NCBI GenBank assembly: GCA_017554445.1 | Contig: JAFZIJ010000186.1 | Coordinates: 1 to 64,000 of the forward strand | DNA from: Victivallales bacterium | GTDB taxonomy: Bacteria > Verrucomicrobiota > Lentisphaeria > Oligosphaerales > Oligosphaeraceae | DNA length: 64,000 nucleotides | Direction of reading: 5' to 3' | In this document: positions 1-64,000 of the stretch, piece by piece | How positions within the stretch are numbered: position 1 is the first letter of the stretch | Layout of the letters: each line of letters opens with the position of its first letter | The notes under the pieces: model-generated | What the model was told of the DNA's origin: nothing | The model's input: the letters and a program-made list of their open reading frames with translations, nothing else | Database searches by the model: none | Position numbers and translations under genes: made by a program

Positions 1-140
1 CATTAAACATTAAGCATTAAACATTAAGCATTAAACATTAAGCATTAAACATTAAGCATTAAACATTAAGCATTAAACATTAAGCATTAAACATTAAACA
101 TTAAGCATTAAGCATTCAGCATTCAGCATTCAGCATTAAA
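1..140. repeat. Tandem heptamer array (CATTAAA/CATTAAG), 20 units
   Basis: Twenty consecutive 7-bp units fill the interval without a phase slip. All fit CATT(A/C)A(A/G). Only positions 5 and 7 vary, and the AAA and AAG forms alternate strictly over the first twelve units. Three CATTCAG units lie near the right end. The array touches the window edge, so its true length is unknown. It lies just outside the left arm of the inverted repeat around the four-helix-bundle gene. Confidence 0.97.
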
Positions 141-160
141 AAAGGCTGCTCGGAAAAAGC

Positions 161-523
161 TCACACCAAACGCCGCTCAATCTCATGTATAATCCGCGAA
201 AAGATCGCCTCCATGGCGGCCGTATCGCCCTGTATTCCCTGTATCCGTTCATGCGGCAACAATCCACTTTCCTCTATCACGCTTAACCAAACCCGTGTGT
301 CCCGCAGCATCCGACGGCATTGCCGCAACTTCCGCGAGAACGCACGGTCAGAATCCATTTCACAAGCCGCATGATAACGCGGCAACAATCCCATAACCGC
401 CTGCAACAGCCCGGTCGCTACCTCTTGTGCTACCTGCCCAGACGGCATCCGGCCCGACAACGCCACTATTTCAGCCGTGTATCGGACTAGACGCCCATCC
501 AGACTCTCCGCTTCCATGTCCAT
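161..523 (-). CDS. Four-helix-bundle protein (S23 / 23S rRNA IVS-type, Avd fold)
   Basis: This 120-residue, almost entirely helical protein fits the four-helix-bundle family found in 23S rRNA intervening sequences, whose fold is shared by Avd of diversity-generating retroelements. The pattern seen is an N-terminal helix, a helix with VAQEVATGLLQAV, a basic helix with FSRKLRQCRRMLRDTRVWLSV, a short turn GLLP, and a last amphipathic helix ending in IIHEIERRL. Length matches the family (about 110-130). The molecular role of stand-alone members is not established; Avd is a basic pentamer that binds RNA and reverse transcriptase. No reverse transcriptase gene is in the window. An 18-bp inverted repeat encloses the gene and tandem arrays flank it. 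The start could also be the ATG two codons downstream. Confidence 0.75.
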   Translation of the reverse strand: MDMEAESLDGRLVRYTAEIVALSGRMPSGQVAQEVATGLLQAVMGLLPRYHAACEMDSDRAFSRKLRQCRRMLRDTRVWLSVIEESGLLPHERIQGIQGDTAAMEAIFSRIIHEIERRLV

Positions 524-561
524 TCTGTCCTGCGCCTGTTTTGGCTATTGCTTTTCTTCTT

Positions 562-579
562 CTTTTTCCAAGCAGCCTT
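562..579. repeat. Right arm of the 18-bp inverted repeat (left arm 142-159)
   Basis: CTTTTTCCAAGCAGCCTT is the reverse complement of 142-159 apart from one position. It lies 38 bases upstream of the four-helix-bundle start codon. Confidence 0.85.
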
Positions 580-634
580 GTTCTTCTTAATTCTTTATTA
601 GTCATATAAAATCATTCAAAGTCATAGTATTTTA

Positions 635-734
635 TATGATTATTTGTGATTCTATATGATTCCCTATGATTCTTTATTATTTTCTATGACTTTCTATGAC
701 TTTCTATGATTCTCTATGACTTTCCATGCTTTTC
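635..734. repeat. Tandem decamer array (TATGAYTNTC), 10 units
   Basis: Ten 10-bp units in exact phase, for example TATGATTCCC, TATGATTCTT, TATGACTTTC, TATGACTTTC and TATGATTCTC. TATGA is nearly constant; the other positions vary mainly C/T. Read on the minus strand, the array begins one base after the stop codon of the gene at 736-1104. It separates that gene from the inverted-repeat element. Confidence 0.9.
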
Positions 735-735
735 T

Positions 736-1104
736 TTACTTTTTCTCTGTCATTTTTTGGATTTCCTCCTCCATGCCATCATGCTCCGCATAGAGTGCAG
801 CCAACCGCGGTTCCGCGGCAGACAGCAACGAGCGACGCTGGTTCTCCAGTTCCTGCAGCTTGCTTGCCAAAACGTTGTCCGCCGCCGTTGCCGCCTTTTC
901 CAACTTCTTGATTTGACTCTTTTTGTAGAGAAGCTTGCCACGTAGTTTCGCCACGGGAGTCTTCTCCTTCTTCACCTCCTCCTCGACCTTTACAAACGTC
1001 TTTTCATCCTGCGGCGCAGGTTTTTCAGCCTCCTGCGCCATGGCGAGCCAGCCACCACATGACAGTAGCATCGCCAACATGCACCGACACAACAACTTTC
1101 TCAT
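736..1104 (-). CDS. Small exported coiled-coil protein, function unknown
   Basis: A 122-residue protein. It starts with a signal peptide (MRKLLCRCMLAMLLSC..., likely cut after AMA). A Lys/Glu-rich stretch follows, then a long charged helix with heptad character (KKSQIKKLEKAATAADN, SKLQELENQRRSLLS), suggesting a periplasmic coiled coil. I chose the ATG at 1104 because AAAGGAGGA lies just upstream; an in-frame start farther upstream would put Gly/Ala-rich sequence before the signal peptide. It is divergent from ssb across a 334-bp spacer. I do not recognise a family. Confidence 0.7.
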   Translation of the reverse strand: MRKLLCRCMLAMLLSCGGWLAMAQEAEKPAPQDEKTFVKVEEEVKKEKTPVAKLRGKLLYKKSQIKKLEKAATAADNVLASKLQELENQRRSLLSAAEPRLAALYAEHDGMEEEIQKMTEKK

Positions 1105-1438
1105 AATGAGTCCTCCTTTGGCGCCGCCAGCCGAACCTGTGCCGCCCATTTCACACCCGTCTTTCGTCGGAGTCCATCAGGCTCGGCCAGCGGCATTATC
1201 TTTCTGCATTTCATTAAAGGCATAAAAATGGCCTCCAGCGATTGACATAATAAAGATAAACCATTTTTTCATTAATGCAAATATTATTTCTTGCATTTTT
1301 CTTGAAAAATGAATTTTCCAATGTATTTTTCTTGTAAAACGTGACAACTGCCAAAATCAGTCGCCCTTACAGGAAATTTTCGTTTATTATATTATGGTAT
1401 AAACATGGAACACATCTCAAAGCAGGAGCAAACCAATC
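1105..1438. other. Divergent intergenic region upstream of ssb
   Basis: This 334-bp spacer separates two divergent genes. The half near ssb is AT-rich and contains a promoter candidate (1367-1395). TTGACA at 1242-1247 has no convincing -10 at normal spacing on the plus strand. I see no RNA gene or tandem array here. Confidence 0.5.
1367..1395 (+). promoter_or_regulatory. Candidate sigma70-type promoter for ssb
   Basis: TTACAG, 17 bases, then TATTAT, 44 bases ahead of the ssb start codon. It is the best -35/-10 pair in this spacer, judged by eye. Confidence 0.4.
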
Positions 1439-2269
1439 ATGGCGAACCTCAACAAAGTCCTTCTCATGGGTAATCTGACCCGTGAACCACAAAGCAAAGC
1501 CCTCCCGCAAAACGGGACTCCCGTCTGCGATTTGGGAATGGCCGTCAATCGCCGTTACAAAACGCAGTCCGGCGAAGAGCGTGAAGACGTCGTTTACGTT
1601 GATCTGACCGCATACGGTTACCAGGCCGATTTCTGCGTCAAAAACATGACCAAAGGCTCCACCGTCTATGTGGAGGGCCATCTGCGTTACGAGAGCTGGC
1701 AGGATAAGGATACAGGGAAGACCCGTTCAAAGCTACGCGTCATCGTCGACACAATCCTCCATTTGGAGAAACGAACTGCAGAACTTATTGAACCACAGGC
1801 ATATCCGCCCATGGGCTACGGCCAACAGCCGCCCTATTCCGCTCCGGCCTACGGCCAGCCCATGCCGAACTACGGTTATCTGCAGCCGCCGCCCCCCTAT
1901 CCCCCCGCGCAACAGCCATACCAGCCACTGCCACAACAGCCATACCAGCCATTGCCGCAACAACCGCAACAAGTTGCGCAACCGCCTGTTCAACAACAAC
2001 CGCCTGCACAACAACCCGCACAATCAGTGCAGCAGCCGCAAGTTGCTCCCATGCAACAGTCTCCGCAGCAAAAGGCGGCTCCGCAACAGCCTGTCCAACA
2101 GCAACAGCCTGCGCAACAAGCGGCTCCGCAACAGCCTGTCCAGCAGCAACAGCCTGCGCCGCAGCCGCAAGCCGATCCGCCACCAGCGCAACCTCCTCCA
2201 CAGCCCTCTCAGCTCGCGCCGACATCGGCCAAGGCAGATGAAGAAGTTGTTGACGACATGCCGTTCTGA
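1439..2269 (+). CDS. ssb: Single-stranded DNA-binding protein
   Basis: SSB coats single-stranded DNA during replication, recombination and repair and recruits partners through its acidic tip. Residues 1-112 are a typical OB-fold domain (start MANLNKVLLMGNLTREP, then TAYGYQADF and VEGHLRYESW). A low-complexity linker rich in Gln, Pro and Ala (about 120-255) follows, then the conserved tip DDMPF at 272-276. The total of 276 residues is well above the usual 150-180, entirely because of the linker. A likely SD (AGCAGGAGC) precedes the ATG. rsmE follows after 18 bases, so they are probably co-transcribed. Confidence 0.97.
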   Translation: MANLNKVLLMGNLTREPQSKALPQNGTPVCDLGMAVNRRYKTQSGEEREDVVYVDLTAYGYQADFCVKNMTKGSTVYVEGHLRYESWQDKDTGKTRSKLRVIVDTILHLEKRTAELIEPQAYPPMGYGQQPPYSAPAYGQPMPNYGYLQPPPPYPPAQQPYQPLPQQPYQPLPQQPQQVAQPPVQQQPPAQQPAQSVQQPQVAPMQQSPQQKAAPQQPVQQQQPAQQAAPQQPVQQQQPAPQPQADPPPAQPPPQPSQLAPTSAKADEEVVDDMPF

Positions 2270-2287
2270 TTCCATTCATAATTTTCC

Positions 2288-3004
2288 ATGCCAAGCTATT
2301 ACGTTCCAAAGACTTTCACAGTCGGCGAAACCGTTCGCCTCTCGGCGGAAGAAACCGCCCACGCCTTGCGCGTCATGCGTATCGAGCCAGGCGAACGGTT
2401 GACACTTCTCAACGGACAAGGCGGCCGCGCGTCCGCCATCCTTTTGGATGACGGACCGACACGCAAGATCCGCGAAGCCTCCTGCCGCATTGAGTCAACG
2501 GAAATCGTTCCGCGGCCACAACTATCGATCATCCTGTATGTAGCGCCGCCGCGCAACAAAAACATGGACACAGTGCTGAAATCCGCGACAGAGCTTGGTG
2601 TGGCCCGCATCGTTCCCGTCATTTGCCGTTACGCCGTCTCTCGACCGGATGCGTCCGCCATCGAATCATGGTCGCAAACGCTTGTCACCGCCATGAAGCA
2701 ATCAGGCAACCCATGGTTGCCTGAACTGGATGCGCCGCAAGCATTTAGCGAAGCATTAACCTACAGCGACGAAGATGGCTTCTTCGGTGCCGTTCCGCAG
2801 TCGGATGATCTCCAGGCATCCGACTTTCCCTACACGCCAGACCGCCTTTCATTGTGGGTCGGCCCCGAAGGCGGATTTTCACCAGAAGAGGAGCAAGCCC
2901 TTCGAAAGAAAGGGCTTCTGCCTCTGACCATTGGGCCGTGGATTCTGCGCGTCGAAACCGCCGTCACGGCCCTCATCGGTTCCCTGCTCACACAATTCCA
3001 TTGA
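2288..3004 (+). CDS. rsmE: 16S rRNA (uracil-1498-N3)-methyltransferase
   Basis: RsmE uses SAM to methylate N3 of U1498 in helix 44 of 16S rRNA. The 238-residue length is normal. An N-terminal PUA-like part (SAEETAHALRVMRIEPGE) is followed by the SPOUT knot with GPEGGF at 192-197 and ILRVETAVTAL near 219-229, the SAM-binding signature of the family. It lies between ssb and an unassigned protein whose ATG is one base after this stop codon, so it is operonic. Confidence 0.96.
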   Translation: MPSYYVPKTFTVGETVRLSAEETAHALRVMRIEPGERLTLLNGQGGRASAILLDDGPTRKIREASCRIESTEIVPRPQLSIILYVAPPRNKNMDTVLKSATELGVARIVPVICRYAVSRPDASAIESWSQTLVTAMKQSGNPWLPELDAPQAFSEALTYSDEDGFFGAVPQSDDLQASDFPYTPDRLSLWVGPEGGFSPEEEQALRKKGLLPLTIGPWILRVETAVTALIGSLLTQFH

Positions 3005-3005
3005 C

Positions 3006-3791
3006 ATGATTACCTCCGCAATCAAAATCGACGATGAACATTGGGCGGAGTGGCTTGACGCTGTCGCAGCCACTCCGAAAATCCGCCATATCGAATGCGA
3101 CGCCGCACTTTTTTCGTTCTGTCTGGATTTTCTGAAATCGCTGGACAGACATTCCCTATATGGAGCCCATGCGCGGGACATCCTTCCGCCGGAAACGGCC
3201 CGTTTTCTGAATGAAGCGCCCAACGATCAGGCGTTCATCAATTTACGCAAATCCATCATCCATTCCATGCTGTCGGCGGAGAATGCGGGCGTCTCGCATT
3301 TCAGTCTGCAAATGCGGTTGGACGAACCATTTCCCGATGAAGAAAACCGCATCCGCAAAACCGCCGCTTTTCTCCGCAAACTGATTCTTGCGCCGCTAGA
3401 GAAGCCCTTCAAGCTTGATCTTCAAATCCGTTTTCCCTTACAATATCCGCAATCAAAGGAATGGGAACGCGCCATTGATATTTGCAACATGGCGGATTCC
3501 AAACGGATAGGACTCTCTTTACAACTTCATTCCGGCGATTTCGACGACACGCCACCGCCCCCACAGGAGATCGTGGCCGACATTCTGCCGCATCTCCATG
3601 CCGTTGAATTCCATTACGCTCCGCATCTCGGTGAATCTCTCTTTGAAGATGAGCTAGCCGAATGGGCCGACTTGCTGAAAGCCAACAACTTCGATGGTCT
3701 TGTCGTCTTCTGTCCGCATCTCAATCCGGACGAAAACATTCTTCAACATTGCTTGGCACTTCAAGCCTGCGCGGACTTTTTTCTAGAGTAA
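3006..3791 (+). CDS. Conserved-looking protein, possibly TIM-barrel (xylose-isomerase-like) fold
   Basis: A 261-residue soluble protein with no signal peptide or membrane segment. Alternating hydrophobic strands and helices, with stretches such as ENAGVSHFSLQMRLD, FKLDLQIRFP and RIGLSLQLHSGDF, resemble sugar-phosphate isomerase/AP-endonuclease-type TIM barrels. I cannot place a full metal-binding set, so the fold is a suggestion. The start follows the rsmE stop by one base, indicating translational coupling. A decamer array begins at the last base of its stop codon. Confidence 0.6.
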   Translation: MITSAIKIDDEHWAEWLDAVAATPKIRHIECDAALFSFCLDFLKSLDRHSLYGAHARDILPPETARFLNEAPNDQAFINLRKSIIHSMLSAENAGVSHFSLQMRLDEPFPDEENRIRKTAAFLRKLILAPLEKPFKLDLQIRFPLQYPQSKEWERAIDICNMADSKRIGLSLQLHSGDFDDTPPPPQEIVADILPHLHAVEFHYAPHLGESLFEDELAEWADLLKANNFDGLVVFCPHLNPDENILQHCLALQACADFFLE

Positions 3792-3840
3792 TCGCAAGAA
3801 ATCATTGGAAATCGTTGGAATTCTCTAGAAATCTTTGAAA
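3791..3840. repeat. Tandem decamer array (ATCNTTGGAA), 5 units
   Basis: Five in-phase 10-bp units: ATCGCAAGAA, ATCATTGGAA, ATCGTTGGAA, TTCTCTAGAA, ATCTTTGAAA. The first base is the last base of the upstream stop codon. The end units are more divergent than the central ones. Confidence 0.8.
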
Positions 3841-3859
3841 TAACAGTCATATTGATAAC

Positions 3860-4711
3860 ATGACGTTTTTTCAACACTCAAGCCCCGCCGCACGATCCGC
3901 CATGCAGATGCTTTTTTCACTTCCCAAGACTGAAACGCGCAAAACCCTCAGCCAGAAACTGACGATGCGACGCGCCGTCGCCAAATGGTTCTGGGAAAAC
4001 ATGCCGCCAAACGGCATCGGCATTGACGTTTCGACGCGCCCTCTTTCGCTGAAAGTCGATCTAGCCGCTGTCTGGTCCACACCATATCGCGCAACATCCT
4101 CGCGTTCAGGCGTTTTCCAACCGACACAGACGGCTGTCGTCCTCTGCTGCCAGACGCGTGAGGACTGCTGGCCGGAATGTTCGGACGCGGAAGCCATCAT
4201 CCATGAAATCACGGAACTGAAGGCCGAACTCACCAAACAGGAGGCCGAAATCCGTACCGCTGAACCGGAATTGCGCACCACCGACATGCTTTTTGATGAA
4301 TTTGCCTCATGGGACTATTCAAAATCAAAATCCAAGGCCTATCATCAGAATCGTCATCGTCTCGGCAATCTGGAAACCGCCCTCTTCAAAGGCACGCGGC
4401 TTGCGCGACTTGACGCGTCGCAATGCGCAAATCTCCGCTATCTCGCCGTTCCGGAAGGCACGCTCGCGCCCAACGAACTCGTCGAAGACTGGGGCCTTTT
4501 TTCCGTCAATCTCGAAACGGAAACCGCCACGCTTGTCTCCACGCCGAAACAGCAGGAAATCCCTCCCGAAATGCAGTTGCATCTCATCCAGAACATGTTG
4601 TTCGCCAGCGCACGACAGGTCAACGACATGCTCGGCATCAAATTCAACGAAGACGGATCGCTCTATCTTGTCCGTCCGCCGTCTGTCCATCATAAACCAT
4701 TGAACTCCTAA
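3860..4711 (+). CDS. Hypothetical protein, possibly PD-(D/E)XK/MmcB-like with a degenerate active site
   Basis: A 283-residue soluble protein. The N-terminal RRAVAKWFWENMPP and VDLAAVW, the central VVLCCQTREDCWPE, a Lys/Glu-rich helix (IIHEITELKAELTKQEAEI) and a C-terminal LRYLAVPEGTLAPNE...WGLF follow the order of strand and helix motifs in MmcB-like restriction-fold proteins. Those carry an E-x-K motif followed by SR.D. Here the matching segment reads LCCQTRED, so the acidic and lysine residues appear lost. Family and loss of activity are inferred from memory, not from a search. It is the second gene after an array and shares direction with its neighbours. Confidence 0.45.
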   Translation: MTFFQHSSPAARSAMQMLFSLPKTETRKTLSQKLTMRRAVAKWFWENMPPNGIGIDVSTRPLSLKVDLAAVWSTPYRATSSRSGVFQPTQTAVVLCCQTREDCWPECSDAEAIIHEITELKAELTKQEAEIRTAEPELRTTDMLFDEFASWDYSKSKSKAYHQNRHRLGNLETALFKGTRLARLDASQCANLRYLAVPEGTLAPNELVEDWGLFSVNLETETATLVSTPKQQEIPPEMQLHLIQNMLFASARQVNDMLGIKFNEDGSLYLVRPPSVHHKPLNS

Positions 4712-4729
4712 ATCTTATACACAAACACT

Positions 4730-5173
4730 ATGATTATCGACGCACTCTCCAACTGTTCCTCCTACGCCAACGCCCACCCGCGCTTCCAGAAGGCTTTCGC
4801 CTTTTTGATCTCCCAGCCGCTCGCCACGCTCCCGTGCGGACGCTACGACATCGACGGCGATGAAATCTACGCCATGATCCAGGAGCCTTCCCTCCGCCCG
4901 CAGGAAGCCGCGAAGCTTGAAGCGCACCGTAAATACATCGACATTCAGTATGTCATTTCCGGCGATGAAACCATGGGATGGTCCCCCGTCGAAGGCTGCG
5001 GAAAAGCCACGGAATTCGACACGAAAAAGGACTGCGGCTTCTTTTCAGACAATCCGATGGCCTGGTTCCCCGTCCGTCCAGGCTGCTTCGCCCTCTTCTA
5101 TCCGCAGGACGCCCACGCCCCCTGCGTCGGCGAAGGAACCTGCCGCAAGGTCGTCATAAAAGTATTGGCATAA
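4730..5173 (+). CDS. YhcH/YjgK/YiaL family protein (DUF386)
   Basis: At 147 residues this matches the YhcH/YjgK/YiaL cupin-like family in length and motifs: LEAHRKYIDIQYVISGDE, a middle FDTKKDCGFFSD, and a C-terminal FPVRPGCFALFYPQDAHAP ending in VVIKV. Members occur in sialic acid and other sugar catabolic operons and are proposed anomerases or isomerases; the reaction is not firmly known. His and Asp/Glu residues that could bind metal are present. The next gene begins six bases after its stop. Confidence 0.88.
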   Translation: MIIDALSNCSSYANAHPRFQKAFAFLISQPLATLPCGRYDIDGDEIYAMIQEPSLRPQEAAKLEAHRKYIDIQYVISGDETMGWSPVEGCGKATEFDTKKDCGFFSDNPMAWFPVRPGCFALFYPQDAHAPCVGEGTCRKVVIKVLA

Positions 5174-5179
5174 GCCGTT

Positions 5180-6763
5180 TTGTTTGTGAACCACGCCCTG
5201 AAGCTCATCCCGCTGGCCATCGCATTGGCCTTCGTCATCGTCAACGCACGCATCATTTCCGTGCGTCCCATGCACCATGACGAAGCCAACCAGGCCATCC
5301 GTTTCGGCGACCTGCTGGAAGGGCGCGGCTATCGATACGACCCGCAGGGCCACCATGGGCCGACGCTCTATTACGCGACACTTCCGGCCGCATGCCTAGC
5401 GGGAGCGCATGACATCGCGCACTGTACGGAGGCGACCATCCGTTCCGTCCCGCTGGCCGCCACCGCCCTGCTGATTCTGCTCGTCGGCTGCCAAGGCGCC
5501 GTTTTCGGCAATTTGACCGCCATTCTCGCCGCCGCGCTGACAGCTATTTCCGCACCGTTAGTCTTTTACAGTACCTATTATATACAAGAGCCGCTGATGG
5601 TGCTGTTCGTTGCGGCGGCTCTTGCCGCCGCGGCTCGTTGGCAACCGTCGCAGCCGCGTTCCGTCTGGCTACCGCTCGCCGCGTTTTTCATCGGACTGGC
5701 CGCCGCTTCCAAAGAGACATGGCTCATCACCGCCTTCGCCATTTTCTGCGCAGGCATTGCTCTCGTCATTCTCCACCGTCGCGACATCCATTTCTTGCGC
5801 AACAATTTGAAGCGATACATACCGACGTTGTCCGCCGCTATCATCGCTTTTCTTCTGCCCATCGTTGTCCTCTATTCCTCCTTCTTCACGAATTGGAGCG
5901 GGCCGATGGACGCCGTCCGCGGCCTTTTCCAAGGTGCCGCCCAATCGTCGCAGGAGGATTTTGCGCAACCGTGGACCTATTTCATTCAACGGTTGATATG
6001 GCATAAAACCGCTCCCGGCCCAGTTTGGACCGAATGGCCGCTCATTGTCGCCGCTATCGTCGGAACCATCGCCGCCTTTCTGCCGAAAATGACGTTGAAA
6101 AAACGTCTGCCGTTGCAGTTTCTCACCATCTACGCCGTCGTCCAGCTGATCGTCTATTCCGCCATCCCCTATAAGACGCCGTGGTGCATCTTGAACGTAT
6201 GGCAGCCCGTCATCATCCTCTCCGCCGCAGGCTTCGCCATCTTTCTGACAAATGGAAGACTATGGGGCAGAATCATTTGTGCATGTGTATTGATTTCTAT
6301 ATCCGTCCATCAGATTCGCCAATCACAACAAACTTGCGGCCGTTATTGCGCCGATCAACGCAACCCGTATGTCTATTCGCATACGCAACGCGACCTGTTG
6401 AATCTCGTCGCTCGTGTTCGCGAAATCACGTTGGACAAACCAGAAGAAAACAACGTCGTCATCGTCGCAACCTCCTCCCATCAAGACGCTTGGCCATTGC
6501 CATGGTATTTCCGCGACCGTTCGGATGTCGAATACAGGACGGACTGGCCGGACGATTTCACTCCCGCTCCGCTTCCCGTCTTCATCGTCGCCACGCCGGA
6601 TTTGGAAGTCGATCTGAAACTTGACGGCTATGTTTGGGAGACGCACTCCCTCCGCCCGAATTTCTTCTTGTTCCTCGGTGTCCGCCAAGACCGTTGGGAT
6701 GCATGGCTCGCCCGCCGAATGAAAGAAGCATCATCCCCCCCTAAAATTGATGAATCTTTTTGA
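5180..6763 (+). CDS. Agl23-like (TIGR03663) polytopic membrane protein, GT39-type fold
   Basis: A 527-residue protein with about ten hydrophobic segments and an early extracytoplasmic loop containing RPMHHDEANQA and a GHHGPTLYY motif. These resemble the flippase-associated Agl23/TIGR03663 family and related ArnT/PMT-type transferases, in which the acidic residue after the first helix is catalytic. A role in moving a lipid-linked sugar to an acceptor is plausible but untested. The start is unclear: TTG at 5180 or GTG at 5186, neither with a clear SD. The stop codon overlaps the -35 of the rpsT promoter candidate. Confidence 0.75.
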   Translation: MFVNHALKLIPLAIALAFVIVNARIISVRPMHHDEANQAIRFGDLLEGRGYRYDPQGHHGPTLYYATLPAACLAGAHDIAHCTEATIRSVPLAATALLILLVGCQGAVFGNLTAILAAALTAISAPLVFYSTYYIQEPLMVLFVAAALAAAARWQPSQPRSVWLPLAAFFIGLAAASKETWLITAFAIFCAGIALVILHRRDIHFLRNNLKRYIPTLSAAIIAFLLPIVVLYSSFFTNWSGPMDAVRGLFQGAAQSSQEDFAQPWTYFIQRLIWHKTAPGPVWTEWPLIVAAIVGTIAAFLPKMTLKKRLPLQFLTIYAVVQLIVYSAIPYKTPWCILNVWQPVIILSAAGFAIFLTNGRLWGRIICACVLISISVHQIRQSQQTCGRYCADQRNPYVYSHTQRDLLNLVARVREITLDKPEENNVVIVATSSHQDAWPLPWYFRDRSDVEYRTDWPDDFTPAPLPVFIVATPDLEVDLKLDGYVWETHSLRPNFFLFLGVRQDRWDAWLARRMKEASSPPKIDESF

Positions 6764-6789
6764 CTTTTTTCCAATCCGTGCCATATTAT
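6760..6789 (+). promoter_or_regulatory. Candidate rpsT promoter
   Basis: TTGACT, 18 bases, then TATTAT. The -35 overlaps the stop codon of the upstream gene, and the leader to the rpsT ATG is about 70 bases. Confidence 0.45.
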
Positions 6790-6865
6790 AGGTTTTGTCT
6801 ATCCTCTCACCACAGACATAACACATTATAAAATAAATCCACACAAACCCTCAGGAAGCAATCAA

Positions 6866-7159
6866 ATGCCGAACGAAGAAGAAGCAAAACAAGCGAAAAA
6901 GAAGATTCCGTCCGCCCTCAAGAGACACAGGCAGAGCCTGAAACGCCAGATGGTCAACAAGATGCGCAAGTCCCGCGTCAAGAACATCGAAGCGAAATTG
7001 AACGCCCTCATCAAGGAAGGCAACAAGGAAGAAGTGCAGAAATGCCTCTCCAAGTGCTTCTCCGAACTGGACAAGGCTGCCAAGAAAGGCACCATCCACA
7101 TCAACAAGGCCAACAACAAGAAGTCACGCCTCACCGCGCGTGTCGCCAAGATGGCCTGA
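6866..7159 (+). CDS. rpsT: 30S ribosomal protein S20
   Basis: S20 binds 16S rRNA early in assembly of the small subunit. The 97-residue, Lys/Arg-rich, all-helical sequence carries the family pattern: PSALKRHRQSLKRQMVNKM, a central helical hairpin, and GTIHINKANNKKSRLTARV near the C-terminus. An AGGAAG SD precedes the ATG. It has its own promoter candidate and a strong terminator (7217-7250), so it is probably monocistronic. Confidence 0.97.
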   Translation: MPNEEEAKQAKKKIPSALKRHRQSLKRQMVNKMRKSRVKNIEAKLNALIKEGNKEEVQKCLSKCFSELDKAAKKGTIHINKANNKKSRLTARVAKMA

Positions 7160-7216
7160 TCCACTTGATGTGATTCGTTGAAACGCCTCATCTTTTGGAT
7201 ATTCTGGAAAATTCAG

Positions 7217-7250
7217 GGCATCAGGTGGATATTTCCACTTGATGCCTTAA
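7217..7250 (+). terminator. Rho-independent terminator after rpsT
   Basis: GGCATCAGGTGG and CCACTTGATGCC form a 12-bp stem (one G-T pair) around the loop ATATTT, followed by TTAAATTTTG. The tail is only moderately U-rich. Confidence 0.7.
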
Positions 7251-7323
7251 ATTTTGTAGTTTACCTTATATATATAATCATCACAGAGCCCAATCCGCCC
7301 ATCATCCCGCGTCAAGACCATCC

Positions 7324-9144
7324 ATGGATTACAGAAATCTCAAAAAAAATCTCGGCCAGCTTTTCTTTGAATGGACACAAAAGTATCTGGACAACGTCGC
7401 GTTGGTGCAGCTCAACGACAAAAATGAACTGGTCGAGGTCAGCTACCGCCAGTTGAAGGCGGATGCGGATGCGCTTTGTACATATTTGCAGGAGAACGGC
7501 ATACAGAAAGGCGACCGCGTCGCCATGATCGCTTCCAAATGCATGTTCCACCCGCGTTTCTTCTACGCTTGCTGGACAATCAGCGCCATCGCCGTCCCGA
7601 TCTGCGAAACGCTCGGTGACAAGGAGATGTCATTCATCATCAACGACTCCGATCCGAAAATCATCATCACGGATAAAGGAGGCAACGCCAAAGTCGCAGC
7701 CAACGCCAACGGCCGCAAGACGATCTGTCTGGACGACATCCCCAACGGCGATAGCCGCCAAGGCGCCGCCCCGCTCACGGGAATGGAATTCTCGCCGGAT
7801 GAAATCGCCGCCCTCATCTACACCAGCGGTTCCACCGGCATGCCGAAAGGCGTAATGCTTTCCCATAGGAACCTCAGCGCCAATGCGTTGGATCTTCCAG
7901 AGCTCTTCCAGCTCCGCAAACAGGAACGCCTCATTTCCCTCCTGCCCTACTGGCATGCATACGCGCTGTCAATCGAAATCGTCACGATCATATCCTGTGG
8001 CGTCACCATCGCCATCGCACGCGACATGAAGGACTTCAAGAAGAACATCGCGCGCTACCAGCCGACCGCCATGATCGTCGTGCCGCGAATCATCGAACTG
8101 TTCAAAGCGTCCATCGACAAAAAGATCGAAGCCACGCCAGAATCGAAGCGGAAGCTCATCGACAAAGCCATCTACAACGCCTCCCGAATCTTCACCGCCC
8201 GTCCGCGGCTCGACGGTGGCATTCTCCGCATCTTCACCCACCACACCTTCTACGATCCGCTGGTCTTCAGCAAATTCCGCCAAGCCTTCGGCGGCAAGCT
8301 TCGCTTCATCGTCAGTGGCGGCGCACCATTGGATCTCGAACTTCAGATTTTCTTCAAGTATTTGGGAATACCGCTTTTGCAGGGATATGGCCTGTCAGAA
8401 ACCTCCCCCATCGTCTCCACAAACCTAAAGGAAGACCATCTTCTCGGCTCCATCGGCAAACCCCTCCCCTGGCTCCTACCCGAAAACGGCGGCGACTATA
8501 CGTTCAAGGATGAAGAAGGCCATATTGGCAAAGACGTCCATGGACAGCTTCTCGTCAAAGGAACATGCGTCATGAAAGGATATTGGAACCATACGGACGC
8601 ATCCGCCAAATCCTTTGAAGACGGCTGGCTGAACACGGGCGACGTCGCCTACCAGAAAGAAGGCTACCTCTTCATCGAAGGCCGCAAAGGCAATATGATC
8701 GTTTTGATCGGCGGCGAAAAGCTCCATCCCGAACATGTGGAAGACGCCGTCAAGAATTCGCCGCTCATCACGGAAGCCATGGTCATCGGCGAAAAATGCA
8801 AGAACGTCTATGTTCTTGCGAACGTCAGCAAAGACTTGTCCAGAGGACTTTCCGCAGACGAACTCCACAAGAAGCTCAAGGAGGAAATCCAGCGGACGAC
8901 CACCCATCTGGCCCCTTATCAGAAGCCGAAGGACGTGCTCGTCCTGCCGGATTTCACAATGGAGGACAGCACTCTCACCGCCACGATGAAAATCCGCCGC
9001 TACAAGATCCAGGAGCTCTACGGCGAACAGATAGAGGAATTCCTTAAGGCCAACGGAGAGGAAATCGCCACCAAACACGAAGTCGGCATCGCCTCCTCCA
9101 AAGTCTTCGAATCTCTGGCGGACATGCATATCGGCTCCAACTAA
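7324..9144 (+). CDS. Long-chain acyl-CoA synthetase / AMP-forming ligase
   Basis: A 606-residue ANL-superfamily enzyme that activates a carboxylic acid, most likely a long-chain fatty acid, through an acyl-AMP intermediate. Core motifs are present in order: LIYTSGSTGMPKG (phosphate loop), LPYWHAYA, VSGGAPLD, LLQGYGLSETSP, LNTGDVAY and FIEGRKGNMIVLIGGEKLHP. A C-terminal domain follows. The C-terminal catalytic-lysine region contains TATMKIRRYKI. No signal peptide is seen. Its neighbours do not point to a pathway. Confidence 0.93.
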   Translation: MDYRNLKKNLGQLFFEWTQKYLDNVALVQLNDKNELVEVSYRQLKADADALCTYLQENGIQKGDRVAMIASKCMFHPRFFYACWTISAIAVPICETLGDKEMSFIINDSDPKIIITDKGGNAKVAANANGRKTICLDDIPNGDSRQGAAPLTGMEFSPDEIAALIYTSGSTGMPKGVMLSHRNLSANALDLPELFQLRKQERLISLLPYWHAYALSIEIVTIISCGVTIAIARDMKDFKKNIARYQPTAMIVVPRIIELFKASIDKKIEATPESKRKLIDKAIYNASRIFTARPRLDGGILRIFTHHTFYDPLVFSKFRQAFGGKLRFIVSGGAPLDLELQIFFKYLGIPLLQGYGLSETSPIVSTNLKEDHLLGSIGKPLPWLLPENGGDYTFKDEEGHIGKDVHGQLLVKGTCVMKGYWNHTDASAKSFEDGWLNTGDVAYQKEGYLFIEGRKGNMIVLIGGEKLHPEHVEDAVKNSPLITEAMVIGEKCKNVYVLANVSKDLSRGLSADELHKKLKEEIQRTTTHLAPYQKPKDVLVLPDFTMEDSTLTATMKIRRYKIQELYGEQIEEFLKANGEEIATKHEVGIASSKVFESLADMHIGSN

Positions 9145-9178
9145 CGTGATGTCAACCCTATAAAGCAAAGGATTCGGC

Positions 9179-9778
9179 ATGGCAGCAAAACAAAAGACCG
9201 ACTTGGAAATCACATTGGCCCGCGTGCAGATGCCATCCCTTGGCAGAACGGGCTCCCATCAGCATGTCGTCACGGTCGAACTCATCTACCCGCGCCTCGG
9301 CATCGCGTCGAAATCATCAGCGAAAACAATCGTCCTGAAAAACGGAATCTGTGAAGCGGATCTTTTGCCGTGGACGCGTAAAATCTGCTTCAAGGAATCG
9401 TTCGAAGGCAACTTCGGCGTCCATGTCACGGTTTCAGAACGGCTTAGCGCAACTCAGATGCGCAAGGCGATGCGTTTCATCGCAGGCAAATCGCTTGATA
9501 TCGGGGCGGACGCCGTGGAAGACGCCATTCCAATGCCAGTTGTCGATGAAATCGCCGTCCAGCCGCTCATCTACCTTTCAAAGCAGCTTCTGACAACGAC
9601 ACAGGCGAAAATCATCGCGGAAGGCTATCTGGACTTGAAGGCCAGCCAGTTCTCCGACACGCCGTCGCTCATCAGCATCCCGCTGTTTTCCTGCCGCAAG
9701 CTAGCCGTCAACGGGAAGCAAATCATGAAGGAAAACGATCCGGACGGTTCCGTGGAACTCTCCGCCGTCGCCATTTAA
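9179..9778 (+). CDS. Hypothetical protein
   Basis: A 199-residue soluble protein of mixed strand and helix with no signal peptide or membrane segment and no motif I recognise. The N-terminal half (LEITLARVQMP, HVVTVELIYPR, AKTIVLKNGICEADLLPW) suggests a beta-sandwich. The start ATG is preceded by AAAGGATTC. It sits between the acyl-CoA synthetase and the secG promoter. Confidence 0.65.
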   Translation: MAAKQKTDLEITLARVQMPSLGRTGSHQHVVTVELIYPRLGIASKSSAKTIVLKNGICEADLLPWTRKICFKESFEGNFGVHVTVSERLSATQMRKAMRFIAGKSLDIGADAVEDAIPMPVVDEIAVQPLIYLSKQLLTTTQAKIIAEGYLDLKASQFSDTPSLISIPLFSCRKLAVNGKQIMKENDPDGSVELSAVAI

Positions 9779-9812
9779 ACGCGTCTTCCCGACGGAAGTT
9801 CACTGCAAATAC

Positions 9813-9842
9813 TTGACTTATTCCTAATAAAACGTATATTTA
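9813..9842 (+). promoter_or_regulatory. Candidate secG promoter
   Basis: TTGACT, 18 bases, then TATTTA in an AT-rich leader 68 bases before the secG start. Confidence 0.4.
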
Positions 9843-9909
9843 TAGTTCGCATTGTTTACATCCGCATAAATATAAATAACAACTAACCGCATCCGGAGCA
9901 CAACAACTC

Positions 9910-10362
9910 ATGGCCACGTTCATCATCGTCCTTCTCACGATCATCTCCATTCTTTCCGCCATCTTCGTCATCGGCATCATTCTCATTCAGCAGAACAAGG
10001 CCGGCGGCGGACTCGGCGCCGTGAGCGGTGGTTGGACGGAATCCACCTTCGGCGCGTCGGCGGACAATGTTCTGACGAAGGCCACGACGTGGGCTTCCGC
10101 TATCTTCTTGATTTCCACGCTCTTGCTGGCAGCTGTGACGGGCCGCTGGGGCGTTGGACGCAAATCCATCATCGAATCGGCGGACATTCCCGCCAAGCCT
10201 GCAACGGCAGCCGTGAAGGTTGAAGAAGCGAAACCCGCCGAAGCCGCCGCGAAAGTTGAAGAAGCGAAACCCGCCGAAGCCGCTCCTGCGAAGGCTGAAG
10301 AAGCCAAGCCTGCCGAAGCAGCAAAACCTGCAGAAGCAGCTCCTGCGGAAGAGAAAAAATAA
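9910..10362 (+). CDS. secG: Preprotein translocase subunit SecG with Ala/Lys/Glu repeat tail
   Basis: SecG is the small inner-membrane partner of SecYE. Residues 1-75 show two membrane segments around the conserved loop (LIQQNKAGGGLGAVSGG, then TESTFGASADNVLTKAT). After about residue 95 comes a low-complexity cytoplasmic tail of degenerate repeats (VEEAKPAEAA, AEEAKPAEAA) ending in EEKK. The 150-residue length exceeds the usual 75-110 because of this tail. A near-perfect terminator follows. Confidence 0.95.
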   Translation: MATFIIVLLTIISILSAIFVIGIILIQQNKAGGGLGAVSGGWTESTFGASADNVLTKATTWASAIFLISTLLLAAVTGRWGVGRKSIIESADIPAKPATAAVKVEEAKPAEAAAKVEEAKPAEAAPAKAEEAKPAEAAKPAEAAPAEEKK

Positions 10363-10393
10363 TCCATCTATTAATTTTAGCTTAATTTCCCAT

Positions 10394-10426
10394 AAAAAAA
10401 CAAGGCATTCGCCTTGTTTTTTTTTT
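10394..10426 (+). terminator. Rho-independent terminator after secG
   Basis: CAAGGC and GCCTTG close a four-base loop (ATTC). The stem is extended by A-T pairs between a run of A before it and more than ten T after it. Confidence 0.95.
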
Positions 10427-10493
10427 ATTTTGTGGCTATTTTATAAACTAAAGAATTCATCGCCATTGGAAGTCAGGGGGTACAATAAAGCGT

Positions 10494-10772
10494 ATGTTCA
10501 CCATAACATCAACAGTCACAAACAAATATGGTATCCATTGCAGGCCGTCGGGCGTTATCTCAAAAGCCGTCCAGGGCTACAAGGGAAAGGTTGAAATCAA
10601 AGGGCCGGATGGCAATGTCGCCAATCCGACCTCCGTTCTTTCCATGCTTTCATTGGGCCTGACGTGCGGTGACAGGGTGACGATTTCGGTCGATGGACCA
10701 GACGAAGAGGAAATGGCGAACAAGCTCGCCGAGCTATTCGCATCCCATTTCGAGTTTGAAAAACAGAATTAA
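10494..10772 (+). CDS. HPr-like phosphocarrier protein
   Basis: HPr passes phosphate from PEP via enzyme I to sugar-specific proteins, or serves only as a regulator in bacteria without a full PTS. The 92-residue length fits. The active-site loop NKYGIHCRPSG places the phosphorylatable histidine at position 15, and Ser47 in PTSVLSMLSLGL corresponds to the HPr-kinase site. The loop reads HCRPSG rather than the common HARPA, as in some non-PTS HPr proteins. No enzyme I, enzyme II or HPr kinase gene is in the window. Confidence 0.9.
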   Translation: MFTITSTVTNKYGIHCRPSGVISKAVQGYKGKVEIKGPDGNVANPTSVLSMLSLGLTCGDRVTISVDGPDEEEMANKLAELFASHFEFEKQN

Positions 10773-10782
10773 CAAGCCATTA

Positions 10783-10864
10783 GCTTGTGCTTATGGCTTA
10801 TGGCTTATAGCTTATAGTTTATTGAATTTGCTTTAAGCTTTCAGCTTTAAGCTTTTAGCTATAA
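10783..10864. repeat. Two adjacent heptamer arrays (GCTTATR; GCTTTAA)
   Basis: GCTTATG, GCTTATG, GCTTATA and GCTTATA run in phase at 10789-10816 after a partial unit. After a 13-base break, GCTTTAA, GCTTTCA, GCTTTAA, GCTTTTA and GCTATAA run at 10830-10864. The block lies between the HPr-like stop and the SD of the GH78-type gene. The second set recurs inverted at 19851-19892 and in the same orientation at 62725-62745. Confidence 0.9.
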
Positions 10865-10878
10865 AAAAGGAGGTCCGC

Positions 10879-13782
10879 ATGCGTAATTCGAAGCTTCCCG
10901 AACCCCTTGTCGGCAAATGGATCTGGGGACCGCCCGATTTTGGCGGCGCATCGCGGCATGTCCTTTTCCGCAAAGATTTTACGTTGTCAGAAACACCAGG
11001 CATCGCGGAATTGTGGATCGCCTCACCTTCTGATTTTCAGCTGTTCATCAATGGTCGTTTTTTGACGGCCGGGCCTGTACAGCATCCTGGAAATGCCTTG
11101 TATGCATCGCGTTACGATATCACCCACCTATTGCAGGTCGGCGTGAACAGCATCGCCATCCATGCCATCTGCCACGTTGATGCATGCGCCGCCCGCAAAC
11201 CCGGTGCGGAAAAACTTTGGTTGCAATTGCTTTGCGATAACGCGACAACCGTCGTGACGGATGATTCATGGCTTTGCCTGAAGCCGGACTGTTTTCTGGA
11301 TTCCGGCCTCCGTGCATCCGCTTCGGACAACAGTACGGACATCATCGACTTCAAAAAATATCCGACTCGTTGGACGGCAACATCTTGCGAAAACCTTCTC
11401 AAACCGCTTATGAACACGGGAGACGGCGGTACGCAACCATTCTTCTGGCTACCGCCCAAAATTGTCCTGCCGTTGGACGATGGCTTGCCGCTGGAGGCGG
11501 AGACGGGCCTCCATTCGGCATGGGACGCCACGCCAAGCGGCCTGCCGATCTTCACTGGCACGTTCCAGCAGAAGAACGAAGTTCTCACAATTTCCTTCGC
11601 GGATTGCATTAAAGACAAGACGCCCAACGGGTTATATGCGGCGGAAACATACATCTACGCCACGCAGAACAAACCACTGACGGCGCTCTGCATCTGCGAT
11701 GAACCGTATCGGCTGTTCATCAACAACAAACTCGTCAAACAACAAGGCGTGCCCGCGCCTGCCGCGAGAAATCTATCCAACGCCGCCCTTTCGCAAACGC
11801 TTCTGCCAGACGAACTTGTCGCGAACGATATGACCGTCCAGCTGAAAAATGGCTGGAATCGTGTCCTCCTGCTACAGCATTGCAGCCACCCCTATTCCGG
11901 CATGACAATCATTTGGGCGGATCTTCCCGACAACGCCTTCCCGCTGCATCGCAAGCCGGATTTCTCCTCTCCACATGGCTGGAATCTCACGGGGCCGCTC
12001 AACGCGCCGTTCGCGCTCGTCAATCCTGCCTTCCCATTGGACAACCTTCCCAAAACGCCGTTCCTCTGCGAAGACAGCCGCACAAATGACATCGCCGCAT
12101 ATTACCTATCTTGCGAATTCAAGGCAACTTCCGTCACCGCACCACGTTTGCCGTTGGTCCTCCATTCCGGTGAGACACTTCTGCTTGATTATGGCAAAAC
12201 CATTTATGCCCTGCCCGAAATCCGCCTCTCAGGAGCGGAAGGCGACATCGTTGATGTCATCGCCGGAAATCATCGTTTCAACGACGAAATCATCGCGTTG
12301 GAGGAAGGCCGCCGCCGTAATGTTTCGACGGCGATCCTACGCCAGGGGCTCGAACCCGTCACATGGGTGTTCAACTCCCCCGCAGGCTTCCGATATCTGA
12401 TGATTGTTGCGCGAAAGGTTGATACGAATGTGACCATCCGTTCCGTGAGCGTCCGCGCCGCCAGCCGTGAAACGCAAAATGACAGTCATTTTTCCTGCTC
12501 GGACAGTGTCCTCAACGCCATCTGGAAGCTTGGGCAGAACACATTGGAAGTCACCAATCAAAGCATCTTCATGGATTCGCCATGCAAAGAGCAGGCCCAA
12601 TGCATTCCGGACGCCATGATCCAGTCGTGGGCCGCATGCTACGTCCAAGGCGCGTATGACGCGGCGACAGCCGCCCTCTCCGCCTTTGCGAAAGGCCATA
12701 TCGAGACAGGCGAGCTCAACGCCATCGCGCCGTCCGGCTTCTTCCAAGCCGTGCCCGACTATTCGCTGCTATGGCCCGTCTGGTTGCAACGCCACATCAT
12801 GCATACGGGTGACATTCAGTTCCTTAAGACGCTTATTCCAACGCTTAATGCTTTACTATCTTATTATAATGAAATAGCGGTCGCGGCGGATGGGCCGCTC
12901 GGCAATCTCGCCCCCCTGCTTGGCACATGCTGTTTCATCGACCACGATCCGGCCATCGACCGCGACGGCATCGTCACCGGCCTCAACGGCATCTACTGCC
13001 GCTCACTGCTGGCCGCGTCATGGCTTGAGGAACAGGCAGGACTGCTCGATACAGCGGCGGCCTATAAACAGCGCGCCGCCAACGTCGCTGCGCAGATCCG
13101 CTCGCTCTGCTGGAATCCGGACAAAGGGCTCTTCGCTGATTCCTTCCACCATGGCCGCTGTTCTGAAAAATGCTCCTTGCAGTCAAACGTGCTCGCCATC
13201 TACGGCAGCATTCCGCTCCATGACGACATCGACGGCATCTGGCAGAAGCTGTTCGTTCAGCAAGATCCCTTCGAACGGTTCGTCACGCCGGAATTCGACA
13301 ACCCGTATTTCAAATTTTTCATCTTGGAAGACGCCTTCGCTCTCGGCAAATCCGACTGGGGGTTCAAGTTCATCCGTCACTATTGGGGAGCCATGCTGCA
13401 GGCGGGCGCCACCTCTTCGTGGGAGCTCTTCCATCCAGGCGATCCGCTTCTTGCCAAACGGACCATCTCCAAATGCCACGGCTATGGAGTCTCGCCGAAC
13501 GCCTTCATCATCTCCGAACTCGTTGGCATCCGCCCCGCCGAGCCAGGCATGCGCATGATCTATTTCAACCCGTTGCCGGGCGACGTCACATGGGCGAAAG
13601 CCACCATCCCGACGCCCAACGGCACCATCTCCGTCAACTGGTCGCTCCGTCCGGACGGCGTCTTCGACGCCTCCCTCTCCGCGACATTCCCGCTGGAAGT
13701 CATCCCGCTCCTCAATCCGGCCATCGCCGAATCAGCCCTCTTCAAAGTCTCCGAAAATGTCACCGTGCTCGCTCCGGAATAA
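10879..13782 (+). CDS. Alpha-L-rhamnosidase-type glycoside hydrolase (GH78-like)
   Basis: A 967-residue enzyme with the layout of bacterial rhamnosidases: N-terminal beta-sandwich carbohydrate-binding parts (FRKDFTLS, LFINGRFL, YDITHLLQVGVN) and an (alpha/alpha)6 catalytic region starting near residue 535 (MDSPCKEQAQCIPDAM, AFAKGHIETGELNAIAPSG, SSWELFHPGDPL). A C-terminal sandwich follows (GMRMIYFNPLPGDV). No signal peptide is seen, so it may be cytoplasmic and act on imported oligosaccharides. The sequence is distant from the canonical DCPQRDER motif seen in the second rhamnosidase here (43326-46583), so the exact substrate is open. A strong SD (AAGGAGGT) lies next to a heptamer array. Confidence 0.8.
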   Translation: MRNSKLPEPLVGKWIWGPPDFGGASRHVLFRKDFTLSETPGIAELWIASPSDFQLFINGRFLTAGPVQHPGNALYASRYDITHLLQVGVNSIAIHAICHVDACAARKPGAEKLWLQLLCDNATTVVTDDSWLCLKPDCFLDSGLRASASDNSTDIIDFKKYPTRWTATSCENLLKPLMNTGDGGTQPFFWLPPKIVLPLDDGLPLEAETGLHSAWDATPSGLPIFTGTFQQKNEVLTISFADCIKDKTPNGLYAAETYIYATQNKPLTALCICDEPYRLFINNKLVKQQGVPAPAARNLSNAALSQTLLPDELVANDMTVQLKNGWNRVLLLQHCSHPYSGMTIIWADLPDNAFPLHRKPDFSSPHGWNLTGPLNAPFALVNPAFPLDNLPKTPFLCEDSRTNDIAAYYLSCEFKATSVTAPRLPLVLHSGETLLLDYGKTIYALPEIRLSGAEGDIVDVIAGNHRFNDEIIALEEGRRRNVSTAILRQGLEPVTWVFNSPAGFRYLMIVARKVDTNVTIRSVSVRAASRETQNDSHFSCSDSVLNAIWKLGQNTLEVTNQSIFMDSPCKEQAQCIPDAMIQSWAACYVQGAYDAATAALSAFAKGHIETGELNAIAPSGFFQAVPDYSLLWPVWLQRHIMHTGDIQFLKTLIPTLNALLSYYNEIAVAADGPLGNLAPLLGTCCFIDHDPAIDRDGIVTGLNGIYCRSLLAASWLEEQAGLLDTAAAYKQRAANVAAQIRSLCWNPDKGLFADSFHHGRCSEKCSLQSNVLAIYGSIPLHDDIDGIWQKLFVQQDPFERFVTPEFDNPYFKFFILEDAFALGKSDWGFKFIRHYWGAMLQAGATSSWELFHPGDPLLAKRTISKCHGYGVSPNAFIISELVGIRPAEPGMRMIYFNPLPGDVTWAKATIPTPNGTISVNWSLRPDGVFDASLSATFPLEVIPLLNPAIAESALFKVSENVTVLAPE

Positions 13783-13831
13783 CATCATGACGGATTTTTG
13801 CCGCGCAGAACAGTTTTGTGGAGATGAAAAC

Positions 13832-13859
13832 TTGAACTTCCGCTTTCAAATGCTAAATT
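13832..13859 (+). promoter_or_regulatory. Candidate rplU promoter
   Basis: TTGAAC, 16 bases, then TAAATT, about 70 bases ahead of the rplU start. Confidence 0.35.
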
Positions 13860-13929
13860 AACTACTTCATGATTATCTAATAACCACGCCCTATGGGCAA
13901 CACACATTTGAAAACGCGGAGTCCAACAC

Positions 13930-14244
13930 ATGTACGCCATCATCAAAACCAGCGGCAAGCAGTATAAAGTCGAAGTCGGTACCGTCTTCGACGTCGACAG
14001 AGTCGCCGCCAACGTCGGCGATGTCATCGACCTCAAAGACAGCATCCTCATGACCTCTGACAATGGTCAGGTCAACATCGGCGAACCCACCGTCGTCGGC
14101 ACCGTCAAACTCGAAGTCAAAGAGCACTTCCGCGGCACGAAGCTCATCGTCTTCAAGATGAAGCGCCGCAAACGCTCCCGCGTGAAAAACGGCCATCGCC
14201 AGGAAATGACCAAGCTCGAAGTCAAGGACATCGTCCTCGGCTAA
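13930..14244 (+). CDS. rplU: 50S ribosomal protein L21
   Basis: L21 binds 23S rRNA in the large subunit. The 104 residues begin MYAIIKTSGKQYKV and carry the C-terminal KMKRRKRSRVKNGHRQ signature. In most bacteria rpmA (L27) follows directly. Here a strong terminator and then tyrS follow, so rpmA must be elsewhere. Confidence 0.97.
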   Translation: MYAIIKTSGKQYKVEVGTVFDVDRVAANVGDVIDLKDSILMTSDNGQVNIGEPTVVGTVKLEVKEHFRGTKLIVFKMKRRKRSRVKNGHRQEMTKLEVKDIVLG

Positions 14245-14285
14245 GCCACGGCGACGCACCATCTTAACGATTGATTTTCTCCAAC

Positions 14286-14327
14286 GCGAGGGCACAAGGC
14301 TTTCTCTTGTTCCCTCGCATTTTTTTT
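14286..14327 (+). terminator. Rho-independent terminator after rplU
   Basis: GCGAGGGCACAAG pairs with CTTGTTCCCTCGC (one mismatch) around a seven-base loop, followed by ATTTTTTTT. Confidence 0.93.
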
Positions 14328-14351
14328 AACATAACAGCCAATATCACGACC

Positions 14352-15632
14352 ATGACAAACGCCCTAGACATCCTGAAAGAACGCGGATTCCTTTACCAGA
14401 TGACCGATGAAACCGCCATGCGCGAAAGACTCGAAAAAGGCCCCGCGACTTTCTATGTAGGCTTCGATCCCACTGGAAACAGCCTCCACATCGGGCATCT
14501 TCTTCCCATCATGGGCATGCGTTGGCTCCAGAAGTGCGGCCATCGCCCCATCGCCCTCGTCGGCGGCGGAACCGCCATGATCGGAGACCCTTCCGGCAAA
14601 ACGTCCGCCCGCCCCATCATGACTGTCGAGACGATTGACGAAAATGTCGCCTGCCTCAAAAAGCAACTATCACGTTTTTTGGATTTTTCCGAGGGCAAGG
14701 CGCTCCTTCTCAACAACGCCGCGTGGCTCCGCAATTTGAATCTGCTCGAATTCCTCCGCGACATCGGATCCCTCTTCTCCGTCCCGCGCATGCTCGCCCA
14801 TGAATCCGTCAAGATGCGTCTTGAAACGGGCCTTTCCTTCCTGGAATTCTCCTATCCGCTTATGCAAGGCTATGATTTCTATATTCTTAATAAAGATTAC
14901 AACTGCGAATTCCAGTTTGGCGGACAGGACCAATGGGGCAATATGACGGCCGGAACGGAACTGACGCGCAGGCTTTCCAATAAAACCGTCAACGTCGCCA
15001 CTTTCCCATTGCTTCTTAAGAGCGACGGTACGAAGTTCGGCAAGACAGCAGGCGGCGCCGTGTGGCTCGATCCAGAGCGCACCTCCCCCTTCAACTACTA
15101 CCAGTTCTGGCGGAACACGGAAGACAGCGAAGTAAAGAAACTTCTCGCCCTCTTCACCGCCTTGCCGATGGACGAAGTGAACCGCCTCGGCGAACTCCAG
15201 CCGCCCACCATCAACCGCGCGAAGGAGATTCTCGCCTATGAGGCGACTGCTCTCGCACACGGCCATGACGAAGCCATCAAGGCATACGCCGCCGCCGGTA
15301 ACGAATTCGGTTTCGCGGATCCTGACAACACGATTCCAACGACCTCCCGCATCGCCGAAGCGAAGCCTGTCCAGCTTGAAGCGGACATTCCCACGTTTGA
15401 AATCACACAGGCCGATCTCGACGCGGGCCTGCCGATTTTCATCCTTCTGGCCAAATCCGGCCTCTGCAAAACGTCGTCGGACGCGCGCCGTCTCGTCAAA
15501 GGCGGCGGTTGCTCCATCGACGATCGCAAGATTACCGATGAAAAATACGCCGTTTCCGCCAATGACTTTGTCGATGGCTCGTTTACATTGAAAGCGGGTA
15601 AAAAATCTCGCAAACGCATCAAACTCGCCTAA
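14352..15632 (+). CDS. tyrS: Tyrosyl-tRNA synthetase
   Basis: Charges tRNA-Tyr with tyrosine. At 426 residues it is a standard bacterial TyrRS. HIGH is at 46-49 in the class I Rossmann domain, FGGQDQWGN in the tyrosine/ATP site, KFGKT as the KMSKS-loop variant, and a C-terminal S4 RNA-binding domain (LAKSGLCKTSSDARRLVKGG). I chose the ATG at 14352; earlier in-frame codons run through the rplU terminator. lpxA follows after 30 bases. Confidence 0.97.
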   Translation: MTNALDILKERGFLYQMTDETAMRERLEKGPATFYVGFDPTGNSLHIGHLLPIMGMRWLQKCGHRPIALVGGGTAMIGDPSGKTSARPIMTVETIDENVACLKKQLSRFLDFSEGKALLLNNAAWLRNLNLLEFLRDIGSLFSVPRMLAHESVKMRLETGLSFLEFSYPLMQGYDFYILNKDYNCEFQFGGQDQWGNMTAGTELTRRLSNKTVNVATFPLLLKSDGTKFGKTAGGAVWLDPERTSPFNYYQFWRNTEDSEVKKLLALFTALPMDEVNRLGELQPPTINRAKEILAYEATALAHGHDEAIKAYAAAGNEFGFADPDNTIPTTSRIAEAKPVQLEADIPTFEITQADLDAGLPIFILLAKSGLCKTSSDARRLVKGGGCSIDDRKITDEKYAVSANDFVDGSFTLKAGKKSRKRIKLA

Positions 15633-15662
15633 TACCTTAAATATAATAAAGGCACGCAAAAC

Positions 15663-16457
15663 ATGAGCATAGACCCAAGAGCCGTCATCGCGCCCGGTGC
15701 GAAAATCGGAAACAACGTGACCATCGCACCTTACGCCATTATTGACGAACATGTCACCATCGGTGACGACTGCCAGATCGGGCCGCACGTCTATCTGACG
15801 GGGCACACAACCATCGGAAAAGGCACGGAAATCCACGCGGGGGCTGTCATCGGAGACAAGCCGCAGGATGTCAGTTTTGACGAAGCGACCGTCAGCTACG
15901 TCGATATCGGCGAAAACTGCCGCATCCGCGAATATGTCACAATTCATCGTGGCACAGAGCAAGACTCCCATACAATCATTGGTGATCGCGTCATGCTCAT
16001 GGCGTTTTCCCATCTCGGGCACAACTGCAAGATCGGCAACGACGTTATCATCGCCAACGCCACACTTCTCGCGGGGCGCGTCGAAGTCGCGGAACACGCT
16101 ACGATTTCCGCAGGCGTGATGATCCACCAGTTCGTCCGCATCGGCCGTCTCGCCATGATCGGCGGCGGCAACGCCATCACGCAGGACGTGCCGCCGTTCT
16201 GTCTTCTGCAGGACGACTGCATCCAGAGCGCGAACATCATCGGCCTCCGCCGCTCCAACATGAGCGATGTCGCCCGCAATTCCATCCACGAAGCCGTCAA
16301 AATCTACTTCTTTCAGAAGCTTGCGCGCATGGGCGCGGTGGAGGAAATCCAGAAGAAATGCGCACCTTGCCCCGAACTGCAAGAGTTCATCGATTTCGTT
16401 CTCACGACGAAACGCGGCATCACTTCCGGCCGTCCTCTGAAGGAAAAAACACCGTAA
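15663..16457 (+). CDS. lpxA: Acyl-ACP:UDP-N-acetylglucosamine O-acyltransferase
   Basis: Catalyses the first step of lipid A synthesis in the cytoplasm. The 264 residues begin with left-handed beta-helix hexapeptide repeats (IDPRAVIAPGAKIGNNV, IGPHVYLTGHTTIGKG). The family signature EYVTIHRGT precedes the catalytic-His segment MLMAFSHLGHNCKIG, and a helical C-terminal domain follows. It supports an LPS-bearing outer membrane. No other lpx gene is in the window. The start is an ATG after AAGGCACGC, probably co-transcribed with tyrS. Confidence 0.97.
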   Translation: MSIDPRAVIAPGAKIGNNVTIAPYAIIDEHVTIGDDCQIGPHVYLTGHTTIGKGTEIHAGAVIGDKPQDVSFDEATVSYVDIGENCRIREYVTIHRGTEQDSHTIIGDRVMLMAFSHLGHNCKIGNDVIIANATLLAGRVEVAEHATISAGVMIHQFVRIGRLAMIGGGNAITQDVPPFCLLQDDCIQSANIIGLRRSNMSDVARNSIHEAVKIYFFQKLARMGAVEEIQKKCAPCPELQEFIDFVLTTKRGITSGRPLKEKTP

Positions 16458-16538
16458 AAATCACCAGCCGACGACATTTTCATGGTTTTATCGCTTTTTT
16501 CTGTCAATAATCCCTGAATCTATTACGTTTTATACACG

Positions 16539-16567
16539 TTGATTTCATTCAATCACATCAATGTAAT
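16539..16567 (+). promoter_or_regulatory. Candidate promoter of the pseudopilin gene
   Basis: TTGATT, 17 bases, then TGTAAT, 28 bases before the start codon. Judged by eye. Confidence 0.35.
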
Positions 16568-16595
16568 AAAGGTAACCTCAAAAAAGGAAACAACC

Positions 16596-17234
16596 ATGCG
16601 CAAGTGTTTTACGTTAATTGAACTGCTCGTTGTCATCGGCATCATCGCCGTTCTAGCCGCCATGCTTATGCCGGCCCTCGGCAAAGCCCGTGAATCCGCC
16701 AACCAGTCGGACTGCACAAACAACCTGAAGCAGATTGGCCTCGCCATGCAGATGTACGCCGGCGACTATCGCAGCTGCTTCCCCTGCCAGTCCAGCGGTG
16801 ACGATGTCGCGTGGGACAAGTCCCATAACTCCGGCGGCCTCTATTTCTGCGGCTACTACGACTATCTGAAGACTCCGAAAATCCTCCTCTGCCGCTCCGC
16901 CAAACAGAAGTCCTTTGACAACTTCAACGACAAGCCAGAAGGGAAGGAATATACTGACACGGCAGACGGTGCCTCCACCGAAAGAACCAGCTATCTCTAC
17001 TACGCCGGTTTCTCCACTGACGATATCTCCGCCGAAGAAGGCTTCGTCCGTGACAAGAACAAGTGCCACAAGAATCTCGGCATGGTCCTCTACGGGGACT
17101 CCCACGTCGAAAAGCATCAGGTCGGCGTCAAGTCCGATGAAAAATGGTATCAGCTCAACGGCAAATTCGGTATCAATGATCTCTTTGAAGACGAAGACCT
17201 TGAAGTTGAAAGCCACCAGAACAGCCTCTGGTAA
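16596..17234 (+). CDS. Type II secretion/type IV pilin-like pseudopilin, H-X9-D type
   Basis: A 212-residue exported pseudopilin. A very short leader precedes the methylation/cleavage segment and hydrophobic helix ([20 protein letters not shown]). A globular domain opens with [16 protein letters not shown]. Near the C-terminus [12 protein letters not shown] is a variant of the H-X9-DG motif of DUF1559-type pseudopilins, which are abundant in Planctomycetota and Lentisphaerota. I use the ATG at 16596, preceded by AAAAAGGAAAC, since it puts the leader directly before the pilin helix. No secretion apparatus genes are nearby; such orphans are common in these phyla. Confidence 0.92.
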
Positions 17235-17255
17235 ACTATTCATTCTTTAACCGTC

Positions 17256-17290
17256 AATCCCCGCGATTCATTTTCGCGGGGATTTTTTTT
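17256..17290 (+). terminator. Rho-independent terminator after the pseudopilin
   Basis: AATCCCCGCGA and TCGCGGGGATT form a perfect 11-bp stem with a seven-base loop, followed by a T run. Confidence 0.96.
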
Positions 17291-17303
17291 TCACATATTG
17301 CGC

Positions 17304-17332
17304 TCTGTGTCTCTGTGTCTCTGCGTTGATAT
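17304..17332. repeat. Short CTCTGTGT-type tandem repeat
   Basis: Three imperfect copies of the word CTCTGTGT/CTCTGCGT follow the terminator. The same words form the larger 30-bp array at 56566-56770. The rest of the spacer to 17490 shows no clear feature. Confidence 0.7.
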
Positions 17333-17490
17333 TCTTTTGTTTCACCATTGCTTTCAATAAGCCTTTATCAAAAAACACGCATCCACACAGGCGGAAAAGT
17401 TGCAACTGGCCTTTATGGAAGTAGATTACTTTTAATTATTCTTCCAAACATACAAAACTAAAGTCTCAACAAAAACGGAGTGAAGAAAAC

Positions 17491-18321
17491 ATGAAGAAAA
17501 CATTTAAATTTTTGACACTTGCCATGATGTGCGCTTTGGTGCTCGTCGGTTGCAAGAAAGCAGAAGAAAACGCCACAAACGCCAAGACGTTCACCGTCGG
17601 TTTTGACGCGGAATTCCCGCCCTACGGTTTCCTCGGTGAAGATGGCAGCTACAAAGGCTTCGACCTTGACCTCGCGAAGGAAGTCTGCCAGCGCAACGGC
17701 TGGACGTTCGTCGCAAAACCGATTGACTGGGCCGCGAAAGACGCCGAACTCAATGCCGGAACCATCGACTGCATCTGGAACGGTTTCACCATCACGGATG
17801 AGCGCAAAGAACAGTACACATGGTCTTCCCCCTACGTCCAGAACAAGCAGCTCATTCTCGTCAAGAAGGATTCCGGCCTCAAGGCTCTCGCTGATTTGAA
17901 CGGCAAGGCCGTCGCCGCGCAGGATGGTTCCTCTGGAGCCTCCGCCCTTGAAGACGCCCTGAAAGAATTCCAGAAGAAAGACGCGAACTTCAACTTCAAA
18001 GAATACAAGAAGGTCAAAGACTACGTCACCGCCAAAACCATGCTGGAAAGCGGTGCCGTTGACGCCGTCGCATTGGACAGCGCGGTCGCTCTCGGCTTCA
18101 TCGAGAAGTCCAACGGCGCATTTGTCACCTTCGAAGAGCCTCTCATGTTTGAAAGCTACGGTGTCGGCTTCAAGAAAGGCAACACCGATCTCCGTGATAA
18201 AGTCGAGGCCACTCTCCATGAAATGGTCAAAGACGGCACTGTCGCCAAAATCCTCCTAAAATGGAAGGAAAACGAAGCCAAGAACGGTGGCGATGGTATT
18301 GATTTCATCCTCCTGCCCTAA
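17491..18321 (+). CDS. Polar amino acid ABC transporter substrate-binding lipoprotein
   Basis: A 276-residue family 3 solute-binding protein. The signal peptide ends in the lipobox LVGC, so the mature protein is lipid-anchored. Signature segments include TVGFDAEFPPYGFLGEDG, GFDLDLAKEVC, IDCIWNGFTITDERKEQ and YGVGFKKGNTDLRDKV. A polar amino acid is the expected ligand; its identity is not readable. Permease and ATPase genes follow in the same direction, separated by a strong hairpin (18345-18374) that probably protects this mRNA end and lowers downstream expression. Confidence 0.95.
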   Translation: MKKTFKFLTLAMMCALVLVGCKKAEENATNAKTFTVGFDAEFPPYGFLGEDGSYKGFDLDLAKEVCQRNGWTFVAKPIDWAAKDAELNAGTIDCIWNGFTITDERKEQYTWSSPYVQNKQLILVKKDSGLKALADLNGKAVAAQDGSSGASALEDALKEFQKKDANFNFKEYKKVKDYVTAKTMLESGAVDAVALDSAVALGFIEKSNGAFVTFEEPLMFESYGVGFKKGNTDLRDKVEATLHEMVKDGTVAKILLKWKENEAKNGGDGIDFILLP

Positions 18322-18344
18322 TCACAACGACGTGTGACACTGTC

Positions 18345-18374
18345 GGCGGCAGCGGCCAAATTGCCGCTGCCGCC
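18345..18374 (+). terminator. Operon-internal hairpin between binding protein and permease genes
   Basis: GGCGGCAGCGGC and GCCGCTGCCGCC form a perfect 12-bp GC-rich stem around CAAATT, followed by TTTTCATTTC. The weak tail suggests partial termination or 3'-end protection, as at this position in many binding-protein operons. Confidence 0.85.
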
Positions 18375-18412
18375 TTTTCATTTCTACATCATCCATCAAA
18401 GACATCACGCCC

Positions 18413-19063
18413 ATGCCTCTTTCCAATATGCTACTGCAACTGGCACGCGGTCTTCTGACCTCCGTCAACATCTTCTTCCTGACGTTGCTGTTCACATTCC
18501 CCTTCGGACTGCTCGTCGCCTTGGCGCGAATGCACAAGAACCCGATTCTCAGCAACATAGCGCGAATCTACATATCCATCATGCGCGGCACGCCGCTCAT
18601 GCTCCAGTTGCTGATCGTCTATTTCGGCCCGTATTATGTTTTCGGCTGGTCATTGAAAAACTACCCGCCGTTCGTCGCCGTCATCATCGCTTTCGTCCTG
18701 AACTATTCCGCCTATTTTGCGGAAATCTACCGTGGCGGCATCGCCTCCATTCCCGTCGGCCAATACGAAGCGGCAACCGTTCTGGGCTATTCAAAACAGC
18801 AGACGTTCTTCAAAATCATCCTTCCGCAGGTTGTCAAACGCATCGTCCCCCCGATCACGAATGAAATCATCACGCTCGTAAAGGACACGTCGCTCGCGCA
18901 GGTCATCTCCGTCATGGAGATGTTCACCATCGCGAAGCAGATCGCCAACGCGCAGTCCTCCATGGTCGCGCTCGTCGTCGCGGGCGTGTTTTACTATGTC
19001 TTCAATTTCCTTGTCGCTGTCGTCATGGAGCAAATCGAAAAGAAGCTCGACTACTACCGCTAA
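18413..19063 (+). CDS. Polar amino acid ABC transporter permease
   Basis: A 216-residue inner-membrane permease of the HisM/GlnP type. About five membrane segments are visible. The typical IMRGTPLMLQLL follows the first helices, and the EAA loop reads YEAATVLGYSKQQTFFKIILPQ, the coupling site for the ATPase. It is followed after 24 bases by the ATPase gene. Confidence 0.95.
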   Translation: MPLSNMLLQLARGLLTSVNIFFLTLLFTFPFGLLVALARMHKNPILSNIARIYISIMRGTPLMLQLLIVYFGPYYVFGWSLKNYPPFVAVIIAFVLNYSAYFAEIYRGGIASIPVGQYEAATVLGYSKQQTFFKIILPQVVKRIVPPITNEIITLVKDTSLAQVISVMEMFTIAKQIANAQSSMVALVVAGVFYYVFNFLVAVVMEQIEKKLDYYR

Positions 19064-19087
19064 CCGCCTTTGCAGGAATCTTAAACC

Positions 19088-19852
19088 ATGCCTGTCCTTG
19101 AAATAAAAAATCTGCATAAGACCTTCGACCAGAACGAAATCCTGAAAGGCATCGACCTAATAGTCGAACAGGGTGAAGTCGTCTCCATCATCGGCCCTTC
19201 CGGCAGCGGCAAATCCACACTGCTGCGTTGCGCGACGCTTCTGGAAACCATGACCAAAGGCTCCATGAAGTATTCGGACACGCAAGTCGTCTCCGAAGGT
19301 CCGAACGGCGACAGCATCTATCTCCCCCCCAAGGAGTTGACGCATGTCAAAGCGATGTTCGGCCTCGTCTTCCAGAATTTCAATCTCTTCCCGCACTATT
19401 CCGTTCTGAAAAACATCATCGACGCACCGATCTCCGTCCAGAAGCGCAACAAAGACGAAGTCATAGCGGAAGCACGCCAACTACTTGCAAAGATGGGACT
19501 TGCTGATCGAGAAAACTTCTATCCGTTCCAACTCTCCGGCGGTCAGCAGCAGCGCGTCTCCATCGCCCGCGCCCTCATCAACAACCCGCAGATCCTCTTC
19601 TTCGACGAACCGACCTCCGCCCTCGATCCCGAACTCACAGGCGAAATTCTGAAAGTCATCCGCGAACTCGCCGCCATGCACATGACGATGGTCATCGTGA
19701 CGCATGAAATCGAATTCGCCAAAAACGTCTCCGACCGCGTGATTTTCATGGCCGACGGCGTCATCGTCGAACAAGGCCCGCCGCAACAAGTCATCATGAA
19801 TCCGCAACAGGAGCGCACACGCGCCTTCCTTGCCAATCTCAATAAAAAGTAG
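19088..19852 (+). CDS. Polar amino acid ABC transporter ATP-binding protein
   Basis: A 254-residue GlnQ/HisP-type ATPase. Walker A is GPSGSGKST, the Q-loop lies in FGLVFQNFNLFPH, the signature is LSGGQQQR, Walker B is ILFFDEPTSALDPE, and the switch histidine is in VTHEIEF. It completes the operon with the binding protein and permease. Its stop codon overlaps the first unit of a heptamer array that runs to the next start codon. Confidence 0.96.
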   Translation: MPVLEIKNLHKTFDQNEILKGIDLIVEQGEVVSIIGPSGSGKSTLLRCATLLETMTKGSMKYSDTQVVSEGPNGDSIYLPPKELTHVKAMFGLVFQNFNLFPHYSVLKNIIDAPISVQKRNKDEVIAEARQLLAKMGLADRENFYPFQLSGGQQQRVSIARALINNPQILFFDEPTSALDPELTGEILKVIRELAAMHMTMVIVTHEIEFAKNVSDRVIFMADGVIVEQGPPQQVIMNPQQERTRAFLANLNKK

Positions 19853-19892
19853 CTGAAAGCTCAAAGCTTAAAGCTCAAAGCTTAAAGCAAAT
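19851..19892. repeat. Tandem heptamer array (AGCTYAA), 6 units
   Basis: AGCTGAA, AGCTCAA, AGCTTAA, AGCTCAA, AGCTTAA and AGCAAAT run in exact phase. The array starts inside the ABC ATPase stop codon and ends in the ATG of the sialidase-like gene. The underlying word is the reverse complement of that at 10830-10864. Confidence 0.93.
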
Positions 19893-21126
19893 GCGATACA
19901 TACCATTTTTCGTTTTTTTAGTGTTTTTTGTAATTCAAAAAAACAATGGCCAACCAATGATCGCCAACGAAAAAATCATTTACCGCTCCCCCGATCCCGC
20001 CAACATCTACCTCTACACGCCCGCCTTGCTGGAAGGCTTCAACGGCCGCTTCGTCGCCGCCGTCGATCTTGGCGGCCCTGGAACCGACAAATTGACTGGC
20101 CCGAAGTCCGATTTAGGCGACTACAAGACCGGCAACCAGATCCGCGTCCTCCTGTCAGATGACCGCGGCAACACATGGCGTGAAACTTCCGCCCGCATCC
20201 CCATGATGCATGAAATCCTCTTCAAGGCTGGCAAGGCCCTCTACATGATCGGCCATTCGGGCCGTCTGCTCATCACGAAATCGCTCGACAACGGCGAGAC
20301 ATGGTCTGAACCGTCCGTTCTCTTCCCCGAACGCCGTTGGCATCAGTCCTGCGGTACCGTTGACCATCGCGACGGCAAGGTCTATCTCGTCTATGAAAAA
20401 TGGATCTACGAAGGCCATCAATGGCCGGGCGTCGCTCCGGTTCTCCTTGCTGCGGAAGAAGATAAGGATTTGACGGACGCCGCCAACTGGACATTCTCCA
20501 AGCCGTTCAATCCCGATCCAATCATGGTCGCCGCCGCCCCATCGGGCATTCCCGCCATTCCGACGGATTTCCAGCCGGGCCACCCCGCCCCTGGCATTTT
20601 GGAAACATCCGTTCTGCGTATTTACGATCCAAAGCATCCGTTCTACGATCCGAACGACAAGACCGTCATCCTTCTCATGCGCGCCCATACAGGCTTCTCC
20701 GACATCGGCGCCATTCTGAAAGGTGTCGAGAATCCAGATGGTTCGCTTGAAATCTCGCAGATTCAGAACCGCTTCGGCAACAAGCTGTTCTATATCCACA
20801 TACCAGGTGCCAACATCAAATTCCATCTCGCCTACGACGATGTCACGAAGCTCTACTGGATGGTCCATTCGCAAATCGACGGTCGCGTCGCCGAACGCCG
20901 CCGCCTCGCCCTCTCCTTCTCGAAAGACTTGCTGACATGGACATTCGCAGGCCTGATCGCCGTCGGCCCAAGCAACAACGGCGCACGCCACTACGCCACC
21001 TGCATGATTTCCGGCGACGACCTCTTCGTCCTCTCCCGTTCTGGTGACGAACACGCTAAGAGCGCCCACGACAACAACTTGACGACCTTCCATCGCGTCG
21101 CCGATTTCCGTAAATACGCAGAATAA
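19891..21126 (+). CDS. Sialidase-like BNR-repeat protein, exported
   Basis: A 411-residue protein. The hydrophobic N-terminus (FFVFLVFFVIQ) is a likely signal peptide, though a start at the internal ATG at 19957 would remove it. Two Asp-box motifs, SDDRGNTW and SLDNGETW, and repeated short strands indicate a six-bladed propeller of the exo-alpha-sialidase/neuraminidase-like group. The full arginine triad of true sialidases cannot be confirmed by eye, so another sugar substrate is possible. A KDG kinase gene follows. Confidence 0.75.
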   Translation: MRYIPFFVFLVFFVIQKNNGQPMIANEKIIYRSPDPANIYLYTPALLEGFNGRFVAAVDLGGPGTDKLTGPKSDLGDYKTGNQIRVLLSDDRGNTWRETSARIPMMHEILFKAGKALYMIGHSGRLLITKSLDNGETWSEPSVLFPERRWHQSCGTVDHRDGKVYLVYEKWIYEGHQWPGVAPVLLAAEEDKDLTDAANWTFSKPFNPDPIMVAAAPSGIPAIPTDFQPGHPAPGILETSVLRIYDPKHPFYDPNDKTVILLMRAHTGFSDIGAILKGVENPDGSLEISQIQNRFGNKLFYIHIPGANIKFHLAYDDVTKLYWMVHSQIDGRVAERRRLALSFSKDLLTWTFAGLIAVGPSNNGARHYATCMISGDDLFVLSRSGDEHAKSAHDNNLTTFHRVADFRKYAE

Positions 21127-21131
21127 TGTAA

Positions 21132-21192
21132 CGACGGCGTCCTCGCCGTCGGATTGGTGTGCCGGCGGCGTCCCCGCCGTCGGTTCGGTGTG
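21132..21192. repeat. Two 31-bp palindromic repeat units
   Basis: CGACGGCG-TCCT-CGCCGTCG (21132-21151) and CGGCGGCG-TCCC-CGCCGTCG (21163-21182) are each followed by a related 11-base tail (GATTGGTGTGC, GTTCGGTGTGC). The block begins five bases after the sialidase-like stop codon. No T run follows, so it is not a typical terminator. Confidence 0.85.
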
Positions 21193-21233
21193 CATCCCTC
21201 GCCACATCCTAAAATCAAAAAAAGTATCTCATC

Positions 21234-22325
21234 ATGAAAACAAAATCTCCCGAATCCTGCCGTTACGATATCGTCTCCCTCGGTGAAATCATGCTCCGCC
21301 TCGATCCAGGCGAAGGCCGCATCCACACGACGCGCTCCTTCAACGTCTGGGAAGGCGGCGGCGAATACAACGTTGCCCGCGGCCTCCGCAAATGCTTCGG
21401 CAAACGCGCCGCCGTCGTGACCGCTTTCGCCGACAATCCCGTTGGCCGTCTCATTGAAGATTTCATCATGCAAGGCGGCGTCGATACATCGCTCATCAAA
21501 TGGATTCCGTTTGACGGCGTCGGCCGCACCGTCCGCAACGGCCTCAATTTCACGGAACGTGGCTTCGGCGTCCGCGGTGCCGTCGGTTGCTCCGACCGTG
21601 GCCACACCGCCGCTTCGCAATTAAAGGCTGGCGACATTGATTGGGATTATATTTTCGGCAAGCTCGGCGTCCGCTGGCTCCATACGGGCGGCATTTTCGC
21701 CGCCCTTTCCGACACCACGCCAGGCGTTGTGATCGAAGCACTTAAGGCCGCGAAAAAGTACGGCACGATGACGAGTTACGACTTGAACTACCGTCCGTCT
21801 CTGTGGAAGGCCATCGGCGGAAAAGAACGTGCGCAGGAAGTCAACCGTGAAATCGCCAAATACGTCGATGTCATGCTCGGCAACGAAGAGGATTTCACGG
21901 CCTGTTTAGGCTTCGAAGTCGCGGGAGCCGATGAAAAACTCACGACGCTTCCCGTCGAAGGCTTCAAGAAAATGATCCAGCAGGTGGTCGCGGCCTATCC
22001 GAATTTCAAAGCCGTCGCGACGACGCTCCGTTCCGTCAAATCCGCCACCGTTAACGACTGGGGCGCAATCCTTTGGACAAACGGCGAATTCTACCAAGCC
22101 GTCCAGCGGGACGGCTTGGAGATTCTGGACCGCGTCGGCGGCGGTGACAGTTTCGCCTCCGGCCTCATCTACGGCCTCATGGAATTCGACGATCCCGCTC
22201 TCGCCGTCAACTACGGCGCCGCCCACGGCGCCTTGGCGATGACCACCCCCGGCGACACCAGCATGGCGACGCTGAAGGAAGTGGAGAAACTCGTCGGCGG
22301 CGCAGGCGCCCGTGTGGATAGATAG
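21234..22325 (+). CDS. kdgK: 2-dehydro-3-deoxygluconokinase-type PfkB sugar kinase
   Basis: A 363-residue PfkB-family kinase, probably phosphorylating 2-keto-3-deoxygluconate, a product of uronic acid breakdown. N-terminal motifs are VSLGEIMLRLDPGEG and GGGEYNVARGL. The C-terminal signature DRVGGGDSFASGLIYGL holds the catalytic aspartate and anion hole. SYDLNYRPSLW resembles KdgK proteins more than ribokinases. A nonamer array begins four bases after the stop. Other PfkB substrates are possible. Confidence 0.82.
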   Translation: MKTKSPESCRYDIVSLGEIMLRLDPGEGRIHTTRSFNVWEGGGEYNVARGLRKCFGKRAAVVTAFADNPVGRLIEDFIMQGGVDTSLIKWIPFDGVGRTVRNGLNFTERGFGVRGAVGCSDRGHTAASQLKAGDIDWDYIFGKLGVRWLHTGGIFAALSDTTPGVVIEALKAAKKYGTMTSYDLNYRPSLWKAIGGKERAQEVNREIAKYVDVMLGNEEDFTACLGFEVAGADEKLTTLPVEGFKKMIQQVVAAYPNFKAVATTLRSVKSATVNDWGAILWTNGEFYQAVQRDGLEILDRVGGGDSFASGLIYGLMEFDDPALAVNYGAAHGALAMTTPGDTSMATLKEVEKLVGGAGARVDR

Positions 22326-22329
22326 AAAA

Positions 22330-22392
22330 TCTGGAAGTTCTGGAAGTTCTGGAAGTTCTGGGAATATCCAGAATATCCAGAATATCCAGCCT
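22330..22392. repeat. Tandem nonamer array filling a convergent spacer
   Basis: TCTGGAAGT three times, then TCTGGGAAT, ATCCAGAAT twice and ATCCAGCCT: seven 9-bp units in exact phase. The first half (CTGGAAGTTCTGG) is nearly complementary to the second (CCAGAATATCCAG), so the array folds back on itself. It occupies all but four bases between two convergent stop codons. Confidence 0.93.
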
Positions 22393-23387
22393 TACTTCAA
22401 AATCTCATCTATCGCGGCCAATTCTTCAGCCGAGAATTCGCGTTTTTCCAGTCCGGCCACGACATCCAAAATCTGCTCCGGACGGCTCGCACCAATTAGA
22501 GCTGACGTAATACCACGTATTTGCAGAATCCATGCAATCGCCATCTGCGCCAACGTCTGGCCGCGTTTGGAGGCAATTGCATCCAAGCCGCGAATCCGCA
22601 TAAGCAGTTCAGGCGTGATGGACGCACTCTTCAAGAAACGCTCCTTGCTGGCGCGTGAATCGGCGGGAATGCCGTTCAGATAACGGTTCGTCAGCAAGCC
22701 CTGCGCCAACGGTGAAAACACGATTCCGCCAATCCCTTCGTCCGCCAGATAGTTGAACAAGCCATTTCGTTCATGCGTGCGGTCCAACATGTTGAAACGC
22801 ATCTGCTGGATGACGAATGGTGTTTTGTTCGCACGCAAAACCTCCACGGCGGCGGCTGTCGCTTCCGGCCCGTAGTTCGAAATGCCCACGTATAGCGCAC
22901 GGCCGCTGCGGACGATATGATCCAACGCTAGCATTGATTCTTCAATCGGCGTTTCCGGATCAGGCCGATGATGATAGAAAATATCGACATAATCCAACCC
23001 CATCCGTTTAAGACTCTGGTCGCAACTGGCAATCAGATACTTACGCGAACCATGGTCGCCATACGGTCCAGGCCACATGCCGTAGCCGGCCTTCGTTGAA
23101 ATGATCATTTCGTCACGATACGGCGCCATCGACTCCTTCATGATCTGCCCGAACGTGATTTCCGCGCTGCCGGGCTCCGGCCCGTAGTTGTTCGCCAGAT
23201 CGAAATGCGTAATTCCTTTGTCAAACGCTGTTTCGACCATTCTACGGGCAGTGACGTAGCAGTCCGTATTGCCGAAATTATGCCAAAGCCCCAACGAAAC
23301 TAGCGGCAGTTTCAATCCGCTTTTTCCACAGGGGGTGTAAACCATTTTCGCATAGCGTTCCGCCGAAGCTTCATAGACATGACCCAT
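22392..23387 (-). CDS. Aldo/keto reductase (L-glyceraldehyde-3-phosphate reductase/YghZ type)
   Basis: A 331-residue NADPH-dependent TIM-barrel oxidoreductase. GITHFDLANNYGP carries the catalytic Asp and Tyr, IISTKAGYGMWPGPYGDHGS the catalytic Lys, and YVDIFYHHRPDPETP the His. The GPYG insertion is typical of the YghZ/Gpr branch, which reduces small aldehydes such as methylglyoxal and L-glyceraldehyde 3-phosphate. AAGGAGG eight bases before the ATG fixes the start. The upstream gene on the same strand ends 14 bases away. Confidence 0.92.
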   Translation of the reverse strand: MGHVYEASAERYAKMVYTPCGKSGLKLPLVSLGLWHNFGNTDCYVTARRMVETAFDKGITHFDLANNYGPEPGSAEITFGQIMKESMAPYRDEMIISTKAGYGMWPGPYGDHGSRKYLIASCDQSLKRMGLDYVDIFYHHRPDPETPIEESMLALDHIVRSGRALYVGISNYGPEATAAAVEVLRANKTPFVIQQMRFNMLDRTHERNGLFNYLADEGIGGIVFSPLAQGLLTNRYLNGIPADSRASKERFLKSASITPELLMRIRGLDAIASKRGQTLAQMAIAWILQIRGITSALIGASRPEQILDVVAGLEKREFSAEELAAIDEILK

Positions 23388-23401
23388 CGTGTGCCTCCTT
23401 C

Positions 23402-26400
23402 TTATTTCTGCTCTTTCTTTTCTTCAGGAACCTGTGTCGCACTGATTCCCAACTGCTTATGAATATTGTACAGCGCATGGCTCGTCTGGCGAGAGAACTG
23501 TGTGAACGTCTTGCCACTTCCAACGCCCGAGCCAGTTTTCTTCCGCAACGACTTGCCAATCGTGTCCGCCACGAATTGCGCATATTTCGGATCGCCTGTC
23601 AGAATGGACGCATACGTGATGCCTTCCACCGTCAGAATACTGTAACTTCCTCCGTTTTCGTATTTTGGGCATCCCGTCTTGTAGCGCCAGCCATTGACTT
23701 TCGGATTCCACGCCGTATTCATCAGCCAATCCACGATCTTCAGCAGGACATCCTTTACGTCTGGATCGCCTGTCGCTTCATAGTAACGGATCAGCCCGTG
23801 CATCAGAACGCCAGTCGCAAACGGCTTGCCGCCACGATGTTCCGCCTTGTCCGGGCAGTCGCATTCCGACTGGTCCTGCGGCAGATCAAAGCATCCTGTC
23901 TGCGGATTCTGCTGCTTTTTCACCGCTTCGAAGAAGATCTTGCAGGCGTTCAGAAAATACGGATTGTTCGTGATCGAATACGCATACATGTTGTTGATGA
24001 TCGACCAACCAACCGTCCGCTCAATCGTGAAACGGTAGTTCGGCGTATAGCGTTTCGACTGGTTCCAACTGCACGCGAACGCCACATCCGCATAGCGCGG
24101 CTCGCCAAGCAGATTCGCCATCAGATACAAGCCGACATGCAATGCGTGACCGCCCGTTCCGTCATGCGCGCCGCCGAGCATCGCGTTGTTCTTGCCCATC
24201 TTCTGATACAATGGGGCGCTCTTCGTGATGTAATCCCCAACATGGCCGCAGCAATGCTCGTAGATCGGCTCGCGAACGAACGTCGACGGTGGATAATGCA
24301 GGATGTCAACCGTCGCATAATGGCGCGTCATCTGCGCGGCACGTTCCAGATAATCAAGATTGCCTGTCCGCGCGAACTGCACGGCGCAAGCATACGTCAA
24401 ATCATATTCGTTGTTGCCCCAGTTCCACTTGCGTTCGCCAAACCAGTCGCCGTAATTCAGCCAGCCGTATTCGCCGCGTTTCACACGGCCTTCCTCCAAC
24501 TGCTTGAACGACGCATCGAAATTTTCATCATATTCAGGGAAGAAATTCGGCGACGCAGGTTCTACATTGCTGAACGCCATGCTTTTGCAATAATATTCCG
24601 GCGACGCCTTCGCGAACAGCGGCTTCTGCATCCAGCCGCGGACATTGCCCAACGACGCATTCCGCTCAATCATGATCCATGAGATGCGCTGCTGCACTTC
24701 CAGCCCTTGCTTCCACACATAGCAACCGTCCTTATACCAATAATAATGCTGGAAGAACTCATCCGCATTCGACTCCAGATCCGCTGGCGGATAATTCGCC
24801 GCAGGCAATGCAGGCAGCAGCGAAACATGGATGAATTCATTGTCGATCTTCATCCCTTTCGGATACGTCTGCCAGAAATCATGGAACTGCACGGCGAAGA
24901 GATTGCCGATCGGCGGGCCAAATGCCATGAATCCGTCAAAACGCTCAAGGCTCGTCGCATTGCCATTCGCCGTCAGAGTCGCTTCTTTTTCAAGGAATTG
25001 CGTCACTTCAAAACCATCCTCGTAACGGTTGCCGTCCGCCGTCGCCACGAACTTGTTCAGCGCCCCCGTCTTCAGTTGCAAAACGACGGATTTGACGAGA
25101 TGGTTCATCGTCCTGAAATCCACATTCGTCAGCGAATAATCGATGTTCCACAGGCCGTAAGGGAGATTGCCGTAAAACGCGATGTTCATCTGGAAACGGA
25201 AGACTGGCTCGCCGCTGTCTTCATCCGTCAAATCACAGGTCAGCTTACCTGTGGCCCGCAACGCCGTCTTTTCACCGGCCGTAAACGCAAAGTTCTCCGC
25301 CACAAGCTGTTCGCCATTTTCCAACGTGATGATCAGATTGTTCGGGAACTGCTGCAGATAACTGGCCAGACCAGCCACCCATCCGGCGAGATTTTGCTGA
25401 TTGGGCATGGCTGGCTTCGGCAGATTTTCACCTGTCTTCAACGTATAAGTCACGTCATCGGCGGTTGTTCGCGCCATGAACAACACGGTCGCCCAACGGG
25501 CGGAGCCATCAGGCCAACGGGATGTGATTGTGAACTGCGCGGGAACAGCCTGCCCCGCATCATTCAACAGAATCATGTCATTTTCCGACGCCAAAACACC
25601 TTGCGCAAACGGCACGCCCGAAACGACAGGCCACGATGCACGCGGCACGCCCGTCGGCTCATGGATGGTCAACGGTACTTCCACGCTTTGGCTTTTCGCC
25701 AGCCGTGGACGCGCCCCTGCGACAAACGCAATCGATTCGCTTTCAATCGCTTCCGTTCCACCACGACGAATCGGGGCCTTCACGCTTGCCGTGTATTTCG
25801 CCCCTTCCGTCAACGACGGCAAAACGACGGCGTGGTTCCGCAAGTTGTTATCCTCCTCCGTCACCGTTTGCGGCGGCTGCCCTTCGATTCCAAACGTAAC
25901 CGTCGCCGCCGCCAATGCCGTCGATGAAATCCACGATAGCTGCGTCCGACCATCCGGCAATGTAAATGCCTTCAGATCATAGAGTTTCGGATACTCCGTA
26001 ACGGGAACAAAGCGGATATAGTCGTAATAGGCGGTGCCCAGACTGCCGGGCGTCGCATAGCGGTCGTCCGCCCACAATTCGAACACGCCGTCTTTGATGT
26101 CATAAAAGCCCAAAAACGTCTCGCCGATGTCGGATTTCTGCCAATTCACACCATCGAACGAAATTCCAAGATAGCGGTTGGTCCGCCCCATGAACGCATG
26201 GTACATGCCGTTGGGAATTCCCGTGATTTTCGTGTGCAACGGCGGAGCGCCCTCTTCGGGCGACTGCCGATCCGCAGCAATATGCGGTGACTGCAACGAC
26301 GCGCGACGCGACCGCTTCGCTTCAATGTTCTCCTCCGTCGTCCACAAATTCCATTTGTTGTCGCTCCGCACGTCCTTCTGCCATGCGTCTTTCGGTTCGC

Positions 26401-26500
26401 TCCAATCCTCCGTCTCATAGACAAGCCCCTCCAGCTTCAAATCCGCATGGAGCGCCATGACCATCATCATGATCAAAAAACAAAACCGCCTGCTTGTCAT
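23402..26500 (-). CDS. Large exported protein with PcRGLX/YetA-like domains (possible rhamnogalacturonan lyase relative)
   Basis: A 1032-residue secreted protein. The hydrophobic N-terminus ends near ALHA. Residues to about 165 look like a carbohydrate-binding sandwich, and a fibronectin-like part follows to about 255. From EVPLTIHEPTGVPRASWPV onward it resembles the RIFT-barrel N-domain of PcRGLX/YetA proteins (PL26 group), then a long alpha-helical barrel (HYATVDILHYPPSTFVREP, YEHCCGHVGDYI). PL26 enzymes cleave rhamnogalacturonan from its end. I infer a lyase or hydrolase on a rhamnose-containing polymer; the reaction is not proven. An ATG at 26506 is possible, but AAGGA spacing favours 26500. 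Confidence 0.72.
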   Translation of the reverse strand: MTSRRFCFLIMMMVMALHADLKLEGLVYETEDWSEPKDAWQKDVRSDNKWNLWTTEENIEAKRSRRASLQSPHIAADRQSPEEGAPPLHTKITGIPNGMYHAFMGRTNRYLGISFDGVNWQKSDIGETFLGFYDIKDGVFELWADDRYATPGSLGTAYYDYIRFVPVTEYPKLYDLKAFTLPDGRTQLSWISSTALAAATVTFGIEGQPPQTVTEEDNNLRNHAVVLPSLTEGAKYTASVKAPIRRGGTEAIESESIAFVAGARPRLAKSQSVEVPLTIHEPTGVPRASWPVVSGVPFAQGVLASENDMILLNDAGQAVPAQFTITSRWPDGSARWATVLFMARTTADDVTYTLKTGENLPKPAMPNQQNLAGWVAGLASYLQQFPNNLIITLENGEQLVAENFAFTAGEKTALRATGKLTCDLTDEDSGEPVFRFQMNIAFYGNLPYGLWNIDYSLTNVDFRTMNHLVKSVVLQLKTGALNKFVATADGNRYEDGFEVTQFLEKEATLTANGNATSLERFDGFMAFGPPIGNLFAVQFHDFWQTYPKGMKIDNEFIHVSLLPALPAANYPPADLESNADEFFQHYYWYKDGCYVWKQGLEVQQRISWIMIERNASLGNVRGWMQKPLFAKASPEYYCKSMAFSNVEPASPNFFPEYDENFDASFKQLEEGRVKRGEYGWLNYGDWFGERKWNWGNNEYDLTYACAVQFARTGNLDYLERAAQMTRHYATVDILHYPPSTFVREPIYEHCCGHVGDYITKSAPLYQKMGKNNAMLGGAHDGTGGHALHVGLYLMANLLGEPRYADVAFACSWNQSKRYTPNYRFTIERTVGWSIINNMYAYSITNNPYFLNACKIFFEAVKKQQNPQTGCFDLPQDQSECDCPDKAEHRGGKPFATGVLMHGLIRYYEATGDPDVKDVLLKIVDWLMNTAWNPKVNGWRYKTGCPKYENGGSYSILTVEGITYASILTGDPKYAQFVADTIGKSLRKKTGSGVGSGKTFTQFSRQTSHALYNIHKQLGISATQVPEEKKEQK

Positions 26501-26538
26501 AATCATTTCCTTATCTACTGTTTTTTGCCGCTGTTTTC

Positions 26539-26566
26539 TTGCCCTGTTAAGTTTTGATATTATAAT
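26539..26566 (+). promoter_or_regulatory. Candidate promoter of the DUF4838 gene
   Basis: TTGCCC, 16 bases, then TATAAT. The predicted leader to the ATG at 26650 is about 75 bases and contains a terminator-like hairpin (26575-26606). Confidence 0.45.
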
Positions 26567-26574
26567 TTATAGTC

Positions 26575-26606
26575 AGCAGTCGTGCAACCAGCGACTGCTA
26601 TTTTTC
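26575..26606 (+). terminator. Terminator-like hairpin in the leader of the DUF4838 gene
   Basis: AGCAGTCG and CGACTGCT form a perfect 8-bp stem around a nine-base loop, then ATTTTTCT. No plus-strand gene lies upstream, so it can only act on transcripts started within this spacer. That suggests attenuation. Confidence 0.6.
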
Positions 26607-26649
26607 TAACAGAACATTCCCTTCACCATAATTATACATTTTCATAGAT

Positions 26650-28908
26650 ATGAATAAATATCTTCTTCCAGCCATGCTCTTAACCTCCGCCATCGTCCAT
26701 GCCGCTCTTCCCGTCATTCTCCCCTCATCGCCATCAGAAGTTGAAATAACTGCGGCCCATGAACTTGCGTTCTATCTCCACAAAATCACAAGCGATTCCT
26801 ATCCAGTTCTTAACGAACCATCCACCGCCTCGTCGGCAATCTACATCGGGAAGACAAACGCCTTTCAAAAGGCATTTCCGGACATCGATCTCGACAAACT
26901 GCCAGCCGATTCCATCGTCATCAAATCGCATGGCGACAGTCTCTATCTGGCGGGCCATCCGCTCCGCGGCACGCTCTACGCCGTCTATACGTTCCTTGAA
27001 GACCATTGCGGCGTCCGCTGGTGGACATCCACGGAAGAAACCGTTCCCAAACGCGACGTATTTTCGATTCCGCAGCTGGACATCGTCTATTCACCCAAAC
27101 TCGTCTGCCGCGAGACATTCTACAAAGACGCCTTCGCGGATGTCTTTTCCGCCAAGTTGAAAAACAACGGCCATTTTGCCGTCACGTCGCCCGCATATGG
27201 CACCCATTCGTCCATCATCGGCTGGTGCCATACGTTCGCGCAATTTATTCCTGTCGAAAAATATTACAACGACCATCCCGACTGGTTCTCGTTGGTTGAC
27301 GGCAAACGTCAGGGCGGCAGATTGGACTTCCAACTCTGCCTGACCAACGACGAAATGACAAAGGAATTCATCCGCATCTGTCTGGAAAAGATCAAGGAAA
27401 ATCCCACGGCTGGAATGATTTCCGTCTCGCAGAACGACGCTTTCCATCCTAAGCCGTGCCAATGTCCCGCCTGCACGAAGCTTGTGGAGGAAAACGGTGC
27501 GCAGTCCGGCCCGCTCATCTATTTCGTTAATAAAGTCGCCGAAGCGATTGAAAAGGAATATCCGGACTTTCTCGTTGAGACGCTTGCCTATCAATATACG
27601 ATGCAACCGCCGAAAGTCATCCGCCCGCGCCATAATGTTGTTATCCGCTTGTGCACAGGCCTAAATGCCGTTCAGACAATCGAGAATGGAAAGGACAACC
27701 AAGGCTTCAAACGACTTCTGGAGGCATGGAGCGCCATCGCCCCGAAGCTCTATGTCTGGCATTACATCGCCAATTTCCATAATTATATGGTGCCATATCC
27801 AGATTATTTGCATTTTGCGGACGACATCCGCCTGTTTGTGAAAAACCACGCCGTCGGCATCTTCGAGCAAGGCGATTCCGGCTGCACGGTCGGAGATTTT
27901 GTCGCGGCTCGCGCATGGATCATTTCGCATCTGCTTTGGAATCCGCAACTTGACGAAAAGGTTCTGATGAACGAATTCTTCAGAGGCTACTACGGCGCGG
28001 CGGCAGACGCCTTGCTCCGTTACTGGCGATTGACGGTTGACGCTGTCAAGAAAGCAGGCATCCATCTGCATGTCGATGGATCCATTCCACCAGTCTGGAT
28101 GACAGATGACGTGCTCCGCGACTGCATCAAGCTGTTTGACGAAGCTGAAGCCGCAGTTTCCAACCAGTCGGAATATCTCGTCCGCGTCCGCAAGGCTCGT
28201 CTTGGCATAGACTTATGCGCCATCAAACGTCACATTACCTGTATCCGTCTCGTCCGTTTCCAGAACGCCAGGCCGGAAGAGCTCTTCCTCTTGCCAGACG
28301 CCGAAAAACGCGTGGAGGATTTCATCGAACGGACGAAAGACGCGGGCAATATCTGCGAAGGCGTCGCTTTCGGCAATTACGCCGTCAGCCTCCGCAACCA
28401 ATTGAAAATCGAAGCGCCATCCGACACGCCGGAACTCTGCGCAGACCTGCCAAGCGGCAAATGGGACTCCTTCCAGGAGAAGCGTTTCCGTCTCGTCCGG
28501 CCCGGCGAATGGGTCAGCATCGTCAATGATCCAGCCGCCTCCGATGGCAAGGCCGCCGTCATGCCGGGCGACAGTCCGCAATGGGCCGTTCAAGTTCCGA
28601 TGGGAGGATATCCCAACAACTTGCCGTGGGTCGTCTATTATTCCGTCCGTTGCGATGCAGACGCCACGGATGGCCTTGCCTTCACTTGCGGCCTCCACAA
28701 CAACGCCAATGGCGGCGACCATTTCATCAACCACCATCAAGTTTCAGAATGCCGTGGCAAAGAATACAAACTCTTCAAATCCAATCCTGTAAACATCCCT
28801 GAAGACGGCTATCTCTGGTTCTGCCCGCCAGCCCGCCCGAAATCGCAGGTCAAAAACGTCTATATCGACCGCGTCTTTATCATCCAAGAGAACATGCCGC
28901 AACAGTAA
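26650..28908 (+). CDS. Exported DUF4838 protein, glycoside-hydrolase-like
   Basis: A 752-residue protein with a signal peptide (cleavage near AIVHA). The N-terminal domain resembles the alpha-glucuronidase (GH67) N-domain: EITAAHELAFYLHKIT, AIYIGKTNAF, GTLYAVYTFLEDHCGVRWW. The central DUF4838 TIM-barrel-like region contains SVSQNDAFHPKPCQCPAC and IFEQGDSGCTVGDF. A helical and beta-sandwich C-terminus follows. This family is common in Lentisphaerota and Bacteroidota polysaccharide clusters, and I know of no characterised substrate. The CDF transporter gene follows after 21 bases. Confidence 0.88.
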   Translation: MNKYLLPAMLLTSAIVHAALPVILPSSPSEVEITAAHELAFYLHKITSDSYPVLNEPSTASSAIYIGKTNAFQKAFPDIDLDKLPADSIVIKSHGDSLYLAGHPLRGTLYAVYTFLEDHCGVRWWTSTEETVPKRDVFSIPQLDIVYSPKLVCRETFYKDAFADVFSAKLKNNGHFAVTSPAYGTHSSIIGWCHTFAQFIPVEKYYNDHPDWFSLVDGKRQGGRLDFQLCLTNDEMTKEFIRICLEKIKENPTAGMISVSQNDAFHPKPCQCPACTKLVEENGAQSGPLIYFVNKVAEAIEKEYPDFLVETLAYQYTMQPPKVIRPRHNVVIRLCTGLNAVQTIENGKDNQGFKRLLEAWSAIAPKLYVWHYIANFHNYMVPYPDYLHFADDIRLFVKNHAVGIFEQGDSGCTVGDFVAARAWIISHLLWNPQLDEKVLMNEFFRGYYGAAADALLRYWRLTVDAVKKAGIHLHVDGSIPPVWMTDDVLRDCIKLFDEAEAAVSNQSEYLVRVRKARLGIDLCAIKRHITCIRLVRFQNARPEELFLLPDAEKRVEDFIERTKDAGNICEGVAFGNYAVSLRNQLKIEAPSDTPELCADLPSGKWDSFQEKRFRLVRPGEWVSIVNDPAASDGKAAVMPGDSPQWAVQVPMGGYPNNLPWVVYYSVRCDADATDGLAFTCGLHNNANGGDHFINHHQVSECRGKEYKLFKSNPVNIPEDGYLWFCPPARPKSQVKNVYIDRVFIIQENMPQQ

Positions 28909-28929
28909 GTATTTTATAGCACCGTCATT

Positions 28930-30042
28930 ATGAATCCTATCCGTAAAATCACCCTTTGGGGGATGTTCGTCAACATCCTTCTCACCGCCTGCAAATTCAT
29001 CATCGGTTTTCTCGCACACAGTCAGGCCTGTATCGCCGACGGTGTCCACAGTTTGTCCGATTTCACGACGGATATCGCCGTGCTCGTCGGCGTCCGTTTC
29101 TGGTCTGCTCCCGCCGACAGTGACCATCCGCATGGTCATCAGCGTATAGAAGCTCTCATCACGCTGTTCATCGGCGTCCTCCTCTGCGTCACCGCTTTGA
29201 GCATGGCTATCAACGCCATCAAAAGTATCGGCCAAGCGGAAGAAGGCAATGTTCCCGGCTGGCCTGTCTTCGTCGTGGCGTTGCTCTCCATCATTTCAAA
29301 GGAGATCCTCTACCATTGCACGGTGGCGGTCGGCAATGCCTGCCATTCGTCCGCACTCGTCGCAAGTGCTTGGCATCAGCGGTCTGACGCCATCTCGTCC
29401 ATTCCCGTCGCCATCGTCGCCGCCGCCGGTCATTTCTGGCCACACGTCACCTATCTGGACGCCATCGCGGCCATTCTCGTTTCCACCATGCTGCTGAAGA
29501 CTGCCTGGAGCATCGTATGGCCTTGCCTGAAAGAACTTTCCGACCAAGGCGTCACGCCGACCGAACTGGATGAAATGCGCAACATCGCCGCCTCCATTCC
29601 AGGCATCGAAGACGTCCATGAACTGCGCACACGCCGCCTTGGACACGGCGTCCTGCTGGACATGCATGTCTTGGTGGATCGCGGCATGTCGGTCGAAGAA
29701 GGCCATCGCCTTTGCGAAGAGGCGGCGACAGCCATCCGTCACAAGATGCCTGTCGTTTTGGATGTGCTCACCCATCTGGAACCGATGAATTCCGTCGATT
29801 TGGAAGCATCCATCGACACCATCGCCCGTGGTGTGAAAGGAGTGAAAGACATTCACAACATCCGTGTCCGCAGTGTATTAAGCGGTTATGACGTTGATTT
29901 GCATGTTCTGGTGGAACCGACGCTGTCCGTTGCGGACGGTCATTCCATCTGCAACGATGTCCGCGACGCGATTTTGAAAAGCGACTTGAAAGTCGTCGCC
30001 GTCCTCACCCATCTGGAACCGTTCTATCCCAAAAGCGAATAA
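28930..30042 (+). CDS. Cation diffusion facilitator metal transporter with duplicated C-terminal domain
   Basis: A 370-residue CDF transporter exporting Zn, Fe, Mn or a similar ion in exchange for protons. Six membrane segments are visible, with metal-site residues in IADGVHSLSD and HPHGHQR near the start, and HQRSDAISSIPVAI in helix V. The cytoplasmic metallochaperone-like domain occurs twice: IPGIEDVHELRTRRLGHG...LDMHVLVD and VKGVKDIHNIRVRSVLSG...VDLHVLVE. Each copy ends in VLTHLEP. Most CDF proteins have one copy and about 300 residues. Metal specificity is not readable. Confidence 0.93.
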   Translation: MNPIRKITLWGMFVNILLTACKFIIGFLAHSQACIADGVHSLSDFTTDIAVLVGVRFWSAPADSDHPHGHQRIEALITLFIGVLLCVTALSMAINAIKSIGQAEEGNVPGWPVFVVALLSIISKEILYHCTVAVGNACHSSALVASAWHQRSDAISSIPVAIVAAAGHFWPHVTYLDAIAAILVSTMLLKTAWSIVWPCLKELSDQGVTPTELDEMRNIAASIPGIEDVHELRTRRLGHGVLLDMHVLVDRGMSVEEGHRLCEEAATAIRHKMPVVLDVLTHLEPMNSVDLEASIDTIARGVKGVKDIHNIRVRSVLSGYDVDLHVLVEPTLSVADGHSICNDVRDAILKSDLKVVAVLTHLEPFYPKSE

Positions 30043-30084
30043 ACGGCCCGAACAGACGGTCATGCTCCGTCATGACCGCCTCAT

Positions 30085-32202
30085 CTAGATGAATTTCCGC
30101 AGTGTATCCAACAGGACGGCGGATTTGACTGGTTTCGCAATATGCGCGTCCATGCCAGAAGCCAACGACTTCTGTTTGTCCTCTTCGAAAGCGTTGGCGG
30201 ACAACGCGATAATGACAACGGGACGGCCGTCGTCCGGCAGAGCGCGAATCGCCGACGCCGCTTCATAGCCGTTCATGACCGGCATCCGGATGTCCATCAA
30301 AATCGCGTCGTAATAATGCACGCCGTTCTTCTTGACCATCTCGACCGCTTCCGCACCGTTGCATGCCATATCGACAACCATGCCAGATTCCCGCAAAATC
30401 TCCGCCGCGATTTCACAGTTCAGCTCGTTGTCGTCAACCAACAGGATCTTCCGTCCTTCCAATGTCTTAGACTCGTTGGCGGAATCCTCAACTTGCGTTT
30501 TCGACACGCTTTTCGGCTGAATCTTCAACGGCAACGTCACCACAAACGTCGAACCTTTTCCTATTTCGCTCTTGGCGGTGATCGTGCCATTCATAAGCGT
30601 CACAAGTCGGTTTGTGATCGCAAGGCCAAGCCCCGCCCCCTGCTCTTTCATGACCTCCTCGCGATTTTCACGAACAAAGCTTTCGAACATGTGGTTCATA
30701 AACTCCTTGCTCATGCCGATGCCAGTATCCTCAACCATGATAGAATACATGCCGACACCATCCTTCGCATCCGCCTCTTGTTCAATTCTTAGCGTAACGG
30801 TTCCTCCTTCGCCCGTGTATTTGATGGCGTTCGTCACCAAATTGATCACCACTTGGTTGATATGCAGGATATCCGCTTGGACATAGCGGTCACATATCTC
30901 GCCATAAGTCACTTTATAATCGATATTTTTGGCCATCGCCAAAGGATTGACGATCGGCGCGATGTCATCCATGAAACCGATCAAATCGACAGGCGTCTCC
31001 GTAATCTCGACATGGCCGTTTTCAATTCGGCTCATGTCCAAAACATCGTTCAGCAACGACAGCAGATGAGCGCTGGAACTCTTGATCTTATGCAGACTGT
31101 CAGCAACTTTTTCATGATCGTCGATATGCTTCTGCGCAATGTCCGTAAATCCGATAATCGCATTCATCGGTGTACGCACGTCATGGCTCATGTTGAACAA
31201 AAACGTGCTTTTCGCCCTGCTGGCCGCCTCCGCCCGATCGCGAGCCTCCTTGAGTTCATTCTGATATTCTAACTCCTTTTCAAGCTCGCCGACGGCGATT
31301 TCATTGCGAACCTGCCGGTCGATATTCAGAAGCCCCACGACCAATTTGTCCGGATTATCCTTGTCCTGCGTGAATTTGATACGATAGTACTGAGCCTGCC
31401 CGTCAATCATGAGACGTACTTCAAACTTATAGACAGGATTGCGTTCCAACGCCTTGAGGACGATCTCACGACCATTTTTGCGGTTGAATTCCTCCTGATC
31501 TTCCTCCGCTACAATTTTCCTCAGCAGACGGCCTAACTGGCTGTCAATGATTTTTCCGTCTTTCGACGCCTCCAACGCCTTTTCAAAGACAGGCGATGCA
31601 CGGTAGATGGTCAAATCACCAAGATTCTTGTCGATAATTCCCACAAATTCAAAATCATCCGCCAGCGAAGCGATGATAGCCATGTATTCGGCACGTTGCT
31701 CCTCATTCCGCTTCACTTCATCAATGCTGTGGATGCCGATGACAAGCCCTTTGATCGTCCCATCCGCCGCATAGTCCGCCGTGAATTTCATCTGGGTATA
31801 GGAAAAGTCGTCGCCTTTCCGAATTCTGAAGTTCACAAAATAGGCCGGAGCCTTCTGCAAGTGCAACAGAACCATACTTTGGCTCGTCCTCTCATCGAAT
31901 TTTTCACGATCCGGTTCATACACCGCGAATTTCGAAAACAGCCTGAAACGCTCCCGTGAATTCCGTTCAGTCGCCCAGCCGGGGATGATGGACGAAAGTT
32001 TGTCGGAAATGCGAAAAATCGTCGTGTTTTCATAGGCTTCCGTCGTCAAATCGACATAGTTCACGCAGGCGAAATCCTCCGTCAGCCCTGCGATGACGGC
32101 CCGTTGCCTGGCCTCCTTCTCCATGCCCTCCATCCTGCGACGCTCGCGTTCGTATTCCTCCGCTCCCCGGCGCCATTCATTGTTTTGTTGTTCGGAATCC
32201 AT
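30085..32202 (-). CDS. Hybrid sensor histidine kinase/response regulator
   Basis: A 705-residue, apparently cytoplasmic kinase with no membrane segment. Two PAS-like sensor domains (about 36-165 and 172-300) precede a coiled-coil linker. In the HisKA domain, NMSHDVRTPMNAI carries the phosphorylated His340. The ATPase domain follows with NLVTNAIKYT near 457, DTGIGM and GAGLGLAI. A C-terminal receiver begins KILLVDDNE, with phospho-acceptor Asp637 in AILMDIRMP and the conserved Lys in HIAKPV. No separate regulator or output gene is adjacent, so the target is unknown. Confidence 0.95.
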   Translation of the reverse strand: MDSEQQNNEWRRGAEEYERERRRMEGMEKEARQRAVIAGLTEDFACVNYVDLTTEAYENTTIFRISDKLSSIIPGWATERNSRERFRLFSKFAVYEPDREKFDERTSQSMVLLHLQKAPAYFVNFRIRKGDDFSYTQMKFTADYAADGTIKGLVIGIHSIDEVKRNEEQRAEYMAIIASLADDFEFVGIIDKNLGDLTIYRASPVFEKALEASKDGKIIDSQLGRLLRKIVAEEDQEEFNRKNGREIVLKALERNPVYKFEVRLMIDGQAQYYRIKFTQDKDNPDKLVVGLLNIDRQVRNEIAVGELEKELEYQNELKEARDRAEAASRAKSTFLFNMSHDVRTPMNAIIGFTDIAQKHIDDHEKVADSLHKIKSSSAHLLSLLNDVLDMSRIENGHVEITETPVDLIGFMDDIAPIVNPLAMAKNIDYKVTYGEICDRYVQADILHINQVVINLVTNAIKYTGEGGTVTLRIEQEADAKDGVGMYSIMVEDTGIGMSKEFMNHMFESFVRENREEVMKEQGAGLGLAITNRLVTLMNGTITAKSEIGKGSTFVVTLPLKIQPKSVSKTQVEDSANESKTLEGRKILLVDDNELNCEIAAEILRESGMVVDMACNGAEAVEMVKKNGVHYYDAILMDIRMPVMNGYEAASAIRALPDDGRPVVIIALSANAFEEDKQKSLASGMDAHIAKPVKSAVLLDTLRKFI

Positions 32203-32382
32203 AACACGTTTTCAACCAGTCATCAACAACCATTTTTCAGTCTTGTCAGACAACTGATACCCAAAGCCAGTAAACAATACAACCCAATATTAAAACTTGT
32301 AATATACAAGCCCTGCAACGATTTCACAATTGCGGAATTAAATTTTTTCATGGTCATCTGAAGACAAAATCCCAATAACATT

Positions 32383-33726
32383 TTATTCATTCTCAATACG
32401 TGAGATGGCATAGAGGGGCAGATTTTCCAAAGTGAATTTATATTCGGCGTTTTCCAAATTATTTTTCGTCGGAATGGTATCCGTCAAGTCACGGCGAAAG
32501 TCGATCATGGATGCGCGGATGGCAAAAGGTATCTTGTATTTTCTACAGAATCCCATCAGGCTACGGGACTGTAAATTCGTTTCCGCCTTCACTTCCAACG
32601 GGATAACATTCATCCCATGCTGATAGATGAAATCTACTTCATTACTCTCTGTCGCCCAATAATATGGAACAATATCTGTTTCAGCCAGCAACTGCTGATG
32701 GACATACTGTTCCGTCAAAGCCCCTTTGAACTCCGTGAAAATCCTGTTGCCTTCCAAAATGGAGCGAGGATCCAAATCGCTTTGCGCCCCAAGCAATCCT
32801 ACATCCAGAAGAAACAGCTTGAATATGTTTTCCTCCACGTATGCAGCCAACGGCATACTAGGTTTGGAAACACGCTGTACACGATAAAGCAGACCTGCAT
32901 CGCAAAGCCACTGAATCGCCTCCGCAAAGTCACTCTTCCGTGCATTCTTCTCCAGCTTCGATAAGAAGAATTTCTTATTCTCCTTCGCCAACTGCATGGG
33001 AACGGAATTCCACACCATTCGGATGCTTGGAACAATGTTAGCAGGAGTATGCTTGCCGAAATCCCTGTCATAATCCATCAAAAGTTCTTTTTGGATGGCT
33101 CGTGCTTTGAAAAAATCACGGTTTTTCACAAAAGAAGCGACAACCGCAGGCATACCGCCAACGAAGTAATAATAACGCAGATATTCGATCAACTTTTCCT
33201 TGTAAATACTTGCATTCTCCCAATCGCCCTGCTGAATGACCTGCACAAACGCATCCTCGCCCATTGCTTCCAAAAATTCCAGATAACTCATCGGATGAAG
33301 TGTCAACGTATCAACTTTGCCAACAGGAAAACCTGTTCCCGTCAATGACGCCACGCCAAGATAGGAACCTGCCGCCGCAACATGATACTGCGGCGCGTCT
33401 TCACAAAAATATTTCAGACAGGTCACGGCACGAGGCGCCTCCTGGATTTCATCCAAAATAATGAGCGTCTTCCCCGGCTTTATCGCATGCCCGCAGTGCA
33501 ATTGTAAAGCCGTGATGATTCTTTCAATCGAAAAATCGTGTTCAAAGATGCGCTTCGCCGATTCGTCCTTGTCAAAATTGACATATGCAATATTCTGAAA
33601 ACATGTTCTTCCAAATTCTTTCAGAAGCCATGTTTTCCCGACCTGACGCGCTCCCTGAAAAAGCAACGGTTTCCGTGAGTCAGACTCCATCCAAGACTTA
33701 AGTCGTTTTATAGAAATACGTTTCAT
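32383..33726 (-). CDS. AAA+ ATPase with C-terminal DUF4143
   Basis: A 447-residue protein. The N-terminal AAA_14 domain has Walker A in LLFQGARQVGKTWLL, Walker B in LIILDEIQEAP and sensor-like AAAGSYLGV. DUF4143 covers about 200-400 (FLLDVGLLGAQSDL, EQYVHQQLLAE, EVDFIYQHGMNVIPLEVKAE), the last part resembling a PD-(D/E)XK core. Such ATPases are widespread and multi-copy, and their function is unknown. The gene is less GC-rich than its neighbours, which hints at transfer. A five-unit 33-bp array lies directly upstream. Confidence 0.92.
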   Translation of the reverse strand: MKRISIKRLKSWMESDSRKPLLFQGARQVGKTWLLKEFGRTCFQNIAYVNFDKDESAKRIFEHDFSIERIITALQLHCGHAIKPGKTLIILDEIQEAPRAVTCLKYFCEDAPQYHVAAAGSYLGVASLTGTGFPVGKVDTLTLHPMSYLEFLEAMGEDAFVQVIQQGDWENASIYKEKLIEYLRYYYFVGGMPAVVASFVKNRDFFKARAIQKELLMDYDRDFGKHTPANIVPSIRMVWNSVPMQLAKENKKFFLSKLEKNARKSDFAEAIQWLCDAGLLYRVQRVSKPSMPLAAYVEENIFKLFLLDVGLLGAQSDLDPRSILEGNRIFTEFKGALTEQYVHQQLLAETDIVPYYWATESNEVDFIYQHGMNVIPLEVKAETNLQSRSLMGFCRKYKIPFAIRASMIDFRRDLTDTIPTKNNLENAEYKFTLENLPLYAISRIENE

Positions 33727-34256
33727 AATGACTTCATCATTTTTTCAATACTTTTCTGGTGATATTTTCATCAATAATATACACTTTTCTGGTGATAATT
33801 CAACCAATTTTCAACACTTTTCTGGTAATAAATTAATTGTAATCCAACACTTTTCTGGTGATAAATCTGCAAAACCTCTACACTTTTTAATTGATAATGT
33901 TCTTACATTTTTTCATTATTATATTCTTTTTTGCTTTTTTTAGCATCTTTGCTCACACATGATATCAATTATGGAATTGAAATTACAACGTTCCGATATA
34001 CCATGTGATTTTTTACAAGAAAAATGAATCCTCTCCCATAAGATTTTCTTCTCTCGTTCGTCTAATTAATCAGACAGCAACTTCATGGGCATGAAACAAC
34101 GCCTCCCGTTGAACATCACGGCCCTAGGCCAAACAGGAATTTGATTTTCTGAAAGAACACCCTAAATTAATCATAATCAAAAATAAGCCTTTCCGGTCAT
34201 GGGGCGCACATGTCGTTATCACCCATGTTCCACCAGAAGAGCAAGGAGAATACGCC
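33727..34256. other. 530-bp intergenic region between divergent genes
   Basis: The first 170 bases hold the 33-bp array. The rest is AT-rich up to about 34070, then of average composition. A possible 17-codon frame (34091-34144) starts MKQRLPL but has no SD, and I do not call it. No RNA gene was recognised. Confidence 0.5.
33748..33897. repeat. 33-bp interspersed array: 18-bp core, 15-bp unique parts, 5 units
   Basis: The core ACACTTTTCTGGTGATAA occurs at 33748, 33781, 33814, 33847 and 33880. The spacing is exactly 33 bp and the 15-bp segments between cores are unique. The first core differs at two positions, the third at one, and the last is more degenerate. Read on the minus strand (TTATCACCAGAAAAGTGT) the array sits 22 bases upstream of the AAA/DUF4143 start, in its promoter or leader. 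Confidence 0.95.
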
Positions 34257-35405
34257 ATGCAGAACTTCATCAACAAATACCTTCTCCCCGTATGCTTTGC
34301 TTTCTTGGGTCCTGCACTGCTTGTCAGCGTTCTGCCATTTGCCTCCTTCATTCAGTTTAACGCGTCGCCTGCCAATAAGATGAACGGCGATGTATCGGAC
34401 TACTATATTTCCCATGGTTTCGATTTCGCTAACGGCGATATTGTCACAGAGAAAAAATGGAAAAACGGAACGGTCGAATGGGTTCGCAGAAGCAAATCGG
34501 AATTCACAAAAACCTATGAAAAATACGGACTTGGCCGTAATGTCCCATTGGTTCGTTTTTGTGCAACCGAAGGTTTCATCGCCAATTATTTCATCAAATA
34601 CAGACGTGAATACCCGCAGTCCCGCCGTCTCGACTGGAAACCATGGCGATGGCAATGGTACTTTTTCAAGGATATTCCAACTATTTGCGGCGACGGCGAC
34701 ATCCCCCTAAGACACTTTTTATACGTGGCTGAAAGGGACAATCTCCCCGCGGAGAAAGTCCGAAGCGTCTATGATGGCTGTATCGAACGCCTGGACAATT
34801 TTTATGGAAAGGATGGAATGAGTGATTATGTCAACCACCAAGTCGATGAATTGGAACTCAGCAAGCTCAAACCAAAGTTTTTACAACTTATCACAACCGG
34901 TGATGAAAGAACGCTCCAATCAATTGGCTTAGATCGTGTAGAACGGATTCTCAAAAACTATCGAGACCAATTTCCACAGGAGTTTTCAGATGCTTTCCTT
35001 GAACTTCTTGCCAGCAAAGGATTTGGGAATGTCATCTTTCATGAATATCTGCGCAATCCCCAACGCAAAATCGCCCTCTATCTTATTTTATCAGACACGT
35101 GTCACGTCAGTTCGAAACATAATTTCTATTATCTTTATCTCTTTGAAAATCTGAACAAATTGGGGAAACTAGAATTGTTCATCCAGCAGATTTATCCAGA
35201 GGCATGGACCTTTCCTCCCTTGCCCACGCCTCAGGAAAAGAAGAAAGACAAGAACGGAAGAGTTAATAGTTGGTTGGGAAGCGTTTATTACACAGATTCC
35301 TATGAAGGATTTCCCGAACGCCAAAAGCTTCTGAACATCTCAGCCAATATCGCAACCTGCCGAAAATACTGGCAGGAGGAAGTGAAAAAGAAGGAAGCGC
35401 AATAA
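34257..35405 (+). CDS. Membrane-anchored protein of unknown function
   Basis: A 382-residue protein. One N-terminal hydrophobic segment (YLLPVCFAFLGPALLVSVLPF) may be a signal peptide or an anchor. The rest is soluble, helix-rich and charged, and ends in a Lys/Glu tail. AAGGAG ahead of the ATG supports the start. I recognise no domain. It is the first of four same-direction genes ending with the radical SAM and pseudopilin-like genes, but the 117-bp gap to the next one leaves co-transcription open. Confidence 0.6.
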   Translation: MQNFINKYLLPVCFAFLGPALLVSVLPFASFIQFNASPANKMNGDVSDYYISHGFDFANGDIVTEKKWKNGTVEWVRRSKSEFTKTYEKYGLGRNVPLVRFCATEGFIANYFIKYRREYPQSRRLDWKPWRWQWYFFKDIPTICGDGDIPLRHFLYVAERDNLPAEKVRSVYDGCIERLDNFYGKDGMSDYVNHQVDELELSKLKPKFLQLITTGDERTLQSIGLDRVERILKNYRDQFPQEFSDAFLELLASKGFGNVIFHEYLRNPQRKIALYLILSDTCHVSSKHNFYYLYLFENLNKLGKLELFIQQIYPEAWTFPPLPTPQEKKKDKNGRVNSWLGSVYYTDSYEGFPERQKLLNISANIATCRKYWQEEVKKKEAQ

Positions 35406-35522
35406 AATTCGCATAGAAAACAACCACACAAGTAACCAATATTTATTGTTTTATTTTCGTTTTGAAGAAGAATCATTACTTTTGAGATAAGAAACAAAGT
35501 TTTAACATTGAAAAACAGATCC

Positions 35523-35936
35523 ATGAAGCTTTCAGCAGACGACAAGAAAATACAATCAGACATCGCGTCAAGACTCAAACTGGGGCTTCCATTGGCTGGC
35601 TTGCTGACTATGCTGACGGTCGGTTGCGATAAAATTCCAGGCTTCCATACCATGGGCAAAACCCCTTCTCGCCACCATCAGGTCATGGGCGATGTCCCAA
35701 ACATCGTTCCCGAAGAAGAGGAAGTTCCCAAAGTGGACAATCGCGACAATGAAACAACGCCCAAACCGTCTGACAACAATGCCGAAACGCCACCACCGTT
35801 GGCCGGCAAGCCGTTGCCGCCGAAAGAGGACAATAGCGACAATGAAATGAAAAAAGACACCAAAACACCGCCGCGACTGATGGGTGTGCCATTGCCACCC
35901 AAAACAGACATGGACAAACCAACCGACGATAAATGA
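35523..35936 (+). CDS. Putative radical-SAM-partnered lipoprotein, possible modified-peptide precursor
   Basis: A 137-residue protein. The N-terminus has a long charged segment (MKLSADDKKIQSDIASR), a hydrophobic stretch and the lipobox LTVGC, predicting a lipid-anchored protein with an unusually long n-region. The mature part is disordered, rich in Pro, Asp, Asn and Lys, and repeats a motif: TPPPLAGKPLPPK and TPPRLMGVPLPPK, with a diverged third copy around SRHHQVMGDVP. A radical SAM gene starts 12 bases after its stop, resembling rSAM/lipoprotein pairs known in Bacteroidota. Modification of the repeats is inference. A TTG at 35508 could add five residues. Confidence 0.65.
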   Translation: MKLSADDKKIQSDIASRLKLGLPLAGLLTMLTVGCDKIPGFHTMGKTPSRHHQVMGDVPNIVPEEEEVPKVDNRDNETTPKPSDNNAETPPPLAGKPLPPKEDNSDNEMKKDTKTPPRLMGVPLPPKTDMDKPTDDK

Positions 35937-35948
35937 ACAGGCCGTTCC

Positions 35949-36779
35949 ATGAGGGATTTGCCAAAAAAACTCATTCTTGAAGTGACGGCTCGCTGTAATT
36001 TTCACTGTCCGTTCTGCTATTGCGTCTGGCATGAACGCCCCGAACTGGCGGGCGACGACCTTCCAACTGCTGAATGGCAGGCCATCATTGAGGAATGCAT
36101 CTCTCGTGGCGTCAACGACTTCCTGTTCACCGGCGGAGAAGCCACGTTGCGAAAGGACATCTGGCAACTATTGGCCTTCACACGGGAGAAACTGCCGAAA
36201 GGCCCAATTGCGTTGTTCACCAATGCCGGCACCTTGACCGAAAAAGACATCGTCTTCTGTCACGAACATGCCATCTCGCTAGCCACAAGTATTCAGGGTC
36301 TAAGGACTTATGCTATTCAGACTGGAACACGGCGTTCATATGCGAAACTGCTGACCGCCATGGCGCGAGCCGCCGAACTGCAATGTCCGTTCGATGTCAG
36401 CATAACGGTCACTCAAATCAACAAAAACGAAATCGCGGACATATTCGCGGCCGCTGTGCTTTCACATGCAAAAAGCATCCAGATGGGGCCCATGATGCTG
36501 GAGGGACGCGCGCGAAATCTGGACAATTGGGCGTTGTCATGGGACGAATGGGAGACCGTTAAAGAGACGATCCGCAAACTGCCCAATGGCGGCGTCCCAT
36601 ACGGATTTGCAGATGAAATGCTTTGCGATTGCCGCCCGCAGCCCCGCCAATTTCTTGAAAAATATGGTGAAAAGAACCACAAGCCCTGCCCCGCCGGAAA
36701 GTCATTCGGCGTCATCGGCCCGACGGGCAAATTCCGCAAATGTCTGCATACCATTGAAAACCACGAATGGCGGATGTAA
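35949..36779 (+). CDS. Radical SAM protein with partial SPASM-type C-terminus
   Basis: A 276-residue radical SAM enzyme. The [4Fe-4S]-SAM motif is CNFHCPFC near residues 17-24, followed by LFTGGEATLR. The C-terminal part contains CDCRPQ and CPAGKSFGVIGPTGKFRKC, spaced like the first half of a SPASM auxiliary-cluster domain, but the protein ends 11 residues later. It is therefore shorter than PqqE-type maturases. Placement directly behind the repeat-bearing lipoprotein suggests that protein is the substrate. The next gene, a membrane pseudopilin-like protein, starts 54 bases downstream. Confidence 0.88.
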   Translation: MRDLPKKLILEVTARCNFHCPFCYCVWHERPELAGDDLPTAEWQAIIEECISRGVNDFLFTGGEATLRKDIWQLLAFTREKLPKGPIALFTNAGTLTEKDIVFCHEHAISLATSIQGLRTYAIQTGTRRSYAKLLTAMARAAELQCPFDVSITVTQINKNEIADIFAAAVLSHAKSIQMGPMMLEGRARNLDNWALSWDEWETVKETIRKLPNGGVPYGFADEMLCDCRPQPRQFLEKYGEKNHKPCPAGKSFGVIGPTGKFRKCLHTIENHEWRM

Positions 36780-36833
36780 CATATAGATTATGATAAACAT
36801 TTTCACAATCGTTACCCATTATCCAGCAATGAC

Positions 36834-37511
36834 ATGAATCATTTTTCTCCAACTCTGGGACTGCTAGACGTACTGCTGATTCTCACGATTATCATCGTGC
36901 CGATCGCATTCCTTTATGACGAACATCGCGAGCAAGTCCAGCAAACTTATGAATACCTCAAGACGCAGAAATGGTTCATTCGGCTTGTCTGTTTTTCCAC
37001 TAGATTCTGCCAAGTCTTCGCGGTCATTTTCATTGTGTTATTCGTTCTTTTCTCAGCAGGAGGACTCGTTTCCGCATTTCAGTACGCACATGATGCGGCG
37101 ACCCGTACAACATGCCAAACCAATATCCATTACCTTCAGACCGCCATCTGCAACTATATGCAGGAGCACGACAACCATCTGCCGCCGCAAGATAACTGGA
37201 AAAGCGAACTGATGCCCTACATCCAGTTCTTTGAAAAGGAAAAGGTCTTCCTTTGTCCAGAGGAAAAGAAAGGCGTCGAATCCTATATCTATCTTGGCGA
37301 CAAAGACATCAAGATTCCAGAAGACATGCCGTTTAAGGAGATTCCCGTCATCATTGAAACAAAATGCCGTCACCGTAAAAACGCTTATGCCGGATATCTT
37401 GACAGCAATCTTGAATACATTGGTGGTGAAGAGAACCGCGAAAACACCATGGCGGAATTCATGGAAAAACTGAACAGTTTGAAGGAAACGGAACAGCAAC
37501 AGCTTCCATAA
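36834..37511 (+). CDS. Membrane protein with pseudopilin-like (H-X9-D) domain
   Basis: A 225-residue protein. It has two N-terminal hydrophobic segments (about 9-25 and 58-80). A domain then begins TCQTNIHYLQTAICNYMQEHDNHLP and continues with LMPYIQF, VFLCPEE and SYIYLGDKD, ending with H-RKNAYAGYL-DS. Order and motifs match the globular domain of DUF1559-type pseudopilins, including the one at 16596-17234, yet the pilin leader and FTLIE helix are missing. It looks like that domain re-anchored by ordinary membrane helices. It shares an apparent operon with the radical SAM gene. Confidence 0.65.
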   Translation: MNHFSPTLGLLDVLLILTIIIVPIAFLYDEHREQVQQTYEYLKTQKWFIRLVCFSTRFCQVFAVIFIVLFVLFSAGGLVSAFQYAHDAATRTTCQTNIHYLQTAICNYMQEHDNHLPPQDNWKSELMPYIQFFEKEKVFLCPEEKKGVESYIYLGDKDIKIPEDMPFKEIPVIIETKCRHRKNAYAGYLDSNLEYIGGEENRENTMAEFMEKLNSLKETEQQQLP

Positions 37512-37632
37512 AAAACACGTTTTTCCTTGCAAAGATTCTTTTTCGCCCTATTGTAGTCCTATTCAGCAAATGAATGATGGAAATGGATACAGCAACTATC
37601 CGTTTCCGTCCTGATATCTTGGAGTCATCATC

Positions 37633-38520
37633 ATGGATCGAACCATCTGGCATCATATCCGACATTTCAAAAGCAACATCGGCGAAACAACGCCGTTTTC
37701 ATTTAACGGTCGTGACATCTGCCTCTTCAACGTCTCCGCCATCAATGGCGCACAACCAGCAGGCAGGCCGGACCACGCTGTCATCGTCGAAAAAGAAACC
37801 AATCGTGAACTGGCCCATATTCTGGACGGACATTACTTCATCTACGCCTATGTCGCCAACGGCAAATGCTTCTGCTACGGCTCCAAGGTCGGATACAACG
37901 GAACATGGGCGGCGGATACCATCGACATGACCGTCTCCAACGATCTCATCCATTGGAGCGAACCCACGCCGATATTCCATTATCCGCATGGACATCTCTT
38001 CAACACGGCGATTGCCTTCGACGGCAAACGGTATGTCATGCTGTTCGAGACAAACGACAAACGCTTCATTCCCTTTACGTTCCGATTTCTAGAATCCACC
38101 GATCTCGTCCATTGGACGCTCCTTGAAAAACCGATTTACGGCGACAAGAAATACGTCGGCGGCCCATCGCTTTATTACTTTCCGGAAGACGGCTATTTCT
38201 ACGTGACATACGTCAATCAATTCAAGAACGAGGAGACTCGCGCATGGAACTACGATACCTGCATCGCACGTTCCAAAAATCTCATCGACTGGGAGGAAGG
38301 CTCGCGGCCGATTCTCTTCCCCGACTATAACCATCGTCCCTTCCCGCGAAAACATCCTGATGTCTATGAAATCAACGCTTCCGACGCGGAATTCATTGAA
38401 AAGGACGGCAAAGTGACCGTCTTCTACTGCGGCGGCAACCAGCAGGGCATCGCGGACAACGCATGCGCCGAATACGACGCCCCCCTGCTTCAGCTATTCC
38501 ATCTGTTCTTCAAGAGGTGA
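37633..38520 (+). CDS. GH43/GH32-like five-bladed beta-propeller glycosidase
   Basis: A 295-residue protein without signal peptide. Repeated blades are visible: HYFIYAYVANGKCFCYGSKV, SNDLIHWSEPTPIFHYP, KRYVMLFETND, STDLVHWTLLEKPIY, YFYVTYVNQF and SKNLIDWEEGSRPIL. The S.DLIHW motifs are typical of GH43, GH32 and GH130-related propellers. Catalytic acids cannot be assigned without alignment. GGAG precedes the ATG. DUF1667 and MFS genes follow closely, so it may process a sugar imported by that transporter. Confidence 0.75.
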   Translation: MDRTIWHHIRHFKSNIGETTPFSFNGRDICLFNVSAINGAQPAGRPDHAVIVEKETNRELAHILDGHYFIYAYVANGKCFCYGSKVGYNGTWAADTIDMTVSNDLIHWSEPTPIFHYPHGHLFNTAIAFDGKRYVMLFETNDKRFIPFTFRFLESTDLVHWTLLEKPIYGDKKYVGGPSLYYFPEDGYFYVTYVNQFKNEETRAWNYDTCIARSKNLIDWEEGSRPILFPDYNHRPFPRKHPDVYEINASDAEFIEKDGKVTVFYCGGNQQGIADNACAEYDAPLLQLFHLFFKR

Positions 38521-38525
38521 TTATT

Positions 38526-38711
38526 ATGCTTGAAGAGCATGTCTTTCAATGCACAGGCTGTGAAAGCGAATGCGATGTCGTCGTCCGTCTCGCAGACGGC
38601 AAGATTGTCGCCGTGGAAGGCAACGACTGTCCCACTGGCGCAAGCTACGCGATATCGCAGGTCAAGATGAAAACTGCCTCAAAATCTCAAGCCTCCAAAA
38701 ACAATATCTAG
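38526..38711 (+). CDS. Stand-alone DUF1667-like cysteine-rich protein
   Basis: A 61-residue protein with CTGCESEC near the N-terminus, a central VVRLADGKIVAVEGNDCPTG and YAISQV. These match the DUF1667 pattern (four cysteines around a G-N-x-C core) seen in proteins encoded with anaerobic glycerol-3-phosphate dehydrogenase and related FAD enzymes. The four cysteines could bind metal or an Fe-S cluster. The C-terminal tail (KTASKSQASKNNI) is low complexity, and its stop codon is the start of an octamer repeat. AAGAGGTGA, overlapping the upstream stop, is the SD. Confidence 0.7.
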   Translation: MLEEHVFQCTGCESECDVVVRLADGKIVAVEGNDCPTGASYAISQVKMKTASKSQASKNNI

Positions 38712-38724
38712 CCTCCTAGCCTCC
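38709..38724. repeat. Two tandem octamers between stop and start codons
   Basis: CTAGCCTC twice. The repeat starts at the upstream stop codon (TAG at 38709-38711) and ends at the base before the MFS ATG. It fits the pattern of the longer arrays but is short. Confidence 0.55.
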
Positions 38725-39996
38725 ATGATTTTTGAGTTTCCTTTAACCGCAGAACAACGCCAGACCTCCCAACTGAACTACTGCCGTTACTGCATGATCA
38801 ACGGCGCGTCCTACATGTGCCTCGGCGAAACCGTCGTCGTGCTCTTCGCGACCAAACTCGAAGCCTCCAACACCGTCATCGCCGTCATCGGCGCCATGCT
38901 CTTTCTTGGCTATCTGATGCTTCCGCTCGGCGTTCTGCGCACACGGCAAGTCGGTGCCGCGCAGACACAGGCGGACTTCTGGGTCTGCCGCAACTGCGCT
39001 GCCGTCATGGTCGCATCCAGCGCACTCATCGCGCTTTACAGCAAGCATCTTGCCGTCGGCTGGTTGCTGCTCAACTGCTTTCTCTTCTACGGTTGTCGTG
39101 CGGCCGGTCTTGTCATGGCGCAACCGCTCATCGGCGACATCACGACAAACGACGACCGCGCAAAGCTTCTTGGCGACTCCAATGCGCGTTTCTATATCGC
39201 GGCCGTCTGCTCGCTTGTAACCGTCAGCGTCATCCTGCATTATAACGACAGCATCAGCGTCCTTTCCTGCATCATCGTCGCGGGCGCGTTTCTGGGCGTC
39301 ACATCATCCGTCTTCATCCGCAAAATCCATGAAACGTCGTCGTTGCGCGAATCCGCACGGCAGCCGCAGTTGCCATTGCTCCGTGTCGCCATCCATGATT
39401 CATGCATCCGCAAGCAGATTTGGGCGGGCATCGCCATCAATCTCGGAAGCATCATGCTTGCGTCGCTTTCCGTCGCCACGTTGAAACGCGGCTACCATGT
39501 TTCGGACACGCATGCCATCATCTTCTCCACCGTCCAATTCGCCGCCGCCATCGTCGGTTCAAAATTGACCGCCCCCATCGCCAAACGATTCGGCGCCAAG
39601 CTGTTGTTTATTTTCTCCTTCTTGCTCGTCTTTCCCGTCTGCCTCTTCTGGCTCGCCATGCCGTCGTCCTTTGCCATGCCATGGCTCAAAGTGCTGTTGT
39701 TCATCCCCTTCTTCCTGATTGGGGCTTATTCCGCGTTGAGCAACTCCGCCATCGTCTATTACTTCCTGCAGACCGTTCCAAAGGACCACCAGGTCATCGG
39801 AACCATGTTCATCCACGTCACAACTGGCGTCACCGCAAGCCTTATCGGCATGCTGGCCTCTGGCGCCATCATCCGGTCATGCGAGCATTTCTTCGGCGAC
39901 GGCATCGCCATGTTCAAATCCTATTTCGCCGCCGCATTCGTTTTCCTGCTTTTCTGGCTGATCCCCATGTTCCGTTTAGACAAACCACGTAATTGA
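38725..39996 (+). CDS. Major facilitator superfamily transporter
   Basis: A 423-residue inner-membrane protein with about twelve hydrophobic helices in two bundles and a central cytoplasmic loop near 205-225. The loop GVLRTRQVGAAQTQ between the second and third helices and PIAKRFGAKLLF in the second half are MFS-like. The substrate is unknown; the propeller glycosidase upstream suggests a sugar. No SD is seen because a repeat occupies that position. Confidence 0.85.
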   Translation: MIFEFPLTAEQRQTSQLNYCRYCMINGASYMCLGETVVVLFATKLEASNTVIAVIGAMLFLGYLMLPLGVLRTRQVGAAQTQADFWVCRNCAAVMVASSALIALYSKHLAVGWLLLNCFLFYGCRAAGLVMAQPLIGDITTNDDRAKLLGDSNARFYIAAVCSLVTVSVILHYNDSISVLSCIIVAGAFLGVTSSVFIRKIHETSSLRESARQPQLPLLRVAIHDSCIRKQIWAGIAINLGSIMLASLSVATLKRGYHVSDTHAIIFSTVQFAAAIVGSKLTAPIAKRFGAKLLFIFSFLLVFPVCLFWLAMPSSFAMPWLKVLLFIPFFLIGAYSALSNSAIVYYFLQTVPKDHQVIGTMFIHVTTGVTASLIGMLASGAIIRSCEHFFGDGIAMFKSYFAAAFVFLLFWLIPMFRLDKPRN

Positions 39997-40027
39997 GACA
40001 TAACCAATTCACACTCAAGGAGCAACA

Positions 40028-40942
40028 ATGGAAAGACGCGATTTCTTCAAAAAAATGGGACTCTTCGCCGCCATGTTCGGAATCGGCGGAAAACTCAAGG
40101 CGCAGGACGCACAGCCCCCTGAAAAGAAAGCAGCCGAACCACCCCAAGAGACCGACACGAAACTCACCTTCCTCGGAACCGCCCACGGCGCCGTCACACC
40201 GACGCGTTTCCATTCCTCCACATTGCTCCAAGTCGGTGGAAAGAACTATCTTATCGATGCCGGCGATGCCGTTTGCGGACAGCTCACCAAGAATGGCATG
40301 TTCCTCCCCGACCTCAACGCCATTTTCATCACCCATCCGCATCTGGACCATTTCGGCGGCCTTTTCATGCTGATCCAGCAATGGCTCTTCCACAAGCAAA
40401 TCTATCCCAAACGCGTCAAGGAAGACGCCCATCTGGACGTCTATCTCGGCGGGCAGGATTTCGTCGATACAATGAAAGCCGTCCGCAAGGGCTACTATCG
40501 TTCCGAGAACTATCCCGCCATCACGAAGCTCCACGCCTTCCAGCCGGGCGAAATTTTCAACGACGGCAACATCAAAGTCACGGCCTACGGCAATGACCAC
40601 ATGGGCCGCCGCAAGACAGACAATTCGCAGATTGCCTCCTCCTTCCTCTTCGAATGCGCCAACGGCAAGAAGATTTTCTTCTCAGGCGATTTAAGCCGCG
40701 AATACGATTTGCCGATGGACGGCATCAAGGGCGGCGTCGATCTGCTCGTCAGCGAACTGGTCCATTATCCGTTGCCGAAAGCGATTGAACGCCTTAAAGA
40801 TCAGCCTATCAAGAAGATATGCTTCCAGCACCATGGCGACGCATGGGAACGTTCCGGCTGGGAGAAACGCTTCGCGGACTTCTCAAAACAACTCACCAGC
40901 CCCGCGGAAATCGTCCGCGACAACGACGTGAGATTTGTCTAA
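40028..40942 (+). CDS. Exported MBL-fold metallohydrolase
   Basis: A 304-residue protein. The N-terminus ERRDFFKKMGLFAAM is a Tat-type signal (RRDFFK). The beta-lactamase fold shows FLGTAHGAVTPTR, the metal motif THPHLDHFGG, YGNDHMGR, an FSGDLSRE aspartate and a final CFQHHGDAW histidine. This set resembles ribonuclease-Z-like or arylsulfatase-like MBL proteins. The substrate is unknown. An SD (AAGGAG) precedes the ATG, and an octamer array follows the stop codon. Confidence 0.88.
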   Translation: MERRDFFKKMGLFAAMFGIGGKLKAQDAQPPEKKAAEPPQETDTKLTFLGTAHGAVTPTRFHSSTLLQVGGKNYLIDAGDAVCGQLTKNGMFLPDLNAIFITHPHLDHFGGLFMLIQQWLFHKQIYPKRVKEDAHLDVYLGGQDFVDTMKAVRKGYYRSENYPAITKLHAFQPGEIFNDGNIKVTAYGNDHMGRRKTDNSQIASSFLFECANGKKIFFSGDLSREYDLPMDGIKGGVDLLVSELVHYPLPKAIERLKDQPIKKICFQHHGDAWERSGWEKRFADFSKQLTSPAEIVRDNDVRFV

Positions 40943-40944
40943 AA

Positions 40945-40992
40945 TCTAGTATTCTAGACTTCTAGGATTCTAGGATTCTAGAAGTCTAGGAA
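40945..40992. repeat. Tandem octamer array (TCTAG + 3 variable), 6 units
   Basis: TCTAG recurs at 40945, 40953, 40961, 40969, 40977 and 40985 with no exception to the 8-bp phase. The trailing triplets are TAT, ACT, GAT, GAT, AAG and GAA. The array starts two bases after a stop codon and ends three bases before the left direct repeat of the HNH insertion. Confidence 0.93.
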
Positions 40993-40995
40993 AAC

Positions 40996-41036
40996 TATTT
41001 CCACACAAAATCCATGAAAATAGGAGAAGAATCAGA
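40996..41036 (-). pseudogene. Second copy of the 3' end of the EEP-nuclease gene
   Basis: Bases 40996-41024 are identical to 42108-42136, the last codons of the nuclease gene at 42107-42952. Read on the minus strand, the copy continues for a few diverged codons as SDSSPIFMDFVWK then stop, against SDHSPIFMDFVWK in the intact gene. It is the far boundary of the HNH insertion. Confidence 0.85.
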
Positions 41037-41068
41037 TTAGCACAATGCAATCTACTAAAATACTTATA

Positions 41069-42022
41069 TTATATCAAATCGCTCTTTCCTAAATTACATT
41101 TTGAGCATAATGTTTGTAAATTATCCATGGTAGTCTCGCCTCCTTTTGTCCATGGTATTATATGATCTACATGTAACTCCACAGAAGGATCTTTAGCAGG
41201 TGAGGCTCCACAAAAACAGCACTTAAAATTATCTCTTTGAAGTATTTTAAAGCGAAGACGTACATTTATATCTCTACTTGTTTTATGTGATGTAGCTACA
41301 GGAGATAATCTATTATTATCGGCTTTTTCATCAACAAGATCTTGTTGTGTTATTTCAGTTTTATTGCTTCCAGAAGAGTTCTTTATTTCTTCAGCTTTTA
41401 CATTATTTAATTCTTTTATTGGTTCATTTTCCTCAGGGGAATTAATCCATTTTATAAATGCTTCAAGCGTACTTCTCCATCCGCCAAAATGTCTGCAATA
41501 TGTATTTAAACTATATTGGGACAAACCTTTCTGTATATCTGTCGTAGTTGGCTGTGAACCTTTATTTATCCAAATTTTCTCTATCTCCTCAAAAAGCATT
41601 TCATCTGTAATTATTTTATATGGGGTTTGAGTTAATCCTGCTTTTTCTAAAGCAAGATTCCATGTTGTAAACCGTATTAATAGCGTTTGGATTTTATATT
41701 TCCCATATTTATTATACTCACTAGTAGATATACTATTCTTTCCTAGTCTTGTTGCCACCAATTTTACATCTTCAAGCAATTCTTGATCTTTAATCTTTAA
41801 ATAATCGTTTTTAGGTCTTTCTATACTTAATCCAGCAGCTTTTAATGCATTTATCCACGTACCAAAATTTTGAATAAAAGGAGTTGCAGAAAACTTTCCA
41901 CATGCCACATATTCACTTCTTGAAACATAATCTTTATTGAGTTTTTTTGAAACACATATTAAATCTTCTATAAGCTCTTCTTTGCTTGTATTTCTATGAT
42001 ATGTATTTAACTTAAATTCCAT
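41069..42022 (-). CDS. HNH endonuclease with three homing-endonuclease-associated repeats
   Basis: A 317-residue nuclease. Three N-terminal repeats of about 55-60 residues each end in a W-containing motif (FGTWINALKAAGL, FTTWNLALEKAGL, FGGWRSTLEAFI). This is the HNH_repeat class, thought to bind DNA. A Ser/Lys-rich linker follows, then the HNH domain at about 264-317: two CxxC zinc knuckles (CCFCGAS, CSKCNLG) and the catalytic HVDHIIPW with downstream Asn. The gene is strikingly AT-rich. It is flanked by 29-bp direct repeats, as in an intergenic homing endonuclease. Confidence 0.93.
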   Translation of the reverse strand: MEFKLNTYHRNTSKEELIEDLICVSKKLNKDYVSRSEYVACGKFSATPFIQNFGTWINALKAAGLSIERPKNDYLKIKDQELLEDVKLVATRLGKNSISTSEYNKYGKYKIQTLLIRFTTWNLALEKAGLTQTPYKIITDEMLFEEIEKIWINKGSQPTTTDIQKGLSQYSLNTYCRHFGGWRSTLEAFIKWINSPEENEPIKELNNVKAEEIKNSSGSNKTEITQQDLVDEKADNNRLSPVATSHKTSRDINVRLRFKILQRDNFKCCFCGASPAKDPSVELHVDHIIPWTKGGETTMDNLQTLCSKCNLGKSDLI

Positions 42023-42106
42023 TATATATACTCCAGAATTTATCCAAGAAAAACTGATGAGAATAATTGAAATTAACCTTTTCTATAAATATCAAAAAAC
42101 AATCTT

Positions 42107-42952
42107 TTATTTCCACACAAAATCCATGAAAATAGGCGAATGATCGGAGGCGTCCAACGCATCCTGCTCCAATACAACCACAAAGCGTTTCGTGTCAATC
42201 TGATCGCCGCGAACCATGATGTGGTCGATGGATGTTTTGGGAATGTCGTCCTTTTCACGACGTTTTCCATGGAATTTTCCGTCTTCGCCCTTCACGGGAT
42301 TGCCATGGTGCGTACTGGCCTGCGTCACATCGGTCGTCATCTCCACCGCAGAACGGAAGCCATTGGCTTTCAAGAAGTTCATCGCCTGGGAAGACAACCA
42401 GCTGTTGTAGTCGCCGCCAATGGCGACTGGCACATTATCGTATTTTTTCTGCAACGCCGTTAGCAACTCATTCGTCTCCTTAGCATTGATGGTGCGGATG
42501 TAATTGTTTTCCGGGCCTACCTTCCACCAGAAATGCGTGGAGGCGGCAATCATTTTCTTGCCCGTGGCCTTTTCCTGCAACAGCACCCACGAGAAGCCTT
42601 TGGAACGGTCCAAAGTCGTATGATAGAGATGCAGACCGTGGTCAAGCATCGTCCACTTCGCCTTCTTGAACATGACGGGAACATGGCACGGGAACTTTCC
42701 CAACGGCTCCATGACCGTTTCGTATTCTTCCGCGTTCTCCGTGAACAAGCGTGACTGATGCCAAGCCGGATGAACTTCCTGCAGCAAGATGATGTCTGGT
42801 GAATAACGCTTTACGACATCGATGATTGGCTGTTCCCGTTCCACGGGATCTTTCTGTGTATTCCCCCAGATGTTCCACGACATCATTCGGATCGTCGCCT
42901 CTTCACTCAGTAGCAACATCGGCAAGCACAACAGTAAAAGCATTTTTTTCAT
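42107..42952 (-). CDS. Exported endonuclease/exonuclease/phosphatase-family protein
   Basis: A 281-residue protein. Signal peptide KKMLLLLCLPMLLLSEE precedes the EEP fold: RMMSWNIWG, ILLQEVH (metal-binding Glu), STHFWWKVG, AIGGDYNSW (Asp/Asn pair), SIDHIMVRG and the catalytic SDHSPIFMDF at the very C-terminus. The substrate may be nucleic acid or a phosphoester outside the cytoplasm. I start at 42952, just before the signal peptide; the upstream in-frame sequence is palindromic repeat DNA. An HNH element adjoins its stop codon and duplicates its last 29 bp. Confidence 0.87.
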   Translation of the reverse strand: MKKMLLLLCLPMLLLSEEATIRMMSWNIWGNTQKDPVEREQPIIDVVKRYSPDIILLQEVHPAWHQSRLFTENAEEYETVMEPLGKFPCHVPVMFKKAKWTMLDHGLHLYHTTLDRSKGFSWVLLQEKATGKKMIAASTHFWWKVGPENNYIRTINAKETNELLTALQKKYDNVPVAIGGDYNSWLSSQAMNFLKANGFRSAVEMTTDVTQASTHHGNPVKGEDGKFHGKRREKDDIPKTSIDHIMVRGDQIDTKRFVVVLEQDALDASDHSPIFMDFVWK

Positions 42953-43325
42953 GGTCTTTCCCTTAAAATCATATGTTTTTTTCATTCTGCCTCGAAGAGG
43001 CTTAATCCGAGTAACCCCAGGCGCAGCCTGGGGGAAGGCATGGGATGATAACGCGGCCTCGAAGAGGTCGAATGTGAATAAGGGCTGCCAAACCATATTG
43101 TTCACATTCAGCATCTTCGATGCTGCTGGTGATTAGGCGTTCCTTCTCCCCAGACTACGTCTGGGGTTACTCACGCAACGCCTCTCCGAGGCTGAAAAGG
43201 TATCATAACATAACTCTGATTCCGTTCAACGCAACCAAATCCGGCATGTCTTGTTGCAACCTAAAACAAGATGTGTTAGATTAGTGCATGACTTTTACTT
43301 AAACCATAACCACGGGCCATTCACT
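42953..43325. other. 373-bp divergent spacer with palindromic repeats
   Basis: Most of the spacer is the REP-like block at 42989-43192. The rest (43200-43325) should hold the promoter of the rhamnosidase gene, but no clear -35/-10 pair stands out. Confidence 0.5.
42989..43192. repeat. REP/BIME-like block of palindromic units
   Basis: Palindromes in order: GCCTC-GAA-GAGGC (42989-43001), CCCCAGG-CGCAG-CCTGGGG (43015-43033), GGCCTC-GAA-GAGGTC (43055-43069), AGCATC-TTC-GATGCT (43110-43124), CCCCAGA-CTACG-TCTGGGG (43148-43166) and GCCTC-TCC-GAGGC (43180-43192). GTAAC precedes the first CCCCAG stem and GTTAC follows the last TCTGGGG stem, so the two halves face opposite ways. Related sequence is at 63218-63260. 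Confidence 0.88.
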
Positions 43326-46300
43326 ATGCATAAAAAAAACCTTCTTCTCGCATTAACCGTCCTTTGCGCAACCGCCCTGTTCGCCGATTTGAAAGTCGAA
43401 AAGCTTCGTTGCGAATATCTTGCGAATCCCATGGCTATCCATGAAATGGCTCCACGTTTGTCATGGACGCTTTCCTCAAACGACAACGGCGCCAAGCAGA
43501 CCGCCTATCGCATTCTCGTCGCCTCCACAAAAGAAAAACTCGCCGCCAATCAAGGCGACGTATGGGATTCAGGCAAAGTCGTTTCCGAAGAAAACGCATT
43601 GATTCCGTACAACGGCCCCGCCCTTTCGTCAAAGCAGGACTGCCATTGGAAAGTGCAAGTGTGGGACCGCACGCAGGAAACGCCGTCCGCCTGGAGCGAG
43701 CCCGCCTATTGGCGAATGGGATTGCTGAACACCGAAGACTGGAACGGCGCGCAATGGATCGTTCTGCCCGGCACCGCCTCGCAAGTTAAAACCGCCCACA
43801 ACGGTTTCCACAGCGCCTTCGTCCCAACGGCTGACACCGTCCAGTGGGTTCAAATCGACCTTCAAAAAACGACTCCCATTGATTCCATAAAGCTCTATCC
43901 GACATGTCCTTTCGACTACTCCCCCAAGACTCCGGGCTTCCTCTTCCCTGTCCGCTATCGCCTTGAAACCGCCAACAATGCGGACTTTTCAGACGCCGTC
44001 ATGCTGTTCGATATGCAGGCTGAAGACGCACCGAATCCGCAGACGAATCCAGCCGTCCACACGTTCGAGCCGAAAACAGGCCGCTACGTCCGCCTGACCG
44101 TCACGAAAGTCAACGCCAGCCGCGACGGTTTCGCCTATACGCTGACGGAAATGGAAGTCTTCAGCGGAAAGGACAATGTCGCGCGAAACAAGCCTGTGAC
44201 GGCTTCAGGAGCCGTCACGAGCGGTGCATGGAGCCATGCGCGATTGGTGGACGGACGGCTCATTTCCGAGCCCGGCAGCGGCGGCGGCCCGCGCCCCGCC
44301 GTCCGTTTCCGCAAGGAGTTCAATCTGGAGAAGAAGCCCAGCCGCGCATTGGTCGCCGTCACAGGCCTCGGAACATACGAATTGTTCATCAATGGACAGC
44401 GCGTAGGCGATGCCTACATGGCTCCCGAATGGACGGCCTATCCGAAACGGATTTTCTATCAAGTCTATGATGTCACGTCACTTCTGAAGGAAGGCGACAA
44501 CGCAGTCGCGGCAGAGGTCTCATCAGGCTGGTGGGACAGCCCGATGTTCGCTGGCCGCCGCGTTCCAGGCTGCGAATACTGCCTGAAAGCGTTGATTGAT
44601 ATCGCCGACGGGCCGAAAATCATCACAGATGACAGTTGGCTTGCGGACAACAACGGCCCTGTCCGCCGCGCGGAAATCTACTATGGTATCGACTACGACG
44701 GCACACGTGAACAGAAGGGCTGGAACAACGTCGGTTACAACGCCACGAAATGGACGAAGGCCGCCGTCATCGCCGCGCCGAAAGGCTCCGAGCAGGCCCT
44801 GCTGCTCGGCCAGACGGATGAACCGATTGTCTGCGAGCAAATCCTTAAACCGAAAACACTTACCAATCCAAAGGAAGGCGTGTGGGTCTTTGACATGAAG
44901 CAGAACATGGTCGGCCTCTGTTCATTGACGGCCGATGCGCCGCGCGGCACGCCCATCCGCGTCGCATTCGGTGAAATGCTCAATCCGGACGGCACCGTCT
45001 ATCGCGCCAATCTCCGAGGCGCACAGGAACTTTGGAACATCGTCTGGCCCGGCGGAAAACGCACATTGTCACCACGCCATACCTATTATGGGTACCGCTA
45101 CGTTGAAATCACGGGCCTGACCACACCGCCGTCGCTTGACGATTTCCGCGGTCTTGTCATGTTCTCCTCCGCGCCAGCCGTCAGCACAGTCACATCGTCC
45201 AACAAGCTCGTGCAGGACTTGTTCCATTGCATCCAATGGAACCAACGCGGCAATATGTTCAGCACGGGAACAGACTGCCCGCAACGTGATGAACGCATGG
45301 GATGGACGGCCGACATGTTCTCCTTCTCCCAAACCGCCATTTTCAACCGTGACATGGCAGCCTTCATCACGAAATTCGAACAGGATATCGTCGATGAGCA
45401 AAAAGCGAACGGACAGTTCCCGGATATCGCGCCAGGCGTCAACCACCAGACCAATTTCTTTGGTGCTCCCGGCTGGGCGGACACAGGCGTCCATTTGCCG
45501 TGGCGAATCTATCAGAACTATGCTGATACACGCATCTTGCAACGCTACTATCCCGCCGCGAAAAAGTGGATCGATTTCGTCCATACGCAATGCACGGACG
45601 GCTTGATTTGGACAAAGCATCGCGAGCACGACTACGGCGAATGGCTCAACGGCGACACGCTCGTCCTCAACGGCTATCCGCGCGGCCATTGCCAGATGCC
45701 GAATGAACAGTTCGCAACGGCGATTTTCGCCTTCACGACGCATATTCTCGCTGAAACGGCAAAAGTCCTTGGATACAAAGAAGATGCAGCCTATTATGGC
45801 GATTTGTTCGAACAAATCCGCAAGGCCTTCCAAGCCAAATACATGAATCCGGACGGCACATTCAAGCATGAGACGCAGGCCAGTTACGCCCTCGCCCTTG
45901 ATTTTGGCATCGCCACAGATGAACAGCGCGACAAAATCTTCGAACGCATGCTCGCCTGCATAAAAGGTTATAAAGACCATCTTTCCACAGGTTTCCACGC
46001 CACCCACCGCATGATGATCCAACTATCTGACAACGGCCATCACGACATCGCCAACAACCTCCTCAACCTCCGCACCGTCCCGTCATGGGGCTACATGATC
46101 GACAACGGCGCGACGACTCTGTGGGAGCGTTGGGACGGCTATGTCGCGGGCCGCGGCTTCCAGAATCCGGGCATGAACTCCTTCAACCACTGGGCCTTCG
46201 GCTCCGTCGGCGAATGGATCTGGCGAACGCTCATCGGTCTGAATCCAGACGATGCCGCACCGGGCTTCAAACACGTCGTCATCCGCCCGCGTCCAGATGC

Positions 46301-46583
46301 CAGAACAGCCCGGATACAAGGAAGATACGATTCCATCCGTGGCGTTTTTGACATCGCGTCAAACTGGAACGTCGCCGATAAACGCTACACGTTGACCGTT
46401 GTCATTCCGCCATCCGCCACGGCGACCGCCTACGTGCCCTGCACAGATGCCGCCTCCCTGCGTGAAGGCAACAAGCCAATTGCGGAAAATCCGCACATCC
46501 GCCTCATCCGCACTGAAAAGGACGCTGTCGTATTGGAGCTCGAATCAGGCCGCTACAGCTTAACGTCAGCTTACGACAAGTAA
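43326..46583 (+). CDS. Secreted alpha-L-rhamnosidase (GH78)
   Basis: A 1085-residue enzyme releasing terminal alpha-L-rhamnose from plant or microbial glycans. Signal peptide (cleavage near ALFA) and an N-terminal fibronectin-like domain (LRCEYLANPMAI, APRLSWTLSS) come first. An F5/8-type C insertion (VARNKPVTASG) and sandwich domains (YELFINGQRVGDAYMAPEWT) follow. The (alpha/alpha)6 catalytic domain contains the GH78 signature TDCPQRDERMGWTADM, DYGEWL and TTLWERWDGY. The C-terminal domain starts GFKHVVIRPRP. The full canonical set suggests activity. The divergently read regulator at 46591 ends seven bases past its stop. Confidence 0.95.
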   Translation: MHKKNLLLALTVLCATALFADLKVEKLRCEYLANPMAIHEMAPRLSWTLSSNDNGAKQTAYRILVASTKEKLAANQGDVWDSGKVVSEENALIPYNGPALSSKQDCHWKVQVWDRTQETPSAWSEPAYWRMGLLNTEDWNGAQWIVLPGTASQVKTAHNGFHSAFVPTADTVQWVQIDLQKTTPIDSIKLYPTCPFDYSPKTPGFLFPVRYRLETANNADFSDAVMLFDMQAEDAPNPQTNPAVHTFEPKTGRYVRLTVTKVNASRDGFAYTLTEMEVFSGKDNVARNKPVTASGAVTSGAWSHARLVDGRLISEPGSGGGPRPAVRFRKEFNLEKKPSRALVAVTGLGTYELFINGQRVGDAYMAPEWTAYPKRIFYQVYDVTSLLKEGDNAVAAEVSSGWWDSPMFAGRRVPGCEYCLKALIDIADGPKIITDDSWLADNNGPVRRAEIYYGIDYDGTREQKGWNNVGYNATKWTKAAVIAAPKGSEQALLLGQTDEPIVCEQILKPKTLTNPKEGVWVFDMKQNMVGLCSLTADAPRGTPIRVAFGEMLNPDGTVYRANLRGAQELWNIVWPGGKRTLSPRHTYYGYRYVEITGLTTPPSLDDFRGLVMFSSAPAVSTVTSSNKLVQDLFHCIQWNQRGNMFSTGTDCPQRDERMGWTADMFSFSQTAIFNRDMAAFITKFEQDIVDEQKANGQFPDIAPGVNHQTNFFGAPGWADTGVHLPWRIYQNYADTRILQRYYPAAKKWIDFVHTQCTDGLIWTKHREHDYGEWLNGDTLVLNGYPRGHCQMPNEQFATAIFAFTTHILAETAKVLGYKEDAAYYGDLFEQIRKAFQAKYMNPDGTFKHETQASYALALDFGIATDEQRDKIFERMLACIKGYKDHLSTGFHATHRMMIQLSDNGHHDIANNLLNLRTVPSWGYMIDNGATTLWERWDGYVAGRGFQNPGMNSFNHWAFGSVGEWIWRTLIGLNPDDAAPGFKHVVIRPRPDARTARIQGRYDSIRGVFDIASNWNVADKRYTLTVVIPPSATATAYVPCTDAASLREGNKPIAENPHIRLIRTEKDAVVLELESGRYSLTSAYDK

Positions 46584-46590
46584 CTGCCAT

Positions 46591-47316
46591 TCAATTGGTA
46601 ATGATTTCGTCGAACTGGTTTTTCTGGGCGAAACGGAACAAACCGTTTCGCTCGAATTTGCTGTCGTCCACAAGAAGATACTTCTGCTCGGAAATGCGAA
46701 GAACCTTTCCCAATAGCGTCGAATGGTTTTCGTGGTTCGTCGAGACGCCCGCGCTACTGACGCCAAACGCAGAGATGAACGCCTTCGTAATCGAGAGTCG
46801 CTCCAGTTCGCGAATGGCGGATTCGCCAAGAAACGCATTCAGCTGGAAATCGTAGTAGCCGCCAAGCGAAATTAACACGTATTGCGGCGGATATTTTCGA
46901 AAATTCTGGATGGCCGTCACGGAATTCGTCACAATCGTAAGACTCGAAAACGACGTTGTCAGCAACTTGTCCGCCAGATAGGAGACCGTCGTGGACGAAT
47001 CCAGAAAGACGATGTCGCCGTCCATGATGTGCGTCAACGCCGTTGAGGCTATGGCGCGTTTTGGTTCGCAATTGCGGTCAATTCGATCCATGTACGGCGA
47101 CGACGCGAAATGGTCGCGGCTGTCCAGCTGCCCTGTCCGTTCCTCCAGCGCGACACCGCCGCTGACACGGTGCACGACATCCTTCGAGACAAGTGCCGCG
47201 ATGTCGCGGTAAATCGTTGCCGTGGACACATTGAAATGCTCCCGCAGTTCGTCAACCGAGCAGTATTTCCGCCCTTTCAGATAGTCCGTAATCGCCAATG
47301 TCCGTAAGCTTCTCAT
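46591..47316 (-). CDS. DeoR/GlpR-family transcriptional regulator
   Basis: A 241-residue repressor-type protein. The N-terminal winged HTH reads YLKGRKYCSVDELREHFN with recognition helix VSTATIYRDIAAL, then VVHRVSGGVAL. The DeoR sensor domain contains DGDIVFLDSSTTVSYLADKL, LTIVTNS and AFISAFGVSSAGVS. Such proteins usually sense phosphorylated sugars. It is divergent from the sugar-catabolic run that starts at 47772 and is the obvious candidate regulator for that run and for the neighbouring rhamnosidase. Confidence 0.93.
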   Translation of the reverse strand: MRSLRTLAITDYLKGRKYCSVDELREHFNVSTATIYRDIAALVSKDVVHRVSGGVALEERTGQLDSRDHFASSPYMDRIDRNCEPKRAIASTALTHIMDGDIVFLDSSTTVSYLADKLLTTSFSSLTIVTNSVTAIQNFRKYPPQYVLISLGGYYDFQLNAFLGESAIRELERLSITKAFISAFGVSSAGVSTNHENHSTLLGKVLRISEQKYLLVDDSKFERNGLFRFAQKNQFDEIITN

Positions 47317-47570
47317 ATCTTTGCCAGTAATGATTTTGTACTACTATAGTTCATCTTCTTGTTTTTTTGCGAAGAATCTTCATGAAGTCTTTTCACAAAA
47401 AAACTTTTGTAAACAGTTTGGCTCTTCACGGCCATTGGTGTCCATTGAACAACCGCCGCAGCCGCCGGAGCCGTTCGCATCATCCGTGATCAACGTCTCA
47501 TTTCACCAAGGAATCCTTTGTGCTGTCGTCGGCCCGGCGGCGAGGCATTTTTGTTCGTTTCATGGTGGAA

Positions 47571-47600
47571 TTCGTGTGCATTCGTGTGCATTCGTGGTTC
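47571..47600. repeat. Three tandem decamers (TTCGTGTGCA)
   Basis: TTCGTGTGCA, TTCGTGTGCA and TTCGTGGTTC in phase. It lies in the middle of the spacer and is not attached to a stop codon. Confidence 0.8.
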
Positions 47601-47623
47601 ATAATCAATGATTTGATTGCGGC

Positions 47624-47652
47624 TTGACCGCTCTAGGCTTCCATGATAAATT
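47624..47652 (+). promoter_or_regulatory. Candidate promoter of the sugar-catabolic run
   Basis: TTGACC, 17 bases, then TAAATT, about 120 bases before the PfkB kinase start. The long leader leaves room for regulator binding. Confidence 0.45.
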
Positions 47653-47771
47653 CTCAATTTTTCTCAAAAATAGTTCATATTTTCTCAAATTCAAGCATTG
47701 CCACCATCGCTTTATCAATTAAAGTATAGATGTCAATAAGTTTGATTCATCATTTTTCAGGAGCATCGTCC

Positions 47772-48680
47772 ATGTCTTCCACCACAATTGATTACGTCGG
47801 GATAGGCTTTTGCAGCAACGATTACCTGTCGGTGCTACCGCACATTCCGTATGACAGCAAAGTCCAGATGCTGGAGCATCTCATTCAGGGCGGCGGCCCG
47901 GCGGCGACGGCGACGGTCGCGGCGGCCCGTCTTGGCCTGCCTGCCGCGTTCATCAGCACGGTTGGCGACGATGACCCAGGCAAGCGGATTCTAAGGGATT
48001 TTGAAGCGGAACATGTTTCGACACAAGCGATGATTGTTCGCAAAGGCTTTGTCTCCCCTATCGCGTACTGCTGGATCGAACAAGCCACCGGCAAACGGTG
48101 CGTCGCATGGACGCGCGGCAATTTGGCCGAATTGGATCCCGCCAAGGAAGTCGATTTCGATTTGATCAGCAAGGCGAAAATGCTTCATTTGGACGGACAT
48201 CAGACAGCCGCCGCCTTGGCCGCCGCAGACGTGGCCCGCGCACATGGCGTTCTCGTTAATTTTGACGCCGGAACGATTCGGCCGGGCGTCGAACAACTTG
48301 TACGCAAGGCGGATATTCTCATCACGTCGGAGGAATTCGCACGACGTTTCACGGAAACCGACGACCTGTCACAAGCCATTTTCAAACTCGCCGAAACGGG
48401 GGCGCGTGTATGTGGCATCACGATGGGCGAACAAGGCTCGATGGTTCTGGACAACGGAAACATCCTGCGTTGCCCCGCTTTCACCATCAAGCCTGTTGAC
48501 ACAACGGGAGCCGGCGACGTCTATCATACAGCCTTCGGTGTCCGCTATTTGGAAACACATGATTTGATGGAATGCATGCGGTTCGCCTCCGCCGTTTCCG
48601 CGCTGAAATGTCTAAAATTAGGAGGCCGCACAGGCATTCCCACCCGTGCGCAGGTGGATGAATTCCTCCGCAACCACTGA
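47772..48680 (+). CDS. PfkB-family carbohydrate kinase
   Basis: A 302-residue sugar kinase. The N-terminal VGIGFCSNDYLSVLP and GGGPAATATVAAARLG are PfkB signature 1. The C-terminal KPVDTTGAGDVYHTAFGV is signature 2, with the catalytic Asp in GAGD. The substrate is uncertain; beside iolB it could be an IolC-like kinase for 2-deoxy-5-keto-gluconate, or act on a ketose. AGGAG before the ATG at 47772 supports this start over an in-frame ATG at 47730. It heads the catabolic run. Confidence 0.9.
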   Translation: MSSTTIDYVGIGFCSNDYLSVLPHIPYDSKVQMLEHLIQGGGPAATATVAAARLGLPAAFISTVGDDDPGKRILRDFEAEHVSTQAMIVRKGFVSPIAYCWIEQATGKRCVAWTRGNLAELDPAKEVDFDLISKAKMLHLDGHQTAAALAAADVARAHGVLVNFDAGTIRPGVEQLVRKADILITSEEFARRFTETDDLSQAIFKLAETGARVCGITMGEQGSMVLDNGNILRCPAFTIKPVDTTGAGDVYHTAFGVRYLETHDLMECMRFASAVSALKCLKLGGRTGIPTRAQVDEFLRNH

Positions 48681-48738
48681 TTGCACTTTCATAAACAGAC
48701 TCACATTTTTAAACCATATCATATTCTAGGAGAACATC

Positions 48739-50112
48739 ATGAGCGAAACTTTCAAAATCGGTTATCTTCCATTGTCGAAAGTCAATTGGACAAACGAAAC
48801 ACTCGAGGCCGCTCGCGCCAACGCGCTCGCTTTTTTGAAACAGCTTCCCGGTGTGGAAGTCATTGGCGGCGAAAAGATGCTGACGTTGGAAGACGAAGCC
48901 GTCGCGCAACTTGAACAGTTCGAAAAGAACCGCCCTGATTTGTTGATTACGCATTTCATGACGTTCTCTCTCGGCGTTGTCCCGCCGATGTTTGCACAGC
49001 GTTTGAATGTTCCCGTCATTCTATGGAGCATGAAAGAACCGGATCCCTGCGGCGGTCGTCTGCAAAGCAACTCCTTCTGCGCCGCGAACATGAACGCGCA
49101 TCACATGTGGCGGCTTCACATTCCGTATTTCCATGTCCATGCGGAACCGGGCACGGACGACGCGGCGGAACAACTGCTCCGTTGCATCCGTTGTGCACAA
49201 GCGATGAAAGCGCTTGGCCGCATGCGCATCGGTCTCATCGGCGGACGCGTTCCTGGATTCTACACAAGTTGCTGCTCCGAAATGCTTCTCCGCAGAAAGC
49301 TCGGCCCCGAAGTCAAGATCATCACGGAACACGAACTGTTCACGGCGGCTGAAAAACTAACGGACGCGGAAGTCGCGGACGCGACCAAGACGATCCTTTC
49401 CGACGCCCCATGCCATCCGACCGACGGCCCACGCGAAGGCCAGTTGGAGAAATCCGCGCGGCTTTTTGGTGCCGTCAAGAAGATGAAAGACAAATTCCTC
49501 GTCGATACGTTCGCCATGCGCTGCTGGCCTGAGGTCATTCTCAACGAATTCTACGGCATCGCCGTCTGCTCCACGCTCGGCCATCTGACCAACCACGGCT
49601 TCCTCACCGCCTGCGAAGGCGATGTCTATGGCGCCGTCATGATGCGCATTGCGCAGATTCTTTCCGGCGATCTGCCGTTCTTCTGCGACATGATCGTCAT
49701 GGAAGGCAAATACGGCGTCGCATGGCACTGCGGCGCAGCGCCTTGCAAGCTCTGCCGCCCGGGCTTCAAGCCTGAACTGCACTGCAGCGCGACCGTCGAA
49801 GGCGGCGGCGTGAAAGGTGTCACGGACGAATTCCCGCTGAAACCGGGCCGTGTCACGCTCGCACGCCTCGGCGAAACACGCGACGGCGACGGCTTCCGCA
49901 TGCTCATCGCCACGGGAACCGGCCTTGACACAGATTTGTTCGTTCGCGGCAATCCGCTCAAGATCAAATTCGACGCAGGTTGCGACGCCCTCCGCGAAGA
50001 GGTCATCAACAACGGTTGGGAGCACCACTATGCGTTGATGTACGGCGATCAGGCCAAGGCTCTCTCCGATTTCTGCCGCAATCTCGACATCCAAGCCACC
50101 ATTATTAAATAA
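48739..50112 (+). CDS. L-fucose/L-arabinose isomerase-family protein
   Basis: A 457-residue protein like the fucose-isomerase-related family. IGYLPLSKVNW, DLLITHFMTFSLGVVPPMF and VPVILWSMKEPD mark the N-terminal domain, and RIGLIGGRVPGFYT the second. CWPEVILNEFYGIAVCSTLGHLTNHG holds metal-site Glu and Asp-type residues, and CEGDVYGAVMMRI follows. Aldose-ketose isomerisation of a 6-deoxyhexose or pentose is expected. It sits with an FGGY kinase and an aldolase, the usual order for fucose or rhamnose breakdown. AGGAG precedes the ATG. Confidence 0.85.
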   Translation: MSETFKIGYLPLSKVNWTNETLEAARANALAFLKQLPGVEVIGGEKMLTLEDEAVAQLEQFEKNRPDLLITHFMTFSLGVVPPMFAQRLNVPVILWSMKEPDPCGGRLQSNSFCAANMNAHHMWRLHIPYFHVHAEPGTDDAAEQLLRCIRCAQAMKALGRMRIGLIGGRVPGFYTSCCSEMLLRRKLGPEVKIITEHELFTAAEKLTDAEVADATKTILSDAPCHPTDGPREGQLEKSARLFGAVKKMKDKFLVDTFAMRCWPEVILNEFYGIAVCSTLGHLTNHGFLTACEGDVYGAVMMRIAQILSGDLPFFCDMIVMEGKYGVAWHCGAAPCKLCRPGFKPELHCSATVEGGGVKGVTDEFPLKPGRVTLARLGETRDGDGFRMLIATGTGLDTDLFVRGNPLKIKFDAGCDALREEVINNGWEHHYALMYGDQAKALSDFCRNLDIQATIIK

Positions 50113-50120
50113 GGCGGGAG

Positions 50121-50157
50121 GGTCGCTCTCCAGAGCGACCGTCGCCTGCAAGGCGAC
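50121..50157. repeat. Two consecutive palindromes after the isomerase gene
   Basis: GGTCGCTCT-CC-AGAGCGACC (50121-50140) is followed directly by GTCGCCT-GCA-AGGCGAC (50141-50157), both built on a GTCGC core. The block begins nine bases after a stop codon. Only TTTAG follows, so termination is uncertain. Confidence 0.85.
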
Positions 50158-50210
50158 CTTTAGTTATTTTTATTCTCAATAATTTATAACGCACACAAGG
50201 AGAAAACGCA

Positions 50211-51011
50211 ATGTCCAGTGACAAGCTTCTCATCCATCTTTCCCCAAAACAGGGCTACAACAAAGTCTTCAATGTTGGCGAATATGATATGCGTCTGACG
50301 CAGTTCGGCCTCATCAAGCTCGCCAAAGGAACGACTTACAGCGGCAATACGGCGGAAACCGAAGTCGCTCTCGTGCTGATTGGCGGCAATTTCAAGGCGA
50401 CTGGTGACGGCTGGTCGTTCGACGTCACCAATGGCCGCACAAGTCCGTTCACGGGCAAGCCGCACTGCCTCTATCTCCCGCGCCGTACCGCCTACACAAT
50501 CACCGCGCTTTCCGATGTCGAACTCGCCTACAACGGCTCCCCCGTTACCCGCGACACCGCGAAACCGACGTTAATCCGCCCTGAAGACACACGCCACATC
50601 GAACTCGGCGCTCGCAATTTCACCCGCACGTCCGAAATCATTCTGGACGAGAAGTTTGACTCCGAACACTTCTACATCGGCGAAGGCATGATCCCCTCCG
50701 GCAACTGGTCCGGCTACCCGCCGCATCGCCATGACGTCAACAATCCGCCAGCGGAACTGAACATGGAAGAGACTTACTTCTATCTGTTCGATCCCGCGCA
50801 GGGCTTTGGCATCCAGAAGGTCTATCAGCCCGACGGCTCCATCGACGAAACCTACACGGTGAAAAACTACGACACTGTCGCCATCGCCGAAGGCTACCAT
50901 CCGCTCTGCGGCGCCCCCGGCTACCAGATGTACTACCTCTGGACGATGGCTGGCGACGAAGGCCGCGGCCTCATCTCCTCAAAGGATCCCGCGCACGCTT
51001 GGGTGAAATGA
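50211..51011 (+). CDS. iolB: 5-deoxy-glucuronate isomerase-like protein (IolB family)
   Basis: A 266-residue bicupin of the IolB family, which converts 5-deoxy-glucuronate to 5-keto-2-deoxygluconate in myo-inositol breakdown. Motifs are EVALVLIGGNF, YLPRRTAYTITALSDVEL, SGNWSGYPPHRHDV (metal-site histidines) and LNMEETYFYLFDPAQGFGIQ. Other iol genes such as iolD, iolE and iolG are not in the window, so the true substrate in this cluster may differ. Its stop overlaps the start of the FGGY kinase gene (ATGA), so the two are translationally coupled. Confidence 0.9.
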   Translation: MSSDKLLIHLSPKQGYNKVFNVGEYDMRLTQFGLIKLAKGTTYSGNTAETEVALVLIGGNFKATGDGWSFDVTNGRTSPFTGKPHCLYLPRRTAYTITALSDVELAYNGSPVTRDTAKPTLIRPEDTRHIELGARNFTRTSEIILDEKFDSEHFYIGEGMIPSGNWSGYPPHRHDVNNPPAELNMEETYFYLFDPAQGFGIQKVYQPDGSIDETYTVKNYDTVAIAEGYHPLCGAPGYQMYYLWTMAGDEGRGLISSKDPAHAWVK

Positions 51012-52531
51012 CGATGGACAACGGCATCCTTCTTGGAATCGACTTCGGAACGGGCGGTTGCAAAGTCACGGCGATCACCGTCGATGGCACGCTTGTCGCG
51101 GACGCATCGGTCGAATATCCAACGTATTTCGAGCATCCGGGCTGGTCGGAGCAGGAACAGTCGGACTGGTATGACGCGATGTGCAAAGCACTTGCGGCCA
51201 TTCGCGCAAAAGGCGTCGATATGTCTCGCATCCTGTCCGTCGCGTTCGACGGTTCGACGCACAACGCCGTCCTGATGGACGACGACTACCGCCCTATCCG
51301 CCGCACGATCATGTGGACGGATCAGCGCAGTTCCGCCGAATGCGCGGAACTGCGTGAAAAACACGGCGACGAGATTTTCCAGACGGCCTACCAGCAGCCC
51401 GCCCCGACGTGGACGTTGCCGCAGATGATGTGGCTGAAACGCCATGAACCAGACGTGCTGAAGGCGGTGAAACACGTCCTGTTTGTGAAAGACTACGTCC
51501 GCTATCTCGTCACGGGAACGGCCCAGACCGACCGAATCGAAGCACAGGGCACATTGTTTTTCGACATGGCGCGTCAGCAATGGTCCGAACCGTTGGTGGA
51601 GCTTTCAGGCCTGAAGATGGAAGCGCTTCCAGAACTGGTTTCGCCAACGGATGTTACGGGCCGCATCACCGCGAAAGCGGCGGCGGACACAGGCATTCCC
51701 GCAGGAACGCCTGTCGTCTGTGGAACATCCGATTCGGCGGTCGAAGACTACGGCGCGGGAGCGATCGAGCCTGGCGACTGCATCATCAAACTCGCCACTG
51801 CGGGCAACGTCAATATCATGACGGCCGAGCCGCATCCCTACAAGACGACGCTGACCTACTCGCATGTCATCGACGGCATGTGGTATTCCGTCTCCGCGAC
51901 GAATGCCGCCGCGCTCTGCCAGCGGTGGCTGCGCGATCTTGTCTGCAAGGACTTGAAACGCGAAGCAACCGAAACGGGCGCAGCTACTTACGAACTGATG
52001 GACAATGAAGCGTCGCAGTCGCCAGCAGGTGCGAACGGCATCTTCTTCCATCCATATTTGCAGGGCGAACGCTCCCCCTACTGGGATCCCGCGCTCCGTG
52101 CAAGTTTCATCGGACTGTCCGTCGCGTCGCATCGTTGCGACATGATGCGTGCATTGTTGGAAGGCGTTGCGTTCTCGCTACTTGATTGCCATGGCCAATT
52201 GCGCGAAATGGGACTGGACGCAAAACGCCTGTTCCTGATCGGCGGCGGCGCGCGAAGCGCATTGTGGAGCTCCATCGTCTGCGACGCGTTCAATCTGCCG
52301 CTGCAAGTGCCGTATCCGGGCGACGCCTCCTTCGGCAGCGCCCTGCTCGCCGGCGTCGGCGCAGGCGTGTTCAAAAACAGCCGCGAAGCCGTCCGCGCTT
52401 GTCTGCATATCAAGCAGTCGTTGACGCCGTCCGCCAAAACGGCCGCCATCTATGCCGAACGCTTCCAAGCCTACCGTCAAATCCATGATGCCCTTGCGCC
52501 TATCTACGCAACCCTCACGCAAAAGTCTTGA
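51008..52531 (+). CDS. xylB: FGGY-family carbohydrate kinase, xylulokinase-like
   Basis: A 507-residue kinase. The first domain starts LLGIDFGTGGCKVTAI, then SVAFDGSTHNAVLMDDD and MWTDQRSS. The catalytic Asp is in VVCGTSDSAVEDYGAGAI. The second domain has GERSPYWDPALRASFIG and LIGGGARSALWSSI for ATP binding. It resembles xylulokinases, but L-rhamnulose or L-fuculose kinase is possible from context. Start options are the ATG overlapping the iolB stop (used here) or the ATG two codons later. The stop codon abuts a heptamer array. Confidence 0.92.
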   Translation: MTMDNGILLGIDFGTGGCKVTAITVDGTLVADASVEYPTYFEHPGWSEQEQSDWYDAMCKALAAIRAKGVDMSRILSVAFDGSTHNAVLMDDDYRPIRRTIMWTDQRSSAECAELREKHGDEIFQTAYQQPAPTWTLPQMMWLKRHEPDVLKAVKHVLFVKDYVRYLVTGTAQTDRIEAQGTLFFDMARQQWSEPLVELSGLKMEALPELVSPTDVTGRITAKAAADTGIPAGTPVVCGTSDSAVEDYGAGAIEPGDCIIKLATAGNVNIMTAEPHPYKTTLTYSHVIDGMWYSVSATNAAALCQRWLRDLVCKDLKREATETGAATYELMDNEASQSPAGANGIFFHPYLQGERSPYWDPALRASFIGLSVASHRCDMMRALLEGVAFSLLDCHGQLREMGLDAKRLFLIGGGARSALWSSIVCDAFNLPLQVPYPGDASFGSALLAGVGAGVFKNSREAVRACLHIKQSLTPSAKTAAIYAERFQAYRQIHDALAPIYATLTQKS

Positions 52532-52565
52532 TTACTAACCACTAACCACTAACCACTAATCACTA
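52531..52565. repeat. Tandem heptamer array (ACCACTA), 5 units
   Basis: ATTACTA, ACCACTA three times and ATCACTA in exact phase. The first base is the last base of the xylB stop codon. The array ends just before the SD of the next gene. Confidence 0.95.
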
Positions 52566-52578
52566 TTCTGGAGCAAAC

Positions 52579-54033
52579 ATGCTAGTATCCCCCAACAGCT
52601 ACATGTATGAGATGATCCGCTCCGAACTGACCGACATCGTAGGAGACGAATACGTCTGCAACTGCGACGCCGATGCGTTCGGACATTCCATCGACTACTA
52701 CTGGATTCCCGAAATGTGGCACGACCGCGGCATGGAAACGCCGAAGCCCGACTTCATCGTCCATCCCGCCACCAGCCAGGAAGTCTCCAAAATCGTCAAA
52801 TTGGCGAACCACTACAAGATTCCCGTCATCCCATGGGGCGGCGGTTCCGGTTCGCAAGGCGGCGCGTTACCGATCTACGGCGGCATCATCGTCGATATGA
52901 AGCGGATGAACAAACTAATCCGCATCGACAAAGAGTCGCTGACCGTCACCTGCCAGACAGGCATCATCGCCAAACATCTTGAATGGCTCTGCAATAAGGA
53001 AGGCTATTCAACGATGCATCTGCCTGCCTCCATCTCCTGCGCGACCATCGGCGGCTTCCTCGCCCACCGCGGCACAGGCGTCCTCTCGACGAAATACGGT
53101 AAAATCGAAGACATGGTCATGTCGTTGGAAGTCGTCACGCCGACAGGCGAAATCATCCGCACACTTCCCGTTCCGCGCCATGCGTCCGGCCCCGATCTGA
53201 CGATGCTGTTCATGGGCAGCGAAGGCACGCTCGGCATCATCACGGAAGTCACGCTCAAGATTCATCCGCAGCCGGAAGCCCGCGAATTCCGCGCATACAT
53301 TTTCAAAGATTTCCACACGGCGATGTCCGCTGGCGCGGAACTGATGCGTAGCCGCCTCCAGCCGTGCGCCGTCCGCCTGTATGACGAAACGGAAACCATC
53401 ACGCATGTCCGCAAAGTCTTCGGCATGGAATTGGACAAAGGCGCCTATCTCGTGTTCGGCTTCGATGGACGAAAAGACATCGTCGCCTGCCAGATGAAAT
53501 ACGCGCGCGAAATCATGGAAGACAAATACAAAGGAAAAGATCTCGGCAGCAAAGGCGGCGACCTCTGGTGGGAGAACAAATACAAATTCTTCTATCCGGG
53601 CTTCATGTTCCATCTGCCGCAGGCGTTTGGAACGTTGGACACGGTCGCGACGTTTGACAAGATCGAAGACGTTTACTGGGGTATGAAGAAAGTCGTCACG
53701 GAGAACTTCCCGCAGGCGCGTTTCATCGGCCATTTCTCCCATTGGTACGAATGGGGCTGCATGCTGTACGCACGATTCATTTTCGAAGGCGAAGATGTCC
53801 CGAAGGATCCGCGCGAAGCGACGGCGTTGTACAACAAAGTATGGAATCTCGCCATCCGCGCCGCCATCGCCAACGGTGGCGTCATCAACGAACATCATGG
53901 AGTTGGCCTCAAGCTGGGGCATTTGATGAAAGACCTCTACGGTCCCGCAATGCCCGTCCTCGAAGGAATCAAAAAGCAGCTTGACCCGAACAATATCATG
54001 AATCCGGGCAAACTCGGATTCAAAGGAGTCTGA
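52579..54033 (+). CDS. FAD-binding oxidase (GlcD/D-lactate dehydrogenase type)
   Basis: A 484-residue flavoenzyme of the VAO/GlcD family oxidising a 2-hydroxy acid such as lactate or glycolate. The FAD domain shows FIVHPATSQEVSKIVKLAN, IPWGGGSGSQGGALP, TCQTGIIAKHLEW, IGGFLAHRGTG and GSEGTLGIITEVTL. The C-terminal cap ends HHGVGLKLGHLM and NIMNPGKLGFKG. The Fe-S protein gene starts two bases after its stop, giving a GlcD/GlcF-like pair. It could recycle lactate formed from lactaldehyde by 6-deoxyhexose aldolases. Confidence 0.93.
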   Translation: MLVSPNSYMYEMIRSELTDIVGDEYVCNCDADAFGHSIDYYWIPEMWHDRGMETPKPDFIVHPATSQEVSKIVKLANHYKIPVIPWGGGSGSQGGALPIYGGIIVDMKRMNKLIRIDKESLTVTCQTGIIAKHLEWLCNKEGYSTMHLPASISCATIGGFLAHRGTGVLSTKYGKIEDMVMSLEVVTPTGEIIRTLPVPRHASGPDLTMLFMGSEGTLGIITEVTLKIHPQPEAREFRAYIFKDFHTAMSAGAELMRSRLQPCAVRLYDETETITHVRKVFGMELDKGAYLVFGFDGRKDIVACQMKYAREIMEDKYKGKDLGSKGGDLWWENKYKFFYPGFMFHLPQAFGTLDTVATFDKIEDVYWGMKKVVTENFPQARFIGHFSHWYEWGCMLYARFIFEGEDVPKDPREATALYNKVWNLAIRAAIANGGVINEHHGVGLKLGHLMKDLYGPAMPVLEGIKKQLDPNNIMNPGKLGFKGV

Positions 54034-54035
54034 CC

Positions 54036-55067
54036 ATGCATATCGATCAATTCAACGACGCCATACTGAACTGCCGCTTCTGCTTCATGTGCCGCCACCT
54101 TTCAGGCATCGGCAACGTCACGTTCACCGAAGCGGACACGCCGCGCGTCCGCGCCTCCATGATCTACGGCGTCACGCAAGGCACGATACCGCTCGACAAT
54201 GAAGATTTCATCGCGACGCTCTACCGCAACGATCTCAGCGGTGCATGCCGCCGCAATTGCGTCAAGCATTTTGACGAAATCGGCCTGACGTTGGCCGCCC
54301 GCGCGGATATCGTCGAAGCGGGCCATGCTCCCGCCGTCATAAAAGCCATCGCCAAAGAGCTTGCGTCAACCGCCAAATGGACGGCCAAAGGTTCTGGCGA
54401 CATCCTCTATTTCGAAGACCTTTACACAAAGGAAGCCGCCACCGTGGCCGCCGCATTCGCGAAAATCATGAAAAAGGCGAACGTCTCCTACATAACGGTG
54501 ACCGGCGGTTGCATCGGCAAAGGCCTGAAGACTCTCGGCTATCTGAAAGAAGCTCAAGACGCAGCGAAGAAGTTCGCGGCGTTTGTGAAAAAGACTGGCG
54601 TGAAGACGGTTGTCGTCTCGAATCCAGCCGCTTATGACGCGCTCGTCAACGACTATCCGACCATGGGCGTCAAATTCCCTGCGAAAGTCATGCACACGTC
54701 CGAATACATCCTGTCGCTGAAACTGAAATTCAAAAAGGCCGGCGATATCTATTATCTGGAAAGCGACTTCCTGCGCAACTACAACGAACTCTCCTTCCCG
54801 CATGACTTGCTCAAGGCGATGGGTGCCGTGAACAAGCCGTTCGGAACGAACGACGAAGAGTCCTACAGTTGCGGCGAAGGTGCTGTCGTCCTGCCGAAAA
54901 TCGACGCGAAACTCGTCGAGAAATTGGCGGCCTATATCGCCGCGCGGGCGGATAATCCGAAAAAAGACCACATCGTCACGGCGTCGCCCTACACGAAACT
55001 GATGCTGACAAAATACACGAAACTCAACGTCGTGACGCTTGAAGAACTGGCGGCTTCGTTGCTGTAA
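54036..55067 (+). CDS. (Fe-S)-binding partner of the FAD oxidase
   Basis: A 343-residue protein. NCRFCFMCRHLS (Cys13, 16 and 19) and CRRNC near residue 71-75 could hold one [4Fe-4S] cluster. The C-terminal half resembles the cysteine-containing domains of GlcF and heterodisulfide reductase subunits (GGCIGKG, MHTSEYILSLK, ESDFLRNYNEL, SCGEGAV), but the full CCG motifs are reduced. It probably passes electrons from the FAD oxidase to a carrier or quinone. Spacing of two bases indicates translational coupling with that gene. Confidence 0.82.
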   Translation: MHIDQFNDAILNCRFCFMCRHLSGIGNVTFTEADTPRVRASMIYGVTQGTIPLDNEDFIATLYRNDLSGACRRNCVKHFDEIGLTLAARADIVEAGHAPAVIKAIAKELASTAKWTAKGSGDILYFEDLYTKEAATVAAAFAKIMKKANVSYITVTGGCIGKGLKTLGYLKEAQDAAKKFAAFVKKTGVKTVVVSNPAAYDALVNDYPTMGVKFPAKVMHTSEYILSLKLKFKKAGDIYYLESDFLRNYNELSFPHDLLKAMGAVNKPFGTNDEESYSCGEGAVVLPKIDAKLVEKLAAYIAARADNPKKDHIVTASPYTKLMLTKYTKLNVVTLEELAASLL

Positions 55068-55088
55068 TTCCAACGGGAGGACAGACAT

Positions 55089-55916
55089 ATGCCATTGACC
55101 ACAATGAAAGACATGCTGCGCGAGGCACGGCGTGAACACCGCGCCATCGGAGCGTTCAACGTCGCGAACTACGAAGGCGCGGCGGCGGTCGTCCAAGCGG
55201 CTGAAGCGGAAAAATCACCGGTCATCATCCAAGTGTTCCAACGGTTGTTCACGTCGAACAAAGCGTATGATCTCGCCGGCATGATCCTGCGGCTAGCCCA
55301 TCGCTGCATGCAGCCTGTCGCCGTCCATCTCGATCACGGTGCATCCGTCCAGCAGGTAAAGGACGCTCTTGCATGGGGTTACACTTCCGTCATGTTCGAC
55401 GGTTCACGGCTGCCGTTTGACGAAAACGTCAAATTGACGCGTTTCTGCGCAGACTATGCGAAGACCTTCGGCGCCACATGCGAAGGCGAAATCGGCCATG
55501 TCGCCCAAGGCGACGAAACCGCTCTCACCGACGTCGGCGAAGCCGTCGATTTCGCCAAGCAAACAGGCGTGGACGCCTTGGCGGTCTCCATCGGAACCGC
55601 CCATGGCTACTACAAATCCGAGCCGAAATTGGATATCGACCGTTGCCGTGCCATTGCGGAAGCCCTGCCGGACGTCCCGCTTGTGCTCCACGGCGGTTCG
55701 GGCACGCCGCTTGCCGATGTCCGCAAGGTCATCGAAGCGGGCGTCGCCAAAGTCAACATCGCGACGGAATTCATGGATACGTATCTCAAATCCGCCCGGC
55801 AGGAATTGAACCGCCTCGATGGCGCGTTCATTCCTGTGGACAAATTCTACGATCCCGTCATCGAAGCCTGCACAGAGCATGCGGCGCGTCTCATCCGCTT
55901 CTTTGCAGGAAAGTAA
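55089..55916 (+). CDS. Class II ketose-bisphosphate aldolase (FBA/GatY/IolJ type)
   Basis: A 275-residue zinc aldolase splitting a ketose phosphate into DHAP and an aldehyde. Motifs are AIGAFNVANYEGA, VAVHLDHGASVQQV (zinc histidine), SVMFDGSRLPFDEN, CEGEIGHVAQGDE (zinc Glu), SIGTAHGYYKSEPKLD (zinc His) and VLHGGSGTPLADV. Length fits the short class IIB forms (GatY, KbaY, IolJ). Context offers IolJ activity (with IolB) or cleavage of a 6-deoxyketose 1-phosphate. GGGAGG precedes the ATG. Confidence 0.93.
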   Translation: MPLTTMKDMLREARREHRAIGAFNVANYEGAAAVVQAAEAEKSPVIIQVFQRLFTSNKAYDLAGMILRLAHRCMQPVAVHLDHGASVQQVKDALAWGYTSVMFDGSRLPFDENVKLTRFCADYAKTFGATCEGEIGHVAQGDETALTDVGEAVDFAKQTGVDALAVSIGTAHGYYKSEPKLDIDRCRAIAEALPDVPLVLHGGSGTPLADVRKVIEAGVAKVNIATEFMDTYLKSARQELNRLDGAFIPVDKFYDPVIEACTEHAARLIRFFAGK

Positions 55917-55988
55917 GAAAGTCCCGCGTGCGTCTCGCCTGCGGATGGGAAATCCCGCCATTGGGAAAAAACTAAAAAAGAGATTGTT

Positions 55989-56546
55989 ATGAGCCAGTTG
56001 AGAATGTTTTTGGACATTGAAAAACACCCCCTGCCGGATTATCCCGTTCCGGAAGGCTTCCGCATCACCCGCAACGGCCCCGAAGTCGCGGAACGCTATG
56101 AAGTCCTTCGCGAAGGCGCGGGTTGGAGCAAACTCAAGCCGGATTTTCTCACAAACAAAATCATCCCAAAAGGGCTTGTCTTCTGTGAAGATATCGCGAC
56201 AGGTCTGCCCGTCGCGAGCGCCACGGCGGAATTTTCCGACTATCCAGGCCATCGTACCGACTGGGGCAATCTCGGACAGGTTCTCAGCCTCGAATCGTAT
56301 CGCGGCAGAAAACTCGGCCTCGTGTCATGCCTCGCCGCCATGCGTATCATCGAAGAGACCGGCTTCACAAAAGCCACGTTGCTAACGGATGACTGGCGTG
56401 TTCCCGCCATCCGTATCTATCTCGGAACTGGTTGGCGTCCATGGTGTTCCGAACCGGACATGCCAGAACGCTGGCAGAAAATCTGCGAAGGCATCGGGGT
56501 CGATTACAATAGCCTTGAAACATATGACAACAGCCTTCTCGGCTAA
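55989..56546 (+). CDS. GNAT-like N-acetyltransferase
   Basis: A 185-residue protein. VASATAEFSDYP and GQVLSLESYRGRKLGLVSCLAAMRIIEE form the acetyl-CoA-binding core (R-G-x-x-L-G variant RGRKLG). ATLLTDDWRVPAIRIYLGTGWRPW is the typical end of the GNAT fold. The acceptor is unknown. It follows the aldolase gene by 72 bases. A 30-bp-unit array lies downstream. Confidence 0.8.
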   Translation: MSQLRMFLDIEKHPLPDYPVPEGFRITRNGPEVAERYEVLREGAGWSKLKPDFLTNKIIPKGLVFCEDIATGLPVASATAEFSDYPGHRTDWGNLGQVLSLESYRGRKLGLVSCLAAMRIIEETGFTKATLLTDDWRVPAIRIYLGTGWRPWCSEPDMPERWQKICEGIGVDYNSLETYDNSLLG

Positions 56547-56565
56547 AATCGCTCTATGTTAAATT

Positions 56566-56770
56566 CTCCGCACCTCTGCGTCTCTGCGTCTCTGTGTTAA
56601 AAACTCTGTGCCTCTGTGTCTCGGTGTTAAAAACTCTTTGTCTCTACGTTAAAAACTCTGTGCCTCTGTGTCTCGGTGTTAAAAACTCTGTGCCTCTGTG
56701 TCTCGGTGTTAAAAACTCTGTGCCTCTGTGTCTCGGTGTTAAAAACTCTGTGCCTCTGTGTCTCGGTGTT
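56566..56770. repeat. 30-bp tandem array of CTCTGTG words
   Basis: The sequence starts with shorter units (CTCTGCGTCTCTGCGTCTCTG) and settles into a 30-bp unit, TCTCGGTGTTAAAAACTCTG plus TGCCTCTGTG. Full copies or starts are at 56611, 56671, 56701, 56731 and 56761. One shortened variant at 56641 keeps the phase. The last four are nearly identical. It fills the spacer between the GNAT and SDR genes. Confidence 0.95.
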
Positions 56771-56793
56771 AAAATAAATTAAGGAAATAATGC

Positions 56794-57570
56794 ATGCCAT
56801 TCAATAATCGTACAGCCGTTGTGACAGGCGCTGGCGGCAACATCGGCCGCGCCATCTGCCGTCAGCTTGGTGCGGCAGGCGTCCATGTCGCCGCGACCGA
56901 TGTTTCATTGGACACCGTCACGAAAACAGCCACAGAACTACAAGCTCTCGGCTATGATGTGCGTCCATACCAGCAGGACGTCACGTCAGCGGAAAACATT
57001 CAAAGTTCCTTTGAGCAAATAGTTTCCGACTTCGGAAAAGTCGATATTCTCATCAACAACGCAGGCGTCTGGTGTCATCATGACGGCGGTTGCCGCCATC
57101 TTCTCGAAACTATTTCCGATGATGAATGGAAACGCATCATCGACATCAACCTGCTCGGCACGTTCCACTGCATGAAGCAGGTCATTCCAGGCATGGCGGA
57201 ACGCCATTACGGACGCATCATCAATCTCGGCTCCATCGCAGGCAATTCCGGCCTGCCGGGCGCGGCGGACTACTCCGCCGCCAAAGCCGCAATCATCATG
57301 CTCACGAAAGTCGCCGCCATGGAGAACGCCAAACGCGGCATCACCGTCAACAGTGTTTCACCCGGCATGGTCGCACGCGGCGATGTCAAACCGAACAGCG
57401 GCACATGGCTTGGACGCAGCGGCACGGCCGATGAAATCGCCCGCGCCATCGTCTTTCTGGCCGATGATGACGCAGGTTACATCACTGGCGTCGATGTTCC
57501 CGTCGATGGTGGCCGCATTCTCGGCCCGCACAATTTCGATATCAACACTGACGGCAAATTCCTTTCTTGA
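56794..57570 (+). CDS. Short-chain dehydrogenase/reductase
   Basis: A 258-residue classical SDR. The cofactor motif is TGAGGNIGRAI, followed by DVTSAENIQ, ILINNAGVW, catalytic Ser in INLGSIAGNSG, and Tyr-x-x-x-Lys in DYSAAKAAI. The C-terminal VDVPVDGGRIL is typical. It may oxidise a sugar or sugar alcohol in this run. An AAGGAAAT SD precedes the ATG, immediately after the 30-bp array. Confidence 0.93.
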   Translation: MPFNNRTAVVTGAGGNIGRAICRQLGAAGVHVAATDVSLDTVTKTATELQALGYDVRPYQQDVTSAENIQSSFEQIVSDFGKVDILINNAGVWCHHDGGCRHLLETISDDEWKRIIDINLLGTFHCMKQVIPGMAERHYGRIINLGSIAGNSGLPGAADYSAAKAAIIMLTKVAAMENAKRGITVNSVSPGMVARGDVKPNSGTWLGRSGTADEIARAIVFLADDDAGYITGVDVPVDGGRILGPHNFDINTDGKFLS

Positions 57571-57614
57571 CCATAATCATTTGATATAACTATACAAACC
57601 GTAGAAAAAACACC

Positions 57615-58679
57615 ATGAAAAACTATCGCATCGTCATTGTCTCGAAGGGCAACGCGCAACTTCAAGAATCCGAAATGCGCGAACCAACCGGAAACGAAGT
57701 CATCATCCGCAACCACTACACTGTCGTCAGTGCGGGAACGGAACGCGCATGGTCACAGGACATGAACAACGCGCATCCCAAATTCCCTTGGTATCCAGGC
57801 TATTGCGGTTCTGGCGAAGTCGTCGCCATCGGACCCGATGTTAAAAACTACAAGGTTGGCGACAAAGTCGTCGTCAACTGGGCTGGCCATGCCCTCTATT
57901 CCATCAAACACGACTGGACCGTTCCCACGAACTATCTGAACACAAATGCGGGTCTGGGCGCGACATACAACATCAAGCAGGAAAAAATCATCAAGATTCC
58001 GGAAAACGTCAGCATGCTTGACGCCGCCTTCACGAACATCTCCTCCTTCTCTTTCAACGGTGTCCGCAAGCTCCATCTGGAAATCGGTGAAAGTTGCATG
58101 ATCGCTGGTCAAGGCATCCTTGGTGTTTTCGCATTGCAAATCGCCGCCCTCAGTGGCGCCGTCCCGATGATTGTTTCCGACTTCTCGCCTGAACGCCGCG
58201 CGTTGGCCTTGAAGCTTGGCGCAGACTACGCTCTCAATCCAGGCGACGCGGATTATATCCAGCAGGTAAAAGACATCACGGAAGGCGAAGGCGTCCGTGC
58301 CATCGTGGAAGTCACAGGCTCCGCCATCGCCCTCCAGCAAGCTCTCGAATACGCGGCATGGGAGGCCCGCGTCTCCCTGCTCGGCTGCACACGCATTCCG
58401 GATGCGCCAATCGACTTCTACCGCTATGTCCATTGCCGCGGCATCCAGATTCTCGGTGCTCACACGATGACGCGCGCCAAAGTCGAATCCGCCCCCTACC
58501 ATTGGACGCAGGAAGACGACTATCGCGCCTTCCTCAAACTTCTCGCCAACGGCAAGATGAAGGCTTCAGAGATCATCTCCGAAATCGTCACGCCGGACAA
58601 ATGCCACGACATCTACGCGATGCTCGGCGAAAACAAGAATCCGCCGCTCGGCATCGTCTTCGACTGGCGCAATTTATAA
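57615..58679 (+). CDS. Medium-chain dehydrogenase/reductase
   Basis: A 354-residue MDR-family oxidoreductase. The N-terminal GroES-like domain has VVSAGTERAW, YPGYCGSGEVVAIGPDVKNYKVGDKVVV. The Rossmann domain has CMIAGQGILGVFALQIAALSGA and VIVSDFSPERRALALKLGADYA-like spacing. The cysteine cluster of structural-zinc alcohol dehydrogenases is absent, and the zinc-site Cys is replaced by the SAGTE motif seen in BchC-like and related sugar dehydrogenases. The substrate is probably a sugar or polyol. It follows the SDR gene by 44 bases. Confidence 0.9.
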   Translation: MKNYRIVIVSKGNAQLQESEMREPTGNEVIIRNHYTVVSAGTERAWSQDMNNAHPKFPWYPGYCGSGEVVAIGPDVKNYKVGDKVVVNWAGHALYSIKHDWTVPTNYLNTNAGLGATYNIKQEKIIKIPENVSMLDAAFTNISSFSFNGVRKLHLEIGESCMIAGQGILGVFALQIAALSGAVPMIVSDFSPERRALALKLGADYALNPGDADYIQQVKDITEGEGVRAIVEVTGSAIALQQALEYAAWEARVSLLGCTRIPDAPIDFYRYVHCRGIQILGAHTMTRAKVESAPYHWTQEDDYRAFLKLLANGKMKASEIISEIVTPDKCHDIYAMLGENKNPPLGIVFDWRNL

Positions 58680-58722
58680 TTATCCATTAACCATATTAAC
58701 CTCATAAACACCTTCCTCCATT

Positions 58723-59850
58723 ATGAAAAACATCGCTGAACTTGATCCTGCCATGGCCATCAAACCTGCGGACGCCGACGGCGTCGCATGGCATCTCCCC
58801 TTCGAAGCTCCTATGAAGCTCTGCGGCTTCCATTGGTTTGATACCGACAAACTGTATGAACGCCTGCCGATGGACCGCCCGGAAACCGTCACACGCTTTC
58901 CCAACGGCGAACCGCAAGTCATTCCGTCGAAAGACTGCGGCGCCATTCAATTGAGCAGTAACACGGCCGGCGGACAGGTCCGTTTCCGCACAGACAGTTC
59001 TAGATTCCTTATCCAAGCCACGTTAGCCGCCACAGGCGGCATGGACCACATGGCCTTCACGGGTAGCGCAGGATTCGACATCTACATCAAAAGCGGCGAC
59101 ATCTGGAAATGCCTCGGCGTGACGCGCACCGACCATTCGAAGCGCGATTTCACGACCACTGTTCGCGCAGGACTGAAGCGCGACATGCGCGATGTCATTA
59201 TCAACTTCCCGCTCTACAACGGCGTCAAATCCCTTGCCATCGGACTTGATGACGATGCGAAGCTAGAAGCACCCACGCCGTTTGTTGATGACCGTCCCGC
59301 TGTCATGTACGGCACGTCCATCACGCAGGGCGGATGCGCCACACGCCCGGGCATGTGCTCCACCAACATCCTTTCCCGCATGCTGAACCGCGAAGTCATC
59401 AATCTTGGCTTCTCCGGCAATGGCCGCGGCGAGCCGGAAATCGCCGCCATGCTGGCCGACATCAAGAATCCGTCGCTGTATATGCTTGACTACTGCTGGA
59501 ATACAGTCATCAAGGAGTTCGCCGTCACGTTGCCGAACGTCATTGACATCATCCGCGCCAAGCATCCGACAACGCCGATTCTGCTAGTCGCCCCCACGCC
59601 CGGCGTGGAAATCTACGAAGAGCTCCAGAATCCGTCGCCGCGGCTCTCCACGCAGACGCTCATCATGCTGGAAGAGACGCAGAAACGCAACAAGAACGGC
59701 GACGCCAACGTGTTCTTCTTCAACGGCTTCACGGAATCCGTCGGTGAAGATTTCTGGGAAGGCATGGTCGACGGCTGCCACATGACGGATCTCGGCTTCC
59801 TGCGCTTCTCGGAAGCGATTCTGCCGCATATCCAGAAGATTCTGAAATAA
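58723..59850 (+). CDS. SGNH/GDSL-family hydrolase with N-terminal sandwich domain
   Basis: A 375-residue protein. Residues to about 175 look like a beta-sandwich domain (MDHMAFTGSAGFDIYI). The hydrolase core has the block I serine in VMYGTSITQGG, block II in GFSGNGRG, LDYCWNT as block III-like sequence, and DGCHMTDLG carrying the Asp/His pair. No signal peptide. It may deacetylate sugars or oligosaccharides entering this pathway. A heptamer array begins at its stop codon. Confidence 0.88.
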   Translation: MKNIAELDPAMAIKPADADGVAWHLPFEAPMKLCGFHWFDTDKLYERLPMDRPETVTRFPNGEPQVIPSKDCGAIQLSSNTAGGQVRFRTDSSRFLIQATLAATGGMDHMAFTGSAGFDIYIKSGDIWKCLGVTRTDHSKRDFTTTVRAGLKRDMRDVIINFPLYNGVKSLAIGLDDDAKLEAPTPFVDDRPAVMYGTSITQGGCATRPGMCSTNILSRMLNREVINLGFSGNGRGEPEIAAMLADIKNPSLYMLDYCWNTVIKEFAVTLPNVIDIIRAKHPTTPILLVAPTPGVEIYEELQNPSPRLSTQTLIMLEETQKRNKNGDANVFFFNGFTESVGEDFWEGMVDGCHMTDLGFLRFSEAILPHIQKILK

Positions 59851-59884
59851 TGATTAATGATTAATGTTTAATGATTAATGATTT
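59850..59884. repeat. Tandem heptamer array (ATGATTA), 5 units
   Basis: ATGATTA, ATGATTA, ATGTTTA, ATGATTA and ATGATTT in exact phase, starting at the last base of a stop codon. ATGTTTA is a rotation of the reverse complement of CATTAAA, the unit at 1-140. Confidence 0.95.
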
Positions 59885-59904
59885 GTAAGGTTGCTAATAA
59901 AACC

Positions 59905-61365
59905 ATGTTCAATTTCAACCGTAGAGATTTCCTAAAAGGAATGGCCGCGACCGCCGCGTTTTCACCGTTTGGCGGCATGAAACTTTTCGCCGCCGATGAA
60001 AACGCAGGCGCTCCGAAACTACGCTTCGGCGTCGTTTCGGACGTCCATATCACCGCCAGCCATAACGTCGAGACATGGGAGAAGACCATCCAATGGTTCA
60101 AGGCGCAGGATGTCGATGCCGTGCTCGTCGCGGGCGATATTGCCGATCGTGGACAAGTCTCTGAGCTAAAGGATTTTGCCGATGTCTGGTATAAAGTCTT
60201 TCCAGATGACAAAGGGCTCAACGGCAAGCATGTGGAGAAGATTTTCATCTTCGGCAACCATGACGTCGCCGACACACGCGCCATGAAGAAAGCCATGAAA
60301 TCCGAAGCGGATCGGGAAAAGTTCTACAATGGTTCCATTCTAAAGGACATGAATGCCGCATGGGATTTCTGCTTCCATGAAGAGTTCAAGCCCATCTACG
60401 TGAAACAGGTCAAGGGATACACCTTCATCGGCGCGCATTACAACTTCTACCAGAAGCAGTTGAGCGCCTTCATGGAAGACTACAAGTCGAAAATCGATCC
60501 CAACATGCCGTTCTTCTACACACAGCACCAACAGCCGGGCAACACAAACTACGGCCCATGGTGTTGGGGGAACGATGGCGGCATCGCCACCCGCGCCCTT
60601 TCGCCCTTCCCGAACGCCATCGCCTTCACAGGCCATTCGCACTATCCGTTGACGGATGAATCCGGCATCTGGCAAGGCGCATTTACCTCCATCGGCACGG
60701 CTTCGCTACGCTATTGCATCTCCCGCTACGGTCGTGAAAACGGCAACTGGCAGATGAAGGAGCAACCCGTCCTCCAAATGACGCCGCCAAACACGCAGGA
60801 AGGACGCCATGGCATGGTCGTCTCCGTCTATGACGACCATATCAACATCCAACGTCGCGAATTCGTGTTCGATGAAATTCTCGGCCCTGACTGGAATCTG
60901 CCGCTACCCATCAACAAAGAACAGCCCTACTCCCGTGAACGCAAAGTACAGGAAGGACTGAAAAATCCGCCACAATTCGCGGAGGACGCCGCCAGCCAGA
61001 TCACCGTCACGGAAGCCGTTGGACCGAATCGCAGCAAAGTCGAAGTCCCGCAAGTGACCATCGAATTTCCGCCTGCCGCAACTGGCGTCCATACATACGA
61101 TTACGAAGTTCGCGCTGAACGTCCCATGCACGACATGGTTCGCGTCTATTCCAGTAAACGCGTCCTGCCGGACAAGTTCTTCCTTGGGCCACAGCATCAA
61201 GATAAAACGGTCAAATGCGTTTTCGCCCTCTCCGAACTACCCGTGAACGCCAATCTGCGGTTCGCCATTACGCCCATCGACTGCTTCGGTTGCGCAGGCA
61301 AGACTATCTACACAAAAGAAATGAAACTTGGCGTCAAGCCCGCAGAACCGAAACCGCAACAGTAG
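59905..61365 (+). CDS. Tat-exported calcineurin-like metallophosphoesterase
   Basis: A 486-residue protein. A Tat signal with NRRDFLKGMAAT starts it. The phosphoesterase motifs run in order: GVVSDVHIT (Asp, His), VAGDIADRG (Asp), FGNHDV (Asn-His-Asp), a middle TQHQQPG and FTGHSHYP (final histidines). The C-terminal 130 residues form a beta-sandwich. It is likely exported folded with its two metals. The substrate is unknown. I prefer the ATG at 59905; the in-frame ATG at 59878 lies in the heptamer array and adds nine residues ahead of the Tat region. Confidence 0.88.
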   Translation: MFNFNRRDFLKGMAATAAFSPFGGMKLFAADENAGAPKLRFGVVSDVHITASHNVETWEKTIQWFKAQDVDAVLVAGDIADRGQVSELKDFADVWYKVFPDDKGLNGKHVEKIFIFGNHDVADTRAMKKAMKSEADREKFYNGSILKDMNAAWDFCFHEEFKPIYVKQVKGYTFIGAHYNFYQKQLSAFMEDYKSKIDPNMPFFYTQHQQPGNTNYGPWCWGNDGGIATRALSPFPNAIAFTGHSHYPLTDESGIWQGAFTSIGTASLRYCISRYGRENGNWQMKEQPVLQMTPPNTQEGRHGMVVSVYDDHINIQRREFVFDEILGPDWNLPLPINKEQPYSRERKVQEGLKNPPQFAEDAASQITVTEAVGPNRSKVEVPQVTIEFPPAATGVHTYDYEVRAERPMHDMVRVYSSKRVLPDKFFLGPQHQDKTVKCVFALSELPVNANLRFAITPIDCFGCAGKTIYTKEMKLGVKPAEPKPQQ

Positions 61366-61380
61366 GATAGGACAACTTCC

Positions 61381-62682
61381 ATGGTAGTCTATTCACGAGA
61401 ACTTCCAACCATCGGGCCGTTTGACGTATTGGTCTGCGGCGGCGGGCCGGCTGGCATCGCCGCCGCTGTCACCGCCGCCGAAAACGGCGCAAAAGTTGCA
61501 TTAATCGAACAGAACTCCTATCTGGGCGGCATGGCAACTGGCGGTTGCGTCAATCCCATGAGCGAATTTTCGTATAAAGGCGAACGTGTCATCGGCGGAT
61601 TTGCGTGGCGTTTCGCACAAGAATTGATCAAAGTCAATGGCGCCATTTTCGAAGCGCCGCGTGGCAATCTTAGCTTCAATCCGGAAACATACAAGCTTGT
61701 CGCACAGCGACTAGTAAACCAAGCCAAGATCCACTTGTTCACAAATACATTCATTGCTGACTGCATATTCGATTCCGATATGCTCCACCAAATCATCGTC
61801 GCCAACAAAAACGGTCTTCAGGCCATATCGGGCCATTATGTCATTGACACGACTGGCGATGCGGATGTCGCATATCATGCGGGCGTTCCCATGCTTCCAA
61901 ACACGCGGCCAGCCCAGCCAGGAACGCTGATCTTCAGCTTGGCGAACGTCGATACGACAACGCCCCGCATGCACATCATCCATCAGAAGAACAACCACAT
62001 GCACCACAGCGCGGGATTCATCCGCGAACTGTTCGAAAAGCTTCGCGGAGAAGGCATTGATGTGCCGCAGTTTGGCGGGCCGTGGTTCTGCTCAACCGTC
62101 GATGACGGTTGCATCACCGTCAACATGTCCCGCGCCGCCATGGATTCCGTCGATGTGGCGGATAGCCAACGAGCAACAGCGGAACTGCGTGAAAACGTAT
62201 TCCGTTTTGTCAGCCTTCTGAAGGAGCATGTTCCGGAATTCAAGCATTGCGTCATCTCCTCCATCGCGCCGATGACAGGCGTTCGCCAAAGCCGCCGCAT
62301 CAAAGGGAAACATGTCTTGACAGGAAAGGAATATCTTGAGGCGACGCGATTTACAGATGCCATTGCTAGAGCCTGCCATCCTGTTGACATCCATCTGCCA
62401 AGCGGCGACGGACAAATTCTCCACTATCCTGAAATCGCCGCCTACATCCCCTTCCGTAGCCTTCAGCCGGAAGGCATCTCAAATCTGCTTGTCGCGGGGC
62501 GTCCGATTTCCGCAGATGAAGACGCCTTCGCCGCCGTCCGTGTCCAAGCAACCTGCATGGAGACAGGCGAGGCGGCCGGTCTCGCCGCCGCGCTCTGCGT
62601 ACAAAAAGACAATATCCCACTGGATTCGCTGGATATCGTGGAAGTAGTGCGCAGAATCCGCGAAGGCGGAACATTGTGCTGA
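61381..62682 (+). CDS. FAD-dependent oxidoreductase (PF12831-type)
   Basis: A 433-residue flavoprotein. The dinucleotide-binding motif is LVCGGGPAGIAAAVTAAENGA, followed by YLGGMATGGCVNPM, DTTGDADVAYHAGVP, GVRQSRRIKG and a second FAD contact LLVAGRPISADEDAFAAVRVQ. The layout matches PF12831 proteins, common in Lentisphaerota and Bacteroidota sugar loci and of mostly unknown reaction. The gene starts 15 bases after the phosphoesterase gene and is the last of the catabolic run. Confidence 0.9.
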   Translation: MVVYSRELPTIGPFDVLVCGGGPAGIAAAVTAAENGAKVALIEQNSYLGGMATGGCVNPMSEFSYKGERVIGGFAWRFAQELIKVNGAIFEAPRGNLSFNPETYKLVAQRLVNQAKIHLFTNTFIADCIFDSDMLHQIIVANKNGLQAISGHYVIDTTGDADVAYHAGVPMLPNTRPAQPGTLIFSLANVDTTTPRMHIIHQKNNHMHHSAGFIRELFEKLRGEGIDVPQFGGPWFCSTVDDGCITVNMSRAAMDSVDVADSQRATAELRENVFRFVSLLKEHVPEFKHCVISSIAPMTGVRQSRRIKGKHVLTGKEYLEATRFTDAIARACHPVDIHLPSGDGQILHYPEIAAYIPFRSLQPEGISNLLVAGRPISADEDAFAAVRVQATCMETGEAAGLAAALCVQKDNIPLDSLDIVEVVRRIREGGTLC

Positions 62683-62724
62683 AAAAGGGACAAAAGGGAC
62701 GAAAAAGACAGAAGCGTTTCCCTT

Positions 62725-62745
62725 GCTTTAAGCTTTTAGCTTTCT
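62725..62745. repeat. Short heptamer array (GCTTTAA family), 3 units
   Basis: GCTTTAA, GCTTTTA and GCTTTCT in phase at the 3' end of the marR gene, overlapping its stop codon and last codons. It is the same word family as at 10830-10864. Confidence 0.7.
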
Positions 62746-63203
62746 TTATACTCCGTCTTGATCTTCTGGTTTACGCGGCCAAGAAGGTTCAGGAAAGTCT
62801 TCCGTTCATCATCCGACAGCACAGACAAAGCGCGTTTGTTGATGTCACGCAACAGGCTGTAGAAGACCGGCAGCAACGCGGTGGCTTTGTCCAGCAATTT
62901 GAAATGGTACATACGTCGGTCATGCGGAACAGGTACTTTTTCCAGATAACCGCCCTTCACCAGTTGGTGGAGCGTCAGATGAATCGCACTCTTGGCCAAC
63001 AGGAGTTCCTTGGAGATGTCCTCCAACGTCATCTCTGGATGAAGCCCCAAAAACACAAGCATATACGCCTGGGCCATCGTGATTTCCATCTCTTTGATGC
63101 GGCGCGCGCCATAGTTGAGCAACAGGCGGTAGGACGAATTCAACGCCTGCAGAAACTGCAGTTCCCCTATTGACGGACGGTCCATGTCGTTTTTCTTCTT
63201 CAT
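62736..63203 (-). CDS. MarR-family transcriptional regulator
   Basis: A 155-residue winged-helix protein. The DNA-binding part reads MTLEDISKELLLAKSAIHLTLHQLVKGGYLEKVPVP with the wing HDRRMYHFKL. Flanking helices give dimerisation. It is divergent from an RND adaptor gene, and three palindromic sites in the shared spacer are likely operators, so it probably represses the efflux genes until a ligand is bound. Convergent with the catabolic run. Confidence 0.92.
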   Translation of the reverse strand: MKKKNDMDRPSIGELQFLQALNSSYRLLLNYGARRIKEMEITMAQAYMLVFLGLHPEMTLEDISKELLLAKSAIHLTLHQLVKGGYLEKVPVPHDRRMYHFKLLDKATALLPVFYSLLRDINKRALSVLSDDERKTFLNLLGRVNQKIKTEYKES

Positions 63204-63217
63204 GAATGCTCCTTTCC

Positions 63218-63260
63218 CCCAGACTTTGCCTGTGGTTTCATATAACGCGTCTCCGAGACT
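63218..63260. repeat. Degenerate REP-like unit near the marR start
   Basis: CCCCCAGACTTTGCCTGTGG followed by GTCTC-C-GAGAC (63249-63259). Order and words correspond to a degenerate copy of the second half of the block at 42989-43192. Confidence 0.6.
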
Positions 63261-63342
63261 GAGAAGATTTTCATCTGTTTCGAATTACAATAGTTTAATA
63301 GAACCTGTTTTTCCGCCGTTTTCAATTTTTTATGGATTTTTT

Positions 63343-63457
63343 ATTCTAATTCGAACTTTTTTTGTTCTAATTGGAACTTTTTTCTTTAAAAATCGTCTCA
63401 TGACGATATATTGGTTATATGGAAAGAAAAACCAACCAATTTTGTTCTATTTAGAAC
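63343..63457. promoter_or_regulatory. Three candidate MarR operators
   Basis: ATTCTAATTCGAAC (63343-63356), GTTCTAATTGGAAC (63364-63377) and GTTCTATTTAGAAC (63444-63457) share an imperfect palindrome. The first two centres are 21 bp apart, two helical turns. The third is extended by TTT and AAA, and lies 16 bases ahead of the adaptor ATG, where binding would block initiation. Identification as MarR sites is inferred from position and symmetry. Confidence 0.7.
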
Positions 63458-63473
63458 AAATAATGGAGGAATC

Positions 63474-64000
63474 ATGAAAACACAAAAAATAATCGCCTGC
63501 GCCCTGTCGGTCATCTGCCTCATGGGGTGCTCAAAAAAGGAAGATACAGAATCGGCCAGTCAGACTGTCGCCATCAAAGTAAAGACTGGATCGCTCACAC
63601 CGATGCGATTCCGTCGTCAAATACAAGTACAAGGTTGCATCCAGCCTGTCAACAGTGCGAAAATCGCCGCCCGCGCCGCCGGAAACATCGATGCTTTAAA
63701 GGTTAAGGAAGGCGACCGCGTGAAGGCCGGCGACATTCTGTTCCAGACGGACCAAGTCAATCTGCAGAATCAAGTTCTCATCGCGGAGCAAAATCTAAAA
63801 GTCGCGCAACAAAACAAGAGCATTGCGGAGGCGGATTTGAAAATCGCCAAAACCAATCTTGAAAAGGCGCGGCTGGATTTCGAACGGGACGAAACGCTTT
63901 TCAAACGTAACGTCATCACGAAGCAGGCCTTCGAAAACATGGAAGTCGCATGGAAAAACGCGCAGGCGACGACTGAAAAAGCGGAAACCGCCCTCGCCTA
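63474..64000 (+). CDS. RND efflux periplasmic adaptor subunit (partial, runs off the window)
   Basis: The first 175 codons of a membrane-fusion protein. The lipobox LMGC predicts a lipid-anchored periplasmic protein. A barrel strand region is followed by the lipoyl half-motif ARAAGNIDALKVKEGDRVKAGDILFQTD and a long coiled-coil hairpin (QNQVLIAEQNLKVAQQ, ETLFKRNVITKQAFENM). TGGAGGA precedes the ATG. Pump and outer-membrane channel genes would be expected beyond the window edge. Regulation by the divergent MarR protein is likely. Confidence 0.92.
   Translation, partial: MKTQKIIACALSVICLMGCSKKEDTESASQTVAIKVKTGSLTPMRFRRQIQVQGCIQPVNSAKIAARAAGNIDALKVKEGDRVKAGDILFQTDQVNLQNQVLIAEQNLKVAQQNKSIAEADLKIAKTNLEKARLDFERDETLFKRNVITKQAFENMEVAWKNAQATTEKAETALA

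Follow-up and report, generated by a model that had tools for sequence, protein, structure and literature searches.

Inverted heptamer arrays around genes of the S23/Avd-fold family, and an atypical copy beside host repeats in a Victivallales genome

TIGR02436 genes, which encode four-helix-bundle proteins of the S23/Avd fold, are usually the sole gene inside a gene-length inverted repeat whose arms are degenerate tandem heptamers. The heptamer varies from locus to locus and is the same, inverted, on both sides of the gene, with the G-rich strand forming the 5′ arm. The unit tracks the protein subfamily, even between phyla, and at one site in the genus g70, which we take to be Akkermansia, gene and arms are either both present or both missing. 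The locus from which the analysis set out is ordinary, comprising a conserved S23/Avd-fold gene, a conserved long-range inverted repeat and unrelated host repeats adjoining it; as a copy of the layout it is atypical, with short non-repetitive arms. Beyond it, a widespread layout in which protein and repeat correspond is not ordinary and fits a compact element.

The window gene, its arms and the adjoining repeats

The window, the whole stretch of 64,000 nucleotides that was analysed, begins together with contig C172 of a 4.9-Mb draft genome (G000; Table 1). A sequence-only reading had described 18-bp arms, AAGGCTGCT[C/T]GGAAAAAG at 142–159 (+) and 562–579 (−), enclosing a single S23/Avd-fold open reading frame, and coordinates, profile and structural model all agree with it. 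The product scores above the TIGR02436 cut-off (29.2 bits against 24 in a profile search) and does not reach that of Pfam PF05635, 23S_rRNA_IVP (15.4 against 33.8). An AlphaFold2 model built with 18 relatives (pLDDT 95) is a four-helix bundle, with helices at 2–24, 30–44/46–54, 59–86 and 91–119, and Foldseek matched it to BT_0352 (2rld), Xcc0516 (2gsc) and phage Avd (4dwl), with TM 0.73–0.83 for these three, and to a DGR ribonucleoprotein (8ub7). By this predicted fold the protein is a divergent member of the S23/Avd-fold family; it lacks the SxPxNIAEG-type motif of the main branch and has LLPRYHAACEMDS in its stead.

Table 1. Features at the start of the window
Feature	Coordinates	Strand	Remarks
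7-bp array CATTAAG	1..139	.	TRF; cut by contig start, goes on in contig C182
3′ arm, gene strand CTTTTTCCGAGCAGCCTT	142..159	(−)	stop codon 1 base before
Four-helix-bundle (S23/Avd-fold) gene	161..523	(−)	120 aa; TIGR02436, AlphaFold2, Foldseek, dN/dS, orthologs
5′ arm, gene strand AAGGCTGCTTGGAAAAAG	562..579	(−)	18/18 pairs in G000 and G002, 17/18 in G003; closing helix
10-bp direct-repeat array AGTCATAGAA	600..731	(−)	upstream of gene; two units, 600–626, inverted
Small putative exported-protein gene	736..1107	(−)	conserved, synteny marker; same order in G001–G004
ssb	1439–2269	+	beyond exported-protein gene; neighbourhood order kept in G001–G004
rsmE	2288–3004	+	after ssb; neighbourhood order kept in G001–G004

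Orthologs in the sister species G002 and G003 are 93 and 92.5% identical in amino acids, lie at the same locus and are conserved like their neighbours, and the gene is under purifying selection in the three species (dN/dS 0.09–0.18). In G001 and G004, more distant members of the same genus, the ortholog is at 30% identity and the neighbours at 48–55%. The window gene is thus vertically inherited, kept in place and under selection, not jumping. Its arms enclose no transposase or other mobility enzyme, the helical bundle being their sole content, and no reverse transcriptase or template/variable repeat was recognised next to the gene among the open reading frames of the first 6 kb.

The window arms are unique in a search of the whole genome. 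Extended to 139–159/562–582 they span 21 nt at 90% complementarity; in Markov shuffles of the window flanks their score was reached 2 times in 1000, and 13 of 646 real control genes attain that score (16). They are non-periodic rather than heptameric, and the heptamer array lies outside them on one side only. Arms had been expected around homologues as well: they pair in G002 and G003, and no comparable arms surround the G001 and G004 orthologs. In the window species and its two sisters standard pairing is found in 53 of the 54 arm pair cells, or 98% as against 43–67% with the register slid. Ten of the 18 pairs vary, one of them altered on both sides, and the changed cells comprise eight G–U pairs and one broken pair. 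In a predicted fold of the element as RNA the arms form the centroid closing helix, with z −4.1 for the whole fold. These features speak for an IVS-like RNA element, whose arms would pair in the transcript, whose stem would be cut by RNase III and whose protein would bind the excised or stem-loop RNA, a reading that we nevertheless consider rather unlikely in view of the family-wide mismatch counts given below. Covariation was dropped as proof of a stem, the count not being significant with three sequences only (169 of 500 shuffles).

The two flanking arrays of the sequence-only reading are both present, the 10-bp array lying 20–50 bp from the arm and not touching it. The CATTAAG array is longer than visible, because the contig starts inside it and contig C182 continues the same array: C182 opens with about 207 bp of CATTAAG, followed by the gene that lies downstream of the element in G003 and G002. 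It is very probably (L385, G000:C182:1–3000) the leftward continuation of the window past base 1 across this array. CATTAAG is found 3′ of the gene in G003, and other repeats instead in G002. The heptamer is scattered genome-wide (111 matches, counted with overlaps, as against 0 for the reversed one), and 13 stretches around such matches in the same genome held no four-helix-bundle gene.

The 10-bp array keeps strict 10-bp phase in all three species, and its unit pair has ten matches in the window against 0.11 expected. Apart from the window site it was found at L405, L413, L406, L407, L409 and L418, each site in two species: upstream of a ComEC/Rec2 protein gene in G002 and G003 (PF03772, E 2.5e-35), of an Rpn-like gene in G000 and G003 (TIGR01784, 28.6 bits, under the 52.1 cut-off) and of another gene, whose product has no family match, in G000 and G002. 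A promoter sought between the array and the window gene gave weak matches only. From its placement before these genes the array is probably a host regulatory box, the candidate binding site of a host regulator, and in the window genus the four-helix-bundle gene would apparently have been retained in place under a box shared with comEC. A regulon of DNA uptake or recombination that takes in the four-helix-bundle gene is one possibility.

Because CATTAAG is dispersed without such genes, and comEC and the Rpn-like gene have the 10-bp array before them as well, the two window arrays lie outside any protein–array system, and their candidacy as parts of the element was rejected. The earlier suggestion of a single system comprising protein and arrays therefore fails for these two host repeat families and survives for the family at large, by the enrichment described next.

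Inverted arms across the family

A first sample of 60 four-helix-bundle loci came from the window's phylum, and 79 loci were then collected by profile across all phyla. The S23/IVS protein family is present in 228 of 289 genomes sampled from the window's phylum, and hosts include Clostridia, Planctomycetes, Proteobacteria, Bacteroidota, Acidobacteria, CPR and Methanophagales archaea. The suspected enrichment of arrays near these genes was borne out: within 100 bp, arrays accompany 47/79 four-helix-bundle genes against 48/397 control genes in the window's phylum, and 54/81 against 35/286 in other phyla. The 5′ flank aligns with the reverse complement of the 3′ flank in 61/75 cases against 23/385 controls in the window's phylum and in 62/79 against 16/264 elsewhere. 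Pooled, inverted-repeat flanks occur at 121 of 152 four-helix-bundle genes (80%) and 39 of 646 controls (p 7e-78); short control genes with intergenic flanks reach 6 of 97 (p 5e-33).

The arms have an autocorrelation of 0.67 at lag 7 and 0.66 at lag 14, with about 0.25 elsewhere, and are situated near start and stop codons in both samples. On the gene strand G outnumbers C in the 5′ arm at 112 of the 119 decided loci, and C outnumbers G at 7 (p 2e-25; controls 11 against 19). This near-constant placement of the G-rich arm indicates that strand matters, a point in favour of the RNA reading. The window gene's nearest subfamily relatives, from the same order, have arms of more than 100 nt (L040, L042, L048).

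If pairing were kept on the gene strand, as in an RNA stem, G–U mismatches should exceed A–C mismatches. They were not commoner in either comparison (86 against 109, and 93 against 111; 124 loci), so that general selection for an RNA stem is unsupported, and the arms have rather the appearance of inverted repeats in DNA or of sites for a protein. The few data of the window trio tend in the opposite direction.

This mismatch symmetry is compatible with copying at the DNA level, and would suit an account with no system at all, in which neutral heptamers are dispersed, inverted copies around short genes both originate and are kept alike by quasi-palindrome template switching, and four-helix-bundle genes simply tolerate them. 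The wide occurrence of tracts on their own fits this account: 166 of 339 heptamer tracts lie within 300 bp of a four-helix-bundle gene (30 expected), and the other 173 away from one, just as CATTAAG tracts are scattered gene-free in the window's genome; base-paired heptanucleotide hairpins also occur in the Nostoc tRNA-Leu intron (PMC3488679). We regard it as unlikely, given the enrichment at this family over matched short genes, the fixed strand orientation and the behaviour of the unit set out in the next section. The 173 tracts, the absence of heptamer arms from the window copy and that of any comparable arms from the G001 and G004 orthologs also weigh against the reading as an element.

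In contigs C109, C146 and C172 of the window's genome, and in many relatives, four-helix-bundle genes are often no more than a few hundred bases away from the end of a contig, a position to be expected where assembly breaks off in their arrays. Three control open reading frames without a four-helix-bundle match (L100:15936–16463, L215:3205–3828, L162:316–2085) sit in strong inverted repeats, formed by short tandem units in at least the first two; they may be gene-less derivatives or other gene families with a like layout. Phage carriage was rejected, a tblastn search with one relative (L082) having matched no phage record; the search matched 40 plasmid records, a good many of cyanobacterial origin.

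Heptamer units, protein subfamilies and the g70 site

Units differ among elements of a single contig (L086, L100, L112). Between loci, the mean heptamer match rises with protein identity, from 3.5 of 7 below 35% to 5.1 at 60–70% and 6.3 above 70%, a correlation reached by none of 500 permutations, and match to the reverse complement is flat (3.2–3.4 below 70% identity; 3.9 in the seven pairs above). TAGTGGN units are common to related proteins from the window's phylum, Clostridia and a gammaproteobacterium. That the unit follows the subfamily across phyla tells against neutral dispersal; simple co-inheritance of a physical unit would also yield the correlation, which counts against the element reading.

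Of the solo arrays at distances above 1 kb from the gene, 56% have the unit of the local gene, where 3.9% is expected and the largest of 1000 permutations gave 14.8%, again at odds with neutral dispersal. A few of these unit-matching arrays lie inside longer repeats, such as a series spaced at 99 bp in L156. There, at 689–1313, each of the tandem repeats of about 99 bp has a CCTGAAA heptamer patch, and CCTGAAA is also the heptamer used by the four-helix-bundle element of that genome. In the window a TAATGAT heptamer array directly follows a stop codon at 59848–59883; it resembles the TAATGAG/AATGATT arms of a four-helix-bundle gene on contig C109 of the same genome.

In one clade of g70 the element lies between fucose-isomerase-like (fucI) and rhamnulokinase-like genes, in an intergenic stretch of 432–503 bp, and several other g70 species have 63–118 bp at this site, mostly just a terminator-like hairpin. 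The empty sites were located with a rhamnulokinase-like protein query; a DNA search with the G234 locus found none, the flanks having diverged. Inside the clade there are two groups that differ in unit at both arms; in addition, each arm of L302 counts six heptamers, as against four in L295–L298. The occupied site is inherited in place, not jumping, a further point against the element reading.

Regulatory repeats alone, with the arms as operators or translational control in autoregulation and no element-like behaviour, might be proposed from the position of the arms near start and stop codons and from the regulatory-box-like 10-bp array before several genes. An operator, however, would not require a second, inverted copy after the gene, arrays with this unit also stand alone at distances of kilobases, and at the g70 site gene and arms are missing together; we think this explanation very improbable.

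A possible element and its relation to known systems

Whether these are free-standing elements whose protein recognises its own heptamers seems to us evenly poised, recognition and movement being the parts that we infer. The protein would recognise its own heptamers, as DNA or RNA, at both ends and pair the two, marking the unit so that host enzymes, either those of recombination or, on the model of Avd, a reverse transcriptase, could copy or move it. Solo arrays would then serve as targets or represent derivatives devoid of the gene. Among relatives of the protein, 2GSC and bAvd assemble into rings of five; that the four-helix-bundle protein has no nameable catalytic motif tells against the proposal. 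A broader proposal, which we advance tentatively and regard as somewhat doubtful, is that S23/Avd-fold proteins are sequence-specific heptamer recognisers, one heptamer per subfamily, that gene and inverted arrays make up undescribed, widespread and compact mobile elements in bacteria and archaea, and that the 23S rRNA IVS is the rRNA-inserted case and Avd the retroelement-recruited one.

The 23S rRNA intervening sequences of Coxiella and Leptospira, with their S23p open reading frame (PF05635, TIGR02436), share family, fold and the arrangement of one open reading frame in complementary ends. The likeness extends to the heptamers, GACAGAT in Coxiella, that lie upstream of the S23p frame in addition to a 28-bp terminal stem (PMC4990558), and this equal layout argues for the RNA reading. 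In contrast, the elements described here are free-standing, as the sequence-only reading had it: the neighbours of the window gene are protein genes and no 16S or 23S motif occurs in any of the loci searched, an absence of 23S rRNA context that goes against the RNA reading. They differ, too, in that their arms are usually heptamer arrays whose unit tracks the protein and that lack an excess of G–U pairs. Of the earlier description as IVS-like, then, the layout and the G–U-preserving pairing in the window trio (eight against one broken) stand, and a preference for G–U over A–C across loci does not.

Avd acts in a nucleoprotein complex with reverse transcriptase. Avd of the diversity-generating retroelements shares the fold (4dwl, 8ub7) at a sequence identity of only about 15%, and PF05635 has been likened to it (PMC10053308). 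Degenerate 7-base repeats are familiar from the heptanucleotide-repeat hairpin P6b of the Nostoc tRNA-Leu intron (PMC3488679), where, as here, the repeats base-pair across the two sides, from cyanobacterial STRR and from the intergenic TAACTGA arrays of Beggiatoaceae (PMC4679880). Unlike the arms described here, these have no protein gene described inside and no protein-family link reported in the literature examined. Insertion sequences and other terminal-inverted-repeat elements likewise carry a single small gene between inverted ends, and gain or loss as a unit is seen here at one site; the present loci differ in having no transposase, ends that are locus-specific heptamer arrays and no visible target duplication. 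Searches of an open-access library turned up no account of inverted heptamer arrays around free-standing members of the family.

The function of the S23/IVS protein has been termed unknown (PMC4990558), and a protein–heptamer link would offer the family a candidate ligand, its own heptamer. It would also account for a considerable share of bacterial heptamer arrays and suggest a reason for the presence of such genes at assembly breaks. The family has been listed as CRISPR-associated or near CRISPR loci (PMC3936711, PMC10910872), perhaps because short repeats can fool array finders.

The layout is not unique to the four-helix-bundle family, because GxxExxY genes (TIGR04256, PDDEXK_3) show a similar one with other arms: at 19 of 29 loci they lie within inverted repeats with arms of their own, TTAACCACAGAG. 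A gene in an inverted array may accordingly be a wider principle, in which the protein may be exchangeable. One GxxExxY arm, TTAACCACAGAGGCACAGAGGACACAGAG, is recurrent (loci L325–L354, and L127:3570–3953). At 56574–56774 the window itself has an array without a GxxExxY gene, made up of seven 30-bp units, CTCTGTGCCTCTGTGTCTCGGTGTTAAAAA, that lie between two protein genes and are of the sequence type of the GxxExxY 3′ arm.
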